Source: a bacterium
GTDB taxonomy: Bacteria; Bacteroidota; Ignavibacteria; Kapaibacteriales; UBA2268
Direction: 5' to 3'
NCBI GenBank assembly: GCA_024711295.1
Contig: JANJTB010000033.1
Location: forward strand, 140,617 to 204,616
Length of the DNA stretch: 64,000 nucleotides
A program made the position numbers and the translations under genes. Below, in pieces: positions 1-64,000 of this stretch. Position 1 is the first letter of the stretch. Every line of letters starts with the position of its first letter. A model generated the notes under the pieces. It was not told the origin of the DNA and did not search any database. It was given only the letters and a program-made list of their open reading frames with translations.

Positions 1-372
1 CCCCTATATGAATATAGAAACGAGCTTTTGCCACGGGTTGAAAGATTTAATCTAACTCTGAAATTGATAGCAATAATGAGAATCATGATGAAGGACATTA
101 ATATTGCTGCATCTACGGCTATGCAAGCAATAGATAAATTCGGAAGAGAAAAAGCAATCAAAGCTGGTGCAAATATTATTATGCCTAACATCACACCAGG
201 CAAATTCAGAGACCATTACAAACTTTATGACAATAAACCCTGCACCGATGAAGAAGCACAGGACTGTCTGAATTGTATGGAAGTACGAATTACTATCGCA
301 GGTGACCAAATAGGGCTTAACAAACAAGGTGACTCAATACACTTTTTGAATAAAGAGAAAATTGTAAAGTAA
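1..372 (+). CDS. hydE: [FeFe] hydrogenase H-cluster radical SAM maturase HydE, C-terminal part
   Basis: The reading frame is open from the first base of the window, so the start and the radical SAM cysteine motif lie upstream and only about 123 residues are visible. The tail matches the HydE/BioB family C-terminus: a DINIAASTAMQ stretch, then GREKAIKAGANIIMPNITP, then a cysteine-containing end (CTDEEAQDCLNC). HydE is a radical SAM enzyme that helps build the organometallic H-cluster of [FeFe] hydrogenases in the cytoplasm. Its presence implies a hydrogenase elsewhere in the genome; HydF, HydG and the structural gene are not in view. The AGAN..MPN..P segment favours HydE over biotin synthase. 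A PylB-like relative cannot be excluded without the N-terminus. Confidence 0.82.
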   Translation, partial: PLYEYRNELLPRVERFNLTLKLIAIMRIMMKDINIAASTAMQAIDKFGREKAIKAGANIIMPNITPGKFRDHYKLYDNKPCTDEEAQDCLNCMEVRITIAGDQIGLNKQGDSIHFLNKEKIVK

Positions 373-398
373 TTAATTTAGTTTAATATTTAAAGAAA

Positions 399-827
399 AT
401 GAAATTAAAAAAAATCATTAATTTATCATCATTTTTATTATTATTTTTGATTATATCATCATGCAGTTCTGTAATTAGATTTGGCAGTTCCGACGATAGA
501 GCAGATACGAACAATGAAATAGACACTCAAGGATCTGTTTTTTATGGAAAAGCGTCTTATTATGGTAATGAATTTCATGGTCGCAAAACAGCAAACGGTG
601 AAATTTACGATAAAAATAAAATTTCTGCAGCTCACAAGTCACTTCCATTTGGAACAATGGTGAAGGTCAGAAATTTGAGTAATAATAGGGAAATTGTTGT
701 TAGAATCAATGACAGAGGTCCTTTTGTAAGCGGAAGGGTAATTGACCTGTCTTATGCAGCTGCCAAAGAACTTGATATGCTGAGAGATGGTGTTATAGAT
801 GTCGAAATAACAATAATTTCTAAGTAA
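399..827 (+). CDS. rlpA: RlpA-like septal ring lytic transglycosylase family lipoprotein
   Basis: A 142-residue protein with a lipoprotein signal (hydrophobic segment, then SSC with the lipidated Cys at about residue 22), followed by a single double-psi beta-barrel domain over roughly residues 48-140. The hallmark segments are GKASYYGNEFHGRKTANGE, a LPFGTMVKVRN strand, and the conserved RINDRGPF loop that carries the catalytic Asp in RlpA. Family members cleave naked glycan strands of peptidoglycan, usually at division sites. There is no SPOR domain, so this is a short, domain-only version. It starts 26 bases after hydE and may be co-transcribed with it, although no functional link is evident. 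Confidence 0.88.
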   Translation: MKLKKIINLSSFLLLFLIISSCSSVIRFGSSDDRADTNNEIDTQGSVFYGKASYYGNEFHGRKTANGEIYDKNKISAAHKSLPFGTMVKVRNLSNNREIVVRINDRGPFVSGRVIDLSYAAAKELDMLRDGVIDVEITIISK

Positions 828-941
828 GTTTAATAATATCACTGATTAACAAAAAAAGTTAAAAAAAATTGAAAAAAAAATGTTAATTTTAAAAAAAATT
901 CAATTACAATTTCTTTAACAAATTATTACATAGGGACGTTT

Positions 942-2465
942 ATGTTTAAAGGACACCCCAAAGGACTTTTAGCAGCGGCACTCGCCAATATGGGCGAGCG
1001 GTTTGGATTTTATGTTATGATGGCTATTCTTGTACTTTTCATTCAGGCTAAATTTGGTCTTGATGGCACAAATACAGGATATATCTATGGTGCATTTTAT
1101 GCATTAATTTATTTATTAGCACTTGTAGGTGGCTTGATTGCCGACAAAACTAGGAATTATAAAGGAACAATACTAACCGGTTTGTTTATTATGACAGTAG
1201 GATATTTCTTACTTTCTATACCTACAGAAGCATCTACAATGAACTTAGTATTAGCATGTGCATCCTTGTTCGTTATTGCATTTGGAAATGGTCTTTTCAA
1301 AGGAAATCTTCAAGCACTCGTAGGTCAAATGTACGATAACCCTGAATACAAAGATAAAAGAGACTCAGGCTTTTCGATATTCTATATGTTTATTAATGTA
1401 GGCGCTATTTTTGCACCTATATTTGCTATTGGAGTCAGAAACTGGTGGCTCGAAAAGAATGGATTTCAATATAATGCTGATTTACCTGCTCTTTGTCATT
1501 CATTCAAAAACAATACGATAACTGCAGATGCAATGACATCATTACAAAACCTAGCCAACCAGGTTAGTGGTTCAAATGTTACAGATATGTCTGCTTTCGT
1601 AACTCAATATTTGGATGTATTTTCAACAGGATTCCATTATGCATTTGCAACAGCAATTTTTGCACTATTGATTTCGATAACCATATTTATTATCAACAAA
1701 AAATTCTTCCCTGACCCTAAATCGAAACATGCTGCAGCATCTTCAGATAATATTGAGATGGATGCTCACGAAGTAAAACAACGTTTATATGCCCTGCTTG
1801 CAGTTTTTGCAGTTGTAATTTTCTTCTGGTTTTCATTCCACCAAAATGGTCTTACCCTTACATTCTTTGCAAGGGACTACACCGATTTATCAAGTATTAA
1901 GTTGAATCTGGGAATTATTAACATTCAGGGTGCTGAATTATTCCAATCAATTAATCCATTTTTTGTAGTATTTCTTACTCCAATAATACTTGCTCTTTTT
2001 GGCTGGCTCAGAAGCAAGGGTATTGAGCCTTCAACACCCAAAAAGATTGCTATCGGTATGCTAATTGCCGCACTTGCTTATGTGGTAATGGTTATTGGAT
2101 CATTGGATTTACCTGCTTTCGAAAGCATCAATCCTGCTAAGGGTGGTACACCTCTTGATGCAGCTGCAAAAGCAACTCCGTTTTTACTAATATTTACATA
2201 TTTCATACTCACAGTAGCTGAACTATTTATCAGCCCATTGGGTCTCTCTTTCGTATCAAAGGTTGCACCTCCACAGTATCAAGGTTTGATGCAGGGCGGT
2301 TGGTTGGGAGCAACAGCTCTTGGTAATCAACTATTATTCTTTGGAGCTATTTTTTATGAGAGTATATCACTATCAGCTACATGGGCAATATTTGTTGTCG
2401 CTTGTCTGATATCAATGTTTACTATGTTGTTTATGTTGAAGTGGCTTGAAAGAATTGCAAAATAG
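942..2465 (+). CDS. Proton-dependent oligopeptide transporter (POT/PTR2 family)
   Basis: A 507-residue polytopic membrane protein with about 12-14 hydrophobic helices. It carries the POT signatures: ERFGFYVMMAILVLF in helix 1 (the ExxERF-type proton-coupling motif, here NMGERFGFY) and FSIFYMFINVGAIFAP in helix 5. POT carriers import di- and tripeptides in symport with protons across the inner membrane. The gene stands alone: an A-rich 114-base spacer precedes it and a strong intrinsic terminator follows. The exact substrate cannot be read from sequence. DtpT-like peptide import is the best assignment. Confidence 0.9.
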   Translation: MFKGHPKGLLAAALANMGERFGFYVMMAILVLFIQAKFGLDGTNTGYIYGAFYALIYLLALVGGLIADKTRNYKGTILTGLFIMTVGYFLLSIPTEASTMNLVLACASLFVIAFGNGLFKGNLQALVGQMYDNPEYKDKRDSGFSIFYMFINVGAIFAPIFAIGVRNWWLEKNGFQYNADLPALCHSFKNNTITADAMTSLQNLANQVSGSNVTDMSAFVTQYLDVFSTGFHYAFATAIFALLISITIFIINKKFFPDPKSKHAAASSDNIEMDAHEVKQRLYALLAVFAVVIFFWFSFHQNGLTLTFFARDYTDLSSIKLNLGIINIQGAELFQSINPFFVVFLTPIILALFGWLRSKGIEPSTPKKIAIGMLIAALAYVVMVIGSLDLPAFESINPAKGGTPLDAAAKATPFLLIFTYFILTVAELFISPLGLSFVSKVAPPQYQGLMQGGWLGATALGNQLLFFGAIFYESISLSATWAIFVVACLISMFTMLFMLKWLERIAK

Positions 2466-2494
2466 CAATTTATTTATTCCATAAATTTGAGGCC

Positions 2495-2521
2495 GCCGCT
2501 TGTCAAAGTAGCGGCTTTTTT
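2495..2521 (+). terminator. Intrinsic terminator after the peptide transporter
   Basis: A perfect 6-bp stem (GCCGCT with AGCGGC) around a 9-base loop is followed at once by a run of Ts. It lies just downstream of the POT gene stop and abuts the end of the convergent ABC exporter gene. Confidence 0.85.
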
Positions 2522-2523
2522 AT

Positions 2524-4374
2524 TCACTGATTACTCACGGCAAACTGGATATCATAAAGATTTTTGTATAAACCATTCAATGATACAAGTTCATTATGAG
2601 TGCCAACCTCGGCAACAACACCTTTATCGAATACAACAATAGTATCGCAGTCAATAATTGTAGATAACCTATGGGCGACTATGATTGCTGTTTTATCTTT
2701 TAATGAGTCATTAATGGCATTCTGAACAATCTTTTCTGACTCAGCATCAAGAGCTGAAGTTGCTTCATCGAAAACCAATATTTCAGGATTGCGAACCAAA
2801 GCTCTGGCGATAGCAACTCTTTGTCGTTCTCCACCAGATAAAGTCATACCTCTGTCTCCTATCTTAGTGTTAAACCCTTCGGGCATTTTTGTTATAAAAT
2901 TATATGCATTTGCTCTTTTCGCAGCATCAATAATATCATCAATTCCAGCTGATTCATATCCATACTTGATGTTATTATAGATTGTATCATTGAAAAGCAT
3001 GTTTTCCTGAGAGACAATTCCAAAAAGGCTTCTGTATGACTCTATCGAAATTTCTCGGATATCCTTTCCATCAATTTTAATAGAACCAGCACTAGGGTCA
3101 TAAAATCTAATAATCATATCAAGCATGGTTGACTTTCCGCTACCGCTGGCACCGACAAAAGCAATTTTCTTATTCTTGTTAATTTTTAAATTCACTCCTT
3201 TCAGTACGTCATTTTTCTCATAAGCAAAGCTTAAATCTTCAATTGATATACTATTTTCGAATTTATCAATTTTCGTAGTTCCCGATACTACTTTTGGACT
3301 TTCGTCCAAAATAGTAAATACTCTCTCTGCCGAAACAATGCCATGCTGAAATTTTGACACTGAATTTACTACCGTGGAAATAGGAGACATTATAGAAAAT
3401 AAGGAAAACAGAAATAACATCAGTTTCTCAGGTTCCATCTGCCCACTGATTACTTCACTTCCACCAAGAAATAAAACAACACAAAGTGCAAGAATAGCAA
3501 AGGTCTCGTTGAATACTGGAATAAGTTCGATTATTTTTTTATGTTTGATCGCAGAACGAACATAGTTCGCTGTATCACTCATGAATCGGTTGTTTATGTT
3601 TTTCTCTGCTAAGTATCCCTTTACTATTCTTATACCTGATATCATCTCGGATAAAGTTGTTGTGTAATCTGCCATAGCATTCTGCATTCTGGATGCATAC
3701 CTCCTAAGATACTTCATCGCAAATCTTATAAGAATTAGACTTATTATACTTGTACTAAAAGCTATCAGAGTAAGTTTTGTAGATATTGAGAATAGTAAAA
3801 GTAAGAAAAGTACAATTTGAATGAACTCCCTCAAAAAAGTTGTAAATGAGTTTAGAGTCGTTGAATTGATGGTTGATACATCGTTTGTAATGATAGATAT
3901 TAAATTACCTTGTTTGCTTCGTGAGAAAAATTCGATGGAAAGTCCGGTTATCTTCGTAAATATAGTATCTCTTATACTTTTTATGACGCCTTCTTCAAGC
4001 TTTGTAGAAGTAAGTGCAGAAAAATACTTAAATATATTTTTTAATATAAAAACTGCAATAATAAGATAACTTACATTAAATAATGACTGATAGGGATCAT
4101 CACTTTTGACAAGAATTCTGACGTAATCAAAGAAATTATTGCTTAAATTTTCTAGTGTATTATTTTTTACAGGTAAATTAGCAGAGCCTTGAGTATTGCC
4201 GAAAATTAAATCCAGAATTGGTTTAATTAAGGTAACAGAGATTGTACTTAACAGTGAAAAAGCAGCATTCAGTATAATTTGTAATATTAAAAGATGTTTG
4301 AATGGCAAAATAAATTTTGCTACTCTTAACAGTGAACGTAAGCTTTTTTGCTCATTCTTAATGTTATTTTCCAA
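2524..4374 (-). CDS. ABC exporter, fused permease/ATPase (MsbA-like)
   Basis: A 616-residue half-transporter. The N-terminal half (about 20-330) is the six-helix type I ABC exporter domain. The C-terminal ATPase has Walker A GASGSGKST at about 408-416, the Q-loop (GIVSQENMLF), the signature LSGGERQRVAIARAL and Walker B ILVFDEATSALD, followed by the H-loop IVAHRLSTI. Length and architecture match MsbA-type lipid or multidrug flippases that act as homodimers in the inner membrane. The N-terminus has no peptidase or accessory domain. The substrate is unknown; lipid A core export is the family's best-known role, but drug exporters look the same at this level. Confidence 0.9.
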   Translation of the reverse strand: MENNIKNEQKSLRSLLRVAKFILPFKHLLILQIILNAAFSLLSTISVTLIKPILDLIFGNTQGSANLPVKNNTLENLSNNFFDYVRILVKSDDPYQSLFNVSYLIIAVFILKNIFKYFSALTSTKLEEGVIKSIRDTIFTKITGLSIEFFSRSKQGNLISIITNDVSTINSTTLNSFTTFLREFIQIVLFLLLLFSISTKLTLIAFSTSIISLILIRFAMKYLRRYASRMQNAMADYTTTLSEMISGIRIVKGYLAEKNINNRFMSDTANYVRSAIKHKKIIELIPVFNETFAILALCVVLFLGGSEVISGQMEPEKLMLFLFSLFSIMSPISTVVNSVSKFQHGIVSAERVFTILDESPKVVSGTTKIDKFENSISIEDLSFAYEKNDVLKGVNLKINKNKKIAFVGASGSGKSTMLDMIIRFYDPSAGSIKIDGKDIREISIESYRSLFGIVSQENMLFNDTIYNNIKYGYESAGIDDIIDAAKRANAYNFITKMPEGFNTKIGDRGMTLSGGERQRVAIARALVRNPEILVFDEATSALDAESEKIVQNAINDSLKDKTAIIVAHRLSTIIDCDTIVVFDKGVVAEVGTHNELVSLNGLYKNLYDIQFAVSNQ

Positions 4375-4446
4375 TATTTGTTCTATGTTCTAAGTAAAAA
4401 ATGAGTAATACGAATTAGAGTTTTTTTTTATTTAATATTACAAAAA

Positions 4447-4464
4447 ATTTGTATTTTTACAAAT
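4447..4464. repeat. Perfect 7-bp inverted repeat between divergent genes
   Basis: ATTTGTA-TTTT-TACAAAT lies in the short gap between the ABC exporter gene (minus) and the small charged protein (plus), ending 25 bases before the latter's likely ATG. It could be an operator or a small hairpin. No T-run follows, so a terminator is unlikely. Confidence 0.5.
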
Positions 4465-4489
4465 GTTGTATTTATATATTTCTTACCTT

Positions 4490-4705
4490 ATGAAATCAAA
4501 TAACCACAAAACGTATTATGAAAGAAATAAGAAACGAATTCTTCAGAGACTCAAGGATAAATACGAGAATGATGAAGATTTTCGTAATAAACTGAAAGAT
4601 AAGTATAAAAGCAGATATCAGACTGATGAATCATACAGGGAAGCTACTATTCAAAGAGCAAAACGTACTTATCAGAAAAAAGTTGAGTCGAACAAACTTA
4701 GCTGA
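4490..4705 (+). CDS. Small highly charged repetitive protein, function unknown
   Basis: A 71-residue product if translation starts at the internal ATG (MKSNNHKTYY); an in-frame ATG nine codons earlier at 4463 would overlap the inverted repeat. The sequence is almost entirely Lys, Arg, Glu, Asp and Tyr and shows an internal periodicity with KDKYENDEDFRNK followed by KSRYQTDESYREA. This K-x-Y-x-x-D-x-x-[FY]-R pattern recalls short basic proteins in phage and bacterial genomes that may contact nucleic acid. There is no signal peptide, no membrane segment and no clear partner gene. The biased composition and regular repeat suggest a real helical protein, but the call rests on pattern alone. Confidence 0.5.
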   Translation: MKSNNHKTYYERNKKRILQRLKDKYENDEDFRNKLKDKYKSRYQTDESYREATIQRAKRTYQKKVESNKLS

Positions 4706-4713
4706 GTATTCTA

Positions 4714-5700
4714 TCAGTTGTCGAATAGCTTTTTTATTGCCCTTGAGGTATGCTCAAGTAATACCATCCTACTATCATCAACAAACGATTCTTTAACTTC
4801 TCTGATTGTTTTAACTTTGTCTTTTTCGACCGAGGAAAAAATTAAAGTCAGTTCTGCAGAATCATCACTGATTAATAAATGACCTGAAATGAAGTAATCA
4901 ACACCCAGGTTATACAAGACTTTGAGTTCATGTAAAGAATAGCTTGTATGGTTCTCAATGATGTGAAAACCATACTTCTTATAAGCAGAATCTCTGGTAT
5001 CTGTATCATAAATAACGAACTGACCTTCATTCTTCAAATTATCAAAAATTGTTTCGACACATGCATAGGAAGCAATTTCCTTATCCAAAAAAATTTCCCA
5101 ATCTTTTTCAGATTTATTCTCAAAATTGATAGACCCGATTACTAATGTTGGCAATGGCTTTACATTCATACCAATTTCAGACTTTACAAAGAGTAGAGAA
5201 TCATTGTAAGCAACTGCCAATGCTCTTTGGGTAGATTGCATTATTGCAGGGTCGTACACCAAGGTTCCTGATTCGGAATCAATGTACTTGATGTTACTGT
5301 AACCTATACCATTATTCACTTTATTTTGGTCATTAACATCAACTATATTAATTTGATGCCTTACCAGGTTATTGAGCACATTAATCTGAGAATAGATTAA
5401 ATAGTCAATACCATCTTCTTTTGCCAATGACAGAACATTCTTTTCATTAGGATTAGCCTTAATTAGTGAATCCCATTTTGCTAGTGAGTAGTAATCATAG
5501 CCCTGAATAATTTTGTAAGAGAGATTTAGTGCTGCATCAACTTTCATAATATTAACCTTATCACCACTTACATCTCTAATATCAGATTTCACTAATGCTA
5601 CAGATTTCTTTGTCTTTTGAATTGTGTTCACACTTGAACAAGAAATAACAAAAATTGGTAATAACATTAAACTGATTTTTGCATATTTAAGATTTATCAT
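4714..5700 (-). CDS. Lipoprotein with CsgG/TolB-N-like periplasmic domain, function unknown
   Basis: A 328-residue protein with a lipoprotein signal (FVISC, Cys about 21). Two similar alpha/beta segments follow. One is near residues 35-165, with a YLIYSQINVLNN strand. The second is near 185-325 (LPTLVIGSINFENKSEKDWE...LGVDYFISGHLLI). The pattern of a short strand, 'NF.N.S', a helix, then a 'G.DY.I.G.L' strand resembles CsgG- or TolB-N-type periplasmic domains that read out as 'find the function and see whether it is active' modules. I do not recognise a specific family. It is monocistronic: the stop lies 8 bases past the convergent small charged gene, and a terminator separates it from the T9SS cargo gene. 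Confidence 0.6.
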   Translation of the reverse strand: MINLKYAKISLMLLPIFVISCSSVNTIQKTKKSVALVKSDIRDVSGDKVNIMKVDAALNLSYKIIQGYDYYSLAKWDSLIKANPNEKNVLSLAKEDGIDYLIYSQINVLNNLVRHQINIVDVNDQNKVNNGIGYSNIKYIDSESGTLVYDPAIMQSTQRALAVAYNDSLLFVKSEIGMNVKPLPTLVIGSINFENKSEKDWEIFLDKEIASYACVETIFDNLKNEGQFVIYDTDTRDSAYKKYGFHIIENHTSYSLHELKVLYNLGVDYFISGHLLISDDSAELTLIFSSVEKDKVKTIREVKESFVDDSRMVLLEHTSRAIKKLFDN

Positions 5701-5750
5701 ATTCTTTTTGACTTTTACAAATTAAATTTGTTTGAAATGCTACTTTACAA

Positions 5751-5792
5751 AAATAAGAAAGCTCTCCCAAAAATGGAAGAGCTTTCTTATTT
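5751..5792 (-). terminator. Strong intrinsic terminator (15-bp stem)
   Basis: A perfect 15-bp inverted repeat (AAATAAGAAAGCTCT and its complement) encloses a 12-base loop, 16 bases past the stop of the T9SS cargo gene. On the minus strand it ends that gene. Its A- and T-rich flanks mean it may also work in the other direction. Confidence 0.82.
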
Positions 5793-5807
5793 TATTACAA
5801 AAAACTA

Positions 5808-8800
5808 TTATCTGACAACAATAATCTTTTGAACAAGGAATACACCGTTAGATTCGAGTGTGCAGTAGTAAGTACCTGATGATAGGTTCATTGAACGTAT
5901 ATCAAGGTTTACGGAATGCTTGCCTGTTGAGTATGTATTCTCAGAGATAATTGAATTAAATGCACCAGTCATATCCGACAGAGAAATCTTAACCAAAGAC
6001 TCGGCTGGAACATTAAATGAAATGCTTGAGACACTGCTTACAGGGTTTGGTACAGCTGTAGTAAGGCTATAACCACCGGAAAATACTTCAAAGACACTTG
6101 TGGTACCAGTAGTAATTGTCACTCTTGCAACATTTGATGCAACCTTACCACAATCATTCCAAACTTCAACGTAGTAGTCACCTTCATCATCAGGAGTAAC
6201 CGGATCAACCACGAAAACAGGGTCTTCTGATGTAAATAATGATTCACCATCTTTGTACCAGGTATAGTTAAGATCATCACCTTCAGCAATGACATCAAGT
6301 AGCAATTGCTTGCCCTGCTGAACAGTTGCAGATTGAGGTTGAACCTTAATAACAGGAGAATTTGTTATATTTACCAATACAGTGTTAGAATTTAAGCTAA
6401 TTTCTGTACCATCTAAAGATACCTGTGCATAGTAGCTACCTTCGTCATCAGATGTAGAACTGTAAATAATCAAATGTCTGCTGTTAGTACCTTCCATCTT
6501 TGGCATGTTGTCGCTGAGTGCAATACCATTTTTAAACCATTGGTATAAAATAGGCTTGCTGCTTTGAGTTTCTGCAGAAACTGTGAGCATAATATCTTTG
6601 CCAGAGCAATCATTTATATCAATAGGTTGTTGTGTGATAGTAAGATCAATAATTTCCTCGCTAACAGATACGATTTTAGATTTTACTGATCCGCAATTAC
6701 CATCAATAATAGCATAGTAATCACCTTGATCTGCTTGTCTGAATGAATTGAAAGTAAGATAGTTGGATTTTGAACCACTTATCCAATTATTATCAACCAA
6801 AGGTATATCGTTGGCTTCGTCAACATATTTATACCATCTAACAGTAACTTCATCGTTCACAATAGCAGTCTCAATGTTCTTACCATTTACATGGGCATCA
6901 AAACTAAGCACTACATGGCTACCAACAGGTACTTTTTGGGATTCTGGCTCACGGGTTATGTCAGTAGGACGTGTAACATAAACTGATACTTCGCGTGAAT
7001 AAACAGGATCTGTAGCACCTGGTCCACCAACTAAACATCTGTAAATACCTGCTTGTGCATGGCGTAAGTTTCTAAAGTAAAGAATTGGTTCAGTCTCGCC
7101 ACCAATAGCTTTGCCATCTAACTCCCACTGGTAAGTCATTGGAGCATTATAATTGATTGATGCCGAAACAGTAAGGTAATTTGTTGTTGAACCTACACAA
7201 TCTGCAAAACCATCAGTCTGGCGCTCAATAATGATATCAAGTTCTAATTCATGAGAACCAACAAAAAATGATTTACGATGTGTACCATAGTAATCGGAAT
7301 GTTCAATTGTTGCTAGGTCTTGTGACTGTCCGTTATACAAAGCAGAACCTTCGAGAAGTGCTGAGTTATAGTACTTGATTTTTGGTTCATTAGTTGATTC
7401 AAACTCTATTTCAGCAAACTCAGAATTTAAATCATTTCCTTTTGCCTGCCAGTTAGCAAGAGAACCATAATTAGCTCCATTATCATCAATAACAACAGAT
7501 CCCTTTGTAAAGAAAACGTTCTGATTTGAATTTACTGAACCTGTTACCTGATATGTTTTGCCTGTACCATTATTAAAGAAAATATTTCTCCATAATTTGC
7601 CTGCAGATGTTAGCACAGCGTTTGAATGAAGGTTTGATTCATTAACAATAGTATTGTAATAAGTTTCGAGGTTTGGAGAATTTGATATTCTGATACCGCT
7701 CATCTCTTTACCAATGAACTGATTATTACCAATAGCACCTACAGAATTGTTTACTCTTAGAGCAGATAATCCATAATTTGCGGTTTGAGTGATATTTACA
7801 TAATTTTTGTTAATAAATGTAGCTGCACCATCAACAAAGATACCGTTGATGTTAGTACAATTATTAATTAAATTAGACTCAACAATAGCTTTATTAGCAG
7901 GATTTTGTGAGCTATGTAACATATAAATTGCAGCATCTGTAGCACTACCTGTACCAACAATACCTGAGATTTGATTATTAAGTATCGAAGTAGAATTGAG
8001 TGAACGAATACCCGAAGTAGGAGCTAATCCTGAATTACTTATAAATCTGTTATTGGAGAATTCAATATGACCAATAGGATACATTCCGGGAACCTGGTTG
8101 TTTATACCCATCCAAGAGAAGTTATAGAAGTCGCTATGATGTACTTTTATGAAAGGTAAAATTTGCATATTAACTAATGAATTAAATGCAATTGAGCCAT
8201 TCATGAAATTTGAATTTGAAATTTCAACATCAGTACAATTCAACAATTTTACAAGTGAGTAATTTTCGTTATTGCGTGGTGAATTTAAAACACCCTCAAA
8301 CATTACTTTATCTAAATATAATCCATTTGTTCTTCTAGCATCAATAAGAATACCTGCATTGCTGGTATTGTTATTATTATTTCTGATAGTTAGATTCGAA
8401 AATCTAATTTTGTCGAGTCCATCAAGAAGAACAATAAAGTTATTTTGTGCAGTTGAAGGAGCAGTAAACACTATATCACTTGGGAATTGTGAGTTACCAA
8501 TAAATGAAATCGGATTCTTTCTTGGAAGTGGCGAATTTAATATTACATACCCGTTATAAGTGCCGGGATTAACATTAAATATAACAGCACCCTCGCCAAA
8601 GATACCACTTGAGTTGATATACGAAGCAGCTTCGGATGGTGAGGCGAAGTGAGCATTGCTGCCACCTATAGTATAAGTACCGGCTGCAAGTGATGGACCT
8701 ATACCACCGTTGTATTTATCATTGGATACGTCCTCGTCTTGAACTCCATTAGGATTGCTTGAATAACATTCAACAGTAAAAGGTCCAAGAGGTGTTTTAG

Positions 8801-9908
8801 CGTAGAAATTGTAAGTACCGATATTTAAATCTCTTGTTTCATCTCTTGGTATATTTATACCTGTAAGGGTTACTGGAGTTTGATCAACATTATCAATCTT
8901 CCAGTAAATAGTAATACTTGTTATTGGTTTAGGAGTATAATTACGCACTCTTACTCTGACAGGTGTAACACCGGGACCAAAGCCCTCTGGAGGTCCAAAG
9001 AAGCCGACGACACCTGCATCGTTGAGAATAGGTGTAATATTTCTAGAATAAGCATCATTGCCTGGATTTGCATCTTCATCAAAGCCATTAGGATTACGTG
9101 TCACAAATCTAAGGTTGAATGGTGTAAAGTTACTTGTTCCGGCTGGATAGTCGAGAGTAGCATTTCCTAAAGCAACATTCGCAGTCTGGTTTTCATTTAA
9201 AGTACCTTGCCAGAAATGAGTTCCCTGGAAAACATTATTAACATACCAGTCAATAAATACATTCTTGAGGGGTGCTTTATTATTGCTTTTCAATGTTACA
9301 TTAATAGGATGTGAACCAACTCTCCATGGTGAAGCAGGAGTATTGAGAGCTGTTATACTTGCATCAGGAGCATTTGGAACGATATTTACCACATAGTCCT
9401 CTGCTTCGCCGTAGTAGTATGATGTTCCGCATGGATCATCAGGATATGAGCCATACATATAAGAATATTCTGTCATTACTCTCATACGTGTAGTACCTAT
9501 TTTGGCATCGTCAGGAACAGTAAACTTGCCACTGTAACCCTCCCAGCTATAATCTCCGTAAGTACCAAAAGCAAGTTCAGTTTTTGGGTCAAACTTACCG
9601 TCAGCATTCCAGTCAATATAAATAGCTAACTCCATTTCGTAAGTATAACCAAAACCTACATAGAAACTAACTTCTTCAGTTGGTTTCATGGTGGCTACTT
9701 TTGTATTGAAATACTTGTAACCTGGGGAGTACTCCCAGCCGGAGCTGTTTTCCATATCAGCTACCTGCACATATTCAATACCCATGTAATAACCGGAGTT
9801 GTAGTAACTTGGAGTGCAATATTGAGCGTTTGCACTACTAAATGCAGCAATTATTCCAATAATGGCAATTGCTGTAAAGAGCCTTAAAGTATTAGAAAAT
9901 AAATTCAT
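5808..9908 (-). CDS. T9SS type A cargo protein: GEVED, beta-helix and Ig-like domains
   Basis: A 1366-residue secreted protein. A Sec signal peptide (about 1-28, ending SSANAQ) leads to a GEVED domain (about 85-177; acidic calcium-type motif IDWNADGKFD and closing GEAEDYVVNI). Next come CARDB-like Ig segments (about 180-400), a right-handed parallel beta-helix of repeated Asn-rich rungs (about 406-822), and four Ig-like domains (about 890-1270, each ending D.G.YY or similar). The C-terminus is a typical T9SS sorting domain (VPNPVSS...GTYYCTLESNG...QKIIVVR). Such proteins are exported by the type IX system and anchored to or released from the cell surface, often as adhesins or polysaccharide-binding proteins. 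No catalytic motif is visible. A TATATTTG -7-like element (minus strand, 9965-9972) precedes it, but no matching -33 box. Confidence 0.88.
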   Translation of the reverse strand: MNLFSNTLRLFTAIAIIGIIAAFSSANAQYCTPSYYNSGYYMGIEYVQVADMENSSGWEYSPGYKYFNTKVATMKPTEEVSFYVGFGYTYEMELAIYIDWNADGKFDPKTELAFGTYGDYSWEGYSGKFTVPDDAKIGTTRMRVMTEYSYMYGSYPDDPCGTSYYYGEAEDYVVNIVPNAPDASITALNTPASPWRVGSHPINVTLKSNNKAPLKNVFIDWYVNNVFQGTHFWQGTLNENQTANVALGNATLDYPAGTSNFTPFNLRFVTRNPNGFDEDANPGNDAYSRNITPILNDAGVVGFFGPPEGFGPGVTPVRVRVRNYTPKPITSITIYWKIDNVDQTPVTLTGINIPRDETRDLNIGTYNFYAKTPLGPFTVECYSSNPNGVQDEDVSNDKYNGGIGPSLAAGTYTIGGSNAHFASPSEAASYINSSGIFGEGAVIFNVNPGTYNGYVILNSPLPRKNPISFIGNSQFPSDIVFTAPSTAQNNFIVLLDGLDKIRFSNLTIRNNNNNTSNAGILIDARRTNGLYLDKVMFEGVLNSPRNNENYSLVKLLNCTDVEISNSNFMNGSIAFNSLVNMQILPFIKVHHSDFYNFSWMGINNQVPGMYPIGHIEFSNNRFISNSGLAPTSGIRSLNSTSILNNQISGIVGTGSATDAAIYMLHSSQNPANKAIVESNLINNCTNINGIFVDGAATFINKNYVNITQTANYGLSALRVNNSVGAIGNNQFIGKEMSGIRISNSPNLETYYNTIVNESNLHSNAVLTSAGKLWRNIFFNNGTGKTYQVTGSVNSNQNVFFTKGSVVIDDNGANYGSLANWQAKGNDLNSEFAEIEFESTNEPKIKYYNSALLEGSALYNGQSQDLATIEHSDYYGTHRKSFFVGSHELELDIIIERQTDGFADCVGSTTNYLTVSASINYNAPMTYQWELDGKAIGGETEPILYFRNLRHAQAGIYRCLVGGPGATDPVYSREVSVYVTRPTDITREPESQKVPVGSHVVLSFDAHVNGKNIETAIVNDEVTVRWYKYVDEANDIPLVDNNWISGSKSNYLTFNSFRQADQGDYYAIIDGNCGSVKSKIVSVSEEIIDLTITQQPIDINDCSGKDIMLTVSAETQSSKPILYQWFKNGIALSDNMPKMEGTNSRHLIIYSSTSDDEGSYYAQVSLDGTEISLNSNTVLVNITNSPVIKVQPQSATVQQGKQLLLDVIAEGDDLNYTWYKDGESLFTSEDPVFVVDPVTPDDEGDYYVEVWNDCGKVASNVARVTITTGTTSVFEVFSGGYSLTTAVPNPVSSVSSISFNVPAESLVKISLSDMTGAFNSIISENTYSTGKHSVNLDIRSMNLSSGTYYCTLESNGVFLVQKIIVVR

Positions 9909-10049
9909 AAATAACTCCTATAATTTAAAAAACCTATTATTAGCGAATTAAAATTTTCTGTTGTCAAATATATAACCATAATTTATGCAATTTAACATTT
10001 TTTTTAATAATGAACAAAATAAAAATGAATCTTGATTAATTGTTAAAAA

Positions 10050-10556
10050 TTATATAATTAAATTGAAAAAATAGCTTATTAATTGCATAATAACTACAGT
10101 AATTACGAAATAAATCATAATCTTTCCCAGAGTTAATTTTTTACTTTTTGGGGTAGAGATTTTACTGCCATAACTTCTGACGTGAGAACTTCTCATTTTT
10201 ATTAAATCAGAAGTCTTTTTAATATACATTTCAGCTTCTGCTTTATTATTATTGATATTTTGAAGATAATAATTAAATGCTTTCGAATCTTTTAAATTTT
10301 CTAATAATTCATCTACTTTCCTAAGATGAAAATCCTTATCTGAGTCATCTATGTCGAGGTTAGAGTCTCTACGGCTCGAAGAGGGCTTAGAGCTATACTT
10401 TGTCTTTAGATTATCATTTGATTCAATGAAATTATCAATAAAGTCTTTGGCAGTTTTCAAATCAGAGCCGGTAGAATCAACAAACAGTTTTACTGCTTTT
10501 AACTTCTCTCCTTTATCAAGCGCAAGCTCAATTTCCTGAAAAATGTCACTATCCAT
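10050..10556 (-). CDS. Small tail-anchored membrane protein with an L7/L12-C-like segment
   Basis: A 168-residue protein without a signal peptide. The first 45 residues (KLKAVKLFVDSTGSDLKTAKDFIDNF) resemble the 'K..A.K..R..TGL.LKEAK..VD' helix pair of the ribosomal L7/L12 C-terminal domain, which recurs in several small bacterial proteins. A charged, low-complexity middle follows (about 55-140). One C-terminal transmembrane helix (about 145-166, IMIYFVITVVIMQLISYFF) would anchor it with the N-terminus in the cytoplasm. It is the last gene of a likely three-gene operon with coaD and the WG-repeat gene (15-base gap). Function is unknown and the L7/L12 likeness is by eye only. Confidence 0.6.
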   Translation of the reverse strand: MDSDIFQEIELALDKGEKLKAVKLFVDSTGSDLKTAKDFIDNFIESNDNLKTKYSSKPSSSRRDSNLDIDDSDKDFHLRKVDELLENLKDSKAFNYYLQNINNNKAEAEMYIKKTSDLIKMRSSHVRSYGSKISTPKSKKLTLGKIMIYFVITVVIMQLISYFFNLII

Positions 10557-10571
10557 AAGAATACTCCAATG

Positions 10572-11666
10572 TTATTTTGTTTCAAATGTCCAAATAGTTT
10601 TACCGGATATATTTATATAATTCATCTGTTCATTTTTCCATACTTCGGCAATGCCATTACGAAATTCTTTCGCATAATCGTAGATAGGCTCAATGACAAT
10701 ATTACCATTATTGTTAATAAAGCCAAATTTTCCGTCAATATTAACCGGTGCAAGTCCCTGATTAAAATTACCCGCTGAATAATAGGATGCCTTGATGGCA
10801 AATTTTCCGGACTTATCAATGAAGCCCCACAAACCGCTTCCATCCATTACAGAAGCTAATCCTTCATTAAAATCATTTGCACTTTCATATATAAAATCTA
10901 TAATGATATTATTTTTATAATCAATATAGCCGTATTTTTTATTTTTCATCACTCTTGCCAAACCATTTTTAAACATACCGGCTAATTGGTATTGCGGTTC
11001 AATTGATATTTTCCCTTCTAGATTGATAAATCCCCATAAGCTGTCAACCATAACAGATGCATAAGATTCGGAAAATTTTTCAGCAAGTTCAAATTCCATA
11101 TCAGATAAGCTATAACCTGATTTATCTATGTGAAAATACTTCTTGTTTTGCATTACAATTGCTAAGCCCGAATCAAATGGACCTGTGTAATCAAAATAAT
11201 CATCTATTGCAATGATACCGTTAATGTCACAGTATGTGTAGTATTCTACATACATATCAATAATTTTGTTTTGAACAGTAATTGGAATTAAGCCGCTTCC
11301 ATGCCTACCAAGCTTTCTTGTACCGGAGTTAATAACAACCTTTCCGGATGTGTCTATCAATACATAGGAACTTTTGATTGGAATAAACCAAAAATACTCT
11401 TTCTTCTGTACACTGGCATAACCTTCACTAAAATATGCCTCTTCCGGAAATCTGATGGCTTTAAACTTGCGTTTATCATACTCAATTTCATAATATTCTA
11501 TAGTAGTGCTAAAATCAAAAGGTAATACAGGATTACCTTCTGTATCAATATAGCCAATGTTTTCTCCCTTATTAACAGGAATTAACTGAGAATACAAATT
11601 GCCATAACCAAAAAAAAATGCAAAATATATAATAAATAATTTCATTTTCAACCAGGTATTAATCAT
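10572..11666 (-). CDS. Secreted WG-repeat protein
   Basis: A 364-residue protein with an N-terminal signal peptide (…FIIYFAFFFGYGNLYSQ) followed by about seven WG/KWG repeats across the whole mature chain. Clear units are GLARVMKNKKYGYIDYKNNIIIDFIYESA and GLASVMDGSGLWGFIDKSGKFAI, shown here only in part. WG repeats form beta-rich modules of unknown function, common in Leptospira, Bacteroidota and other bacteria. The start at 11666 overlaps coaD by 8 bases; a second ATG at 11645 would give a shorter, more typical signal peptide and no overlap. The pairing with coaD is probably transcriptional rather than functional. Confidence 0.8.
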   Translation of the reverse strand: MINTWLKMKLFIIYFAFFFGYGNLYSQLIPVNKGENIGYIDTEGNPVLPFDFSTTIEYYEIEYDKRKFKAIRFPEEAYFSEGYASVQKKEYFWFIPIKSSYVLIDTSGKVVINSGTRKLGRHGSGLIPITVQNKIIDMYVEYYTYCDINGIIAIDDYFDYTGPFDSGLAIVMQNKKYFHIDKSGYSLSDMEFELAEKFSESYASVMVDSLWGFINLEGKISIEPQYQLAGMFKNGLARVMKNKKYGYIDYKNNIIIDFIYESANDFNEGLASVMDGSGLWGFIDKSGKFAIKASYYSAGNFNQGLAPVNIDGKFGFINNNGNIVIEPIYDYAKEFRNGIAEVWKNEQMNYINISGKTIWTFETK

Positions 11667-12147
11667 TTTTTAAAAACTTTAATTTCAATTTCTCTGCAAC
11701 AATTTGAGGTACAAAATCACTTGTATCCCTTCCATACCTTGCCATTTCTCTAATAATACTTGAATTGAGATAAGTGTATTTTTCGTGGGGAGTCAAGAAT
11801 ACAGTATAGATATTTGGAGCTAATTTTCTGTTCATTAATGCAATCTGAAATTCATATTCAAAATCAGAAACAGCTCTTATTCCTCTAACCATTGCTATGG
11901 CACCTTTTTCTTCAGCTAATTCAACTGTAAGTTTATGATGAATAGTCACTTCTACATTAGGTAAATGAGTCAAAGAATTCTTTATCATTTCGAGCCTTTC
12001 ACCTTCAGTAAATAATGTTGTTTTTTTTGAGTTTACAGCAACAACCACATAGACTTTGTCGAACATTTCGCATGCTCTTTCTATTACATCAACGTGTCCA
12101 TTGGTAATTGGGTCGAATGTGCCTGCATAAATTGCTTTTCTTTCCAT
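11659..12147 (-). CDS. coaD: Phosphopantetheine adenylyltransferase
   Basis: A 162-residue cytoplasmic enzyme of the nucleotidyltransferase (HxGH) superfamily. It adenylates 4'-phosphopantetheine to dephospho-CoA, the penultimate step of CoA synthesis. Visible motifs are YAGTFDPITNGHVDVIERA (the T/HxGH ATP-binding signature, here NGH), MVRGIRAVSDFEYEFQIA, and YTYLNSSIIREMARYG, which corresponds to the ISSTxxRE-type motif. Length is standard for CoaD. It is the first gene of the coaD / WG-repeat / membrane-protein group and lies divergent from the envelope operon starting at 12334. Confidence 0.95.
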   Translation of the reverse strand: MERKAIYAGTFDPITNGHVDVIERACEMFDKVYVVVAVNSKKTTLFTEGERLEMIKNSLTHLPNVEVTIHHKLTVELAEEKGAIAMVRGIRAVSDFEYEFQIALMNRKLAPNIYTVFLTPHEKYTYLNSSIIREMARYGRDTSDFVPQIVAEKLKLKFLKND

Positions 12148-12268
12148 TGTTGTATCATTTGTAATCAGACATTTACAACAAAAATAAGTTAAATATTGAT
12201 TAAATGTAAATATATATGTTAAAAATCAAGTAAAATGAATCAAATTCTTGAATTTTTGAATTATTTGT

Positions 12269-12299
12269 TTTGTTTGCCGACATAATTTAATTAATTTTG
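12269..12299 (+). promoter_or_regulatory. Bacteroidota-type promoter of the envelope operon
   Basis: TTTG at 12269-12272 and TAATTTTG at 12292-12299 are separated by exactly 19 bases. This matches the Bacteroidota -33/-7 consensus (TTTG-N19-TAnnTTTG). The expected start of transcription is about 7 bases further on, roughly 28 bases before the ATG of the first operon gene. Confidence 0.72.
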
Positions 12300-12333
12300 T
12301 AAAAAATAAAATATTCTTCAATGCAGGTATATA

Positions 12334-12900
12334 ATGTATAGATTACGTCTTTTTTTAGCAATTATAATTTGCTTATCACCATCTACACTTTCTTATGGTC
12401 AATTATATTTTGGCGCAGGAGCAGGTTATCAAATGCCCTTCGGTACATTTGAGGAAAGCAATAATTCGTCCATGACTTATATTATTCAGCTAGATAATCG
12501 CTATTATTGTAAGTTTTGGTATGGTTTGAGGATAGAGTATTCTGAGTTTGAAGCTAAAGATAACTTAGCTCCTCAAACTCCTGTTTATAATGATATTTTG
12601 AACATTACTCCACAAATAAGATATAATTTCTTGTCACAAAATTGTTATGACGATGTTGTTTTCCCTTACCTACAGGCAGGTCTCAGTTTTAGTTCTTTAG
12701 GTCGAAGCGACAGTACTTCCAGATTTGGTATAGGGGCATTGGCTGGTGGAGGATTTTGTTATGGATTTTCTTTGCTAAATTCTTGTATGATGCTTGATGC
12801 TAATGTCTCATACAATATGCCAAACATTGTCATAAAAGATGAATTGCGAGATAATGTACAATTTCTGCATCTGAATCTAACATTAAATGTGAAGTTGTAA
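12334..12900 (+). CDS. Outer-membrane beta-barrel protein
   Basis: A 188-residue protein with a signal peptide (cleavage near LSYGQ, about 23) followed by alternating amphipathic strands rich in Gly, Tyr and Phe (for example YFGAGAGYQMPFG, GIGALAGGGFCYGF), ending HLNLTLNVKL. This is the look of a small 8-stranded outer-membrane barrel of the OmpA-like or 'porin family' type. It is the first gene of a four-gene operon in which each gene follows the previous one by 3-5 bases. The operon is led by a clear Bacteroidota promoter. The specific role is unknown; the neighbours suggest an envelope complex. Confidence 0.68.
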   Translation: MYRLRLFLAIIICLSPSTLSYGQLYFGAGAGYQMPFGTFEESNNSSMTYIIQLDNRYYCKFWYGLRIEYSEFEAKDNLAPQTPVYNDILNITPQIRYNFLSQNCYDDVVFPYLQAGLSFSSLGRSDSTSRFGIGALAGGGFCYGFSLLNSCMMLDANVSYNMPNIVIKDELRDNVQFLHLNLTLNVKL

Positions 12901-12903
12901 GCT

Positions 12904-14043
12904 ATGAATAAAAAAGTTAAATGTAATCATAATTGTGGGCGGGGTACGATTAGCTGGTGCAATTTTATGCCATATATAGTAATTATTATTTTAGCTCTTA
13001 TGGTACTTTCTTCGTGTTCTTCAGTACAAAGAAAAGACGATGCAGTAAGAATTAAAAAAGATAAAGACCGAAATTATAACATTCTTCAGATTGATGAAGA
13101 AAATCAAACGAAAAGAGATGGATCTACGCTACGTGGAACAGTACTAAGGATTATTAAGGAAACTAGACCAAACTCTTGTCCGGTGATGGATACTACCACA
13201 TATTCAAATAAATTTTTTGTCGAATTCCTTGACAAAAAGGCGGGCGATAATAATCTAGAACTTATTCCTTTGGAGGATGTTGAACTGATTGGCCAAAAAG
13301 AGGCGCTCAGGTCTAAACTCAGCAACAGATATAACAACATTAATTGGTTTGAAAATTTCAATGATCCACTCGATCCAAGATCATTAAGAGAAGTTCCTGT
13401 AGATTCTTTTTATATAAGCAACTGTCCCGGAGAAATTGATTGCAATTGTAATCCATTGTCATTAGCTCTAAAATGCCCTGATTGCGACTACGCATCATAT
13501 TTTGTCGAGTTAAGAGCCGGATATGCTGTTTATGATGATATAAACATAAATAATCAGTCGTTAGGACGGGATTCTTATTATGGTGAAGCCGCTTTTGGTT
13601 ATAGATGGAATAGCTGGGGTTTGGGATTAATGGTCTCAACAGGTGTACCCGTCTTCAATTCCAAAATAGGAACAGATATTTGGCGACCAATTGCTATGCT
13701 TCACGGAAGAAAACAGTTTGATAAATTCTTGTGTATGTACCCATTTGTTTATGCTCAGTTAGGCTTTGCTCTTGATGTTGAAACCACAAGATTATTCAGC
13801 AATTGCGATTGTGATTGTGGAATTCAATTACCAAGTGCAAATATTTCACTACCTTTATCTTATGGATTTGGTGCGGGCCTAGATATACCATTGCCCTTTT
13901 GTATGTTTGATGTTTCGTTGGATATGGGCTATAAATCAGTTCTTATTGGTGAAACCTTCAATACTTTGTTATTCAATAATGTAAGCGATTCCCGTAGAAT
14001 TCACATGTTTGTTTTAAGATTGGGAATAACTTTAGGATATTAG
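12904..14043 (+). CDS. Lipoprotein with C-terminal outer-membrane-barrel-like domain
   Basis: A 379-residue protein. The signal ends in LSSC (Cys about 38). The n-region is unusually long and Cys-containing if the first ATG is used; a second ATG at 12967 would give a standard 17-residue lipoprotein signal. The first ATG fits tight coupling to the previous gene (3-base gap). A soluble region (about 40-190) ends in a Cys-rich patch (CPGEIDCNCN...CPDCDYA). From about 198 on, Gly- and Tyr-rich amphipathic strands suggest a beta-barrel that ends VLRLGITLGY with the terminal aromatic residue expected for BAM substrates. A second Cys cluster (NCDCDCG) lies in a loop. The combination of lipid anchor and barrel is uncommon. 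Confidence 0.6.
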   Translation: MNKKVKCNHNCGRGTISWCNFMPYIVIIILALMVLSSCSSVQRKDDAVRIKKDKDRNYNILQIDEENQTKRDGSTLRGTVLRIIKETRPNSCPVMDTTTYSNKFFVEFLDKKAGDNNLELIPLEDVELIGQKEALRSKLSNRYNNINWFENFNDPLDPRSLREVPVDSFYISNCPGEIDCNCNPLSLALKCPDCDYASYFVELRAGYAVYDDININNQSLGRDSYYGEAAFGYRWNSWGLGLMVSTGVPVFNSKIGTDIWRPIAMLHGRKQFDKFLCMYPFVYAQLGFALDVETTRLFSNCDCDCGIQLPSANISLPLSYGFGAGLDIPLPFCMFDVSLDMGYKSVLIGETFNTLLFNNVSDSRRIHMFVLRLGITLGY

Positions 14044-14047
14044 AAAA

Positions 14048-14881
14048 ATGAAAAAAATATTTATAACATTATTTATATCAATAACCATAATTCTTGACTC
14101 ATGCTGTGATTGCAGCGTTAACCCGGTTAACACAGAATTCGATTGCATGATTAGAGAAGCAACAATAACTGAATTCAATGCCCAGCTTGTACTGGTTGAC
14201 AGTGTTTACAAACCAGGGACAAATTTCTCAAGCCATAATTTTCTTTTCCCCGACAATCAATATTATAGCGGGACTTTAATAAATGACGAAAGATTTTCAA
14301 AGACAGGCGAAGTAATGGTTTCGAGCATTGATTATTCTGATGGAACCCCATTCAAGGCTGCTATTTTGGATAATAAACCAATAAATTTAAATCTGATTGG
14401 CGACATAATGGTTGATCAGGTTTTAGTAGCTGATACAAGTGCAAATCTGAAATTCAAAGGCGAACTTACTAGAATTGAAAGGGGATTTTTCAGTGATAAT
14501 GCTGAATTATTTTGCCAATATATCGAAAGTTCCAAAGATTTAATAAATAATAACATTAGCGATTTATCCAAATATGGTAAAAATATCGCCGGCGCATTCA
14601 ATCCAAAAGTTTACAACAACAACGACATCAAGGTGTTGAATAATTTAAATGAAAATGTTACCGGAAATCAAGGAATTATACCTCCATCAAACTCAGATAT
14701 AACTAAATTACTTAATCTTGTAAATTCAGAGAATATTGCAATCAATGTTAGACCTGGTGATATATTTATTTATAAATCCTATAACGGCAATTATTTTGTT
14801 GTTTTAATATCAAACATAAATTTTGGAATTCTTCCTCCAAATAAAGGTAGAGTTTCTATAATGTTTAATAAAATTGGTTAA
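14048..14881 (+). CDS. Envelope lipoprotein of unknown function
   Basis: A 277-residue protein with a short lipoprotein signal (IILDSC, Cys about 19, followed by another Cys at 20 and 22). The mature part is mixed alpha/beta and shows no family I recognise. It ends with strands such as IFIYKSYNGNYFVVLISNINFG. The gene is the third of the 12334-17784 operon, 4 bases after its upstream neighbour and 5 bases before the PD40 gene. It most likely acts at the outer membrane with those proteins. Confidence 0.6.
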   Translation: MKKIFITLFISITIILDSCCDCSVNPVNTEFDCMIREATITEFNAQLVLVDSVYKPGTNFSSHNFLFPDNQYYSGTLINDERFSKTGEVMVSSIDYSDGTPFKAAILDNKPINLNLIGDIMVDQVLVADTSANLKFKGELTRIERGFFSDNAELFCQYIESSKDLINNNISDLSKYGKNIAGAFNPKVYNNNDIKVLNNLNENVTGNQGIIPPSNSDITKLLNLVNSENIAINVRPGDIFIYKSYNGNYFVVLISNINFGILPPNKGRVSIMFNKIG

Positions 14882-14886
14882 ATGCC

Positions 14887-17784
14887 ATGAATCAATTCAG
14901 ACAATTACATTTAGAATTCTTTTCCTTATTAGTGCTAAGCATGATAATAATATCATGTACACCAAAGATTTACATTCCAAAACAGAATGTTAGCTTGCTC
15001 GATAATGAATTCAAAAATTCATCCAAAGATGAGATAGCACCATCTCAGATTAAGGATTGTGAATGTTTTAAAATTCAGGATTCGGGTTCGTACCAAAATC
15101 AAGTATTACCATCTTCGAAACACGTAGCAAATATGTTAAACTCTGATATGGAATTCTCTGTCAGAAAAAGTACACTTGAGTATATGACAAAAAATGTTGA
15201 ATCAGTTTACTTCATTGATTCAACAACAGGCTTTGCTTCTTTTTCACACCCACCTTCACCTGAATTTTTAATTGGTGAATATTTACCTTTCGAAAAGGAC
15301 AACCATGCCGGCGGAACCGATATATTCTTCTTTTATCAGGATTATATAAACCAACCTATTGACGAGAATTCAAATGCAAAGCAAATTTATTTCAGAAGTT
15401 TTTCAAAAGTCAACAGTCCATTTTGGGATTCTCATCCATCAGCTGTCACTAAGAACAACAGCAAAAATCAGTGTGTGACATTATTGATTTTCTCGTCAGA
15501 CCGAGAAAGCCCGTTCAGCAGAGCAATTACTCTAACGGGAGATACAATATACGGTGGATCTACTGATTTGTATTATACCTTTGGAAAAACTCAGAGATTA
15601 GACACAAATGCTAAAGAAATGTACAGATATGACTGGACTCCGATACGAAAATTAGAAGGTGCTAATACAAATCAGTTTAATGAAGGTTCTCCTTTTGTAT
15701 ATTGTCAGTGTTGCGATCCCACTCTATTCTTTTCAAGTAATCGTAATAATGCTAATTCACTTGATTTTGATTTATACGCTGTTAAATTGGAAATTGATTT
15801 TGAAAATTTATCCCTCAGGACAACAACAGAACCCGAGCTAGTTGATGTAAAATCTAAAACTACTGATTCACTTACACTTTCCATAAATACCCCTGCTGAT
15901 GAAAGGTTTCCTTTTATTCCATTTCCTCACAAAAGCAAATCTGAAGAGAATAATATTTATTTCTCATCCGATCGAAACAAGAAACCAGAAGCAAAACCAT
16001 GTGATTGCGAACGGGGAAACGACAGAACCGAAAATTTTGGAGGGTATGATATTTACAGATATCAATTGCCTGCTAAATACTCCTGTACACAACCGGAAGA
16101 ACCAATTACTCCACCAGTTTACGAACCAAAGTTGTTTGCTGATATTACAATCATCAACATGAAAAATATAAGTGATACTATCATCAGCCCTAGAATAATT
16201 ATAAAAGATGATAATGGAGAACTTTACAGTACAGACAGCAGCAGAATTTATGTGCCATTAGATTTTAACAAAAAATATTATGTCAGCGGTGGTAGTTCGT
16301 ATCGCAGTTTTGAATGTTTGCCAAATAGTGACGTGATATTCAGGGGGTATTTGCCAACTGATGAAGAAGTAATCACCAAAAATATGGATTCATCTGTCAA
16401 AATTGAGTATATCAGTGGATTCACTATGAAAGCTGATGAGTATTTGAAATTGAACAAAGATTCAGTGAGGTACGAAAAGGGAATACTTTTCCTAAAGGGA
16501 TATGAACTTGAAACTAATGATAAAATAAGAACTATTCCAGTTAACGGTAGAATTGAAAATAACACTGTATATTATGATAATCAAATTACTATTACAAGAT
16601 ATTGGAACAAAATTGATGTTGTACCCATAAGGTACGCACAAGCTACTCAGAATAATATTGAAAAAGTATTGTCAAATTCTGTATTCTCGGTAAAAACATT
16701 AAATGATGAGTATTATGCAGCCAAACCTGAAAGTAATTCTATTACAGTTATAAAAGATACCATTTATCTTATGCCCGATGAGCTGATAAAACCACCTTGT
16801 TATTGTGAATTTGCAGGTGTATTAACAAGCTACCAGCAGAATGTACCTTATTTCCAAACAGGATACTGGGAAGTAAATACTCTAAAAAATTACAGAAGAG
16901 ATTTACAAAGACTAGAGTCAGGAAAATTCTCAGATGCCAAGTGGATTGAGCTGCACAAGAATAATCAGTATTTCGGTGAAGGATTGGCAGGTAGATTTGC
17001 ACGATTTAATGAATATGAAAGTTATGCCCGTACTGTTGACACAAACATAAGCAAAATGGCAGAGATGATTGTAAATAATATCATACCCGTATTTAATGCT
17101 ATTGACAGTATTACACCTGGTGGGAAACTTATTATAAGTCTTGATGCCTGGAGCGATAGAAGACCTGTTAAGAGAGGATGGTACATTGGAGATGAGATAA
17201 ATTATACCGAAGGCACACTGATTGAAGGAGCAAACTTCTTTGATGTTAAATTTCAAAAAGTTAATTTAATAAATAAAAGCTCATTAAACCTTAATAATGA
17301 TACCTTGTCAAGATTGAGAGCTTATTTTGGTTATAGGGAATTACTAAGTAAACTTCTTGATACAACAAATATTGGCACAGAGTTCTATAATTATTACAAA
17401 CAAGGGCTTGTCTTGTTACCTGATGATAGCAGATTAACAGCTTCAAAAATGAAATCTGATTTTAATTTAAAAGAAATCGAGGACATGGTTAAAAATTCAA
17501 AAATCATACTACTAGCAAAAGGTAATTATTTCGACCCAACAGAATTCAAAATTCCAAGATATATAAGAGATGTTGACTCATCACTGTTCATGCTTGATAC
17601 TATACGCAGAATTGATGTAAGAATCAATACTTTGCAATATGAAAATGGTGTACTGATAAAATCTCCTTGCTGTAATGAATCAATACCATGTGTTGATTTT
17701 CAAAAAAAACTGGAGCTCAATATCCGAAAAGTAATTTTCGATGACAGAAAGCAAGTTAAATCGCGAAAAAGGTTAAAAAAGTAA
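14887..17784 (+). CDS. Large PD40-repeat lipoprotein with OmpA-like tail (PorE-like architecture)
   Basis: A 965-residue lipoprotein (MIIISC, Cys about 24). WD40-like PD40 blades occur at about 178-245, 265-300 and 340-395, each with a F/YFSS[DN]R core (LIFSSDRE, LFFSSNRN, IYFSSDRN) and GYDIYRYQLP closing one blade. A carboxypeptidase-regulatory-like beta domain follows at about 410-475. The last 250 residues contain an LIISLDAWSDRRPVKRG segment, an LSRLRAYFGYRELL helix and a late RRIDVRI strand, reminiscent of a degenerate OmpA peptidoglycan-binding domain. PD40 + beta domain + OmpA is the layout of PorE of the type IX secretion system. The window encodes T9SS cargo, so a related envelope role is plausible, but the OmpA assignment is weak. 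A terminator follows the gene. Confidence 0.6.
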   Translation: MNQFRQLHLEFFSLLVLSMIIISCTPKIYIPKQNVSLLDNEFKNSSKDEIAPSQIKDCECFKIQDSGSYQNQVLPSSKHVANMLNSDMEFSVRKSTLEYMTKNVESVYFIDSTTGFASFSHPPSPEFLIGEYLPFEKDNHAGGTDIFFFYQDYINQPIDENSNAKQIYFRSFSKVNSPFWDSHPSAVTKNNSKNQCVTLLIFSSDRESPFSRAITLTGDTIYGGSTDLYYTFGKTQRLDTNAKEMYRYDWTPIRKLEGANTNQFNEGSPFVYCQCCDPTLFFSSNRNNANSLDFDLYAVKLEIDFENLSLRTTTEPELVDVKSKTTDSLTLSINTPADERFPFIPFPHKSKSEENNIYFSSDRNKKPEAKPCDCERGNDRTENFGGYDIYRYQLPAKYSCTQPEEPITPPVYEPKLFADITIINMKNISDTIISPRIIIKDDNGELYSTDSSRIYVPLDFNKKYYVSGGSSYRSFECLPNSDVIFRGYLPTDEEVITKNMDSSVKIEYISGFTMKADEYLKLNKDSVRYEKGILFLKGYELETNDKIRTIPVNGRIENNTVYYDNQITITRYWNKIDVVPIRYAQATQNNIEKVLSNSVFSVKTLNDEYYAAKPESNSITVIKDTIYLMPDELIKPPCYCEFAGVLTSYQQNVPYFQTGYWEVNTLKNYRRDLQRLESGKFSDAKWIELHKNNQYFGEGLAGRFARFNEYESYARTVDTNISKMAEMIVNNIIPVFNAIDSITPGGKLIISLDAWSDRRPVKRGWYIGDEINYTEGTLIEGANFFDVKFQKVNLINKSSLNLNNDTLSRLRAYFGYRELLSKLLDTTNIGTEFYNYYKQGLVLLPDDSRLTASKMKSDFNLKEIEDMVKNSKIILLAKGNYFDPTEFKIPRYIRDVDSSLFMLDTIRRIDVRINTLQYENGVLIKSPCCNESIPCVDFQKKLELNIRKVIFDDRKQVKSRKRLKK

Positions 17785-17808
17785 AGAATTAGTGATTTTA
17801 GCTTATTC

Positions 17809-17843
17809 AAATCCCATATAAAACTACATATGGGATTTTTTTT
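17809..17843 (+). terminator. Intrinsic terminator of the envelope operon
   Basis: A perfect 11-bp stem (AAATCCCATAT with its complement) with an 8-base loop is followed by an unbroken T-run, 24 bases after the PD40 gene. Confidence 0.88.
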
Positions 17844-17974
17844 ACCCACTTTTTACCACCATCACTTCAAGTTACATTTTGCAATATTAATTCAGCATTT
17901 ATATTACAATTATTCTATGTTGATAAATAATTTACTTTAAAAATGTATAAAATTGCAAAATAAATTTGCATTTT

Positions 17975-18020
17975 GTGGGGAAAGTGTTATTTTAGGTGTG
18001 TAATTGTGGGTAAAAATGGG
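17975..18020 (+). promoter_or_regulatory. MraZ box upstream of mraZ
   Basis: TGGG motifs at 18007-18010 and 18017-18020 are 10 bases apart, with a degenerate TGTG in the same phase at 17997 and an additional GTGGGG at 17975-17980. MraZ of other bacteria binds direct TGGG-type repeats at 10-base spacing in its own promoter and represses the operon. The site lies 45-90 bases before the mraZ ATG, so autoregulation is likely. Confidence 0.7.
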
Positions 18021-18064
18021 AAAAGTTTTCCCTAATTTACTTTATCTTTTCATTTGGAGTAGCA

Positions 18065-18508
18065 ATGGCATTCTTCAAAGGGCAGGAAACATACTCAATA
18101 GACAATAAAGGCAGGGTAAACATACCCTCCAAGATGCGAAAGAGTATTTCACCTGAGGCCAACGACACTTTTACGGTGACTCGTGGACTCGAGGATTGTA
18201 TTGTGGCTTATCCTCTAGATGAATGGAAAAAATATGAAGATAAATTTGTTACCCTAAATCAATATGACCCCAAAAACAGATATTTTTTAACAAAAATATT
18301 ACAATGGGCAGAAGATGTAGCTCTTGATGGCCAGCAAAGAATTACTATTCCCAAAAAACTCATTGAGTTCGCAGGAATCGAAAACAAAGTAGTAATTGTT
18401 GGAATGGTTGACCATATCGAGTTTTGGAATCCCGACAAGTTTGAGCAATATTTAAATAGATTTGATGAATCATACGAAGATGTTGCTGCGACTGTTATGG
18501 TTAAGTAA
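18065..18508 (+). CDS. mraZ: Transcriptional regulator MraZ
   Basis: A 147-residue protein of two tandem SpoVT/AbrB-like half-domains: FKGQETYSIDNKGRVNIPSKMR near the start and VALDGQQRITIPKKLIEFAG in the second half. Both contain the conserved DxxGRV.IP / D.Q.RI.IP core. MraZ forms ring-shaped oligomers that bind TGGG repeats and control the division and cell wall (dcw) operon. A GGAG ribosome-binding site lies 8 bases before the ATG. The gene abuts rsmH without a gap, the usual dcw order, and a matching operator lies upstream. Confidence 0.96.
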   Translation: MAFFKGQETYSIDNKGRVNIPSKMRKSISPEANDTFTVTRGLEDCIVAYPLDEWKKYEDKFVTLNQYDPKNRYFLTKILQWAEDVALDGQQRITIPKKLIEFAGIENKVVIVGMVDHIEFWNPDKFEQYLNRFDESYEDVAATVMVK

Positions 18509-19462
18509 ATGAGTAAAAAAAAGCGTAAGCATAGTTCAGCTGCCACAATTGTGGAGCCGGTAGAGTATGATTATCACTTACCGGTAATGTTGAATGAATG
18601 TCTTGACAATCTTGTTCTTTCAAATAAAGCAACTATTATAGATGGTACTCTTGGTGGTGGTGGGCATGCAGAAGGAATATTATCGAGGCTGGATTCTGGG
18701 GGGAATTTGGTCGCCTTTGATAAAGATTCCGGCGCTATAGCGCATTCTAAGAGGAAGTTCAGTACGATTACTGATAATCAATCCGCTCCCAAAATTACCT
18801 TTTATAACGAGTGCTTTAGTTCAATCTGCAATAAAGCCGAGTATGACGGAAAAATTGACGGAGTGCTGCTGGATTTGGGCGTTTCCTCGATGCAACTTGA
18901 CTCCGATTCCGTCGGTCTTAGCTATCGCTTCAACGCAAGGCTCGATATGAGATTTGGCAATGAAGGGATTCCGGCTTATGACATCATCAACAAGGCTGAT
19001 GTTGCAGAAATCAAGAGGATTCTTCGTGACTATGGCGAAGAACCTAAAGCAGGACTAATTGCACGGCGTATCGACGAAAGGCGCCGTGCAATTCCTCTTG
19101 AAACTACTTTCGACCTCAAAGAACTCATCGAAGAACTTGTTTCACCTACTTTAAGATTCAAAACTCTGTCAAGAGTATTTCAGGCTTTTAGGATTGCAGT
19201 GAATCTTGAATTGGAAGTGCTCGAAAAAGCTCTTCACTGCTATATCAAAATGCTGGCTCCACAAGGCAGAATAGTTGTAATGTCGTACCACTCACTCGAA
19301 GATCGAATTGTTAAAAATATTTTTCGTGAGTACGACAAGCACAATAACGACAAACCGTTACTAAAGATAATTACATCAAAACCAATTATCGCTTCTGATG
19401 ACGAAATTGCTAAAAATCCCCGTGCACGCTCTGCAAAACTCAGAATAGCTGAAAAGCTGTAA
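18509..19462 (+). CDS. rsmH: 16S rRNA (cytosine-1402-N4)-methyltransferase
   Basis: A 317-residue SAM-dependent methyltransferase that modifies C1402 of 16S rRNA in the decoding centre. Key segments are IDGTLGGGGHAEGIL (SAM-binding loop), GVLLDLGVSSMQLD, LSRVFQAFRIAVNLELEVLE and VMSYHSLEDRIVKNIF, all diagnostic of RsmH/MraW, and the protein ends RSAKLRIAEKL as usual. A poorly conserved 20-residue basic N-terminal extension precedes the core. The start codon directly follows the mraZ stop. By eye its codons are richer in G and C than those of its neighbours. The usual next dcw genes (ftsL, ftsI, mur genes) do not follow; the next gene converges on it. Confidence 0.96.
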   Translation: MSKKKRKHSSAATIVEPVEYDYHLPVMLNECLDNLVLSNKATIIDGTLGGGGHAEGILSRLDSGGNLVAFDKDSGAIAHSKRKFSTITDNQSAPKITFYNECFSSICNKAEYDGKIDGVLLDLGVSSMQLDSDSVGLSYRFNARLDMRFGNEGIPAYDIINKADVAEIKRILRDYGEEPKAGLIARRIDERRRAIPLETTFDLKELIEELVSPTLRFKTLSRVFQAFRIAVNLELEVLEKALHCYIKMLAPQGRIVVMSYHSLEDRIVKNIFREYDKHNNDKPLLKIITSKPIIASDDEIAKNPRARSAKLRIAEKL

Positions 19463-19488
19463 GGTGATTGGTGAGTAAAATGATCTAA

Positions 19489-20418
19489 TTACTCATTACT
19501 ACCCAAAAAGTATATGGAGTGTAAAGGTAACATATTCTTATCATCATCAGATAATTTTATATAAAATTCTTGCCATAAACTAATAAAATTATCAATATCC
19601 AATAATTTGATATGTCTGTGACTTTCCCTTGCGGACCGCTCAGCTTCAGAAGTAAATGATCCGGATGTTACAAATAAACCTATATCACCATCTTTATTAA
19701 GTAATCCTGTTAAGCTCCTAATATCATCTACCGGAACAGACGAGTCAGGTCTATGCTTTACTTGAACTTTTATTCTTGGTGAAGTAGCACCCAATGGGTC
19801 GTTATAAGCTACAATATCTAATCCACCATCCTTACCTTTTGGTGAAATAAACGGAGCATGATAATTCATAGCTCTTAGTAAAGCAGCAACCATATCCTGA
19901 AACTCGTAAGCATTCTTACTTCTTATATAGTCTTTAATTCCTGATATTGCCTGCTCTTCTAATAAGTCAAGATTTGCTTTTTGTGTCTGTGTTTTAAATT
20001 CTTCAAATTCTAATGGTTCATCAGCTGTATCTTTTGATTTTTTGTTTTTTGACTCCTTATTATCCAAAGCCCATGTTCTATAAAGTTGCGATGTCTTTTC
20101 GAGCAGCTTGGCAGGACCCAGTTTTATGGCCTTCTCCCCTTCCTCTGTTAAATACCAAATACCTTTATTCTTTCTTAGGAAACCTGCTTTTATAGCATCT
20201 ATAGTATAGAAATGCAAAATTGATTCCCATCTTACGTAACCGGTCTTTTCGTAAACTTCCTTTTCCCAGTCTGTAAGTTCAATTGTTTCTCTGATTTTAT
20301 CTACTACCTGTTTTCCCGGTAATTGTCCACCTGATTCTTTTAATATTTTAAAAGCAGCAAACATGGTTTTTGCTGCAGCTCTTTTTGATGGTGCAAGTTT
20401 TTCTATTTCATTATCCAT
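19489..20418 (-). CDS. mrr: Mrr-like type IV restriction endonuclease
   Basis: A 309-residue protein with the two-domain Mrr layout. The N-terminal winged-helix region (about 10-100; WESILHFYTIDAIKAGFLRKN, then WYLTEEGEKAI) would bind DNA. The C-terminal PD-(D/E)xK nuclease domain (about 165-290) has YEFQDMVAALLRAMNY, GKDGGLDIVAY (Asp about 197) and VQVKH (Gln 219, Lys 221), the Mrr_cat signature. Mrr enzymes cut DNA carrying foreign methylation. No methylase or other restriction genes are adjacent. All the catalytic residues appear present, so the enzyme should be active. Its position immediately after rsmH, where ftsL and pbp genes normally lie, hints at a rearrangement. Confidence 0.87.
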   Translation of the reverse strand: MDNEIEKLAPSKRAAAKTMFAAFKILKESGGQLPGKQVVDKIRETIELTDWEKEVYEKTGYVRWESILHFYTIDAIKAGFLRKNKGIWYLTEEGEKAIKLGPAKLLEKTSQLYRTWALDNKESKNKKSKDTADEPLEFEEFKTQTQKANLDLLEEQAISGIKDYIRSKNAYEFQDMVAALLRAMNYHAPFISPKGKDGGLDIVAYNDPLGATSPRIKVQVKHRPDSSVPVDDIRSLTGLLNKDGDIGLFVTSGSFTSEAERSARESHRHIKLLDIDNFISLWQEFYIKLSDDDKNMLPLHSIYFLGSNE

Positions 20419-20627
20419 TTTTTTCTACATAATTAAAACTATCGCTATAAATAAATTAAAAAATTATTCTAAAATCACACATACAAAAAAAAATAATTTA
20501 CACTAAGATTTATTTCTTTCATTTTCCATTATGCAAAATTAAGAAAAAAACAATTGACAAACAAGATTATTGAAGGAATTAAATTATCAGCAAGATGAAT
20601 GTAGATGTTATAATATAGTTCAGTAAT

Positions 20628-21170
20628 CTATTCTAATTCCGAGGATTGAATCTTTTTCCCTGATTTATCAATATAGAACCAGCTATCACTTTTCCAGGTG
20701 AAGTGTTCTCCATCTAAGATCTTAGAACACTTGTGTGAAACTTTTGCTTTCCCTTCAACAAACTGACTTGCACAATCAAACTGTGGCTTGACAATTACCT
20801 CACCTGTTGAATAATCAGCGAATCCAATCTTTCCATCAACAATTATCCTAAAAAGACCTTCAGAAGGATAATCAGGTCCGTTATCGAATGTGAATACATC
20901 ATAAAGTATCTTCTCATTTCTGTCTATTGCTGTCATTCTTCCATCAGCAGTCATTACAATAGCATAATACTTAAAAGTGTCAGTAAAGCAGATTGGGTAC
21001 CTACCGATATGAATTATAAGCTCACCTTTCAAGTTTTCGTACCCGCTCTCATTTCTTATAGAATCATATTTTAGAAATAAAAAATCATTCTCAGTAAGCG
21101 AATCTATTGATGCCTTACCATAAGTATGGGATGGTATGATTGAGAAACAGAATATTAATAAATATATCAT
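20628..21170 (-). CDS. Short WG-repeat-containing secreted protein
   Basis: A 180-residue protein with a short signal peptide (MIYLLIFCFSIIPSHTYG). The central part has one or two WG-type repeats (GLFRIIVDGKIGFADYSTGEVIVKPQFD, shown in part, followed by ASQFVEGKAKVSH) and a late SWFYIDKSGKKI unit. It follows the SpoIIE phosphatase gene by 32 bases on the same strand and may share its transcript. Function is unknown. It is a shorter cousin of the WG-repeat protein at 10572-11666. Confidence 0.65.
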   Translation of the reverse strand: MIYLLIFCFSIIPSHTYGKASIDSLTENDFLFLKYDSIRNESGYENLKGELIIHIGRYPICFTDTFKYYAIVMTADGRMTAIDRNEKILYDVFTFDNGPDYPSEGLFRIIVDGKIGFADYSTGEVIVKPQFDCASQFVEGKAKVSHKCSKILDGEHFTWKSDSWFYIDKSGKKIQSSELE

Positions 21171-21202
21171 AAATCTGAATTTAAATAGTTTTAAAAAGTG
21201 GA

Positions 21203-22750
21203 TTATCCAATACGAATTTTGAGCAAAGAATAGTCATCTTCGAGGAAGTCTTTACCGCAGATAGTTTGTGCATCCTTGTATAAATACAAGAGTTCAGAAT
21301 CAGTTTTGCTGTGATATTTTAACAAAATCTCCTGAAATTCATTAAATGTAAACATCTCTTTATTTGGCTTCTCCAATTCAAATACCCCATCCGAAAATAT
21401 ATACAATGAGCTTGTTTCCTCAACTTTTATTTCATCGTAATTGTATTTTAAGGAATCTACAGCTCCGATAAATATATTCTGTGATTCAAGCAGGTTAATA
21501 CCCGAGTCATTTACGATTATCAAAGGAGGATGGCCTGCACCGGCATACCTCAGGGTTGAGGTTGGGATATTATAAACTGCATAGAATAACGTAAAGTAAA
21601 GTCCGCTGTATAGATCCATCTTAAATATCTTGTTCAGTGAGTTCAGAACTTCATCTGGCTTTGTAAAGTCAACATGAGGTAATGTTCGATGCTGAAGAAT
21701 ATTCAAAACCTGTACCGAGTGAAGTGCGGCTCCTACACCATGACCACTTACATCTATCAGGTACGATGCAAAATTATCTCTGTCTAATCTGCTGTATCCA
21801 AATGCGTCTCCACCCAAACCTACGGATGGTATATATACCCAATCTGTTCTGATTTTTCCGTTTGTTATAGGCTTGGGTATTAAAGACATAACATACTTTG
21901 ATGCTATATCCAGCTCCTTGTTGATTCTCATTATCAGCTTATCCTTTGTGCTGTTGGACTGGTTGAGTTCATTATTTAGTGATTCAAGCACATGATTTTT
22001 GTGAACTATATCTGAATTTAGTTTCTTTTGGTTCTGGTTTAATGTATCGAGTTCAATATTTTGCTTGGTTATCTGATAATTCACGTCATTAAGGCGCTTG
22101 TTGAGCTCGTCTAATTCAACAATGTGATTTGATATTTGCTTATTCTTTTCTTTCAACTTCTGGTTGTAAGTATCAGATCTTTTTCTTTCATAGATTACTC
22201 TTTGGCGTTCAATTTCATAGTTATTAAGAACATAATTCAGCAAATAATATAGAATTAGCAAGTTATATGCAGTTGATAGCAGAATGTCGCCAAATCTGCT
22301 TCCTTCAGATTTATAATGTACAATCGTTTGAGGATAATAATATTGGATGATAATAGAACTCGACAAGGCAACTAAAAAAATAACAAATACAAATAATCGC
22401 TGATTCTTACCTGAAATCATTATTGATATCATGACTGCATTAAAAATTAATAAGGAATGAGAGCTGTTATAGCCATCATTCAAAAACCAGACAAAAGTCA
22501 ATGCTATTACACAAGTTATAATAAATGCTTTAGCAATCTGTCCCACTGACTCGGTTTGTAAAGAGCGATTAAAGAGTATAAGAAATACAGTTGCTGATAT
22601 AATAGGAATTATGTAAAGACCGTAATGAAGCTCAAAGTAATAGTTTAAGATAGCACTAGCAGTACAGAGAAGCACTGCTGCCGATGTAGTAATGATAAGT
22701 ATCCGCCTTTCTAACGGGTAACTTTCGATATTATCAAATACACCATTCAT
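21203..22750 (-). CDS. Membrane-bound SpoIIE/RsbU-type PP2C serine phosphatase
   Basis: A 515-residue protein. About six transmembrane helices (about 18-180) precede a long coiled coil (about 185-290, repeated 'NKQISNHIVELDELNKRL'-like heptads) and a C-terminal SpoIIE PP2C phosphatase domain (about 300-515). The domain contains GLGGDAFGYSRLD, YLIDVSGHGVGAALHS (metal-binding Asp and Gly-His-Gly), RYAGAGHPPLI and YIFSDGVFELE, the usual PPM motifs. Such phosphatases typically dephosphorylate anti-sigma-factor antagonists in partner-switching cascades. No antagonist or anti-sigma gene is nearby. The membrane region has no recognised sensor fold. Confidence 0.88.
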   Translation of the reverse strand: MNGVFDNIESYPLERRILIITTSAAVLLCTASAILNYYFELHYGLYIIPIISATVFLILFNRSLQTESVGQIAKAFIITCVIALTFVWFLNDGYNSSHSLLIFNAVMISIMISGKNQRLFVFVIFLVALSSSIIIQYYYPQTIVHYKSEGSRFGDILLSTAYNLLILYYLLNYVLNNYEIERQRVIYERKRSDTYNQKLKEKNKQISNHIVELDELNKRLNDVNYQITKQNIELDTLNQNQKKLNSDIVHKNHVLESLNNELNQSNSTKDKLIMRINKELDIASKYVMSLIPKPITNGKIRTDWVYIPSVGLGGDAFGYSRLDRDNFASYLIDVSGHGVGAALHSVQVLNILQHRTLPHVDFTKPDEVLNSLNKIFKMDLYSGLYFTLFYAVYNIPTSTLRYAGAGHPPLIIVNDSGINLLESQNIFIGAVDSLKYNYDEIKVEETSSLYIFSDGVFELEKPNKEMFTFNEFQEILLKYHSKTDSELLYLYKDAQTICGKDFLEDDYSLLKIRIG

Positions 22751-23043
22751 TCATCAAAAACTCAAAGTATATTTTTCAAATATAACAACTCACATACAAA
22801 AATCTACAATTATTTCCAAATAAAAAAATAATATTTTTTCATATTTTTTAATATACTGTATAGAACTGTAAATTAGCTCATTACTAATTTTTTTTTTACA
22901 TACTTTGATGATGGAAATAATATATAATATATTATTTAACTTACGCAGCTTGTTTCGTGAAGCAACAAAATAGCAACATAAGTTTATAAATCAGCTTAAA
23001 TTAAATTGAATAATCGCAAATCAAAGTTTTATAAAAGTAAATA

Positions 23044-24387
23044 CTATTTTTTTGCCCTTTTTTGGTAAAAACGTTTCATAGCCAGGTATTTTCTTCTAGC
23101 TTCAAGATTTAGCTTAAGTAATGCAATCATAATAAATAAGTTATATGATAGGCTTCTTTTAAATATACTTGCAAAGTTATAAACGAATTTATTGAGAATC
23201 AAAAAAAGACGTTCTACATCGTCGCCAGTCATTTTGCTAGGTAAGAAATATGGTACACTGCATGGAACACTAAATTCGGGATTTCTTATTAAATAGTCCT
23301 CAAAATCATCTGCAAATAAGCGATTTTCAGCCTTTAACTGACTGTAAATTGCAGTCCCCGGAATAGGAACAAGAACATGCAAATATGGCAATGCAATTCC
23401 GGTTCTGTCAATAAATCCAGCAACCTTATCAAACGTGGCAGGAGTGTCGTTATCGAGACCTAAAATGAAATAAGCACCTACCTTTAAGCCAGATTTGTGT
23501 ATTCTTTTTATTTGTTGCTCGAACCTGTCAACAGGGAATATTTGCTTTCTCAACTGTACTTCATTTTCTTTTTCCAATGTTTCAAGTTCCAAAAGTAGTA
23601 ATTCACACCCCGCATCTCTTAATACTTTTAGCACCTCTGTATCATCACCAATGTCAACAGTAGATTGCCCTCCCCACCTAATATTTAGCTTTTCTTTCGA
23701 AATAGCATTACATAAACTAATCAAATACTTACGATTATTAAACAGATTCCCATCCAGAAAAGCGACAGTTTTTTTGAATTTTGCAACCTGCTTAAGGTCT
23801 TCTATAACATATTCAACATTACGAACTTTGTAGTGATTTTTAAAAACCGGTGGATAACAACAATAAGAGCAATTGTTTTTGCAACCAGCACTAGCCATAA
23901 CTGGTACAACCGTAAGTCTGCAACCGTCGAAAACACTGTAATCAAAAGTATAATCTAAATCATAACCCCAACGATATTCGTGATTAAGATTTTTGTTTTC
24001 AATATCATTGAGCAGTAATTTAATAGAATTTGGATTAGGGTATCCATAATAAACTGTATCGCAAACACTACGCATAAGTTGGTCGCTCAGTTCATCGGTA
24101 TGCGAGCCAAAGATAACAGTTTTTCCAAGCGATTTATAATGCCTTGCCAGTTCTACAGCGTGAGCTATATCATATCCGGGCGACGTTATGATGATAATCT
24201 CTTCTGATGGATTGAGATCTGCGGCATCAAAATACTCTATGGTAAATCGCTTGAGCCAATCAGCAGGGATGCACGCACTAAGCATTGGCATATTGATTGC
24301 ATAGTTAAAAGTAGGTAGTTCCTTTAGCATCGAACCATCCATCTTTCGATATGAAGGTTGAAGAAGGTAGATTGTCTTGTTAAACAT
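23044..24387 (-). CDS. B12-binding-domain-type radical SAM protein
   Basis: A 447-residue protein if started at 24387, where CGGAGAAAGT supplies a good Shine-Dalgarno; an upstream in-frame ATG at 24438 is possible but less supported. The N-terminal Rossmann-like region (about 1-140) resembles the cobalamin-binding fold of BchE/HpnP-type enzymes but lacks an obvious DxHxxG, so B12 binding is doubtful. The radical SAM core follows, with the Cx3Cx2C cluster motif AGCKNNCSYC (Cys 169, 173, 176) and downstream GLKVGAYFILGLDNDT. The C-terminal 90 residues are hydrophobic and basic, perhaps membrane-associated. No neighbouring pathway reveals the substrate. It is monocistronic. Confidence 0.78.
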   Translation of the reverse strand: MFNKTIYLLQPSYRKMDGSMLKELPTFNYAINMPMLSACIPADWLKRFTIEYFDAADLNPSEEIIIITSPGYDIAHAVELARHYKSLGKTVIFGSHTDELSDQLMRSVCDTVYYGYPNPNSIKLLLNDIENKNLNHEYRWGYDLDYTFDYSVFDGCRLTVVPVMASAGCKNNCSYCCYPPVFKNHYKVRNVEYVIEDLKQVAKFKKTVAFLDGNLFNNRKYLISLCNAISKEKLNIRWGGQSTVDIGDDTEVLKVLRDAGCELLLLELETLEKENEVQLRKQIFPVDRFEQQIKRIHKSGLKVGAYFILGLDNDTPATFDKVAGFIDRTGIALPYLHVLVPIPGTAIYSQLKAENRLFADDFEDYLIRNPEFSVPCSVPYFLPSKMTGDDVERLFLILNKFVYNFASIFKRSLSYNLFIMIALLKLNLEARRKYLAMKRFYQKRAKK

Positions 24388-24774
24388 GGTACTTTCTCCG
24401 AAAGTTAAGTTATTACTTAAAGTAATTGTTAAATTCATGATATCTTATTAAGTTAACGAATTAAGTATAAATGTGTTTTTAAAATTCATATCATTCTTAT
24501 CTTTTTTAGTTACTTAAAATCAGATTATCCTAAATGTTTTTGATATTACTTACTTATACCATTTTTTTTGTATTTAAATGGATTTTTAGAGATCTAAGTT
24601 TTCAAATTTTAAAAATTAAATTGATTTCTAAAGTTGAGTTTATAACAACCCAAAAAATTGCATCTAAATTACAACCAAACCTTCACGGTTATTTGCTCTA
24701 TCAATTATCCTTAAATACAAAAAAAAGTCCGACACTAAGAAGTTTCGGACTTATCATAATTATTTAATAATGAA
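24388..24774. other. AT-rich intergenic gap
   Basis: This gap holds the promoter region of the radical SAM gene and the terminator of the arginine operon. A 77-codon open frame on the plus strand (24534-24767) has low-complexity codons and runs through the terminator, so I do not count it as a gene. I see nothing else. Confidence 0.6.
24719..24752 (-). terminator. Intrinsic terminator of the argF-rocD operon
   Basis: An 8-bp stem (AAGTCCGA with TCGGACTT) and 12-base loop. On the minus strand the stem is followed by eight Ts. It lies 22 bases past the rocD stop. Confidence 0.9.
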
Positions 24775-25977
24775 TTACTTATCTAAGCTTTTCACAACCT
24801 TTTCGATTTTAGCTACAGCCCAATCTATCTCTTCTTTTGTGATTACGAGCGGTGGAGCAAAGCGGATTATATTCACGTGAGTTTCTTTACAGAGAATACC
24901 TTCTTCCTTGAGCATTTCGCAATATGGTCTTGCCTTGGTTTTGAGAACAAATCCAATCCATAGACCGCGTCCACGGACGAAATCAATCATTGGACTATCA
25001 ATAGCACGAAGTTTAGTCATAAAATATTCGCCTAATTCATTTGAGCGCTCAATCAAATCCTCTTCTTCAAGAATTTCGAGTGCTTTAACAGCAACAGCAG
25101 CACCAAGGGGATTTCCACCAAATGTAGAACCATGCTCACCCGGATGAATAACAAGCATTACTTTTTTGTCTGCAAGAACAGCAGAAACAGGATAATAACC
25201 ACCTGATAAAGCTTTTCCGATAATTACCATATCAGGTCGAACACCTTCGTAGTAGTGAGCAAATAATTTACCAGAGCGGCCTAATCCTGCCTGAATCTCG
25301 TCGCAGATAAAAAGCACATTATTTTCATGGCAAATTTTCTCAACTTCTTTAAGGTATCCATCCGGAGGTATTACAACCCCGCCTTCACCTTGTATTGGCT
25401 CAATCAACACAGCAGCTGTGTTTGGAGTGATTTTGGTGCGCAGGTCCTCGGCATTACCGTACTCATGCATAGGAAATGCGGATGTGCAATAAGGACCAAA
25501 ACCTTTGAAAGAACTTGGATCATCAGAGAAACCAACAATTGTTGATGTTCTTCCATGAAAATTACCGGTAGCAACAATAATTTCAGCTTTATTTTCTTCG
25601 ATTCCCTTAACATCATAAGCCCAGCGACGAGCAAGTTTGATTGCAGACTCAACAGCTTCTGCACCTGAGTTCATTGGAAGCGACATTTCGTAGCCGGTCA
25701 TCTGATTTAATTTTTGATATAATCTTGGTAATTGATCATTACGAAAAGCACGACTTGTTAAAGTAACTTTTGTCGCCTGTTCAACAAATGTTTTGAATAA
25801 TTTTGGATGACAGTGACCTTGGTTTACTGCTGAATAAGCAGCAAGACAATCCAAGTATTTTTTTCCTTCAACATCAGTAACCCAGCATCTTTCGGCTGAA
25901 TGAACAACAACATCCAATGGATGATAATTATGAGCACCAAACTCATTCTCGATATTAATATAATCTTGTGTTTTCAT
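24775..25977 (-). CDS. rocD: Ornithine--oxo-acid aminotransferase
   Basis: A 400-residue class III PLP-dependent aminotransferase. It moves the delta-amino group of ornithine to 2-oxoglutarate, giving glutamate semialdehyde. The sequence opens with the ornithine aminotransferase-like EFGAHNYHPLDVVV and WVTDVEGKKYLDCLAAYSAV, and has the PLP region NSGAEAVESAIKLARRW, DEIQAGLGRSG and the Schiff-base lysine in IGKALSGGYYPVSAV. It is the last gene of a five-gene operon (argF, arcC, NifX-like, pyrB, rocD), 26 bases after pyrB, and is closed by a terminator. Context supports ornithine as the substrate, supplied by or competing with the ornithine carbamoyltransferase encoded at the operon start. Confidence 0.93.
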   Translation of the reverse strand: MKTQDYINIENEFGAHNYHPLDVVVHSAERCWVTDVEGKKYLDCLAAYSAVNQGHCHPKLFKTFVEQATKVTLTSRAFRNDQLPRLYQKLNQMTGYEMSLPMNSGAEAVESAIKLARRWAYDVKGIEENKAEIIVATGNFHGRTSTIVGFSDDPSSFKGFGPYCTSAFPMHEYGNAEDLRTKITPNTAAVLIEPIQGEGGVVIPPDGYLKEVEKICHENNVLFICDEIQAGLGRSGKLFAHYYEGVRPDMVIIGKALSGGYYPVSAVLADKKVMLVIHPGEHGSTFGGNPLGAAVAVKALEILEEEDLIERSNELGEYFMTKLRAIDSPMIDFVRGRGLWIGFVLKTKARPYCEMLKEEGILCKETHVNIIRFAPPLVITKEEIDWAVAKIEKVVKSLDK

Positions 25978-26003
25978 TTTTTTATTTACCTTTTATTATA
26001 AAA

Positions 26004-26921
26004 TTAATTTTCGTCGAATAGCATTGTAAGTAAAGCCATTCTTACGTACAAACCATTTTTTGTTTGTCTGAAATATGCAGCACGTGGGTCGTTATCAACT
26101 TCGCTGCTAATCTCGACAGACCTCGGTAGTGGATGCATTATAATAGCATCATACTTCATGGTTTGGAGTACTTTAGTATCTATGTTATAGTTTTCGAAGT
26201 TAACGTTTTTCTTCTTTAATCTTTCTTTGTCTATTCTGGTTTGATATACTACATCTACTTTGCTCAGAATACCTTTTGATGATAGAGATAACTCATAATT
26301 TATATTTCTTTTATCAAGATATTCCAAAATATCAGGTTTGATTTGCATTTCTTCAGGAGCGATAAAATAAAGCTTAATTCTATCATATTTTGCCAGTAAA
26401 TAAGCTAATGACCTGACAGTACGCCCATTATCGAGTGCACCGATAAATGCGACAGATAGTCCGTCAAGAGTTTTACACTCATTGTATATTGTGTACAAAT
26501 CGAGCAATGCTTGTGTAGGATGTTGCCCACCCGAACCGTCTCCTGCATTTATTATAGGCACTTCAGAAACAGCAGCAGCCCTTTTAGCGCCACCTTCTTC
26601 TATATGACGCAAAACTATAGCGTCACAATAATTACCAATAATTCTGATTGTATCTTCTATCATCTCACCTTGTATTTCAGACGAAAACTCAGAAGCATGT
26701 TCGGTTGAGAGTACCTTACCTCCAAGTCTCAACATAGCAGAAGCAAAAGAAAAACTTGTACGTGTAGATGGTTTGTAAAACAAATTTGCCATAATTTTGT
26801 TGCTGTAATCCATTGTACCACCACGAGCAACAATTTTCTTCATTTGCTCAGTACGCTCAAATAGTTCTTTTAACTTGGGCAATGTAAACTGTTGGCTTTC
26901 GATTATATGATTTATTGTCAT
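26004..26921 (-). CDS. pyrB: Aspartate carbamoyltransferase catalytic subunit
   Basis: A 305-residue transcarbamylase with the carbamoyl-phosphate loop YKPSTRTSFSFASAM, the HPTQALLDLYT segment, GALDNGRTVRSL and the aspartate-type IMHPLPR followed by DNDPRAAYFRQ, which separate it from ornithine carbamoyltransferases. It joins carbamoyl phosphate and aspartate in pyrimidine synthesis. No regulatory subunit (pyrI) or other pyr gene is adjacent. Instead it sits inside an arginine/ornithine operon, 15 bases after a NifX-like gene. The shared metabolite is carbamoyl phosphate, so the context may reflect control of that pool. Confidence 0.94.
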   Translation of the reverse strand: MTINHIIESQQFTLPKLKELFERTEQMKKIVARGGTMDYSNKIMANLFYKPSTRTSFSFASAMLRLGGKVLSTEHASEFSSEIQGEMIEDTIRIIGNYCDAIVLRHIEEGGAKRAAAVSEVPIINAGDGSGGQHPTQALLDLYTIYNECKTLDGLSVAFIGALDNGRTVRSLAYLLAKYDRIKLYFIAPEEMQIKPDILEYLDKRNINYELSLSSKGILSKVDVVYQTRIDKERLKKKNVNFENYNIDTKVLQTMKYDAIIMHPLPRSVEISSEVDNDPRAAYFRQTKNGLYVRMALLTMLFDEN

Positions 26922-26936
26922 TTATAATACTCCTGA

Positions 26937-27338
26937 TTAATGTATTAAGTCATCTTGATTAATTAAAGTACCGTTCACGTAAGATTGTACAGCATTTTTT
27001 ATATCAAGTTCGGCAGTTAGAATTGCAGTAAAGTCATACTTCAAAAGCTTTTCCTTCATTCCTTCGCCCATACCACCTGATAATACCACTTTACAATCTT
27101 TGATTAAACTAAGTAATACATCGTGATAATCCCTATTCCCGGATCCACCATCAATGATTCCAATGCTCAATCGTTGCTTTTTGGGATTATGAGCTTCATT
27201 ATCAGGAAAATCAATATAGTAGGGTTCTGAAATTTCATTTCCATTAATTTCATAAACTGCAAAATATTTTGATTTACCAAAATGCTTACTAAGATTAATC
27301 TTGTTGTTTGTCACAACAGCAATTTTATACTTATCCAT
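26937..27338 (-). CDS. NifX/NafY-family (dinitrogenase iron-molybdenum cofactor-binding-like) protein
   Basis: A 133-residue alpha/beta protein of the NifB-C/NifX fold: KIAVVTNNKINLSKHFGKSKYFAVYEI at the start, with the family's HFG motif, and CKVVLSGGMGEGMKEKLLKY followed by an AELDIKNAVQSYVNG tail. Nif-type members hold FeMo-cofactor precursors, but most genomic relatives occur in organisms without nitrogenase and have unknown function. No nif gene is seen. It is embedded with 3- and 15-base gaps between arcC and pyrB, so it is co-expressed with carbamoyl-phosphate enzymes. That placement is unusual and not explained by known roles. Confidence 0.82.
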   Translation of the reverse strand: MDKYKIAVVTNNKINLSKHFGKSKYFAVYEINGNEISEPYYIDFPDNEAHNPKKQRLSIGIIDGGSGNRDYHDVLLSLIKDCKVVLSGGMGEGMKEKLLKYDFTAILTAELDIKNAVQSYVNGTLINQDDLIH

Positions 27339-27341
27339 ATT

Positions 27342-28283
27342 TTATCCTATAATATGCGTACCGGCTTTGCCATCAAGAGCATCCATCAAATACTCATAAG
27401 ATGTTATGATAGCATGCTTCCCGCCGTTTCGAATAAATCTAATAACCGACTCAACTTTCGGTCCCATACTTCCTGAGGGAAAATGGCCTTCGTCATAGTA
27501 TCTCTGAAGTTCATCAGCAGTAACTCTGTCAAGACCAATTTGATCAGGTTTTTTATAGTTTAAATAAACTTTGTCTGCATCAGTACTAATTATAAATGCA
27601 TCAACACCTAAGTTGTATGCCAAAAGGGCTGATGAACGGTCTTTGTCTATTACAGCTTCCGAACCTTCGATATCACCATCTTCCTTCACAATAACAGGAA
27701 TGCCTCCACCACCCAGAGCGACTACGACAGCATCCAAATCAATGACTTTTTTTATAATTTCAAGCTGAAGAACAGATTTTGGCTCAGGTGAAGCAACCAC
27801 TCTTCGATAACCTCTTGAAGCATCCTCAACGATGTTCCAACCCAAATTACGTTTCTTCTCTTCAGCTACATCTTTTGTATAAAAAGGTCCTATTGGTTTT
27901 GAAGGGTTTCCGAAAGCAGGGTCATTATCATCTACAGAAACCATTGTAGGAATAGTAGTAACAAGTTTATTTAGCCCCAAAGACTTTATTTGCTTCTCTA
28001 GTGCACGATGCATTATGTAACCTATTTCGCTCTGAGTAGTTGCCACACACATATCTAATGTGTGAGTATATACTTCTCCTGAAGCTCTTTCAGATCTCAA
28101 CAGAGCAGCACCGGCTTGTGGACCGTTGCCGTGAGTTACAACAACGTGCCAGCCGTTTTTAATCATTAAAGCAACAGATTTTGCAGTTTCATTAGCATTA
28201 AAAAGTTGTTCATCAATTGTTCCCCTTTCGCCGGCTCTAATCAATGAATTACCTCCAACTGCTATCAAAGCTGTTTTAAGCAT
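27342..28283 (-). CDS. arcC: Carbamate kinase
   Basis: A 313-residue amino acid kinase family enzyme. It interconverts carbamoyl phosphate and ADP with carbamate and ATP, the ATP-yielding last step of the arginine deiminase pathway. Motifs are ALIAVGGNSLIRAG, VVVTHGNGPQAGAALLRSE, VVASPEPKSV, VVALGGGGIPVI, IDKDRSSALLAYNLGVDAFIISTD and FPSGSMGPKVESVIRFI, all diagnostic of ArcC. It starts one base after the argF stop and precedes the NifX-like gene by 3 bases. Together with the ornithine carbamoyltransferase it could degrade citrulline for ATP. Arginine deiminase (arcA) is not in the window. Confidence 0.95.
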   Translation of the reverse strand: MLKTALIAVGGNSLIRAGERGTIDEQLFNANETAKSVALMIKNGWHVVVTHGNGPQAGAALLRSERASGEVYTHTLDMCVATTQSEIGYIMHRALEKQIKSLGLNKLVTTIPTMVSVDDNDPAFGNPSKPIGPFYTKDVAEEKKRNLGWNIVEDASRGYRRVVASPEPKSVLQLEIIKKVIDLDAVVVALGGGGIPVIVKEDGDIEGSEAVIDKDRSSALLAYNLGVDAFIISTDADKVYLNYKKPDQIGLDRVTADELQRYYDEGHFPSGSMGPKVESVIRFIRNGGKHAIITSYEYLMDALDGKAGTHIIG

Positions 28284-28284
28284 A

Positions 28285-29205
28285 TCAGCCCTGCTTCATA
28301 AGTTTGTACATTACTGCTTTTTGTGCATGAAGTCTATTTTCTGCTTCCTGGAATACTACTGAATATGCAGCATCAATAACACCGTCAGTTACCTCATCTC
28401 CACGGTGAGCAGGCAAACAATGCATAAATATAGCGTCACTTTTAGCCGCTGACATTAATTTTTCGTTTACCTGATAAGGCATAAATATTCTTCTTCTCTC
28501 TGCAGCTTCTGACTCTTGCCCCATTGAAGCCCAAACATCAGTATAAACAGCATCTGCACCTTTTACAGCTTCGAATGGGTCGTGCAATACTTCAATTTTT
28601 GCACCAGTAAGTTTTGCATCCTCTACTGCCTGATTATATGCCATCATGTTAGGTTCGTATCCTCTTGGGCATGCAATAGTAACATCAACTCCAAGTCTTG
28701 CACCTGCATCCATAAGTGAATGAGCTACATTATTGCCATCACCAACATAAGTTAATTTCAAGCCTTCAAGTTTACCCTTAACTTCATAAACAGTCAGAAA
28801 ATCTGCCATTGCCTGACAAGGATGTGAATAATCAGTAAGTCCATTGATTATTGGAATTTTTGCATATTTAGCCATATCATCAACGATATTATGACCGAAA
28901 GTACGAATCATTATTCCCTGAACCATTCTTTCTAAGTTTTTGGCAACATCATATACTGATTCACGTTTACCTAGCGATATCTCAGCAGGTGATAAATACA
29001 AAGAATACCCACCCAATTGCTGAATACCCACATCAAAAGTAGTACGTGTACGAAGTGACGGCTTTTCAAAAATTAATGCTAAAGTTTCGCCCTCGAGTAC
29101 TTTGGAATATTTCTTGCGATCTTTTTTCATATCAATTGCTGTATCAAATGCTTCGTGGATTTCTTCAGTTGTGAAATCGCGAACCATCAAAAAATCTCTT
29201 TTCAT
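28285..29205 (-). CDS. argF: Ornithine carbamoyltransferase
   Basis: A 306-residue transcarbamylase. Carbamoyl-phosphate loop FEKPSLRTRTTFDVG, IMIRTFGHNIVDDMA, HPCQAMADFLTVYE, YVGDGNNVAHSL and the ornithine-type FMHCLPAHRGDEVTDGV identify it. I start it at the ATG at 29205 because AGGAG lies 7 bases upstream; a TTG two codons earlier (29211) would sit too close to that site. The enzyme could serve arginine synthesis or, run backwards with ArcC, citrulline phosphorolysis (then called ArcB). The operon mates arcC and rocD favour the catabolic reading. The first gene of its operon, it follows a hairpin-rich 660-base leader region. Confidence 0.94.
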   Translation of the reverse strand: MKRDFLMVRDFTTEEIHEAFDTAIDMKKDRKKYSKVLEGETLALIFEKPSLRTRTTFDVGIQQLGGYSLYLSPAEISLGKRESVYDVAKNLERMVQGIMIRTFGHNIVDDMAKYAKIPIINGLTDYSHPCQAMADFLTVYEVKGKLEGLKLTYVGDGNNVAHSLMDAGARLGVDVTIACPRGYEPNMMAYNQAVEDAKLTGAKIEVLHDPFEAVKGADAVYTDVWASMGQESEAAERRRIFMPYQVNEKLMSAAKSDAIFMHCLPAHRGDEVTDGVIDAAYSVVFQEAENRLHAQKAVMYKLMKQG

Positions 29206-29869
29206 TTTCAATCTCCTAAAAAAATATATAATTTAATAAATGTTATTAATTAAAAATTCTAATTTATGATAATAAGCTGTAACTAAACTACAGTTATTCT
29301 AAACAGGTGCGTCTGTTGTATAATGCTTAAATTGGTTAATCTTGCTTGAACGGGATTTAGGAAGGTTCAGACCATTAATATACACACAAGCTCTGACGGA
29401 TACTTGCTTTGTGTGATATATGCAATATAGTCTGTACATGATTATATCAGTTAATTATTTTATAATTTGCTCATTTAATTAACTCAAAAATAAGCAAATT
29501 AAACTGCACAACAAAATACAATTTTCCGATTTGTTAGTTCGATTATTTAATTTGATGGTAAATTTCATTTTACTAAAGGATATGAAGATTAAATTATATA
29601 TTAGACATTAGTTAATTTATTTTCATTATTTAGTTTGTTTTTTAATTTTTATAAGTAAAAATATTTATTCACATATTTAACCTATTATATTATAATTACT
29701 TAATGAATGAATAGAATTGGAGGAGACGGGTCGAAGAAAATTGAGTAATTTGGAAGTTCACTTCATTTAACTAATTAATTTTAATATACTTAATATTTTT
29801 CTTCGATTTATAAAATAAATAGTTATATTTGTCTAAATTAATTTTCAATTTTTTAGAAGAGGTATTATT
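29206..29869. other. Long intergenic region with structured segment
   Basis: This 660-base gap separates the argF operon (minus) from the T9SS cargo gene (plus). The half nearest argF has several hairpins and less extreme AT content (see 29271-29434). The remainder, about 29440-29869, is very AT-rich, with an 8-bp inverted repeat (AATTTGCT...AGCAAATT near 29466-29502) and a TATATTTG -7-like element at 29824-29831 ahead of the cargo gene. I see no protein-coding frame that looks real. Confidence 0.6.
29271..29434. promoter_or_regulatory. Candidate structured RNA / leader of the argF operon
   Basis: Three hairpins occur in 165 bases. At 29271-29298, AATAA(g)CTGTA pairs with TACAGTTATT around a 7-base loop. 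At 29302-29317, AACAG pairs with CTGTT. At 29368-29434 a long interrupted stem has CAGAC with GTCTG, ATATA with TATAT and CACACAAGC with GCTTTGTGTG, with a 14-base loop. Between the second and third lies an unpaired, relatively G-rich stretch. The strand is uncertain: on the minus strand the element would be the argF 5' leader, on the plus strand a free small RNA. It matches no RNA family I can recognise. Confidence 0.45.
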
Positions 29870-32800
29870 ATGAACCATAATTTACGGATAGATAATTATA
29901 AGTTATCTGGAATTAAAAAAATAGTGTTAATTTTAATATCTCAACTTATCACACTTTTTTTTGCAACATCAAGCACTAATGCAACAGATTTGACTATTGT
30001 AAAATTCAATTCTCCACAAGATTCAATAGTAATTGGTGAAATATTCAAAATTGGATTCAAACTTGCTAACACAAATGTTCAACCAGCCTTAGAATATTGG
30101 CTGAGAGTTTTTATGACGGATGAAAACGGAAATTCCGTTTTTAGCCTAGATACTGTTGGATCACCTATTTCTCCGTTTACTGAAAGAGACATCATTATCG
30201 ACAATGATCTGTCAATATTTAATTCAGGGAATTACAATATAAAAGTTCTGGTTGATTTTGATGAAGAAATTAATCGTGGAAACGATACTTTATCCAAAAG
30301 TTTCGTTGTTTATAATCCAGTGAAGCCTTTGAGTATAAATACAGAATTATTTTTTCATCACTACAGTAATCCAACCGGGATGCCAATAAATTTATTTGGT
30401 CACTTAAGATTAACCTATCCTCCCCAGGATGAGTGGAAATATGTAAATTATTTATTAACAGCAGATACTACTAATCCTGAATATACTGAATGGAGTGTAA
30501 AAAATGCACTAATACCTGTATTTTCCGACACGTCGAGGGTTGATGTATCATTATCTTATGATTTGCATAAATACTCACTTCAAGGCAGCGATAAAATATA
30601 TAGTTACTTGATAATTGATGATCTGCCATTGATTGATTTAGACAAAATTTCTGGTTGGAATCTTCAAAACTATAATTATGATACTCTAAATATCTCTAAC
30701 GGACTACTATTAGAGTCATCGACGAATAATACACAAATTTCGCAAGCACCAAAACCTCAAATAAACGCTCCTATCAGCGATACAACTTATAGAGGTTGTA
30801 ATGTACCTAATTTAGATTTAAATTCTAAAGTTTACAACCCAAGTACAATTACAAATTACGCAGGTGATGAAAATGCATGTGCACCTGTTTCAGCTGCTAA
30901 CAGTATGCAGTGGCTAGAAGATAATTTCAGCAATATCAGAACTGGCTTAAGTCACAGAAATAAGTTAATTTGGCTGAGTAAACTTATGAATAGGGAAAAC
31001 AATAAGGGCGTTTTTATAAGAGATTTTATACAAGGCAAGCTAGCATTCATTAATAAGTACAAACTACCAATCAGAGTAAAATTTCAAGTTTTCAACGAAG
31101 ATGGAAATATTGATTCACCTGATCGAATAGAAAACGATGCAATTAATAGAGGTGATGGCAAATATCCAACATGGAATTTCCTTAAAAAAGAAATGAAAGA
31201 TGAAGAAGATGTAGAAATGTTTATTGAATATCATCGAAAGATTGGTAATAATGATGAGGTAAGGGGAAGACATGCGATTACGGCATCAGGTGTTGCTGAA
31301 ACTGCCGGGAACAAAATCCTTTGGTACAAGGATGACAGCGATCAGGATAAGGAAGGAGGCAATACAGAAAAACAAGTAAAATGGGACACCCTGTCGAATG
31401 GTACACCTATAATTGATTCGGTTCAAAAACGAGGCGATACTACATGGTATACTTCTGTTTACGGTATAGTTTCGGAAAGCTATGATTCTACCGTAGTATT
31501 TAAAGAAAAAGGCAAACTACAAAGATTATGGGATGGATTGAAAGGATTTGGAAGATTTGTCACAAATACTGATATTATTGAGGTTGGTGCACCAAATCAG
31601 GGCTATTTGAATATTATGGCACGTAAGGATGAAAATTCTATCCCGAAATGGATTATAAGAAATTATCCAATTCAGGAATCTGAAATAAATACATCATTAT
31701 TTTTTGATTTGGTACAATTGGGATTAGAAAATTCTGTTGAAACTAACAGAATACAGTCGAAGATTATTTATTCTGAGGACTTTATTGAACTTACTCCAAA
31801 TATAAATAGTAATGACTGGTTCTGGTATAATTGCGACAACATCAATATCGAACAAAGCATTTCTTCAGTGGATGATTATAATAATAATTTGGATATTGAG
31901 TTTAGGGTAAATGATCTACCGGAATATTCACCATCATCGCCAACAATATCTGATGATTTCTCAGTTAATTTGGGTAATTCATTTATTGATCTTATAAGTG
32001 ATCAATATAACCCCTCTACAGTATCGAACTATAAAGGAGACCAAAATGCACTTGGACTTAGTTCTTTTGCTGCATTAATAAAATCCATTGATAACAATTT
32101 ATCCCAAATTGACCTGGGAATGAATTCAAGAGAAATTCTCTACGGTCTGGATAGTTTTACTGATAGACAGGCAGAAAAAGGAGTTTATAGAAATAACCTG
32201 ATAAAAGCACTTTTGAATTTTATTGATAATAAGAAATCAAAAATAAATGTTGTATTTCAAAGCACAAAAATTACGGATGAGAAAATATATGGTGATAGTT
32301 TATTTGGTCACTTTGCCGAAAATAAAAATGATTCCGAACAAAATCCTTCCTTTGAGTTTTTAGCAAATGAAATTAAAAACAACAGATATCCTGCAATAGA
32401 ATTTGCTTGGTATGATAATAGTGGCCGTAAATTTGGCAGTTGGGCTATTGTTAAAAGAGTTTTCAAGCAAAAAGGAATAGAAAAACTTGAGATTGTATAT
32501 GATGAGGATATTAAAGGTCCTGGCGGGCTTATCAACACATTTATAACCATGTTTAGAGACGCTAAAGGAAACAATCATTTAGTTGAGTTTTCGGATAATG
32601 AAGCAAAATGTATTCTTGAATCTATAGTTACTTTGGGCTACGACCCATCAATGATATTTAGTTCTGTATCAAATGAGGATATTTATGTCAAAAATTTACT
32701 GTCAATTAAGCCGAACCCATCCAATAGCAGTTCAGGTGTACTAATCCAACTTGAAATTCCTAACGATGATTCAGTAATAATTCAGCTTTTTGATATGTTG

Positions 32801-32956
32801 GGCAACAAAATATCAGACATTTATGAAGGTTCAGTTTCAAAAGGTCTTATGAACCTTAATCATACTTTTGACTTAAATCTTGGTTCGGGTATCTATACAA
32901 TTACAGTAGTTGGTAATAAATTTAGAAGCAGTGAAAAGATTGTTATCATGAATTGA
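29870..32956 (+). CDS. T9SS type A cargo protein with duplicated C39-like cysteine-peptidase module
   Basis: A 1028-residue secreted protein. A signal peptide (about 1-40) and CARDB-like segment precede two homologous modules. Module 1 starts at about 322 (YNPSTITNYAGDENACAPVS) with a nucleophile-like Cys337 and GRHAI with His468, a papain/C39-like arrangement. Module 2 starts at about 713 (YNPSTVSNYKGDQNALGLSS) and aligns closely, but the Cys is Leu728 and the His is Trp858 (FGSWAI). The C-terminus (about 944-1028; SIKPNPSNSSSG...GSGIYTITVVGN...KIVIMN) is a T9SS sorting domain. I infer a surface or secreted peptidase-like protein with an inactive second copy. The precise peptidase family is not certain. 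Confidence 0.8.
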   Translation: MNHNLRIDNYKLSGIKKIVLILISQLITLFFATSSTNATDLTIVKFNSPQDSIVIGEIFKIGFKLANTNVQPALEYWLRVFMTDENGNSVFSLDTVGSPISPFTERDIIIDNDLSIFNSGNYNIKVLVDFDEEINRGNDTLSKSFVVYNPVKPLSINTELFFHHYSNPTGMPINLFGHLRLTYPPQDEWKYVNYLLTADTTNPEYTEWSVKNALIPVFSDTSRVDVSLSYDLHKYSLQGSDKIYSYLIIDDLPLIDLDKISGWNLQNYNYDTLNISNGLLLESSTNNTQISQAPKPQINAPISDTTYRGCNVPNLDLNSKVYNPSTITNYAGDENACAPVSAANSMQWLEDNFSNIRTGLSHRNKLIWLSKLMNRENNKGVFIRDFIQGKLAFINKYKLPIRVKFQVFNEDGNIDSPDRIENDAINRGDGKYPTWNFLKKEMKDEEDVEMFIEYHRKIGNNDEVRGRHAITASGVAETAGNKILWYKDDSDQDKEGGNTEKQVKWDTLSNGTPIIDSVQKRGDTTWYTSVYGIVSESYDSTVVFKEKGKLQRLWDGLKGFGRFVTNTDIIEVGAPNQGYLNIMARKDENSIPKWIIRNYPIQESEINTSLFFDLVQLGLENSVETNRIQSKIIYSEDFIELTPNINSNDWFWYNCDNINIEQSISSVDDYNNNLDIEFRVNDLPEYSPSSPTISDDFSVNLGNSFIDLISDQYNPSTVSNYKGDQNALGLSSFAALIKSIDNNLSQIDLGMNSREILYGLDSFTDRQAEKGVYRNNLIKALLNFIDNKKSKINVVFQSTKITDEKIYGDSLFGHFAENKNDSEQNPSFEFLANEIKNNRYPAIEFAWYDNSGRKFGSWAIVKRVFKQKGIEKLEIVYDEDIKGPGGLINTFITMFRDAKGNNHLVEFSDNEAKCILESIVTLGYDPSMIFSSVSNEDIYVKNLLSIKPNPSNSSSGVLIQLEIPNDDSVIIQLFDMLGNKISDIYEGSVSKGLMNLNHTFDLNLGSGIYTITVVGNKFRSSEKIVIMN

Positions 32957-32965
32957 GAATTATTG

Positions 32966-33065
32966 AATAGGGTTGTATCTAAAAGTTTAAATCAAGTAAT
33001 TTTTCAAATTATAAATTAACTCATAATCCAAAAAAAATTACTTAGATTAATGATACAGCCCTATT
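32966..33065. terminator. Nested inverted repeat between convergent genes
   Basis: An outer 14-base arm pair (AATAGGGTTGTATC with GATACAGCCCTATT, one G-T pair) encloses an inner perfect 11-bp pair (AAGTAATTTTT at 32994-33004 and AAAAATTACTT at 33033-33043). It sits between the T9SS cargo gene and rnhB and probably ends both transcripts. The two-tier, 100-base layout is larger than an ordinary terminator. Confidence 0.6.
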
Positions 33066-33081
33066 AATGTTATTAATAACA

Positions 33082-33708
33082 TTAAAATAACGAAGTTTGT
33101 AACTCAACTTTTTCATCAAGAAAAGTTCGCCTGTGAAGTGGGCAAATTCCAAATTTTTGAATATTTTTGTAATGCATATCTGTAGGGTACCCCTTGTGCT
33201 TATCAAATCCATATTCAGGAAACTGCTTATGGGCTTTGCTTATCATCCATTCATCTCTTGTAACTTTGGCAATTATTGATGCAGCAGCAACAGAGATAGA
33301 TATTTCATCACCTTTGACAATTGTGGTGTAAGGCAAGTAGTAATCAGTAAAATAGTTCCCATCAATAAGCAGATGTGATGGAACCATTCTCAAACCTTCA
33401 ACCGCCAGTTTCATAGCTTTTACTGATGCTTGTAAAATATTGATATCATCAATTTCTTCTGGATAAACAAATCCGGTACTAACATCAAGGGCATATCGGT
33501 ATATTTCCTCAAATAATTTCTTCCTTTTCTTTTCGGTAATTTTCTTTGAATCATTAATTCCGATAATTGGGCAATTTTTATCCAAAACAACCGCTGCAGC
33601 TACAACAGGACCAGCCAAAGGACCTCTTCCTGCTTCATCAATACCTGCTACAATCTGGTTATTTAGCCAATATTTATCTTCATATTGATTTCCCGGGGCA
33701 GTGAGCAT
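33082..33708 (-). CDS. rnhB: Ribonuclease HII
   Basis: A 208-residue cytoplasmic endonuclease that removes RNA from RNA-DNA hybrids and single ribonucleotides from DNA. Catalytic signature AGIDEAGRGPLAGPVVAAAV (Asp24, Glu25), LLIDGNYF (third acid), and AAASIIAKVTRDEWM (fourth acid), followed by YGFDKHKGYPT and the C-terminal HRRTF, all standard for RnhB. The length is typical. It lies 66 bases from the folE gene on the same strand, with its own likely promoter. Confidence 0.96.
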   Translation of the reverse strand: MLTAPGNQYEDKYWLNNQIVAGIDEAGRGPLAGPVVAAAVVLDKNCPIIGINDSKKITEKKRKKLFEEIYRYALDVSTGFVYPEEIDDINILQASVKAMKLAVEGLRMVPSHLLIDGNYFTDYYLPYTTIVKGDEISISVAAASIIAKVTRDEWMISKAHKQFPEYGFDKHKGYPTDMHYKNIQKFGICPLHRRTFLDEKVELQTSLF

Positions 33709-33774
33709 ATAAGATATACCGATTTGAAAATTGATAAATTATTAACTACAAATATAAACAAATCGGTCAATATA

Positions 33775-34524
33775 TCATCGGTTTGTATTTTCAATTAATT
33801 TGAGGAACTCATTTCTAAGATTTAAATCATCGAGTAAGTATCCACGCATTGATGAAGTTGTCATAAGAGAATTTTCTTCGGAAGAACTCACACCTCTGGC
33901 AATCATACAGTAATGTTTAGCGTTAATTACTACACCAAGTGCTTTCGGTTTAAGTAAATTCTGCAGATAATCTGCAATTTGTTCGCCAAGCTCTTCTTGT
34001 ATTTGACCACGTCTCGAAAACCAATTTACAATTCTTGTAAGCTTTGATAAGCCGATAACATTTTTGTTGGGAATATAACCGATAGAGCACATTCCAGAAA
34101 TCGGTTGCCAATGATGCGAGCATACCGACATTACCTCTATTCCTCTACTAATAATCAGATTATTTACATTATTTCTATTCGGGAAAACAGTCATCTTGGG
34201 AGCTTGTTCAAATCTACCTGCAAAAAGCTCATTGATAAGCATTTTTGCTAATCGTTTAGGCGTTTGAGTACTGTTGGGGTCATTTCTGGAGATTCTCAAA
34301 ATATCGAAAATTTCTGAGTATTTCTCTTCAACTTTTATCAACATTTCATGTCTTTCATCATCAGAAACAGGGAAATTACCATTAGCATCAAAGTTTTTAT
34401 AACCGAGTGAGTTAAAATCAGGATATAATTCACTCATTTCTTCATTCCATTCATAATCATCAATTGTATTTATATCAATTATGTTTAGACTATCATAATT
34501 TCCAAATATTGAATTTATATTCAT
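33775..34524 (-). CDS. folE: GTP cyclohydrolase I, divergent
   Basis: A 249-residue protein whose C-terminal 190 residues are GTP cyclohydrolase I. It retains the zinc ligands (VCSHHWQPISG, with Cys and His; HYCMIARGV with the second Cys), TPKRLAKMLINELFAG, GLSKLTRIVNWFSRRGQIQEELGEQIADYL and STSSMRG-like TTSSMRGYL. The central CSHHWQP replaces the usual CEHHLxP. An N-terminal acidic extension of about 60 residues is unusual. The enzyme makes dihydroneopterin triphosphate for folate and queuosine. The start overlaps the queD stop by 4 bases (ATGA), so the two are translationally coupled and probably feed the queuosine branch. Confidence 0.87.
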   Translation of the reverse strand: MNINSIFGNYDSLNIIDINTIDDYEWNEEMSELYPDFNSLGYKNFDANGNFPVSDDERHEMLIKVEEKYSEIFDILRISRNDPNSTQTPKRLAKMLINELFAGRFEQAPKMTVFPNRNNVNNLIISRGIEVMSVCSHHWQPISGMCSIGYIPNKNVIGLSKLTRIVNWFSRRGQIQEELGEQIADYLQNLLKPKALGVVINAKHYCMIARGVSSSEENSLMTTSSMRGYLLDDLNLRNEFLKLIENTNR

Positions 34525-34967
34525 TTTGACTCACTGTTTAAATAAAGAGGAATATTAACACTATCACCGAAGTACTCAACATAGCTGTCTTCGGATTCAT
34601 AGAGCCGCATTTTAAAAAGCTTTCCATCGTCAATTTTATTTTCCAATAATTTCCAAAAAGTAACAACAATATTCTCTGCTGTTGGTATTATGCCCTTGAG
34701 AAAAGCCACGTCATAATTAAGATGCTTGTGATCAACCTTATCAACAATTTCATAATTTATTATCCTTTTTAATTTCTTTAAATCTATAACATACCCGGTT
34801 TCTGGATTTGGTAATCCACATACCGTAACTTCCAAAACATAATTATGTCCATGCCCAAAGAAATTATTACATTTGTCGAATACTTCGTCATTCCTTTCAT
34901 CAGAGAATGTAGGATTGAATAATCTGTGTGATGCAGAAAATTCAACTCGCTTTGTTACGTATAACAT
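34521..34967 (-). CDS. queD: 6-carboxy-5,6,7,8-tetrahydropterin synthase (QueD/PTPS family)
   Basis: A 148-residue T-fold enzyme. Zinc-binding and catalytic elements visible are SASHRL, CNNFFGHGHNYVLEVTV (CxxxxxHGHxY, with the catalytic Cys), DLKKLKRIINYEIVDKVDHKHLNY and MRLYESEDSYVEY with the terminal Glu. QueD converts dihydroneopterin triphosphate to carboxytetrahydropterin for queuosine. Eukaryote-type PTPS activity is also seen in this family and cannot be excluded. It is coupled to folE, the supplier of its substrate, by a 4-base overlap. Confidence 0.9.
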   Translation of the reverse strand: MLYVTKRVEFSASHRLFNPTFSDERNDEVFDKCNNFFGHGHNYVLEVTVCGLPNPETGYVIDLKKLKRIINYEIVDKVDHKHLNYDVAFLKGIIPTAENIVVTFWKLLENKIDDGKLFKMRLYESEDSYVEYFGDSVNIPLYLNSESK

Positions 34968-35028
34968 AATAATTCCTGTTTTTTGTTTATAAGATGTTTT
35001 ATTTTGTTAATCACGTATCATTTTATTT

Positions 35029-35050
35029 AATATTTGTATAATATTTGTAT
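35029..35050. repeat. Two tandem copies of an 11-base unit
   Basis: AATATTTGTAT is repeated exactly twice just upstream of the DUF4292 lipoprotein gene, ending 11 bases before its ATG. It resembles a duplicated -7-like element (…TTTG) and may affect promoter or leader spacing. Confidence 0.55.
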
Positions 35051-35061
35051 AATAATTCATT

Positions 35062-35832
35062 ATGATGAAAATTTCATTAAATAGTTATCTTAAATTAATT
35101 TTTGCAACTGTTTTTTTTGCATCCTGTACAAGTATTAAGGACAGCAGCAACGATAGTTCAACGGCATACCCTAATGTCATTGCAAGTAATTTTTATAGAT
35201 ACGAAGCCAATTGTATAATGAACTCTTCAATGGGTTCGCAATCATTGTCATTCAGGGCTAAAGTAAATATATCATCCAAAGATACTATCTCAATGGTTGT
35301 TTATGGACCATTAGGTATAACAGTTGGAAAACTATACTCAGATTCAAAATCTTTTCGTTTTTTGAATGTACTTGAAAACACTGTTTATATTGGTACACCC
35401 TCACAGGAGAATATCAAAAAAGCTACTAACATTAGCATTTCACTTCCGGATTTGATTCATTTGTTCAAGGGCCAAACCCCGTATAACATCAAAGAGTACA
35501 GAGCATTCCCAACTCATGATAATAGCAAGCTGATGTTTCAGAGAATTGCTCCAGATGAATATGCGGATTTTGCAGTAATTGACAAGATTAAAAGGCAAAT
35601 AGTACAATACCAAAGAAAGGATAAAAGTAATAGTTTACTTCTAAACTCTACTTTCGACGCCTATAAGTCAAAAGACAATTATTCGGTACCCACTTCGATA
35701 AATATTTCAATACCAAGCTATGATGGTAAAGTATCAATAGAAATTGAAGACTTTAAATTCAATGAGAATGCGAAAATCCCCGAAACTTTTAATATTCCAT
35801 CATCAGCTACTCTTATTGATTTGGATAAATAA
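35062..35832 (+). CDS. DUF4292-type lipoprotein (LolB-like fold)
   Basis: A 256-residue protein with a lipoprotein signal (FFASC, Cys about 22). The mature protein shows the alternating-strand pattern of DUF4292, a Bacteroidota family thought to share the LolA/LolB beta-fold: FRAKVNISSKDTISMVVYGPLGITVGKLYSD, in part, then YIGTP and a late SVPTSINISIPSYDGKVSIEIEDFKFNENAKIPETF-like tail. An outer-membrane role in lipoprotein or lipid handling is an inference from the fold. The next gene (NAGPA-type) starts 2 bases after its stop, so they form an operon. Confidence 0.7.
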   Translation: MMKISLNSYLKLIFATVFFASCTSIKDSSNDSSTAYPNVIASNFYRYEANCIMNSSMGSQSLSFRAKVNISSKDTISMVVYGPLGITVGKLYSDSKSFRFLNVLENTVYIGTPSQENIKKATNISISLPDLIHLFKGQTPYNIKEYRAFPTHDNSKLMFQRIAPDEYADFAVIDKIKRQIVQYQRKDKSNSLLLNSTFDAYKSKDNYSVPTSINISIPSYDGKVSIEIEDFKFNENAKIPETFNIPSSATLIDLDK

Positions 35833-35834
35833 CC

Positions 35835-37205
35835 ATGAATTACAAATTCTTTCTGATAGTATTAGTAATATTAAACATATTTTATACAAATACTATACAC
35901 TCAGCCACAAAAAAGAAGAAATCAAAGAAAATTTCAAGTAAAGTAGTTGGTAATTACCCTTCAACAATTGTTTTGGACTCATTGTTAGACGAAGGAGTTT
36001 TATATAAAAACATTCTTTTCGGCAAACGAAAGAATAAAATCAGCGCTAACATTTTAGAGATTAAGCTAAATAGTACAAAAAACACACTCGAAGTACTTAA
36101 AGCCCTTGATAACATAAATGAGTTAGACAAACTTCAGCAAATAATTAGATATAGCGACTCCACTGATAGAGCCAAAACAATAGCAGCAGTCAATGGAAGC
36201 TTTTGGCGTGCCGCAAAAAATAATCCTATAGGTCCTTGCATTATTGATGGTAATGTTATAGAACAAAATCCTTACAAAGATTGGTCATCTTGTTTTATTG
36301 ATACGAACGGCACTCCCTTTATTGATAACTTTAAACTTTCGGGAAGTGTAAAACTTCATGATGGTAAAATCATAAACATATCTACCACAAACAGAAGAAG
36401 GGATTCGGCAGCTGTTGTTTTCTATAATTTTTATGGTGGTGAACAAATTCCACATTTAAGTCTAAATAAACTTGAAAAACAGATAGAAAAAAGCTATATG
36501 GATTTCCTTCAAGATTCCACAATATTCGTTGGTGATTCAACCGAGCAAGATTTTAGCTATGATTCTTTTAGAAGTGTTCTGATTGAACAATTCAGAGCAG
36601 AACAACTTGAAAGTTCAATATTTAAAGCAGTTGTGGAATTTATTGACAAACCCGGAATAAACAAGAAATTTAGAGCAGTAGTAAACTATATTGATACAGG
36701 AACCGTAAAAATTAATTCAAATCAGGGAGTTCTTTCGCTAGGTTTTTTTGTACCACCCGATTTATATGTGATGACAGGCGATACATTGGAATTCACATTC
36801 TATACGAATGTACACAAAGAAAAACAGTTCAACTTTGCACTTTCTGCAACTCCCAGACTTGTAAGACATGGAAAAGCCGGACATGAAGCTTACATCGAAG
36901 GTTCGCGATCAAGAAGATTTATAAACGGGCATTTAGGAAGAACCGCAATAGGTTATAATCAAGCTAAAGATATTTTCTATCTGGTAACTATAGACCATCC
37001 TAATTCTTCGGCCGGAAAAAAAGGAGCTTCTCTTGGTGAACTTGCTCAGATTATGAAGCAAATTGGGTGCTATGATGCAATGAATTTAGATGGGGGTGGC
37101 TCGAGCATTATGGTAATTGATGGAAAAAACATTATGGCTAAATACAATCCAGAAGCTTCCAGGAGAATTTCAGTTGCTATTGGTGTTAGGAAAAAAGATA
37201 ATTAA
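35835..37205 (+). CDS. Phosphodiester glycosidase (NAGPA) family secreted protein
   Basis: A 456-residue protein with a signal peptide (about 1-25; LVILNIFYTNTIHS). The C-terminal half carries the NAGPA domain signatures: RTAIGYNQAKDIFYLVTID, then SLGELAQIMKQIGCYDAMNLDGGGSSIMVIDG in part, ending RRISVAIGVR. The NLDGGGSS motif is the family's active-site hallmark. Relatives remove N-acetylglucosamine from phosphodiester-linked sugars or act on cell-wall polymers; many bacterial copies are exopolysaccharide-linked. A short N-terminal region contains an AAVNGSFWRAAKNNPIGP segment typical of the family. The exact substrate is unknown. Overlapping functional context with the DUF4292 lipoprotein suggests an envelope role. 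Confidence 0.8.
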   Translation: MNYKFFLIVLVILNIFYTNTIHSATKKKKSKKISSKVVGNYPSTIVLDSLLDEGVLYKNILFGKRKNKISANILEIKLNSTKNTLEVLKALDNINELDKLQQIIRYSDSTDRAKTIAAVNGSFWRAAKNNPIGPCIIDGNVIEQNPYKDWSSCFIDTNGTPFIDNFKLSGSVKLHDGKIINISTTNRRRDSAAVVFYNFYGGEQIPHLSLNKLEKQIEKSYMDFLQDSTIFVGDSTEQDFSYDSFRSVLIEQFRAEQLESSIFKAVVEFIDKPGINKKFRAVVNYIDTGTVKINSNQGVLSLGFFVPPDLYVMTGDTLEFTFYTNVHKEKQFNFALSATPRLVRHGKAGHEAYIEGSRSRRFINGHLGRTAIGYNQAKDIFYLVTIDHPNSSAGKKGASLGELAQIMKQIGCYDAMNLDGGGSSIMVIDGKNIMAKYNPEASRRISVAIGVRKKDN

Positions 37206-37219
37206 TAATGGGTTAAAAA

Positions 37220-38005
37220 TTGATTTACCAAACAATAAAATACACACAAAAAAAAAATATTTGCAAGATTACTATAAATCGCCCGGAAGTCAGGAATGCA
37301 CTTAACAGCTTAGTTGTAAATGAACTTTATGATGCTTTTTCAAAGGCAGAAAAAGACGAAAACATCAGATTGGTAATATTAAGCGGAGAAGGCAAATCAT
37401 TTTGTGCGGGTGCTGATCTTAAATGGCTTGGAGAAGTTGCTGACTTTAGTTACGAGCAAAATTATGATGAATCATATAAGTTAGTTAAGCTTTTATACTT
37501 AATTCACGACTTGAGCAAACCCGTTATAGCTCGGGTAAATGGAAGTGCAGTAGGAGGAGGTGTTGGATTGATGCTTGTCAGTGACATAATTATTGCTGAT
37601 GATGAATCTCTCTTTGGTATCAGCGAAGTTTCCATTGGAATAGTTCCTGCTGCAATTGTACCTTTTATTCTTAATAGAATTGGTGAAACAAAAGCAAGAG
37701 AATACCTTATAACAGGTGAGAGAATTAATGCAAAAACTGCACAAGAAATTGGTTTAATAAATTATGCCGTTAAACGTGAATTACTTGATAAGAAAGTAAA
37801 TACTACAGTTGATTTAATACTTGGCAATGGTCCTAATGCTTTGAGAATAGTCAAATCTATGATAAACATCATAAAAAAATCCGGCAACGAAGAGCATTTA
37901 GATTACATAGCTCAGACTATAGCAGAATTAAGAATTAGTTTGGAAGGTCAAGAAGGAATGAGAGCTTTTTTGAGTAAAACAAAACCGTCATGGGCAATTA
38001 AATAA
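37220..38005 (+). CDS. Enoyl-CoA hydratase/isomerase family protein (LiuC-like)
   Basis: A 261-residue crotonase-fold enzyme. It starts at a TTG; the nearby ATG at 37208 reaches a stop after two codons. Oxyanion-hole segments SFCAGADLKWLGEVADFSY and GGGVGLMLVSDIIIADD are present, and the catalytic-site region FGISEVSIGIVPAAIVPFILNRIGE resembles methylglutaconyl-CoA hydratases (LiuC/AUH), where a Glu in SEV..G..PA is typical. It is followed, 15 bases later, by a biotin carboxylase and then a biotin carrier protein, the layout of leucine- or odd-chain acyl-CoA catabolism loci. No carboxyltransferase or dehydrogenase gene is adjacent. Substrate is inferred from context. Confidence 0.82.
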   Translation: MIYQTIKYTQKKNICKITINRPEVRNALNSLVVNELYDAFSKAEKDENIRLVILSGEGKSFCAGADLKWLGEVADFSYEQNYDESYKLVKLLYLIHDLSKPVIARVNGSAVGGGVGLMLVSDIIIADDESLFGISEVSIGIVPAAIVPFILNRIGETKAREYLITGERINAKTAQEIGLINYAVKRELLDKKVNTTVDLILGNGPNALRIVKSMINIIKKSGNEEHLDYIAQTIAELRISLEGQEGMRAFLSKTKPSWAIK

Positions 38006-38020
38006 TTTAAGGAGAACACA

Positions 38021-39496
38021 TTGATTAAGAGAATCCTGATAGCAAATCGAAGTGAAATTGCTTGCAGAATAATCAAGACATGCAAAAAAATGGGTATTGA
38101 AACTGTAGCAGTGTATTCTGATATTGACTCTGAAAGCTTACACACAAAACTCGCTGATTATAAATATTGTATCGGTGGAACAAGCGCAAAAGAGTCATAC
38201 TTAAATATGGATTTAATTATCGAAGCTGCACAAGAATGCGGTGCCGATTCTATTCATCCCGGATATGGATTTTTGTCCGAAAATCCTGAGTTTAACAAAA
38301 AAGTAATTGAAAGTGGTTTAACTTTTATAGGCCCAAACTTTGAATCAATGGCACTCCTAGGTTCAAAAACTGCCTCAAGAGAGCTCATGATAAAAAACAA
38401 TGTCCCTGTTGTTCCGGGCTTGAAAAGTAATTCCGGTGCATTAGAGGACTATATCAATTTTGCAAATTCAGCCGGATACCCTGTTTTGATAAAAGCTGCA
38501 GCAGGTGGTGGCGGAAAGGGTATGAGAATAGTAAGGCAAGAGGGTGAACTTGAAGAGAGCATTGCCACGGCAAAAAGAGAATCAATGTCAGCTTTTGGAA
38601 GTGAAGAGGTATTTATTGAAAAATATATAGAAGAGCCAAGACATATAGAATTTCAGGTTGCAGGAGATAAATTTGGGAACTATATTCACTTATTCGAAAG
38701 AGAGTGTAGTTTGCAAAGAAGACATCAAAAAATTATTGAAGAATCCCCCTCCACTGCCCTTGATGATGAATTAAGAGAAAGGATGGCGAATGCTGCCATA
38801 AATGCAGTTCAATCTGCCGGATATGATAACATTGGTACAGTTGAGTTCCTGTTGGACAAGAATAATAATTTCTATTTTTTAGAAGTAAATGCAAGAATCC
38901 AGGTAGAACATCCAATTACAGAAGAGGTTACAAATACTGACCTTGTCGAGATGCAAATAAATATTTCGAATGGGCTTAAATTAGATACTGCTAAAATTTA
39001 CACCCAAAATGGTTGGGCGATTGAATGTAGAATATATGCTGAGGATGGATTTAACAACTTTTTACCTTCATCAGGCAAAATACTTTACCTCCAAACTCCT
39101 GAAGGAGATGGAATAAGATATGATTCAGGAATTGAAACCGGTAGTAATATTTCTGTCTTTTATGACCCAATTTTAGCTAAGCTGATTGCTTATGCAAACA
39201 CCAGAGAAGATGCCAGACTAAAGATTATTGATGCGCTTAAAAACAATGTAATTTTAGGAGTCAGAACATCTATACCATTTATGATTAAGTTACTTGAAAG
39301 TGATGAGTTTATCAAAGGAAATACATATACAAATCTAATTGAACAGAAGTATAATGAGTTTACCAAATATGATGATGAAAGTACCCTTCATTATGCAATC
39401 GCAGCAGCTTCTAATATCAACAGGTCAGCAGATTCATATACTGAACCTTGGCTCGGACTTGGTAAGTGGGAAATATTAAGTAATTTTGGAGAATAG
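38021..39496 (+). CDS. Acyl-CoA carboxylase biotin carboxylase subunit
   Basis: A 491-residue ATP-grasp biotin carboxylase. It starts at TTG with GGAG 8 bases upstream. Motifs: KRILIANRSEIACRII, GADSIHPGYGFLSENPEF, KAAAGGGGKGMRIV (ATP-binding glycine loop), ECSLQRRHQKIIEESPS, and EVNARIQVEHPITEEVTNTDLVEMQI. It carboxylates biotin on the carrier protein encoded 3 bases downstream. In most MCC and PCC systems the carboxylase and carrier are fused into one alpha subunit of about 650 residues. Here they are two genes. The hydratase upstream hints at methylcrotonyl-CoA or another acyl-CoA carboxylase rather than AccC of fatty-acid synthesis. Confidence 0.92.
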   Translation: MIKRILIANRSEIACRIIKTCKKMGIETVAVYSDIDSESLHTKLADYKYCIGGTSAKESYLNMDLIIEAAQECGADSIHPGYGFLSENPEFNKKVIESGLTFIGPNFESMALLGSKTASRELMIKNNVPVVPGLKSNSGALEDYINFANSAGYPVLIKAAAGGGGKGMRIVRQEGELEESIATAKRESMSAFGSEEVFIEKYIEEPRHIEFQVAGDKFGNYIHLFERECSLQRRHQKIIEESPSTALDDELRERMANAAINAVQSAGYDNIGTVEFLLDKNNNFYFLEVNARIQVEHPITEEVTNTDLVEMQINISNGLKLDTAKIYTQNGWAIECRIYAEDGFNNFLPSSGKILYLQTPEGDGIRYDSGIETGSNISVFYDPILAKLIAYANTREDARLKIIDALKNNVILGVRTSIPFMIKLLESDEFIKGNTYTNLIEQKYNEFTKYDDESTLHYAIAAASNINRSADSYTEPWLGLGKWEILSNFGE

Positions 39497-39499
39497 AAA

Positions 39500-40009
39500 A
39501 TGGTATTAAGCTACAAAGGTACTAATTATCAGGTACAGTCAACCCTAGAAAATGGTACGATTAAGACTAATATAAATGACAATATAGAAAGCATTATACT
39601 AAAAAGAATTGGTTCAAATATTTTTGAATCTATTAAAGAAAACAAAAAAATATTTGTAGCAAAAGATTCAAAACATATATATGCAATGATTGATGGTTTT
39701 CAGTATATTTTGGACTTAAAGCCTGATGATTTTATTTATCACGAAGGAGATAAATTAAGTGATGATACACATGATTTCATTTATGCACCTATGCCGGGCT
39801 CAATTGTTCAAATATTAGTAAATGAAGGAGATGTTGTAGCTCAAGGTACTCCCGTAATCATTATTGAAGCTATGAAAATGGAAACTAAACTTTATAGTTC
39901 AATCAGTGGTAGAATTAACAAGGTAAATTGCTCGAGAGGTATGCAGGTAGATACTGATTTGGTATTGATTGAAATTATTAATTTATCTGATAATCAGGAG
40001 TTAAAATAA
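39500..40009 (+). CDS. Biotin carboxyl carrier protein of an acyl-CoA carboxylase
   Basis: A 169-residue protein whose C-terminal 75 residues form a biotinyl domain: PMPGSIVQILVNEGDVVAQGTP and the biotinylation motif EAMKMET (Lys about 126). The first 90 residues look like the BT/linker region that joins biotin carboxylase and carrier domains in fused MCC or PCC alpha subunits, here freed as a separate protein. Its start lies 3 bases after the biotin carboxylase stop. It is not the AccB of the fatty-acid pathway, which has a different N-terminal half. The carboxyltransferase partner is not in the window. Confidence 0.88.
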   Translation: MVLSYKGTNYQVQSTLENGTIKTNINDNIESIILKRIGSNIFESIKENKKIFVAKDSKHIYAMIDGFQYILDLKPDDFIYHEGDKLSDDTHDFIYAPMPGSIVQILVNEGDVVAQGTPVIIIEAMKMETKLYSSISGRINKVNCSRGMQVDTDLVLIEIINLSDNQELK

Positions 40010-40390
40010 ATGAAGCCTATAATTATAACTGGAGCAATTGTTGTAACGTTAGCTCTTGCTTCATATTCTATTGCAATTATAACTGAACAAATGACAAAGA
40101 AGTTATCTAAGAAGGTTCTTCTGTTTCTTACAATAGGAATAATTCTTGATATAGCAGCTACAATCATGATGATTATTGGTTCATCTAATGGACCGTTTAC
40201 ACTGCACGGATGGGTAGGATATTCTGCACTTGCGTTCATGCTGGTTGATACCTATTTGCTATGGAATGTTAAATTCAAATTTGGACTAAATTCAGCAGTA
40301 CCTTCAGGTACACATTTATATTCAAGATTTGCTTATATTTGGTGGGTTCTAGCTTATATTACAGGAAGTATGTTGGTTATGATTAAGTAA
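40010..40390 (+). CDS. TIGR03987-like integral membrane protein
   Basis: A 126-residue protein with four transmembrane helices (about 3-24, 36-58, 67-86, 103-124). The layout, a helix start such as ITGAIVVTLALASYSIAI, then FLTIGIILDIAATIMM and HGWVGYSALAFMLVDTYLLW, resembles a small family of unknown function often annotated TIGR03987 or HsmA-like. Its ATG directly follows the carrier protein stop, so it is co-transcribed with the carboxylase genes. Function is unknown, and no catalytic or transport motif is seen. Confidence 0.68.
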   Translation: MKPIIITGAIVVTLALASYSIAIITEQMTKKLSKKVLLFLTIGIILDIAATIMMIIGSSNGPFTLHGWVGYSALAFMLVDTYLLWNVKFKFGLNSAVPSGTHLYSRFAYIWWVLAYITGSMLVMIK

Positions 40391-40399
40391 AAATAACAA

Positions 40400-40433
40400 A
40401 CCCCCGTCAATTTAATCTTAACGGGGGTCTTTA
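40400..40433. terminator. Intrinsic terminator between convergent genes
   Basis: A perfect 8-bp G/C-rich stem (ACCCCCGT with ACGGGGGT) and 13-base loop, lying between the TIGR03987-like gene and the convergent lipoprotein gene. It probably ends both transcripts, with T-rich sequence on the plus side. Confidence 0.85.
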
Positions 40434-40449
40434 CAATCTAATTTATATA

Positions 40450-40917
40450 CTATTTCATTATTTGCATATCTACTCTTCGAGCTTTTATAAGCTCTTCTTC
40501 GGTAAAAATGTCACTTTCATCTTGGGGAATCATAGGCTTTTCAATATTGGCAAGAACCCGTTTCTCTGAAATTCCAGCTTCACTTATCCTTTTTCTGATA
40601 AAATCTCTACGTTTAACATTAGTTTTTTCGAGCTCATTCTCATGCATAAAACATCTCAAATAAACATTATGTTCTGTGTTGACACGAAGGTATTCACTGA
40701 CTGCATCTACAATCTTTAGGTACTCACTCGTAAGAGTAGAATCATTATCCTTTTCGAATTGTAAAGTTGTCTTCCAACCCGGGAACATTTGAATATTCGG
40801 CAATTTCTCGCCTTTGAAGTTTACTCCCGAAGGTTTGGGTATATCTGATGCAGTTCCGGCAGTTCCACATGATAAAAATGTTATTGCCATAAGCAATAAA
40901 GCTATTAATACTTTCAT
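40450..40917 (-). CDS. Small lipoprotein with degenerate OmpA-like domain
   Basis: A 155-residue lipoprotein (ITFLSC, Cys about 17). The mature region (about 60-155) has an OmpA-like sequence pattern: a VDAVSEYLRVNTEHNVYLRCF helix-strand, KRRDFIRKRISEAGISEKRVL and a closing ARRVDMQIM strand. The fold would be a peptidoglycan-binding OmpA-C domain, but the Asp and Arg that bind diaminopimelate are not clearly preserved. It is monocistronic, facing the carboxylase operon. The role in the envelope is inferred. Confidence 0.6.
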   Translation of the reverse strand: MKVLIALLLMAITFLSCGTAGTASDIPKPSGVNFKGEKLPNIQMFPGWKTTLQFEKDNDSTLTSEYLKIVDAVSEYLRVNTEHNVYLRCFMHENELEKTNVKRRDFIRKRISEAGISEKRVLANIEKPMIPQDESDIFTEEELIKARRVDMQIMK

Positions 40918-40987
40918 AAATATATTCCATTAATAATCATATCACTTTGTATAAATCGAAATTAGCATAAAATTATTGAATGATATT

Positions 40988-41635
40988 TTAATCAAAAGTA
41001 ATCCAACCAATCTGAACTGCATACTTAATAAGTTCGGCAGTATTTTTCAGATTTAGCTTATGCATCACATTTCTTCTGTGTGTTTCGACTGTTCTGGGTG
41101 AGATAAATAAAATATCAGCAATCTCGTTGGATGTCATTCCCTGAGCAGTAAGTTTGGCTACAGATGTTTCTCTCTCAGTAAGTAATGGTTGCTCCAAAAT
41201 ATCATCTATATCAGTAATTCCACCTACCAAACTTTGCATAACCTCTTTCGAAATATATTTTTTGCCTTCGTATATATTAAGAATTGCACTTACAAGCTCT
41301 TCTTCCCCGGAATTTTTTAGTACATATCCTAAAACACCTAAATTAAAAGCATTTTTGATAATATTCTTATTGTTGTGCATAGACAAAATAAGAAATTTTG
41401 AGTCAGGAAAATTATACTTGAGGGAATTTATGACTACAAATCCATCCATATCAGGTAAGTTAATATCAATAATAAATACATCAATATGGCCAACTAATTT
41501 GGAATTATTAATTGCATCTTTGCCATTTAAAGCAAACCCAATAAATTCAAAATTACTATTTTTTTCTAAGATTTGCGATACACCGTCAACTATCATTTTA
41601 TGGTCATCAACCATATATATTCTAATCTTCTTCAT
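40988..41635 (-). CDS. NarL/LuxR-family response regulator
   Basis: A 215-residue two-domain regulator. Receiver domain (about 4-118) with the acidic pair DDH, phosphoacceptor Asp57 in FIIDINLPDMDGF, and a conserved Lys in VLKNSGEEE. The C-terminal LuxR helix-turn-helix (about 150-212) has LTERETSVAKLTAQGMTSNEIADILF and SPRTVETHRRNVMHKL. It is downstream of, and overlaps by one base, a hybrid-style propeller histidine kinase, so this is its cognate output. Target genes are unknown. Confidence 0.94.
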   Translation of the reverse strand: MKKIRIYMVDDHKMIVDGVSQILEKNSNFEFIGFALNGKDAINNSKLVGHIDVFIIDINLPDMDGFVVINSLKYNFPDSKFLILSMHNNKNIIKNAFNLGVLGYVLKNSGEEELVSAILNIYEGKKYISKEVMQSLVGGITDIDDILEQPLLTERETSVAKLTAQGMTSNEIADILFISPRTVETHRRNVMHKLNLKNTAELIKYAVQIGWITFD

Positions 41636-44600
41636 TAATTTGGCACCTCTATTGTTATTGTAGTCCCGTGATTTTTTTGCGAATCTATGTCAATTTTACC
41701 ATTAAGCAGTGAGATTCGGCTTTTAATATTTGTAAATCCCATTCCGTATTTAACAGTCTGGGCATCAAACCCTATGCCATTATCTTCTATAATAATCAAG
41801 ATATTATTGGGATAGGAAAGTATTTGGAAATGAATTTTTGTGCAATAAGAATGTTTCACAGCATTATTCAATAACTCTTGTACAACCCTGTAAATATGAA
41901 TTTTAGAATATCTCTGAAGCGCTTTCTTTCGAGCTTGAATATAATATTCAATTCTAATGTTTGAGCTTGACTTGTACATCTCCAACAGCTCTTCTATTGC
42001 AGCATCAAGCCCAACTCTCTCGAGAACCGGTGGCATAAGTGAATAAGCAAATTGTCGCAAATCTTTTACTATCTCATCTACAAGCTTTATCTGCTCGTTT
42101 ATAAAACTCTTGCTGTCGAATTCGTTATCTGCTATCTTATTTTTTAAATTACTTAGGTTAAATTTTAAAAAAGCCATAAATTGACCTGCACCATCATGGA
42201 GATCTTTAGCAAATCTGGCTCTTTCGTCTTCCTGTGCTTTAATGATTGACTTTATTGATTCTGATTTACTCTCGGTTACTTCATCAAGTAATCCCTTAAG
42301 CTTTTCGTTAGCTTTTTGCAGTTCGTCAGTTCTTTCGCGTACCCTTTTTTCCAATGCTTCATTAATCTGGATGATTTCTTTTGTCTGTGATTCCAGTAGT
42401 TCATTTTTTGCTCTTATTTCTTCTGTTCTTTCCTTAATTTCCTGAGTAAGGAGTTGATTTCTGTTTTTTGTGATGCTTATCTTCAGTTTATAGATTATTA
42501 TTGCCATCGAAACAATGAATATAAATAGAAACAAATAGAATGTATTTGTTCTCCAAAATGGTGGTTTAATAATAATTTTTAGTGAAGTACCTGATTCATT
42601 CCAAACATTATCTGAATTGGAAGCTATAACCCTAAATACATATTCGCCCGGTTTAAGATTAGTATATCGAGCAAACTTCTGATTACCAGAATATACCCAA
42701 TTTTTATCCACACCTTCCATCATATATGCAAAGTTATTAAATTCAGGATTTGTAAACTCTAATGCTGCAAATTCGAAAGAAACAGTATTATCAAGATAGT
42801 TTAGTTGTAGCTCATTTAATGACCATGGATTTAAACCGGTATCATAATCAATATCAAACACATTAATTTTTGTTATTACAACATTTGGCAAGTTTGGATT
42901 ATCAATGATTTCACTAGGGTGAAAATGAACAATACCACCTAATCCACCGAAGAAAATTCTTCCTGAATCTGAGCTTGAATATGAATTAGTATTAAATTCA
43001 TTTGATGGAAGCCCATCACTTACTGTAAAATTTCTAATTCGAAAATTATTGGTGTCCTTAAATTTTATTCTGGATATGCCTCTGTTTGTTGATAACCAAA
43101 ACAATGAATCATTACTTGCAACAATACCATATATAAATGAATTGCCAAGACCTGAAAGTTGATTAATTCTGAAAAACTTTTCTGTCTTAGGGTCAAACAG
43201 GTTTAATCCATCACGAGTGCAAGCCCAAACCCTGCTTTGACCATCAATTTTAATACAGGAAACATAGTCATTGCTAATAGAATTAACCGAAGATTTATCA
43301 AAAGCAAATCTTACAATTTTTCTTTGAAATATATTGAATTTGTAAAATCCGAAATCAGTTCCAATATAGTAAATTGAGTCAGATTGTTGAGTGAACGAAT
43401 AAACATTGTCACCTATTAAATCATAATAATTGTCAACTAACTCAAATAATTTTATTTGCTTGCCACTTTTCTTGTCATATTTTATCAGTTTATTATCTGT
43501 GCTTCCATACCATATATTATTATTAAAATCCTCGTAAATCACATGACATGCTCTTGCTTCCATTGCCGGCTTAAATACACCAACCCCTTTGCTTAATGTA
43601 TCTATGTGTGAACTTCCACCGTACCAGATGGTTCCGTCACTATCCTCAAAAATAACCATTCCTGTATTAAATCTTATTTTATAGGGTTGATTTGACTCCT
43701 GTGTATAGATACTCCATTTATTTTTACTAACATCATACTTGTTTAACCCACCAAATATAGTTGTTACCCATAGATTTCCTTTCGAGTCATACAGAATTCC
43801 TTTAGGAAAATTTCTACTAAGCGAATTACGATTGTTTTCCTGATAAGATAATACCTGGAATCTATTTTCTGCTTCCTTTGTTTTCAAAATACCGGAACCA
43901 TCAGTCAAAACCCAAAAAATACCTGACTTATCAAAACCACATCCGTTAACGCTCAACTTGGGATCAAAATAACTTTTATCGCTCTTAAAATTATATATTT
44001 TAGTGGTTCCGTTAATAATATCGTAAACAGCTGCTCTTGAATATCTCAGACTAGTGAACCACAATTTATTATTATTGAAGGCAATAAAGCCAAAAGGCTT
44101 AATGAAACCGGAGCTGGTTATTAATCTGTCTTTAAGGGGCAACTCTAAAACTTGATAGAGTCCATCATTTATTAAATAATAAAGATTACCTTTATTGTCA
44201 GTCTCAACATCAAAGAATTGCGAACCATCAGAAGAACTTTCTCTTATCGTTTCATATAATTTATTATGATTTTTGTATTTAAGAAGTGACTTAAGCCCAA
44301 GAAACCAGATATTTCCTTTAAAATCTTTCTTAATTCTGAAATATCTGTTCGTTTTATCATCAACTTCAATTTGTAATTTACTAAACTGTTTTGATTTAAT
44401 GGTGTATCTATAAAAAAGATTTCCAGTTGGTGAACTGCCTGTCAGAAATATCATTCCGCTATCAACAAGTACACCTGATGTAAATCTAATATTTAATCCT
44501 TCAAGATATCTCTCAAATTTACCGGACTTATTATTATAGAAATTTAGACCATTATCCGTGCAAATCCAGAATCCTGATTTTGATGCTCCAAATAGACAGT

Positions 44601-44925
44601 TTACGAAATTGTTTGATATAGTGCTTGAGTCGTAAGGGTTATTCCGATAAATTTCAATCTTGTTCCCATCATATCTATTTAACCCGTCAGCAGTACCAAT
44701 CCACATAAACCCAACAGAATCCTGCAAAAATGTGTGTGCAGAATTTTGAGAAAGGCCATTATTTACATCTATCGGAGATAAATGCAAATTTGAAATATCA
44801 GCATTATTTTCAGAGTACGAAGTGAAGTAATTATTCAAGAAAAGAACAGAAATCAACATCAAAATCAGTGCTAAATTTCTAAATAGTAATAGTTTCTTAA
44901 ACAATTTGAAAATGCTGTAATTCAA
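41635..44925 (-). CDS. Propeller-type histidine kinase (Reg_prop, Y_Y_Y, HisKA_3)
   Basis: A 1096-residue sensor kinase. One N-terminal hydrophobic segment (about 12-32) leads to two seven-bladed-type propellers of Reg_prop repeats (about 45-690; many units like GLNRYDGNKIEIYRNN or GLNLFDPKTEKF). A Y_Y_Y domain (about 715-790) precedes a transmembrane helix (about 795-820), a coiled coil, a HisKA_3 dimerisation domain with phosphoacceptor His910 (ERARFAKDLHDGAGQ) and an HATPase domain (N-box ELLNNAVKHS; GMGFTNIKSR). The architecture is that of Bacteroidota periplasmic-sensing kinases, but the output is a separate NarL regulator rather than a fused AraC domain. The ligand is unknown; no polysaccharide-use locus is near. 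Confidence 0.93.
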   Translation of the reverse strand: MNYSIFKLFKKLLLFRNLALILMLISVLFLNNYFTSYSENNADISNLHLSPIDVNNGLSQNSAHTFLQDSVGFMWIGTADGLNRYDGNKIEIYRNNPYDSSTISNNFVNCLFGASKSGFWICTDNGLNFYNNKSGKFERYLEGLNIRFTSGVLVDSGMIFLTGSSPTGNLFYRYTIKSKQFSKLQIEVDDKTNRYFRIKKDFKGNIWFLGLKSLLKYKNHNKLYETIRESSSDGSQFFDVETDNKGNLYYLINDGLYQVLELPLKDRLITSSGFIKPFGFIAFNNNKLWFTSLRYSRAAVYDIINGTTKIYNFKSDKSYFDPKLSVNGCGFDKSGIFWVLTDGSGILKTKEAENRFQVLSYQENNRNSLSRNFPKGILYDSKGNLWVTTIFGGLNKYDVSKNKWSIYTQESNQPYKIRFNTGMVIFEDSDGTIWYGGSSHIDTLSKGVGVFKPAMEARACHVIYEDFNNNIWYGSTDNKLIKYDKKSGKQIKLFELVDNYYDLIGDNVYSFTQQSDSIYYIGTDFGFYKFNIFQRKIVRFAFDKSSVNSISNDYVSCIKIDGQSRVWACTRDGLNLFDPKTEKFFRINQLSGLGNSFIYGIVASNDSLFWLSTNRGISRIKFKDTNNFRIRNFTVSDGLPSNEFNTNSYSSSDSGRIFFGGLGGIVHFHPSEIIDNPNLPNVVITKINVFDIDYDTGLNPWSLNELQLNYLDNTVSFEFAALEFTNPEFNNFAYMMEGVDKNWVYSGNQKFARYTNLKPGEYVFRVIASNSDNVWNESGTSLKIIIKPPFWRTNTFYLFLFIFIVSMAIIIYKLKISITKNRNQLLTQEIKERTEEIRAKNELLESQTKEIIQINEALEKRVRERTDELQKANEKLKGLLDEVTESKSESIKSIIKAQEDERARFAKDLHDGAGQFMAFLKFNLSNLKNKIADNEFDSKSFINEQIKLVDEIVKDLRQFAYSLMPPVLERVGLDAAIEELLEMYKSSSNIRIEYYIQARKKALQRYSKIHIYRVVQELLNNAVKHSYCTKIHFQILSYPNNILIIIEDNGIGFDAQTVKYGMGFTNIKSRISLLNGKIDIDSQKNHGTTITIEVPN

Positions 44926-45042
44926 TGGGAAAAATATAAAATGTTATTAAAAGAGATATCATTTATTTTCACTAAAATAACATTTTTTTGAATAGAATAA
45001 AAGTTAAAAGATATTGTAATTATTAATCTTACATAAATAATA

Positions 45043-45080
45043 AAAGCCCGTTGCAATAAGTATTATAACAACGGGCTTTA
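45043..45080 (-). terminator. Intrinsic terminator of the cytochrome/rhodanese operon
   Basis: An 11-bp stem (AAAGCCCGTTG with CAACGGGCTTT) around a 15-base loop, 24 bases past the rhodanese lipoprotein gene and followed on the minus strand by a T-rich run. Confidence 0.82.
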
Positions 45081-45104
45081 TTAAAAATAATATTTATTGG
45101 AATA

Positions 45105-46088
45105 CTATTTTTCTAGTTCATAATTCATAATATATGATTCTTTAAAAGTGGTAAATCCGGTTTTACCATTAATCATATCATACATCATACCATTAGCACC
45201 AAATGATAATGATTTTGCATCATATCCTAATAATCTTAAATAAGCAGCTACATGAGAGCTTGTTTGACCTGTATAACAGTAAACTACGATAGTTTTATCA
45301 GTAGGCAATGTTTTGAGAGCAGTGCTTAGTTTGAGATCAGTTTTTGGTATATAATTCATAGCACCTGGTATATGACCAGGGTCTAAATATTGGGCGTTTG
45401 GCCAATAGTTAACAATATGATATTTTCCTAAATCAGCAAAAAGATTATCAGCAGTTATTGAAGCAGGAGTATAGTTTTCCGCAAACAATAAAGCGGCTCT
45501 TGCATCAAGAATTTCTTTACCTGTTTTGAATCCTGTTGTAATTGTAGGTAATTTGCCTGCAGCAGGTTTTTCAGTAACTGTTTGTACCATTTGAGTAGCT
45601 TTGCTGTTACCAATTTTGCCGCTCCAGCTGTCAAAATCCTTGTGCCATGAGGTCATACCCCATTTTAATGTAAATACATTGTTGTATCCCAATAATCTAA
45701 GCAATGAAGTAGCATAAGATGCAGATTGACCTGAGAAACAAGCTAATACTATTTTTTCATACTTAGTATGATCAATAGTTTTCATGTGTACCAACAAGTT
45801 TGGAATTGTAACATTGACTGCTCCAGGTATGTGTCCTTTTGCAAAAGTAGCAGCATCGCGAACGTCAACAACATATACTTTTCCTGTTACACCTAACATA
45901 GTTTTTACATCACTTGCATCAATCATTGCCGGTGCATTGGTATTTATGTAATCTCCATTAGCTTCGATATACTCAGCCAGAACTTGTGATTCATCAATAG
46001 ATGGAGTGGTATTATTATCGTCGGAGCAAGAAACTACGAATACAAGCCCTAGAACGACTGCCCAAATTTTAAGAAATCTGCTTAACAT
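45105..46088 (-). CDS. Tandem-rhodanese lipoprotein
   Basis: A 327-residue lipoprotein (FVVSC, Cys about 21) followed by a DDNNTTP linker. Two rhodanese domains lie at about 50-170 and 200-315. Each has the KGHIPGAVNV or PGHIPGAMNY segment and an active-site Cys loop: CFSGQSAS and CYTGQTSS. Both nucleophile cysteines are kept, so both domains may be active sulfurtransferases or bind persulfides. The protein would sit on the outer membrane or in the periplasm. It is co-transcribed with the multiheme cytochrome gene 34 bases upstream, so a sulfur-redox role is likely. Confidence 0.86.
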   Translation of the reverse strand: MLSRFLKIWAVVLGLVFVVSCSDDNNTTPSIDESQVLAEYIEANGDYINTNAPAMIDASDVKTMLGVTGKVYVVDVRDAATFAKGHIPGAVNVTIPNLLVHMKTIDHTKYEKIVLACFSGQSASYATSLLRLLGYNNVFTLKWGMTSWHKDFDSWSGKIGNSKATQMVQTVTEKPAAGKLPTITTGFKTGKEILDARAALLFAENYTPASITADNLFADLGKYHIVNYWPNAQYLDPGHIPGAMNYIPKTDLKLSTALKTLPTDKTIVVYCYTGQTSSHVAAYLRLLGYDAKSLSFGANGMMYDMINGKTGFTTFKESYIMNYELEK

Positions 46089-46122
46089 TTTAAAACCCTT
46101 TTATAAGTTTATAAATAAATAA

Positions 46123-47469
46123 TTAATTAAACCATTTTGAAGGCAACTTGCCGTCAACAGTAATTTTCTTAGTAGCATTTACTTCCCAATCCAATAAATC
46201 ATCTTGGAAGAGGTAAAGTTTTTTATTTATTAAAGTACCATTTTCATTTCGTATATGGCAGTTTGCATAGCATGATTTGCCTGATTCTACTTGTGTACGT
46301 GCAGTCCATTTTTGTATATTATGAGGAGCCGCATAGTTATAAGTAGGATGAGCTTCAAATTTGGAATACTGTGCTACACCAAATTTCTCCCATGAATCAG
46401 GTGCTGAAAGTGTTCTTCTCAACACAGCAAACTTATATTTTGATCTGGTTTCAGGGATAGGATTCATACCAATCTTGAAATCCAAATGAGATGTAATTCT
46501 TGCACCCTCGCCACCTATATGGCAGCTTGCACAATTATTATAATTTTGAGAGTGACATGTATTACAACTAAAATCATTCATATGCATCGAATGGTATGTA
46601 TTGGAATTTCCAACATTAGAGTGGCAATCTGTACATTTAGGCATTTGAGCAACATTGTAACGAGTTTCGTATTGAACACCGTCACCATGGATTTCTTGTT
46701 TTGAGTGGCAACTCATACAATCAAATCCTTTAGTTTGATGAACATCCGGTTTTGTTCCTGATGCAACACCTAAGAAAGCGTGACCACCACGCGTTTTGTG
46801 GCAAGTAACACAAACATTAACCATGTCAGGTTTTTTGCTGAATGCATGCCCATTTATCAAGCCACCACCACCAGCATGAGGGCGATTAACGTGACATTCA
46901 CCGCAAGAAGCGTGACAAGTTGCGCAATTCTTTGCGTAACCTTCCTGCATACCGGCGGGTAGTAAATTGAATTCCTGCATACCAGCAAGCCCCATACGTT
47001 GGGTTACCTTTCTCATTTGACCATTTCCATTATGAATGTTGGTAGTTGCTCCTTTGGTTTCTTCGGCATGGCAAGTACCACATTTTTCCTGAGCCATAAT
47101 AGAAGGTTTAGCTATAAAATTACCACTGTGAGCTACTTTCTTGTCGTCAGTTTTGTCAACACCGTTATGACAAGCAACGCAACCAATTTCGTAATGCTTG
47201 GATTTTTTGAATTCAGCATAACCTGTACCACCTAAATAGACAGCATCATAGGGCTCTATGTGTGGTACTTCACCTCCACATCCGCCGCCACCCTGGTCAA
47301 CATAGGGGTCAGCTACTTTTTTAAGATGTTCGTAATTGCTGTGACATCCTTCACATGAAGCTACACTTTGAGATGGATCGGGAGTAGTATTATTATCATC
47401 GCCACAACCCATCAAAAAAGTCAGCATTCCAAATACTCCTGCGAGTAATATGAGATGGACACTTTTCAT
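46123..47469 (-). CDS. Multiheme c-type cytochrome lipoprotein
   Basis: A 448-residue lipoprotein (LMGC, Cys about 22, then DDNNTTPD). It contains ten CxxCH heme-binding motifs: CEGCH, CVACH, CGTCH, CATCH, CGECH, CVTCH, CMSCH, CTDCH, CNTCH and CASCH. An eleventh, CYANCH near the C-terminus, has one extra residue (CX3CH). Many extra histidines could serve as distal heme ligands. Surface or periplasmic decaheme-type proteins move electrons to or from extracellular acceptors, or act as sulfur-oxyanion or nitrogen-oxyanion reductases. No reductase catalytic residue is obvious. The linked rhodanese suggests sulfur chemistry, and both mature N-termini begin with a near-identical DDNNTTP linker. Confidence 0.88.
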   Translation of the reverse strand: MKSVHLILLAGVFGMLTFLMGCGDDNNTTPDPSQSVASCEGCHSNYEHLKKVADPYVDQGGGGCGGEVPHIEPYDAVYLGGTGYAEFKKSKHYEIGCVACHNGVDKTDDKKVAHSGNFIAKPSIMAQEKCGTCHAEETKGATTNIHNGNGQMRKVTQRMGLAGMQEFNLLPAGMQEGYAKNCATCHASCGECHVNRPHAGGGGLINGHAFSKKPDMVNVCVTCHKTRGGHAFLGVASGTKPDVHQTKGFDCMSCHSKQEIHGDGVQYETRYNVAQMPKCTDCHSNVGNSNTYHSMHMNDFSCNTCHSQNYNNCASCHIGGEGARITSHLDFKIGMNPIPETRSKYKFAVLRRTLSAPDSWEKFGVAQYSKFEAHPTYNYAAPHNIQKWTARTQVESGKSCYANCHIRNENGTLINKKLYLFQDDLLDWEVNATKKITVDGKLPSKWFN

Positions 47470-47523
47470 TGTTCTATCCCTAATAATTTATAATAAACAA
47501 AATACTTTTTTCAGTATATTCAC

Positions 47524-47539
47524 TTTTACAAATGTAAAA
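47524..47539. promoter_or_regulatory. Inverted repeat near the cytochrome operon start
   Basis: TTTTAC and GTAAAA flank a 4-base spacer, about 55-70 bases before the cytochrome ATG. It overlaps a minus-strand TAnnTTTG-type -7 match (TACATTTG). A related ATTTTTAC-CTT-GTAAAAAT element lies upstream of the prkA operon (58062-58080), so both may bind the same regulator. Confidence 0.4.
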
Positions 47540-47620
47540 TTAACAATTATTTAGATATGATACAAATTATATATGTATTTTTTTTGTGATTTTTGTATTA
47601 ATTATTTTATAAATATGTGT

Positions 47621-47632
47621 CGTAATATTACG
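47621..47632. promoter_or_regulatory. Perfect 12-base palindrome, possible operator
   Basis: CGTAATATTACG lies between the cytochrome operon (minus) and folB (plus), about 150 bases from the former. Its two CG ends stand out in AT-rich sequence. It could be an operator for either gene. Confidence 0.45.
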
Positions 47633-47848
47633 TCAATAATAGCAATTATCTTGCATTTTCCAATACAATAAATCATAAAATTCATTAAGAAAAAATAATT
47701 ATTTTGTATCTGAAAATGTTGTTTTTTTTCAGATATTAATCCTTAATTTTGATGATAAATAATAATTTCTAAAATCGTCTTAGATACTGTAATAATATAT
47801 TTCATATTTTTGCTAAAACAATTTGACATAATTTTAACAGGAGAATAG

Positions 47849-48235
47849 ATGATTAAGAGTTCGTTGACAAAACTCAGTATAGTAAACGCTGAATACTATG
47901 CATATCATGGGGTAAAAGCAGAAGAAAAAAAACTTGGCGGTAAGTATGAGGTTGATTTAGACTTACACTATGATGCTACCGATGCTATTTTGAGCGATGA
48001 TGTTAAAAATTCACTAAACTACGAAGAAGCATTATTCTGTGTATCCGAGGTCATTAATGGTGTGGAGAACTACGACTTGGTCGAAACAATTTGTAATGAC
48101 ATACTTGGCTCATTAATGGATAAATTCCCTTTGTTAATTACAGCTACCGTAAAGGTAAGAAAATTCGCGGTGCCGCTACGCAGAGTAATTGGATATATCG
48201 AAGCTGAGCAAACTATGAACAGAATAAATGAATGA
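47849..48235 (+). CDS. folB: Dihydroneopterin aldolase
   Basis: A 128-residue T-fold enzyme that splits dihydroneopterin to 6-hydroxymethyl-dihydropterin in folate synthesis. Motifs are YYAYHGVKAEEKKLGGKYEVDLDL (the F/YYGYHG-type substrate region), SLNYEEALFCVSEV, VETICNDI (catalytic-site Glu of the family) and KVRKFAVPLRRVIGYIEAE, with the conserved Lys. An AGGAG Shine-Dalgarno lies 6-7 bases before the ATG. Its 3' end overlaps folK by 8 bases, so the two are translationally coupled and their products catalyse consecutive steps. Confidence 0.93.
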   Translation: MIKSSLTKLSIVNAEYYAYHGVKAEEKKLGGKYEVDLDLHYDATDAILSDDVKNSLNYEEALFCVSEVINGVENYDLVETICNDILGSLMDKFPLLITATVKVRKFAVPLRRVIGYIEAEQTMNRINE

Positions 48236-48746
48236 TCCTGATGAGCCATATAAAAAAATAATATTATCCATTGGTTCAAATCTTGGGGATAGAAAATATC
48301 AGTTACAAAAAGCCATTAAGTTAATTCGGGACACAAATATTATTAACATTGAGAAGATTTCTTCAATTTACGAGACTGAACCTGTAGGAATTACCGGAAT
48401 ACCAAATTTTTATAATATTGCAGTTATCGGCAATACTTTGTATAAGCCTGATATTCTGCTTTATCTAATCAAAACAATTGAATATTATCTTGGAAGAAAG
48501 AAAAGACCAAAGTGGCATCAAAGGGAAATAGATATAGATATAATTGATTATCATCACGAAATAATCAAGAAATCGAAGCTTGAAGTACCTCATTCTGAAA
48601 TGCATAAACGGAAATTTGTATTGATACCACTGATTGAAATTTATCCTGAATACTATCACGTAAGCTTAAATATGAGCATAGATGATTTAATAATGGAATG
48701 CAAAGACAACACTAATGTAATAAGACTCGATTGGAGTAATTTGTGA
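48228..48746 (+). CDS. folK: 2-amino-4-hydroxy-6-hydroxymethyldihydropteridine pyrophosphokinase
   Basis: A 172-residue folate enzyme. Visible motifs: ILSIGSNLGDRKYQLQKAI (GSNLGD start), SSIYETEPVGITGIPNFYNIAV and RKKRPKWHQREIDIDIIDYH, the HPPK signature with the Mg-binding Asp pair, followed by PHSEMHKRKFVLIPLIEI. It transfers pyrophosphate to hydroxymethyl-dihydropterin, the next step after FolB. Its start overlaps folB by 8 bases and its end overlaps dnaG by 4 bases. Sulfate/pABA-coupling folP is not in this operon. Confidence 0.95.
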   Translation: MNDPDEPYKKIILSIGSNLGDRKYQLQKAIKLIRDTNIINIEKISSIYETEPVGITGIPNFYNIAVIGNTLYKPDILLYLIKTIEYYLGRKKRPKWHQREIDIDIIDYHHEIIKKSKLEVPHSEMHKRKFVLIPLIEIYPEYYHVSLNMSIDDLIMECKDNTNVIRLDWSNL

Positions 48747-50632
48747 AAATACCTCAGGATATCGTAGATAAAATTAGAGAATCCTCTGATATTGTTGAGG
48801 TAATTGGTGAATTTGTTTCTCTGAAGAAAAGAGGTCGCAATTTTCTTGGTTTATGTCCTTTTCATAAAGAAAAAACCCCATCCTTCGTAGTATCACCTGA
48901 TAAAGGCATTTACAAGTGTTTTGGTTGCAGTAAGGCAGGAAATGTTTTTACTTTTGTTTCTGATTATCATGGATTAAATTTTTCTGAATCATTGAAGTTA
49001 CTGGCACATAAGTACAGTATAGATATACCTGAAACAAAATACAGCGATGCTCCCGAAAAGACAAGTATAACTGAAACTGCTTATGAAGCAATGAATGAAG
49101 CTGCATTATTTTTCCATAAATTATTAAGGAAAAAAGAAGGCGCTACTGCTTTGAGGTACTTTCACAAAAGAGGTTTTAAGGACGATATCATTGATAAATT
49201 TTTATTAGGTTATTCACCGGAGGAGTGGGATACTTTAACAAAAAAACTAATCAAACATGGATTTGAAGAAAATCTTTTGGTTGATATAGGCATTTCGATA
49301 AGAAGTGAAAAAGGTCATATTTATGACAGATTCAGGTCGAGAGCAATTTTCACTGTTAGGGATTTTATGGGCAGAGTTGTTGGATTTGGGGCAAGATTGA
49401 TGATAGATGATAAAAGTCAACCCAAATATATTAATTCGCCCCAGTCAATAGTTTATGACAAGAGTAAACTATTATTTGGAATATTTGAAGCCAAAAATTC
49501 TATTCGTGATAAAAAATTTGCAATTATGGTAGAAGGTTATGCAGATTATCTGACTCTTTTCAGATCAGGAATCGAAAATGTTGTTGCATCATCTGGCACT
49601 TCTCTGACAAATGAACAGTTAAGCCTTTTGAAACGATATACAAAGAGTATTTGTTTTGCTTATGATGGTGATGAAGCCGGCAGAAATGCAGCTGTCAGAG
49701 GTGCAGAAATGGCTCTTGCTGCAGGTTTTGATACAAGCATTACAAGATTACCCGCTAATACGGACCCTGACTCTGTAATCTCTGAGCTTGGCTTTGTTCA
49801 GATGGAGTATTTTATCAGAGATGCCGAGACTTATATCTCTTATCGTCATAAAAATGCTTTAGAAGCTGATTTGTTAAAAACACCTGCCCAACTGACTGAT
49901 TTTGTAAGATCAACAATCAAAACCATCGTTTCAATACCTGATTCATTGCAACATGATTTTTATATTCGCCAGCTTTCTCAATTACTAAATCTTACTGAAA
50001 ATCAATTAAGACAAGTATATAAATTTAGAGCACAAAGTATAAATAATATAATACAGTCTGAGAGTCAGGGTAAGCAAACTCAGGAGCCGGCTGATTATTT
50101 ACATAGTGATGAAGCTCAAACAGTCATAAACTATGAAGATATAATTATCAATAGAGAAAGTTTATATAATGAAGAAAAGTTGATATTAAATTTTGCCTTA
50201 CAGGGTATTGATGAATTCACAGATTTAATTGAGAAATATGATGTTGGTCCTGAGACATTTATAACAAGTTCAGCAAAAGCTATTTTCTCGATAATTCAGT
50301 CTCACTCCGACAAGGAAGACATCATGAACGAAATCTTCAATGATTTATCAATCAGCAGTAGTGTCAAAAGTTTTGTTGCCGAGCTGGCTATAATGAAAGA
50401 ATCACCCAGCGAAGCATGGTATAAGAAGTTTCAGGCAGACGAGTTAAAAATTGACTACGAAACTGCAATCATAGACTCAAGAAACAAGTTAAAGTCAAAA
50501 GTCATCGAAAACCAGTTGAAAGAAATTCAAAATATGCTCAAATCAGACCATGACAATGAAACTCTTCTAAAAAGGTTTATCGAGCTAAGGTCGAAAAAGC
50601 GTGAAGTTGACGAGCTAATTTATAAAAACTAA
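48743..50632 (+). CDS. dnaG: DNA primase
   Basis: A 629-residue primase. It starts at GTG, overlapping the folK stop by 4 bases. Domains in order: CHC2 zinc finger (about 36-100; CPFHKEKTPSFVVSPDKGIYKCFGC, shown in part), RNA polymerase domain with the Toprim fold (about 250-345; MVEGYADYLTLFRSG, then FAYDGDEAGRNAAVRGAE with the catalytic DGD), and a helical C-terminal region (about 430-629) for helicase contact. Length is normal. The C-terminal part is more diverged than the core. Its operon with folB and folK looks like simple genome packing. Confidence 0.96.
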   Translation: MKIPQDIVDKIRESSDIVEVIGEFVSLKKRGRNFLGLCPFHKEKTPSFVVSPDKGIYKCFGCSKAGNVFTFVSDYHGLNFSESLKLLAHKYSIDIPETKYSDAPEKTSITETAYEAMNEAALFFHKLLRKKEGATALRYFHKRGFKDDIIDKFLLGYSPEEWDTLTKKLIKHGFEENLLVDIGISIRSEKGHIYDRFRSRAIFTVRDFMGRVVGFGARLMIDDKSQPKYINSPQSIVYDKSKLLFGIFEAKNSIRDKKFAIMVEGYADYLTLFRSGIENVVASSGTSLTNEQLSLLKRYTKSICFAYDGDEAGRNAAVRGAEMALAAGFDTSITRLPANTDPDSVISELGFVQMEYFIRDAETYISYRHKNALEADLLKTPAQLTDFVRSTIKTIVSIPDSLQHDFYIRQLSQLLNLTENQLRQVYKFRAQSINNIIQSESQGKQTQEPADYLHSDEAQTVINYEDIIINRESLYNEEKLILNFALQGIDEFTDLIEKYDVGPETFITSSAKAIFSIIQSHSDKEDIMNEIFNDLSISSSVKSFVAELAIMKESPSEAWYKKFQADELKIDYETAIIDSRNKLKSKVIENQLKEIQNMLKSDHDNETLLKRFIELRSKKREVDELIYKN

Positions 50633-52917
50633 TATTTTTGGATAATTCCTTTGTCGATAATATAAATACAAATTTGTTTCGCAGCTTCTATATTTTTGTA
50701 TTTGAACTTTGTTATTAAATTATTTAACAGCATTTCGACATCTCTTTTTAACCTGTCATCAAAAGTGTTAAAAGATTGAGTACCAAATTCTAAAATAGCT
50801 CTTCTGAAATTTTCGTTCTCTAAATATGGAGCCATTGAGTTTTCTTTAAGATTCCGAGTGTATCTTTCGAATAAATTTTGGAACAGTGTTGTTTCATTTA
50901 ATTTTTTATTTTCAAGTCTGATTTCTTGAGTTAGTGTCTGCGATACATACTCTGCCTGCGTATTTCTCCTGAACTCCTTTCTCGAATTTTCACTAATATC
51001 GGTGCCTAAAAAACGTGTTTCAATATTATTCAAAAAATCTTCAGTTATTTCAATGTTATCACCTGTATCAGGATTATTAACAGATTCACCAAAATCAAAA
51101 TTGATTGAATATAAATAGTTACTGATATCGTTGGATATATGTTGTTCGTTATAGTAATAAACTGACTCTTTAATCTCCTGAACAACATCATAATCATACA
51201 AATCAACTAATTTATCAATAAAATCCTGAGGGATATCTGCATGTAATTCTTCCTTTCTGTTAGTAAAGTACTCCCTTACTTCATCCATCGTAATATATTT
51301 ATCAGGAGCATATAATCTTGAATAAAATTCGTTAAAAACGTTAAGTGATTTGCGCCCGGAAATTCCCTTCAATCCCTCATTTTCGGATCCAGCTATGATT
51401 TCCATTCGAATATTTTTGTCAAATCTTCTTAAGTCATCCTCAGAAATCCAATCCGGTAATGTTCCTATATATACCTCCATTTTTAATAATAACATATTTT
51501 TATCAATGTACTTTGCATATTTCTCAGGTTTATTGATCCACTTCTTTAGTGGTGGCGATTCATTATCCAGCCTTGAAGCTATAATAATTTTGGCAAAATT
51601 CTGCAATACTCCAGGCAAGAATGAATCAATTATTTTATTGCTGAATTTACTTTTGTATATTGCTACTTCAGTATTATAATCGAGTACATAAGGTATTTTA
51701 ACATTGATAATCCTGTCTTGGAACGATTTAACCTGTTCATAATGAATTTTATCTTCAGGATTGACTAATCCAATAAAGAGAGTATTTACATATTCTTCGG
51801 TTAAATCAACTTTGTGAACACCATCGCTGATAATTCCATGAAAAGCTTTCAATCTTTCTATATTGGCTTCTTTGATATCCATAAGAGCAAGAATGCCATT
51901 ATTGGTTTTGGCCATATACGAAAAGGTGTATTTAATTTCATCATTCCTAAGCAGGTCATTTATCATAAACTGTAAGGCAGGTTTAGATAATGGGTCATCA
52001 ATAGTCGGGTCACCGGGATTAAACACACTTATCCCCTCACCCAACTGACGATTGAAATAATTACTTCGAGCACTAATCATAGCAAATACTTCGAGCGGGT
52101 CTCCAAGTCTGTCGAGAAGCGTTTTCTGTATAGAACTACATATTGAACATGGCAAATCTTTCAAAACCCACTCGTATTGCTTATCATTAAATAGTTTGTA
52201 CTTGAAATCTTCATTCGTGATAAGTTCATCCAAAAATTGTTTCCGGTAATATTTCGGAATTTGTAAAATTGGATGATCGTGATTTGGACAAGAAAATTCA
52301 AGATATTTTTCCGGAAAATTCAGAATTCTGGGATGAGCAGAATTCTTACTTTCTTTAAACTCTTCTTCAGCTTTACGAAACTTCTGCATTTCTTTTGATT
52401 GAAATCCGCCTAATTTATCAATATCGAGTCGCCAATATGTTTTGTAGGTTATTCCTTCCGGAAGTTTAGTATAATCCTCAAATTTTTGCATAAGATTGTT
52501 TAAAAATGTACTTTTACCACTTCCTGGAGGACCTTCGAAAATATAAATTCTGTTATTTTGAGTCCCTTTTCTAAAATCTTTAGTCATTTTCATAAATCTA
52601 TTTGCGAATAACCTGTCAGCAAAGAATGGTTCATCACATTCCTCTTGAAATAGTCTGGAAGTTTTGTACTTAACAAATCCAATATGATGCTCATCCTTTT
52701 TGAAACTGTCATCACCCTCGGGCACAAAATAGTGAACCATATCGTGATATAGTTGAAAAATATCTCTGAAAACAAGTTCAGGTTTGGTTGCAGCAAGATA
52801 TAAAAAGTCATTAAAAGTGATAGGTGTTCTTTTTTCCTTATCACGAATATTGTTACTCAGATTTATCAATAATTCAAGTCTTTTAGCTTTTGATTGCATT
52901 TCAAGAAAAGTTTCCAT
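50629..52917 (-). CDS. PrkA-like AAA+ ATPase/kinase, second copy
   Basis: A 762-residue protein related to PrkA (YeaG). The AAA+ domain has Walker A GPPGSGKSTFLNNL at about 128-141 and, later, a Walker B-like NGILALMDIKEANIERL that corresponds to the GI.EF.E.FKA segment of classical PrkA. A cysteine/histidine cluster (SCPNHDHP and CSICSS, about 220-260) may bind zinc and is absent from the first PrkA here. The C-terminal half has the PrkA-type extended helical region with a NPDTGDNIEITEDFL segment. It is the last gene of a four-gene operon, 15 bases after spoVR, and its stop overlaps the convergent dnaG stop by 4 bases. It differs from the other PrkA copy in length and motifs, so it is a diverged paralogue. 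Confidence 0.82.
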   Translation of the reverse strand: METFLEMQSKAKRLELLINLSNNIRDKEKRTPITFNDFLYLAATKPELVFRDIFQLYHDMVHYFVPEGDDSFKKDEHHIGFVKYKTSRLFQEECDEPFFADRLFANRFMKMTKDFRKGTQNNRIYIFEGPPGSGKSTFLNNLMQKFEDYTKLPEGITYKTYWRLDIDKLGGFQSKEMQKFRKAEEEFKESKNSAHPRILNFPEKYLEFSCPNHDHPILQIPKYYRKQFLDELITNEDFKYKLFNDKQYEWVLKDLPCSICSSIQKTLLDRLGDPLEVFAMISARSNYFNRQLGEGISVFNPGDPTIDDPLSKPALQFMINDLLRNDEIKYTFSYMAKTNNGILALMDIKEANIERLKAFHGIISDGVHKVDLTEEYVNTLFIGLVNPEDKIHYEQVKSFQDRIINVKIPYVLDYNTEVAIYKSKFSNKIIDSFLPGVLQNFAKIIIASRLDNESPPLKKWINKPEKYAKYIDKNMLLLKMEVYIGTLPDWISEDDLRRFDKNIRMEIIAGSENEGLKGISGRKSLNVFNEFYSRLYAPDKYITMDEVREYFTNRKEELHADIPQDFIDKLVDLYDYDVVQEIKESVYYYNEQHISNDISNYLYSINFDFGESVNNPDTGDNIEITEDFLNNIETRFLGTDISENSRKEFRRNTQAEYVSQTLTQEIRLENKKLNETTLFQNLFERYTRNLKENSMAPYLENENFRRAILEFGTQSFNTFDDRLKRDVEMLLNNLITKFKYKNIEAAKQICIYIIDKGIIQKY

Positions 52918-52932
52918 TTCATCACTTCCTGC

Positions 52933-54552
52933 TTATAAATATCTTTTCGACATTTTCTTGTTCGACATAATATACAATATTGGTTTGTACTCATAACTAA
53001 CTGAATCATCATTGGATTTTCTTTTCATTATATCAGTAGTTTCAAGAATGACCTGTCCCTGAGCGGTATCACCGAACCACAAGAACTCAATACCCATCAA
53101 GGTATCAGCAATATATGGTTTATAAAGTTGTTTGCCTTCGAAGCTGTGCTTAAGGTACAGAGTTTTTGTGTCAGTATGTTTCAGTTCAATGTTAATAATT
53201 GGGGGATGATACATATTATCAATCAACATTTGTTTGTAATCTTCAGCTTTGCGACTTTTAACATAATATTCTACAGTCCCTCTCCTTTCATTGAGTCTCT
53301 GCCCTACAACAAAAAGCCTGTGCAAATCAACGAAGTCCTGATCAACAAATGTATTTATCAAAGTAAAGTCAGAAAAATGCTTTCTTATGTTAAATATTGC
53401 CTCTCTACCCTTACCTGTCATTTTGTTGAATTTTTCCCTCAATTCTGAGTCACGTAATTTCTGAAATTCATAAGAAATTTTTCCGGAATCAGCAAGATTT
53501 TCTATATATTGAATTAGACGAAGCCCAATCGCATAGGGATTGTAACCAACTCTTGATATGGATGTAACTTTAGAATTTATTACGGAATATTCTGATTCAT
53601 GCCCTTTGATCCTGTGATCACTTCGAAATAATTCATCATGCCAATAGCTTGCCCAACCTTCATTGATAGTCTTTGTCCTGATTTGTGGAGAAAAGTATAT
53701 CGAAGTATCTCTGACAATGTTAATTATTGACTTCATCCATAAATTTTCTTCCTTTTTCAGAAAAGGAGAATTATCACGAATAAATTCCAAAACATCTATT
53801 GATGCTTCCTCGAAAGATTCAATATATTTTTTGAACCTGGACTCAAATTCGGGATATTTGACTTTTACTTCAGAAAAGAATATTTGCTCAGCAACCAACT
53901 CATTATTTTCGATTATCGAATTATATCGTTCAATCTCTGAATAAATAGCACTTATATTGGCATTAGCAGAATTTGGTAAAAAATCGTCCAAATAAAATGA
54001 AAGCTTAGAACTCGGCTCCATGCCTACTGGGAAACTTCTTTTTGACATTAAAGTGAAATACCCAACCAAATTGTCTATAGAGCGGCTAAATTCAATAATA
54101 TAATCTACCCACCTCCCATATTCACTTCTAAGTTTATTAACATGTCTTTTATCAGCAAGTGCCTGACCTACAAAATCGTCATTCCAAGTATGCTCAAAGA
54201 ATATATTATTCTGGAAAAAATCTATATGCCCTATGACATGGTAAAATATCATTATATTCAACCAGTCGGGATTGTTGTCATTATAATAAGATATTGCAGG
54301 TCGTGAATTAATTACTGTTTCGTAGGGGTTATGAGGATATAACTTGTATTGCCCTTTTCCTTTCAAAACATCAACATCGTTTACCCAATAATCATACAAT
54401 GTTGGTATCATACCTTTGGGTGACAATTCAATCATATCCTGATTAGTAACAATGTACTCAAGTGACTCATCATCAAACTTCAAGCCCGCTTCTCTTGCCC
54501 TAACCTTGCAATCTTCCATTATCTTTTTTGTATGTTGGTCTATCAGTTTCAT
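52933..54552 (-). CDS. spoVR: SpoVR family protein
   Basis: A 539-residue protein from the ATG at 54552, which leaves a 7-base gap after the DUF444 stop; an earlier ATG at 54597 would overlap by 38 bases. It matches SpoVR/YcgB: YPHNPYETVINSRPAISYYNDNNPDWLNIMIFYHVIGH (in part), the HxxHxF-like FFEHTWNDDF, TINEGWASYWHDELFRS and NPYAIGLRLIQYIE, all typical conserved blocks. SpoVR proteins are needed for spore cortex formation in Bacillus, though most bacteria carrying them do not sporulate. In proteobacteria the gene travels with yeaG-yeaH, as here. Confidence 0.92.
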   Translation of the reverse strand: MKLIDQHTKKIMEDCKVRAREAGLKFDDESLEYIVTNQDMIELSPKGMIPTLYDYWVNDVDVLKGKGQYKLYPHNPYETVINSRPAISYYNDNNPDWLNIMIFYHVIGHIDFFQNNIFFEHTWNDDFVGQALADKRHVNKLRSEYGRWVDYIIEFSRSIDNLVGYFTLMSKRSFPVGMEPSSKLSFYLDDFLPNSANANISAIYSEIERYNSIIENNELVAEQIFFSEVKVKYPEFESRFKKYIESFEEASIDVLEFIRDNSPFLKKEENLWMKSIINIVRDTSIYFSPQIRTKTINEGWASYWHDELFRSDHRIKGHESEYSVINSKVTSISRVGYNPYAIGLRLIQYIENLADSGKISYEFQKLRDSELREKFNKMTGKGREAIFNIRKHFSDFTLINTFVDQDFVDLHRLFVVGQRLNERRGTVEYYVKSRKAEDYKQMLIDNMYHPPIINIELKHTDTKTLYLKHSFEGKQLYKPYIADTLMGIEFLWFGDTAQGQVILETTDIMKRKSNDDSVSYEYKPILYIMSNKKMSKRYL

Positions 54553-54559
54553 TACAAAC

Positions 54560-55882
54560 TCATGCTTTTTGTTCGACAAGTTTTTTGATACCATCAATCA
54601 ATCTTGACTCATCAGCTTCACTTGATGCAAAAGCATCGAGTCTGATCAAGTCAGATTTATTTTTCAGGATACCTGATTCTTCGATATATTTTTCGACTGT
54701 TGTGTTAGATGTTGTCCAATTATTTCTTGCAACTGTAATTCCCATTCTGTTGACATGAACAAGAATTTTATTAATCTCCTCAAGTGCTTTCTTACCATCT
54801 GTATCCCAATCGTCACCATCTGTACCATAAAAAACATAAATATTATTATCTATGTACAACTGCTCTTCTTCGATTATCTTGTTTACCAATTCAAATGCAG
54901 GATAAACGTTAGTTCCACCAGCTACAGATGAATTATGATATGTGTAGAAATCTTTTACTTCCTTTGCAGTTTGGTCGTGCAGAATAAACCTGGTGCTTAC
55001 ATTTTCGTTGTATTGATACATAAGCCAACTATAAATCAACAAGTGTTGAGATGTAACAGCTTCAGTAGGTTTTCCTTGCATCGAACCAGAATAGTCCCTG
55101 ATAAAAAAAACAACTGCCTGAGTTTCAAAATCTTTCTCAGATGAGAGAATTCGATATATCTCATCCTGAGGATTAAATATCATGTTCTCAGGAAGAATTT
55201 CACCATTTTTATCTAAATTCTCAAGCAATATATTTGTTTGGACAATTTTTCTCAAAGTAGCTTTTTTGTCCAGGATTTGACCAGTCCTTCTGTTTCTGTC
55301 AGTAAGGTCATACTTATACTTTGTAAATGATCTTTTTTTACCTTTTACTTTTAGATTAGGAAGATTAAATTTTTGAGTCAGTATTCTACCTAAATCGAAT
55401 GCATCAGCAACAACATCATGACCTTCACCTCTTCCGCCCTGCCCGGCTCCCTGACCTTCACCTTCACCATCGGTTTGATCAGCAGGTGACTCACCTATCA
55501 CTTCACCTTCCTCGCCATCACCCGTTCCACCAGTACTTTGCTCTTCGTCAGTTATGGAACTGTCATGATAAAACTTAGGCTCGGTTGTAGTAGGCACTAC
55601 AACGACCTTCTGCTCTTTCTTAGTTGGTTTAACAATTTTCCCAAGCCTGATTCTGCGTGGGAAACCATCTTTTTCTCGTTGGTCATCACGCCTAATCAAA
55701 TCTTCAATTGTCTGTATCATCAGGGTATAACTGAGCTTAGGCTTGTAACTGAAACCAATGGCATCCATAAAACTATCGCCAAAATGAATTTCATTCCTAT
55801 CATTTTGGTTGGAAACTACAAAATGCTCCCCTGCCTGCTCAATATCAAGATACTCTTTACTGTATTTAGCATCATTTTCCAT
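54560..55882 (-). CDS. yeaH: DUF444/YeaH (YhbH) family protein with VWA-like domain
   Basis: A 440-residue protein. The N-terminal part (about 20-105) has the IHFGDSFMDAIGFSYKPKLSYTLMIQTIEDL-like start of DUF444, then a long acidic, Gly- and Gln-rich linker (about 115-165). From about 190 the VWA-like domain has VVFFIRDYSGSMQGKPTEA, with DxSGS as in MIDAS motifs, and GGTNVYPAFELVNKIIEEEQ. DUF444 proteins are partners of the PrkA kinase/ATPase in stationary-phase and nitrogen-stress responses of E. coli. Gene position, 21 bases after prkA and just before spoVR, agrees with that. Confidence 0.93.
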   Translation of the reverse strand: MENDAKYSKEYLDIEQAGEHFVVSNQNDRNEIHFGDSFMDAIGFSYKPKLSYTLMIQTIEDLIRRDDQREKDGFPRRIRLGKIVKPTKKEQKVVVVPTTTEPKFYHDSSITDEEQSTGGTGDGEEGEVIGESPADQTDGEGEGQGAGQGGRGEGHDVVADAFDLGRILTQKFNLPNLKVKGKKRSFTKYKYDLTDRNRRTGQILDKKATLRKIVQTNILLENLDKNGEILPENMIFNPQDEIYRILSSEKDFETQAVVFFIRDYSGSMQGKPTEAVTSQHLLIYSWLMYQYNENVSTRFILHDQTAKEVKDFYTYHNSSVAGGTNVYPAFELVNKIIEEEQLYIDNNIYVFYGTDGDDWDTDGKKALEEINKILVHVNRMGITVARNNWTTSNTTVEKYIEESGILKNKSDLIRLDAFASSEADESRLIDGIKKLVEQKA

Positions 55883-55903
55883 AAATAAAAACCTTGTGAT
55901 TTA

Positions 55904-57979
55904 TTAGGAATTGTCTTCCTGAGTACAGAAATACTCAATAGTTTTTTCTGCACTCGTTTTATCATAACCAAGTTTTTCAATCATAGTTTTAATCATTCTA
56001 TTGTAAAGTTTTTGATTATCTTCGTTTGTTCTGTTAGATAAAGCACCAATCAAGCTTCCTGCACCTGCAATATCTGATTTTAGTCTTACATCTGTTACAG
56101 CTTTGACTAGATCATTATTGTCCATAAAGTCGTAATTAGCATCTTGCATCATTTTTTGACCATAAATTTTGGCAATAGTAGTTCTGTAACTTTGCTTTTG
56201 CTCTTTAGACTTTAGTCCCAGCCTTGATTCAACACTATCAATGAAACTTTCATCAATTTTTATAGAAATCAGTTTACCTGATTGCGGGTCTTTGTAAGTC
56301 CACAATTTGTTAGGACCTAAATTTTTGGCATCACTTCCAATTATCATATTCACGTAATTCATTACATCTTTTTGAATAGCACCTGGCTCATCCATGTAAG
56401 CATTGAATATTGAGGTCATAACATTTTCTCTGTGTAATGATTTGGCAATTTTCAAGTCATTCATGTATTTAGCTCTGTCGTTTGGGTCTTGCACATAATC
56501 AAGTATAACACTCTCGATTGACTGAAATATATCACCCGCGTACATACATTTACCTTCCTGTGTTTCGGAGCGTTCCAATAAAATTTGAATTGCTCTTCCA
56601 AGGTTTCTATGGCCCAAACCTTTTTGTCCAAACCTTTTGGTTATATCTGTTTCTCTATTTAACTGGTCTATAACCTCAGCTAAAGTCTTTACACTTTTCT
56701 CACCCGCTACTTCTCCAGCAGCAAGTTTCATCATTTCAACAGGATTCAATTTATCATTTTGAGGCATTCTGCTGAGTATAAATGCAACCGATAATGCGTA
56801 ATTCAAGTTTGGATCTATATGTAATTTTTCGCCTGAAAATGTTGTTTTTTCCTGACTACCAATCGCCAGTCTTGTCAATTCCTGCTGTAATTTATAATTT
56901 GTATTATGAGCCATATATGTCAAACGGCATCTATCCACAATTGGAGCCTGCTCTTTTTCTTCCAAAAATCTTTGAAATTCTGCGTTGTTACTTGTAGCTA
57001 TTATCAATGTATCGAGAGGCCATTTAAATCCCTCTATTTCGATAGTTCTGTTTTGGATTACTCCCAAATAAACTTGTACAAGATCACGTTTGTTTTTGAA
57101 TATTTCGTCTGCAAAATGAATACCTCCACCTGCGACTCTTGCAAGTGCACCTCTTCTTAGATCGAACCGGTAAGGATTATTGGTATCCGAAATATGCAGT
57201 AAACGGGTTATTGATTCATCACCAAGCAAGTCTACTGCTGATGAAGTAATTTTGTCCTTAGCAGCATATTTTCCGGTTAGAGTTCCTCTTGTTTCACTTA
57301 TCGAAATTGGAACAATTTCAATAAATTCAAGCATTTTAGATAAATCTTCATCGCAATAATCTCTAATCTGATTAAATATGTAATCTGAGCAGGCACCTAA
57401 GGGACGATAATTTTTGAAATATGAAATAATTTGCTCGTCACCTGCACCCATCTGTTCCAAAAATTCGATGTTTTTGTCACGGTCTTCGAATAAATTCATC
57501 GAAAGAACCATTGGGTCTTCGAAGGTTTGAGATTCAATACTTGAAATTTTCCCGTAACCGCCTAACTTGTCAAGATTTTTCAATTTGAATGTAAATCTTT
57601 GATTCTGTGGTTGTGATATAAAATCTCGGTAACATTTGTTCAGGTAGTCCACAAAATAGGTTTTTCCGTTTCCAGGTTCACCAATAAGAACAAAAGCCAT
57701 TTCAGAGGAAGAGCCACCTTCGGCGGCATCTTTGACAAACGACACAAAACTATTGATTTCATCATACATACCTATGATATGCTTTCCTTTTTGCCTAAAT
57801 AGCTGAAAATCATAAGTAGGCCTTCCGTTAACTGTAATTTTTCTGATTCCGTCTGGATAATCCAAAATCATTCTTGTAACTGATTTAAACACATTTTCGA
57901 ATCTGCGATTGCCCTCTATAACCGATTTTACATGATATTCGAGGCTGCGATTTGCTTTCTGACCAATAATACTTTCCAT
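55904..57979 (-). CDS. prkA: PrkA (YeaG-type) serine kinase/AAA+ protein
   Basis: A 691-residue protein. AAA+ module: Walker A GEPGNGKTYFVDYL at about 99-112, sensor/Walker B GGGIHFADEIFKNKRDLVQVYL, ATSNNAEFQRFLEEKEQAPIVDRC with the arginine-finger-type region. The PrkA C-terminal domain follows (about 440-691), ending NRMIKTMIEKLGYDKTSAEKTIEYFC, similar to the YeaG tail. PrkA has been described both as a serine kinase and, in B. subtilis, as an ATP-dependent protease. It leads the operon with DUF444, SpoVR and a second PrkA-like gene. An 8-bp inverted repeat with 3-base spacer lies about 85-100 bases before its ATG and may regulate it. Confidence 0.92.
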   Translation of the reverse strand: MESIIGQKANRSLEYHVKSVIEGNRRFENVFKSVTRMILDYPDGIRKITVNGRPTYDFQLFRQKGKHIIGMYDEINSFVSFVKDAAEGGSSSEMAFVLIGEPGNGKTYFVDYLNKCYRDFISQPQNQRFTFKLKNLDKLGGYGKISSIESQTFEDPMVLSMNLFEDRDKNIEFLEQMGAGDEQIISYFKNYRPLGACSDYIFNQIRDYCDEDLSKMLEFIEIVPISISETRGTLTGKYAAKDKITSSAVDLLGDESITRLLHISDTNNPYRFDLRRGALARVAGGGIHFADEIFKNKRDLVQVYLGVIQNRTIEIEGFKWPLDTLIIATSNNAEFQRFLEEKEQAPIVDRCRLTYMAHNTNYKLQQELTRLAIGSQEKTTFSGEKLHIDPNLNYALSVAFILSRMPQNDKLNPVEMMKLAAGEVAGEKSVKTLAEVIDQLNRETDITKRFGQKGLGHRNLGRAIQILLERSETQEGKCMYAGDIFQSIESVILDYVQDPNDRAKYMNDLKIAKSLHRENVMTSIFNAYMDEPGAIQKDVMNYVNMIIGSDAKNLGPNKLWTYKDPQSGKLISIKIDESFIDSVESRLGLKSKEQKQSYRTTIAKIYGQKMMQDANYDFMDNNDLVKAVTDVRLKSDIAGAGSLIGALSNRTNEDNQKLYNRMIKTMIEKLGYDKTSAEKTIEYFCTQEDNS

Positions 57980-58061
57980 GTTTCCTCCATTTTGTCAATT
58001 TCTATTTTTTATATAAGACAAATTTAATCCAATTTAGTTACATATTTTTTCATAAAATTCA

Positions 58062-58080
58062 ATTTTTACCTTGTAAAAAT
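58062..58080. promoter_or_regulatory. Inverted repeat ahead of the prkA operon
   Basis: ATTTTTAC-CTT-GTAAAAAT, a perfect 8-bp symmetric site, lies 83-101 bases before the prkA ATG and 138 bases before the divergent membrane-protein gene. It shares the TTTTAC...GTAAAA core with the site near the cytochrome operon. A CAAATTTA motif at 58019-58026 reads as a -7 element (TAAATTTG) on the minus strand. Confidence 0.45.
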
Positions 58081-58217
58081 ATGATTTTTTTAATTAGTAT
58101 ATCATTGCTTTTACATATTTATTTTTTTTAATCAATTAAATTGATAAAAATATAATAAAAAAAATATAATATAAATTTTTCGTCTTGACTAATTTTATTT
58201 ATAATAGGTATTAATTA

Positions 58218-58589
58218 ATGAATTATCCTTACATAGTTTCTTACATATATTCTGTAGTACTAATAGGTGCAGGTATGTTTTCGTACTTTTCGAATCCAGA
58301 AAGACCAGCAACTGCATTTATCGCACCTGTAATTGGCATCATACTTGCATTGTTGACACCTGCAATGAAAAAAGGAAATCGAGTTGTTTCGCACTTAATC
58401 GTTGGTCTTACTTTTATTTTCACAATTGTAACCGCTATTATGGCATTTAATTCAGGAAAAGTTGAAGATGAATCAAAGAGAAGCAGGAGAATTGCAGTTT
58501 TCTCGATTATGAGTGTTGCTGGATTAGGGGCAACCGGTTACTATGTAGCAAGGTTTGTGAATATTAAGAAAAATGAAAAATTGGCATAA
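58218..58589 (+). CDS. Small integral membrane protein, TMEM14-like pattern
   Basis: A 123-residue protein with four predicted membrane segments (about 5-25, 32-50, 57-76, 90-110). Glycine-rich helices such as VVLIGAGMFSYF and TAFIAPVIGIILALL are in the style of TMEM14 family proteins, but the match is weak. It stands alone between two minus-strand operons and is followed by a strong terminator. Function is unknown. Confidence 0.6.
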   Translation: MNYPYIVSYIYSVVLIGAGMFSYFSNPERPATAFIAPVIGIILALLTPAMKKGNRVVSHLIVGLTFIFTIVTAIMAFNSGKVEDESKRSRRIAVFSIMSVAGLGATGYYVARFVNIKKNEKLA

Positions 58590-58597
58590 ATAAATAA

Positions 58598-58633
58598 TGG
58601 GGCTTTAAAAATTAACTTTTTTATAAAGCCCCA
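58598..58633. terminator. Intrinsic terminator between convergent genes
   Basis: A perfect 10-bp stem (TGGGGCTTTA with TAAAGCCCCA) around an A/T-rich loop, between the small membrane protein gene and korB. Its symmetric layout suggests bidirectional use. Confidence 0.85.
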
Positions 58634-58656
58634 CTTAAATTAAATAACAGAATTAT

Positions 58657-59706
58657 TTAGTTTATCTCCCAAGAATCAGAACCTTTGAGCAGCTTTTGTA
58701 TGTCAGGCTGACCTTTTACTTCAATTTCATGTTCGATTTGCCAGGTCACTTTCTCATCATAAGTTGGCCTTTCGATAGCTTGAATAACTCCCATTGGTCT
58801 TGGTAATCCTTCCATAAAGCTCATATCAGACAATATAAGTGCTAATGTAGAATCTTGTTCGTTATGAACTATTAAATCATTAACTGAGTGGATACCATCG
58901 TCTAAATCAACTACAACCGGTCTGTAACCATCCATCTTAATACCTTTGTTGTGTTTCTCACCAAAGATTAGTGGCTTGCCATGCTCAAGCATAATAGTAG
59001 ATTCGAATTTTGTTTCTCTTCTTGTGTATTCTTCGAAAGCACCATCATTGAAAATTACACAATTTGTATAAACTTCGACAAAAGCAAAACCTTTGTGCTT
59101 AGCAGCTCTCTCGAACAAATACTTCAGCTGGCCAGGATCTTTGTCATAACCACGTGCAACAAATGAAGCTCCTGAGCCAAGTACAAGTGATGTGGGGTTG
59201 AATGGGTCATCGAGCAATCCAAGAGGTGATGATTTTGTTTTTTGACCTACTTTAGATAATGGAGATGCCTGACCTTTAGTTAAACTGTATATTTCGTTGT
59301 TAAACATTATTACATTGATGTCAACATTTCTTCTGCAAGTATGAATAAGGTGGTTGCCACCAATACTCATACAATCTCCGTCTCCGGTAGCTACCCAAAC
59401 AGATAAGTCGGGGCGAGCAACTTTAAGGCCTGAAGCAATTGCCAAAGCTCTGCCATGAATACCATGGAATCCATATACGTTCATATAATATGGAAAGCGG
59501 CTTGAGCAACCGATACCTGACACAAAAGAAATTTTCTCTTTAGGAACTCCTAAATCAGGCATTATTCTTTGGACTTGAGCAAGAATAGAAAATCCTCCGC
59601 ATCCAGCACACCATCTAACATCTATATCAGCTTTGAAATCTTTAGGTGAATATTTTGGAATATCAATATATTCTTTATTTATCAATTGATCAACATAGGT
59701 TGTCAT
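58657..59706 (-). CDS. korB: 2-oxoacid:ferredoxin oxidoreductase beta subunit
   Basis: A 349-residue thiamine-diphosphate-binding subunit. Motifs: DVRWCAGCGGFSILAQVQR, GIGCSSRFPYYMNVYGFHGIHGRALAIASG, ATGDGDCMSIGGNHLIHTCRRNVDINVIMFNN (ThDP/Mg motif GDGD...NN, shown in part) and YSLTKGQASPLS. It partners with the gamma-alpha fusion subunit encoded 2 bases upstream. The complex oxidatively decarboxylates 2-oxoglutarate (or a related 2-oxoacid) to the acyl-CoA and reduces ferredoxin, and it can run in reverse in reductive TCA organisms. The C-terminal 60 residues are typical of KorB. Confidence 0.93.
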   Translation of the reverse strand: MTTYVDQLINKEYIDIPKYSPKDFKADIDVRWCAGCGGFSILAQVQRIMPDLGVPKEKISFVSGIGCSSRFPYYMNVYGFHGIHGRALAIASGLKVARPDLSVWVATGDGDCMSIGGNHLIHTCRRNVDINVIMFNNEIYSLTKGQASPLSKVGQKTKSSPLGLLDDPFNPTSLVLGSGASFVARGYDKDPGQLKYLFERAAKHKGFAFVEVYTNCVIFNDGAFEEYTRRETKFESTIMLEHGKPLIFGEKHNKGIKMDGYRPVVVDLDDGIHSVNDLIVHNEQDSTLALILSDMSFMEGLPRPMGVIQAIERPTYDEKVTWQIEHEIEVKGQPDIQKLLKGSDSWEIN

Positions 59707-59708
59707 GT

Positions 59709-61550
59709 TTAGTTCTCCTTCTCGGAAAGTAATTGTTCAATTTTATATTCAATTTCTTTTGAAGTAAATGTATTACCTTGAATCTTATGGTAGCCGATTA
59801 TAGGAATAAGATATTTTGCCTGGAGTAATGTTTTCAACTGTCCAAGGTTCATTTCAGGGACTAAAATTCTCTTGAACCTTCGCATTACTTCTTCGAGATT
59901 TCTTGGTAATGGATTAATATAATTCAAACTTACATGTGATACTTCATGACCTTTCTGACGTAGTGAATATAATGCATTTTTAATAGCTCCGTGAGTAGAA
60001 CCCCAGCTGACAACCAATAAATCACCGGATTCAGGTCCATCAACAGTTACAGGAGGTATATCATTAGCAATGTTTGCAACTTTTGCTTCACGAATTTCGC
60101 ACATTCTTTGATGATTCATTGGGTCGTGGCTTACAAGACCTGAACCATTTTCTTTCTCGAGACCACCGATTCTGTGTTCTAATCCTGGAGTACCCGGAAT
60201 TGCCCACATTCTTGCTTGAGTCTCAGGATCTCTGTTATAAGGCGCAAAACCTTCGGGATTGGTTGCAAAATTTACTTTTATTTCAGGTATAGTATTTACA
60301 TCAGGAACTTTCCATGCTTCTGAGCCCTGAGCCAAATAACCGTCAGTAAGCAAAATAACAGGAGTCATGTATTTCAAAGCAAGCCTAACGGCTTCTACAG
60401 TCATTTCAAAGCAATTTGTTGAAGAAGTAGCAGCTAAAACTGGCATTGGAGCTTCTCCGTGACGTCCCCACATAGCAATGTACAAATCTGATTGTTCAGG
60501 TTTTGTTGGCAAACCAGTACTAGGACCAGCTCTCTGAACATCAACAATCACCAAAGGTAATTCCAAAATTACAGCTAAGCCCATTGCTTCTACTTTTAAT
60601 GACAGCCCGGGACCACTGGTTGTAGTAACAGCTAAAGCACCGCCATAAGCAGCACCGATAGCCGACGTAATACCACCAATCTCATCCTCCATTTGCATGT
60701 GCTTTACACCATACTGTTTGTAACCTGATATATGGTGTAAAATCTCAGTAGCTGGTGTGATGGGATAAGAACCCAAGAAAAGTGGCATATTTGCTCTGTT
60801 TGCAGCTGTAACCAATCCAAGTGCGACTGCTTCATTTCCGGTAATATTGCGGTATGTACCTTTTTCAAGATTTGCAGGTTTGATATGATATCTTACAATC
60901 ATGTCCTGATTTTCTGATGCAAAATTGAAACCTTCCCTTAACACTTTTAAGTTTGCTTCCAATATTTCTGGTTTCTTGCCAAATTTCTTTGTCAACCACT
61001 TTTCTGTTGCTGCTAAAGGACGATCAAAAAGGCAATAAGCAAGGCCGAGTGCAAAAAGATTCTTTGTTCTATCAACATCTTTAGTGCTCAAACCTGAATC
61101 CTGCAAAATATTTCTGACCATTTCATTTATATCATAAGCAAATACTTGATAGTTTTGTAAAGAACCATCTTCTAGAGGGCTTACTTCATATTTTGCCAGC
61201 TTTAGATTTTTATCTTTAAATCCTGCCTTATTTGCAATGATTATACCATTTTTTCTGACGTGCTTCAGGTTAACTTTTAGCGATGATGCATTCATTGCAA
61301 CCAATACGTCAATTTCATCGCCGGGAGTGTTTGTTTTTCTGTTGCCAAAATGTACCTGATAGGCACTTACACCGTAAAGAGTACCCTCGGGAGCTCTAAT
61401 CTCTGATGGATAATCTGGAAATGTATTTACTTCATTTCCAAGTCCTGCTGAAGTATCCGAAAATTGTGTTCCGGTAAGCTGCATACCGTCGCCGGAATCA
61501 CCTGCAAACCTAATGGTTGCTGCTTCAAGTTCTATTATTTGTTTTTCCAT
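59709..61550 (-). CDS. korA: 2-oxoacid:ferredoxin oxidoreductase, gamma-alpha fusion subunit
   Basis: A 613-residue protein in which the gamma domain (about 1-190; IRFAGDSGDGMQLTGTQF, start typical of KorC) is fused to the alpha domain (about 225-613; GSYPITPATEILHHIS, EDEIGGITSAIGAAYGGALAVTTTSGPGLSLK, RAGPSTGLPTKPEQSD, in parts). This fused form is common in Bacteroidota and many anaerobes. It sits 2 bases ahead of korB in the operon. The complex provides reduced ferredoxin. The upstream gene order nifJ, dihydroorotate-dehydrogenase-like protein, korA, korB places two ferredoxin-linked 2-oxoacid oxidoreductases side by side. Confidence 0.94.
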   Translation of the reverse strand: MEKQIIELEAATIRFAGDSGDGMQLTGTQFSDTSAGLGNEVNTFPDYPSEIRAPEGTLYGVSAYQVHFGNRKTNTPGDEIDVLVAMNASSLKVNLKHVRKNGIIIANKAGFKDKNLKLAKYEVSPLEDGSLQNYQVFAYDINEMVRNILQDSGLSTKDVDRTKNLFALGLAYCLFDRPLAATEKWLTKKFGKKPEILEANLKVLREGFNFASENQDMIVRYHIKPANLEKGTYRNITGNEAVALGLVTAANRANMPLFLGSYPITPATEILHHISGYKQYGVKHMQMEDEIGGITSAIGAAYGGALAVTTTSGPGLSLKVEAMGLAVILELPLVIVDVQRAGPSTGLPTKPEQSDLYIAMWGRHGEAPMPVLAATSSTNCFEMTVEAVRLALKYMTPVILLTDGYLAQGSEAWKVPDVNTIPEIKVNFATNPEGFAPYNRDPETQARMWAIPGTPGLEHRIGGLEKENGSGLVSHDPMNHQRMCEIREAKVANIANDIPPVTVDGPESGDLLVVSWGSTHGAIKNALYSLRQKGHEVSHVSLNYINPLPRNLEEVMRRFKRILVPEMNLGQLKTLLQAKYLIPIIGYHKIQGNTFTSKEIEYKIEQLLSEKEN

Positions 61551-61603
61551 AATAATCTTTTTGAAGATATAAGAAATTTATTTACTTATCAAAATCAATA
61601 TAT

Positions 61604-61623
61604 CTATGTATTTCGATACATAG
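61604..61623. promoter_or_regulatory. Hairpin with TTCG loop in the korA leader
   Basis: CTATGTAT-TTCG-ATACATAG, an 8-bp perfect stem closed by a stable tetraloop on the plus strand, lies 54-74 bases before the korA ATG on the minus strand. It could be a leader element or operator. No T-run supports termination. Confidence 0.45.
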
Positions 61624-61636
61624 AAGTGTATATAGT

Positions 61637-61674
61637 TATGACTGAACCGATAAGTTAATACCGGCTCAGTCATA
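61637..61674 (-). terminator. Hairpin after the dihydroorotate-dehydrogenase-like gene
   Basis: TATGACTGAACCG pairs with CGGCTCAGTCATA over 13 bases, with one A-C mismatch and a 12-base loop, 8 bases past the DHODH-like stop. There is no clean T-run, so it may attenuate rather than end transcription into korA. Confidence 0.5.
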
Positions 61675-61681
61675 AAATTAT

Positions 61682-62680
61682 TTAGTAATTTAATACATAA
61701 TTATTTAGGGCTTTCATGTATTGAGCTCTTTCGAATGAGCTTGGATCAGCTACATTCAATTGACTCATACTACCCTGTAATTGCATTACAGATTCGTATT
61801 CGTGAGTTGTCATCCATTCAATGACTTCCTCTTTGATATCTTTGATATAATCAACACCATAACGAAGCAAAGTAGAGCAAAGCATTGTAACATTTGCACC
61901 TACCAAAAGCATTTTAATAACATCTTCTCCGTAATGGATACCGGAAGTAGCAGCTAAATCTGCAAATATTCTACCTTTCAAAATAGCAATCCATCTCATA
62001 GGTAATCTTAAATCAGTAGGATTACTTAATATGATATGAGGCTCTACTTCAAGTTCTTCTAAATTAATATCAGGTTGATAAAACCTGTTAAAAAGTACTA
62101 ATGAGTCTGCACCGGCTTCATCAAATTTCTTAGCCATATAAGCGAAATTTGTAAAAAATGGACTAACTTTTAGAGCAACGGGAATTGATACATTACTTTT
62201 TACAGCTTTCAAAATATCTAAATATTTATTTTCCAACTCTTGCGAGCTTTGGTTTAAATCTGTAGGAATATTGTAGATGTTTAATTCGATACCATCAGCA
62301 CCTGCATCCTGCATCAATTTAGCAAACTCAGTCCAGCCACCGAGTGTTTTACCGTTGATGCTGGCAATAACAGGAATTTCAACACTTTCTTTAGCTTTTC
62401 TGATTAATTCCAAGTATTGGTCAGGACCGAGATTAAAATCTTCAACTTGCGGGAAGTAACTCAATGATTCGGCAAATGAATCTGTTCCAACAGTTGTATG
62501 ATAGTGGAGCTCTTTTTGTTCATGTTCAATTTGTTCTTCAAAAACCGAATACATAACCAGCGCTGATGCATCGGCATCTTCGATTTTCTTAATACCATCT
62601 ATATTTTTTGATAGTGGACTTGCAGATACAACCAAAGGCGACTTTAAGGTCATTCCCATGTATTTTGTTTTTAAATCCAT
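61682..62680 (-). CDS. Dihydroorotate dehydrogenase-like (PreA-type) protein
   Basis: A 332-residue TIM-barrel flavoprotein. It starts MGMTLKSPLVVSASPLSKNIDGIKK, has IPVIASINGKTLGGWTEFAKLMQDAGADGIELNIYNIP (substrate/flavin face), VALKVSPFF, and GIHYGEDVIKMLLVGANVTMLCSTLL, as in the dihydroorotate dehydrogenase-like proteins common next to nifJ in Bacteroidota and other anaerobes. The catalytic base and Fe-S ligands of a true PyrD or PreA are not clearly present, so the substrate is unknown. It lies 90 bases after nifJ and 131 bases before korA, hence probably works with ferredoxin-linked metabolism rather than pyrimidine synthesis. Confidence 0.85.
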   Translation of the reverse strand: MDLKTKYMGMTLKSPLVVSASPLSKNIDGIKKIEDADASALVMYSVFEEQIEHEQKELHYHTTVGTDSFAESLSYFPQVEDFNLGPDQYLELIRKAKESVEIPVIASINGKTLGGWTEFAKLMQDAGADGIELNIYNIPTDLNQSSQELENKYLDILKAVKSNVSIPVALKVSPFFTNFAYMAKKFDEAGADSLVLFNRFYQPDINLEELEVEPHIILSNPTDLRLPMRWIAILKGRIFADLAATSGIHYGEDVIKMLLVGANVTMLCSTLLRYGVDYIKDIKEEVIEWMTTHEYESVMQLQGSMSQLNVADPSSFERAQYMKALNNYVLNY

Positions 62681-62730
62681 CTTAATTCTCCATTTATTTT
62701 TATTAATTCATTGTCAAAATATTAAATCGT

Positions 62731-62757
62731 GGGGAAGTGATGATTATTCACTTCCCC
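62731..62757 (-). terminator. Hairpin after nifJ
   Basis: GGGGAAGTGA and TCACTTCCCC form a perfect 10-bp stem with a 7-base loop, 12 bases past the nifJ stop and 50 bases before the DHODH-like ATG. On the minus strand it is followed by a partly T-rich run. It may lower read-through into the DHODH-like gene. Confidence 0.65.
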
Positions 62758-62769
62758 CGGAAGAGTTTA

Positions 62770-64000
62770 TTACTGATTTTCGGCGGGAGTTTGTTCTTTT
62801 CCGCCTTGTTCAGCCATATATTTGTACTTTCTGAATCTTTCGTTAATCAATTCCTGATTCATTTTGAATAATTTATCTGCCATAGGAGGATTTGCTTTCA
62901 TAAGCATTTGGAATCTACCTTCTGTTGACAAATAATCTCTTACAGGAATTTTTGGTTCTTTAGAATCGAGAGTTAATGGATTCTTTCCTTCAGTTGCGTT
63001 CACAGGATTATATCTGTAAAGTAACCACTGACCACTATCAACGGCAAGTTTGTGACGTCCGAATGGGCGGCTCATGTCAATACCGTGGGCAATACAGTGA
63101 CTATATGCAATGATAATTGATGGTCCGTCGTAAGCTTCTGCTTCCAAGAATGCTTTTAGAGTTTGGTCGTCTTTGGCACCCATAGCAACTGAAGCAACAT
63201 AAACATTACCATAGCTCATAGCCATTGCACCTAAATCTTTTTTACCTGTTGGCTTACCACCGGCTGAGAATTTAGCTACTGCGCTCATAGGGGTTGCTTT
63301 CGAAGTCTGGCCACCGGTATTCGAATATACTTCTGTATCGAGAATAAGGATATTTACATTTTTGCCTGATGCAATAACATGGTCGAGACCACCAAAACCG
63401 ATATCATAAGCCCAACCATCACCACCAATTATCCAAACACTTTTCTTAACCAGATAATCGGCAACTGCCAGTAATCTTTTTGAATCAGGTGAATTAATTC
63501 CGTTCATTATTTCTTTAACTTTAGCTACTCTTTCTCTTTGAGCAGCAATACCAATTTCGTCTTTTTGGTCAGCACTCATTAAAGCGTCAACTAGTTCTGA
63601 CCCAATTTCATTTCTAAAGAATTCCAACAGATGTTTGGCAACTTCCTCTTGTTTGTCAATTGCAAGTTTGTAGCCCAAACCAAATTCTGCATTATCCTCG
63701 AATAATGAATTTGACCATGCCGGACCTCTGCCATTTGCATCTTTTGCCCATGGAGTTGTAGGTAAATTTCCACCATAAATTGATGAACATCCTGTAGCAT
63801 TTGCAATAACAGCTCTATCACCGAATAATTGAGATACCAGTTTCACATAAGGTGTTTCACCGCAACCTGAACAAGCACCTGAGAATTCAAACAATGGTCT
63901 TTGTAGCTGTTGTAATCTAATTTGGTTAACGTTTATCTTGGTTCTGTCCATATCAGGAATACTTAAGAAAAAGTCCCAGTTTTTAGCTTCAGGTTCTCTT
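62770..64000 (-). CDS. nifJ: Pyruvate:ferredoxin (flavodoxin) oxidoreductase, C-terminal part
   Basis: The frame stays open to the window's edge, so only about 410 C-terminal residues are seen of an enzyme normally about 1150-1200 long. A methionine at 63951 is internal, since conserved codons continue past it. Visible: FEFSGACSGCGETPYVKLVSQLFG (domain VI start, shown in part), IANATGCSSIYGGNLPTTPW, WIIGGDGWAYDIGFGGLDHVIA, ILDTEVYSNTGGQTSKATPMSA with the ThDP motif, and IAYSHCIAHGID. The enzyme splits pyruvate to acetyl-CoA and CO2, reducing ferredoxin. It heads a locus with a DHODH-like protein and korAB. Confidence 0.95.
   Translation of the reverse strand, partial: REPEAKNWDFFLSIPDMDRTKINVNQIRLQQLQRPLFEFSGACSGCGETPYVKLVSQLFGDRAVIANATGCSSIYGGNLPTTPWAKDANGRGPAWSNSLFEDNAEFGLGYKLAIDKQEEVAKHLLEFFRNEIGSELVDALMSADQKDEIGIAAQRERVAKVKEIMNGINSPDSKRLLAVADYLVKKSVWIIGGDGWAYDIGFGGLDHVIASGKNVNILILDTEVYSNTGGQTSKATPMSAVAKFSAGGKPTGKKDLGAMAMSYGNVYVASVAMGAKDDQTLKAFLEAEAYDGPSIIIAYSHCIAHGIDMSRPFGRHKLAVDSGQWLLYRYNPVNATEGKNPLTLDSKEPKIPVRDYLSTEGRFQMLMKANPPMADKLFKMNQELINERFRKYKYMAEQGGKEQTPAENQ

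Follow-up and report, generated by a model that had tools for sequence, protein, structure and literature searches.

The closest described relative of the locus analysed here is a haloarchaeal gene cluster, for which the available excerpt of a 2011 report states that two adjacent PrkA kinases always occur with one DUF444 gene and one SpoVR gene (PMC3102087). The classical trio, as in E. coli (yeaGH and ycgB) and Thermomicrobium roseum, comprises the same three families with one PrkA. The biochemical activity of PrkA is without consensus, and kinase, protease and non-enzymatic roles have all been argued in the accessible parts of the literature (PMC13001217, PMC6299236, PMC4664914). From the same excerpts, YeaG has weak kinase activity (PMC6299236), and its Lys426 was proposed as the catalytic lysine, with a K426A variant failing to complement (PMC4664914). 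A PrkA forms oligomeric species upon ATP addition, and a PrkA other than YeaG displays negligible kinase activity in vitro, according to the excerpted text of PMC13001217. For Salmonella, the excerpted text states that yeaH, and not yeaG, matters for antimicrobial peptide resistance (PMC2375023).

The four-gene locus and its relation to known systems

The window, i.e., the whole analysed stretch of 64,000 nucleotides, contains a minus-strand operon running from 57979 to 50629, in the order PrkA-A, DUF444/VWA protein, SpoVR and PrkA-B. PrkA-A (55904..57979, 691 residues) and PrkA-B (50629..52917, 762 residues) are PrkA-family AAA+ ATPases, identified from their open reading frames, Pfam matches and motifs. 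Between them lie the genes for a DUF444/YeaH-type VWA protein (54560..55882, 440 residues; open reading frame, Pfam and NCBIfam NF003712) and a SpoVR-family protein (52933..54552, 539 residues counted from the ATG at 54552; open reading frame and Pfam), all on the minus strand. The sequence-only reading had described a tight PrkA-YeaH-SpoVR operon with a fourth gene, which the open reading frames confirm; the intergenic distances it gave (21, 7 and 15 bases) are correct provided that SpoVR begins at the ATG at 54552. Methionine occupies the matching position in 17/17 aligned SpoVR proteins, in an alignment whose row starts were picked by script as the ATG closest to the expected start. The longest SpoVR reading frame, with a TTG start at 54597, is also open and would run over the DUF444 gene. 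At its 3′ end, PrkA-B shares its final 4 bases with the end of the convergent dnaG gene.

As a side observation, the sequence TAAATTTG, 47 bases upstream of the PrkA-A start, matches what we take to be the consensus of the Bacteroidota-type -7 motif. Any match to this motif was present in just 6 of 13 regions upstream of PrkA-A, at differing positions. A promoter scan predicted 46 sites where 35.2 (sd 5.2) were expected, and was uninformative.

In gene content (two PrkA genes, a single DUF444 gene and a single SpoVR gene) the locus equals the haloarchaeal cluster as excerpted, whose PrkA genes are adjacent, whereas those of the window and of 11 genomes from families f12, f17 and f21 flank DUF444 and SpoVR (PMC3102087). 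The DUF444 subfamily differs as well. The subfamily model NF003712 scores 583.6 bits in the window (cut-off 421), whereas the Haloferax volcanii match is below the cut-off, and in 0/14 control genomes was the cut-off exceeded. This subfamily test points away from orthology of PrkA-A and PrkA-B with the two haloarchaeal PrkAs. No haloarchaeal PrkA was among the matches listed in plasmid searches with PrkA-A, PrkA-B and SpoVR (for SpoVR, 60 of 70 records). The locus is a variant of an already published kind, two PrkAs with DUF444 and SpoVR, from which it differs in gene order and DUF444 subfamily. The earlier suggestion of a two-PrkA system with a VWA protein particular to this lineage stands as to retention across the lineage, and falls as to confinement to it, the haloarchaeal cluster being known from the excerpted report (PMC3102087).

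The order PrkA-DUF444-SpoVR is common to the window, T. roseum and three further genomes (G060, G068 and G257). Unlike the classical trio the window has two PrkAs, and the Walker B glutamate, which in classical PrkA mostly follows Ile or Val, lies in HFADE in PrkA-A and is replaced by LM-D in PrkA-B. MoxR systems likewise pair a VWA protein with an AAA+ ATPase, and the metal-site residues of the VWA protein in the window are invariant. In contrast to MoxR proteins, PrkA-A scores below the cut-off for AAA_5 (PF07728, 21.2 versus 22 bits), and for PrkA-B no match to this family was listed. MoxR systems are not known to include SpoVR or the C-terminal PF06798 domain.

Two PrkA homologues and their partner proteins

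Both ATPases are full-length PrkA homologues. PrkA-A matches PF06798 with 112.9 bits and PF08298 with 41.6 bits, and PrkA-B with 126.3 and 36.5 bits, respectively (cut-off 25 each), with just part of the PF08298 profile matched in both. Profile searches reached the solved PrkA structure 9xip with E-values of 3.5e-9 (PrkA-A) and 1e-35 (PrkA-B), bearing out the proposal that the second ATPase is PrkA-related. With the single PrkA-A sequence (phmmer), 9xip was absent from the matches at E 1. The YeaG equivalog NF011999 gave 30.2 bits for PrkA-A, below the model cut-off of 576, and no match for PrkA-B. For PrkA-A, one match was to 8hr7, which we take to be the RADAR RdrA ATPase; this match, from a single-sequence search with PrkA-A only, was not significant (E 0.11) and was absent from the profile search at E 0.01. 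As to a defence system, PADLOC gave just weak partial matches, the strongest of which (E 0.00028) covered the PrkA-B P-loop. A structure model of PrkA-A (mean pLDDT 52.8, pTM 0.37) was too poor for use.

All motifs named in the sequence-only reading were found: GEPGNGKT (Walker A) and GGGIHFADEI in PrkA-A, and GPPGSGKS (Walker A) and ILALMDIKEAN in PrkA-B. PrkA-A contains the Walker B motif HFADE with an Asp-Glu pair, the sensor-1 motif ATSNN, VDRC and GLGHR, and PrkA-B contains the Walker B motif ALMD and a CPNH...CSIC cluster. The Walker A lysine (Lys116 of YeaG) is kept in 19/19 PrkA-A, 21/21 PrkA-B and 11/11 classical sequences, and the sensor-1 Asn, the arginine-finger DR and the sensor-2 Arg are present in both copies. 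At the position of the Walker B acid, PrkA-A and classical PrkA have Glu and all 21 PrkA-B sequences have Asp, though a one-residue alignment gap leaves the equivalence of this residue uncertain. Residues Cys210, Cys257 and Cys260 of PrkA-B are invariant in 20 aligned sequences. The zinc-like cluster proposed for the second copy is thus present; it is not an extra feature of that copy, as both halves occur in 5 of the 11 classical PrkAs compared and in the solved PrkA, and it is PrkA-A that is devoid of it. The pore-loop and Cys-cluster regions differ between the two copies, and the bacterial PrkA-B sequences shown contain a long insert ahead of the cluster, which is found neither in PrkA-A nor in classical PrkA.

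The two partner proteins both score above the Pfam cut-offs (PF04285, 112.3 bits, for DUF444; PF04293, 204.8 bits, for SpoVR) and are linked to PrkA in the tight cluster. In the DUF444 protein the residues D263xS265xS267, T324 and D355, which we take to form the VWA metal site, are invariant in 18 aligned sequences. The DUF444 subfamily follows the two-PrkA type, the classical trios having other subfamilies. In SpoVR, His105, His109 and Glu298 are invariant in 17 aligned sequences; the H105xxGH109/E298 arrangement might be imagined as zincin-like. A SpoVR structure model (mean pLDDT 72.4) gave 0 Foldseek matches in the PDB at E ≤0.001, and the top VIA-align hit (Z 4.8) was to part of RavZ, from which no conclusion was drawn.

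Retention and divergence of the four genes

Among 391 genomes of the class, matches to PF06798 and PF04293 fall in the identical 27 genomes, 24 of which contain two PrkAs, two a classical single-PrkA trio, and one a set cut by a contig end. A demonstrably lone PrkA-A or PrkA-B was not seen in these 391 genomes: both are present in 24/25 genomes with non-classical PrkA, and in the remaining one (G034) the matches sit on a 3,966-base contig, cut by the contig end. In a set of 100 relatives, PrkA-B occurs in 17 genomes, 16 of which have PrkA-A, 16 DUF444 and all 17 SpoVR, G034 again being the exception. The order PrkA-A, DUF444, SpoVR, PrkA-B is kept in 11/11 genomes having the set in families f12, f17 and f21. 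The four genes are dispersed yet all present in the five genomes of one genus (g9), lying on one contig in G047, and PrkA-A lies apart from the other genes in four genomes, implying that co-translation is not needed. In one genome (G015) the DUF444 match has one in-frame TAG and then runs into the contig end, so that the set is possibly disrupted in this genome. Across the relatives surveyed, the four genes are kept or absent as a set. Neither outcome that the sequence-only reading had named as refuting it (a second ATPase lacking a significant PrkA match, or four genes not occurring together in related genomes) was observed.

In an unrooted tree PrkA-A, PrkA-B and classical PrkA form three clades at 100%; this tree cannot be rooted, so its topology does not convey whether PrkA-A and PrkA-B are sisters or whether PrkA-A lost the Cys cluster, and it was flagged for long branches, phage PrkA-B rows included. 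Pairwise identity is higher for PrkA-A than for PrkA-B in 300/300 comparisons. PrkA-B has the lowest identity of the four proteins in 293/300 pairs, whereas PrkA-A shows the strongest conservation among them.

A proposed divided PrkA motor, its alternatives and the viral copies

With close to an even chance, in our judgement, a PrkA-YeaH-SpoVR system with one AAA+ motor has here become one whose motor is split into two obligate, non-interchangeable subunits, which likely form one hetero-oligomer or two cooperating rings. Set retention, the order conserved in 11/11 genomes and two phage contigs, the three clades, the Walker B split, the rate difference and the tracking of the DUF444 subfamily all argue for such a two-subunit machine, as does the excerpted finding that a PrkA oligomerizes when ATP is added (PMC13001217). 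PrkA-A, with its complete Walker B motif, would be the conserved motor. PrkA-B, which has kept nucleotide-binding and arginine-finger residues, would contribute a shortened Walker B acid and is the fastest evolving component. Most probably both would reside within one hetero-oligomer, or in two rings obliged to cooperate; a putative mixed assembly is favoured. VWA partners dock on MoxR ATPases, and by analogy DUF444, with its metal site intact, may dock onto the AAA+ assembly, with SpoVR as its probable dedicated client or effector. The machine may act in starvation or stress, as judged from E. coli yeaGH. Some observations fit less well. Among the six protein pairs, all with high correlations of pairwise identities, PrkA-A and PrkA-B have the lowest value (0.87); the dispersed genes in g9 and the separate PrkA-A in four genomes also count against this reading; and the Salmonella effect of yeaH without yeaG, as excerpted, is ill-fitting with a strictly joint function (PMC2375023).

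It is possible, if somewhat doubtful, that PrkA-A and PrkA-B instead form separate homomeric rings with distinct clients, sharing DUF444 and SpoVR. Each copy has the nucleotide-binding, sensor and arginine-finger residues to act alone, the pore-loop and Cys-cluster regions are unlike, and with genes that can be dispersed two homomeric rings fit the same data. Independent units should, however, at times be lost singly, which the 24/25 genomes with both copies do not show, and a single DUF444 and a single SpoVR serve both PrkAs. It is improbable that PrkA-B chiefly serves regulation or loading and itself turns over hardly any ATP, or none, leaving PrkA-A as sole motor. The Asp at the Walker B position, the fast evolution and the long insert would agree with this, but the Walker A, sensor and arginine-finger residues are invariant among the aligned PrkA-B sequences, unusual for a dead subunit, and the alignment gap weakens the Walker B argument. 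A kinase pair, with one PrkA phosphorylating or otherwise regulating its partner, is very improbable: the serine kinase annotation of the family, the weak YeaG activity and the K426A phenotype speak for it (PMC6299236, PMC4664914; excerpts), but the proposed catalytic lysine is Arg in 19/19 PrkA-A and never Lys in 21 PrkA-B, which weakens a kinase reading, as does the negligible activity of another PrkA in the available text (PMC13001217). Lys at this position in just 6/11 classical PrkAs also implies that Lys426 does not define the family. Redundant duplicates retained by chance in one operon, an already disfavoured idea with scarcely any probability, have nothing beyond shared ancestry in their favour, and the deep divergence, the co-retention even when unlinked and the presence of both copies in phages speak against them.

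The natural two-motor form, kept together in nearly every assessable genome, offers a direct genetic and biochemical handle on PrkA (mixing, Walker mutants and subunit swaps). In viruses, the two-PrkA form was seen only on two phage contigs (L140 and L141), which carry the whole set in the order of the window; a third (L192) has SpoVR and PrkA-B at the contig end. A scan of the viral contigs with PrkA-B alone found no relative. The Thermus phages phiYS40 and Lalka8 and the huge phages LR756511 and LR745206 resemble the locus in having the three families adjoining or nearly so, and differ in having one classical PrkA. YS40_058 of phiYS40, located between SpoVR and PrkA, has no Pfam match at E 0.01 and so lends no support to a second PrkA in this phage. 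It seems rather unlikely, though conceivable, that obligate two-motor hetero-AAA+ PrkA assemblies arose at least twice (in Bacteroidia and haloarchaea), with phages of the two-motor lineage taking up all four genes and other phages the one-motor form. If so, PrkA-VWA-SpoVR would be a general device, exploited by phages, that remodels proteins of the host or the virion, rather than a system for sporulation or a kinase system. PrkA, DUF444 and SpoVR occur together in 70 of the 80 SpoVR-bearing viral loci, an abundance of complete sets that suggests a direct benefit during infection. Viral spoVR genes, which the excerpted source reads as sporulation genes (PMC8940887), may accordingly be parts of a PrkA-DUF444-SpoVR machine.

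Organization and family assignment of the operon

In the window, four ORFs form a single run on the minus strand, in the order PrkA-A (57979..55904, 691 aa), DUF444 (55882..54560, 440 aa), SpoVR (52936-54552, ending at 52933) and PrkA-B (52917..50629, 762 aa). The intergenic spacings of 21, 7 and 15 bases given in the sequence-only reading are correct provided that SpoVR starts at 54552, the start taken here. A methionine occupies this position in all 17 aligned SpoVR proteins, the row starts having been picked by script as the ATG closest to the expected start. To judge from the spacing, the four genes may share a single transcript. The end of PrkA-B overlaps the convergent dnaG gene by 4 bases. 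A long ORF near the operon (46123-47469) is rich in CxxCH motifs and multihaem-like.

PrkA-A and PrkA-B match the Pfam families PF06798 (112.9 and 126.3 bits, respectively) and PF08298 (41.6 and 36.5 bits). The membership of the second ATPase in the PrkA family, proposed from the sequence, is thereby borne out, also by a profile of its relatives, which matches the solved PrkA structure 9xip with an E-value of 1e-35. The corresponding PrkA-A profile matches 9xip with an E-value of 3.5e-9; as a lone query sequence PrkA-A gave no match to this structure. The two ATPases align with one another almost from end to end (hhalign probability 92.9, E 3.6e-7), and neither qualifies as an equivalog of YeaG, the E. 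coli PrkA. In an unrooted tree, to which a long-branch warning applies, PrkA-A, PrkA-B and classical PrkA form three groups with 100% bootstrap support. The DUF444 protein of the window scores 583.6 bits against NF003712 (cut-off 421). This cut-off is passed by all five DUF444 proteins tested from two-PrkA sets (window, L133, L135, L140 and L141), but by none of the four classical ones tested (E. coli, Thermomicrobium roseum, phiYS40 and LR756511), which places the VWA partner of the two-PrkA sets in a subfamily of its own.

In the genome of the window the PrkA AAA cut-off is clearly passed by two proteins, both encoded in this operon. A third ORF (C2:77672-77851, 845 aa) reaches 25.1 bits for AAA_PrkA (cut-off 25) only with its neighbours, and perhaps belongs to another AAA+ family.

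Co-occurrence and linkage of the four genes

Among 100 relatives, the window's own genome included, PrkA-B is present in 17, accompanied by SpoVR in 17/17 and by PrkA-A and DUF444 in 16/17 each. The genome without PrkA-A and DUF444 (G034) has its matches on a 3,966-base contig. The DUF444 match in G015 contains one TAG and reaches the contig end, and the gene may be broken; the PrkA-A match in G030 contains one TAA, ahead of an intact frame spanning residues 12-689. A weak DUF444 match in G053 (E 5.8e-4, with stops) was taken as chance. G060 and G068 carry the classical single-PrkA trio; they represent one family of the same order (loci L137 and L138), in which this trio replaces the two-PrkA set. 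In 395 genomes of the phylum a PF06798 signal is found in nine, with two copies in seven; of the remainder, G257 has one copy in a classical trio and G172 a weak signal below the cut-off. In 391 genomes of the class the PF06798 and PF04293 signals occur in an identical 27 and nowhere else; 24 of these have a single SpoVR alongside two PrkAs, and the others are G034, G060 and G068. The samples overlap and the genomes are akin, so that these occurrences are not independent events.

The paired two-PrkA system proposed for this lineage keeps the full four-gene order in 6 of the 17 relatives with the set (G000, the window's own, G001, G002, G008, with wider gaps, G017 and G020). PrkA-A is separate, with DUF444-SpoVR-PrkA-B still joined, in four (G007, G026, G039 and G046), the set is split up in the five genomes of genus g9 (G010, G030, G041, G047 and G052), and contig ends make the order not assignable in two (G015 and G034). 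In G047 all four genes lie far apart on one contig (PrkA-A at 123,820, DUF444 at 523,258, SpoVR at 660,641 and PrkA-B at 2,041,660). PrkA-A and DUF444 are ∼5 kb apart and opposed in G052, as are PrkA-B and DUF444, ∼16 kb apart, in G030; the remaining g9 genes are on separate contigs. In three further families all 11 genomes that carry the set (G132, G161, G244 and eight more) show the full order, as does locus L029. The retention of all four genes even where they are unlinked argues for a single function for all four rather than operon inertia.

Two-PrkA sets with DUF444 and SpoVR were already known as a kind, since a 2011 report describes two adjacent PrkAs in haloarchaea, always with DUF444 and SpoVR (PMC3102087). 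Whereas the haloarchaeal PrkAs are adjacent, those of the window form lie at both ends of the set. In the open-access literature we found no description of this form with motors at both ends, nor of its retention as a unit.

Sets on viral contigs

The complete set, with its genes ordered as in the bacteria, is also present on two phage contigs of IMG/VR, L140 (8998-17986), where it adjoins DNA primase and exonuclease genes, and L141 (8983-16373), where it adjoins RecT-like, exonuclease, ERCC4-type nuclease and primase/helicase genes. In L141 a ClpP-like protease gene (11056-11622) sits between PrkA-A and DUF444. Among the best 80 of 108 SpoVR relatives in IMG/VR (L191-L270; redundancy not removed, and some bacterial contigs possibly included), 70 loci contain PrkA, DUF444 and SpoVR, ordered PrkA-DUF444-SpoVR in 50 and DUF444-SpoVR-PrkA in 19, and with two PrkAs in one, which is the L140 contig again. 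Six of the ten incomplete loci begin at a contig edge (L192, L213, L220, L225, L237 and L248); the other four lack a clear explanation (L196, L199, L208 and L229). Neighbouring genes were inspected at five of these loci; those of L201, L224 and L249 are of phage type, and those of L193 and L230 were uninformative.

INPHARED contains YeaG relatives in 16 of 50,697 phage records and relatives of the window SpoVR in 4. Phage carriage is supported by two isolated Thermus phages with the three genes (L144, 2188-8313; L145, 2176-6391). phiYS40 encodes DUF444, a SpoVR-annotated gene, an unknown 616-aa gene and PrkA, its record itself labelling SpoVR and a serine kinase close together; in Lalka8 a vWA gene, SpoVR and PrkA have the gene for a minor head protein on one side and TerL, the terminase large subunit, on the other. 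Earlier reports list PrkA, SpoVR and a VWA protein of a jumbo phage as separate genes (PMC8504454) and interpret viral spoVR as a sporulation gene (PMC8940887). In PHROGs, PrkA, SpoVR and the main DUF444 families are labelled unknown function and a second DUF444 family sporulation protein. Complete phage-borne sets treated as one system were not found in the open-access literature.

Classical PrkA, DUF444 and SpoVR genes are adjacent in two huge phages of ∼600 kb (LR756511.1 and LR745206.1; L031 and L032). The record of Enterobacter phage LAU1 (L146, 1-3308) opens with yeaG, 97.7% identical to that of E. coli, and yeaH; these genes may be host sequence bordering a prophage and not cargo of the phage.

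Asymmetry of the two ATPases and possible mechanism

Residues were compared in 19 PrkA-A, 21 PrkA-B and 11 classical PrkA proteins. The Walker A lysine is invariant across all three groups. Walker B reads HF[AS]DE in 19/19 PrkA-A proteins and LM-D or near variants in PrkA-B, with the aspartate in 21/21. All 11 classical PrkAs have glutamate, with I or V before it in nine; a one-residue gap in the alignment makes the exact equivalence of these positions uncertain. This split was not found in the open-access literature. Invariant in both PrkA-A and PrkA-B are an asparagine, an Asp-Arg motif and one arginine, which we take to be sensor-1, the arginine finger and sensor-2, respectively. Cysteines 210, 257 and 260 of PrkA-B are invariant in 20 aligned proteins, with a variable fourth ligand. 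This cluster, first regarded as an extra of the second copy, turns out to be more widespread: both halves occur in 5/11 classical PrkAs (T. roseum included) and in 9xip, and are absent from PrkA-A and YeaG. In each of the 300 pairs drawn from 25 complete sets, PrkA-A is the best conserved of the four proteins; PrkA-B is the least conserved in 293 of them (mean identities of 69, 55, 58 and 45% for PrkA-A, DUF444, SpoVR and PrkA-B).

A Bacillus PrkA is reported to have negligible kinase and protease activity and to form oligomers with ATP (PMC13001217). On the basis of the PrkA literature and the asymmetry of the two ATPases, we favour a machine that combines two distinct AAA+ subunits, in which PrkA-A would be the core motor and PrkA-B a variable partner, DUF444 would serve as a VWA bridge and SpoVR as the effector. 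Separate rings that share their partners are almost as likely. A kinase model is weak, because K426, proposed to be catalytic in YeaG, is not conserved. A strictly joint function fits poorly with a report that cites a role in antimicrobial-peptide resistance for yeaH and not for yeaG; the same report gives, as unpublished data, antimicrobial-peptide sensitivity of ycgB-less strains (PMC2375023).

A Foldseek comparison of the predicted SpoVR model with the PDB gave nothing significant. Residues H105, H109 and E298 of SpoVR are invariant, with HxxGH spacing, and could be a metal site.
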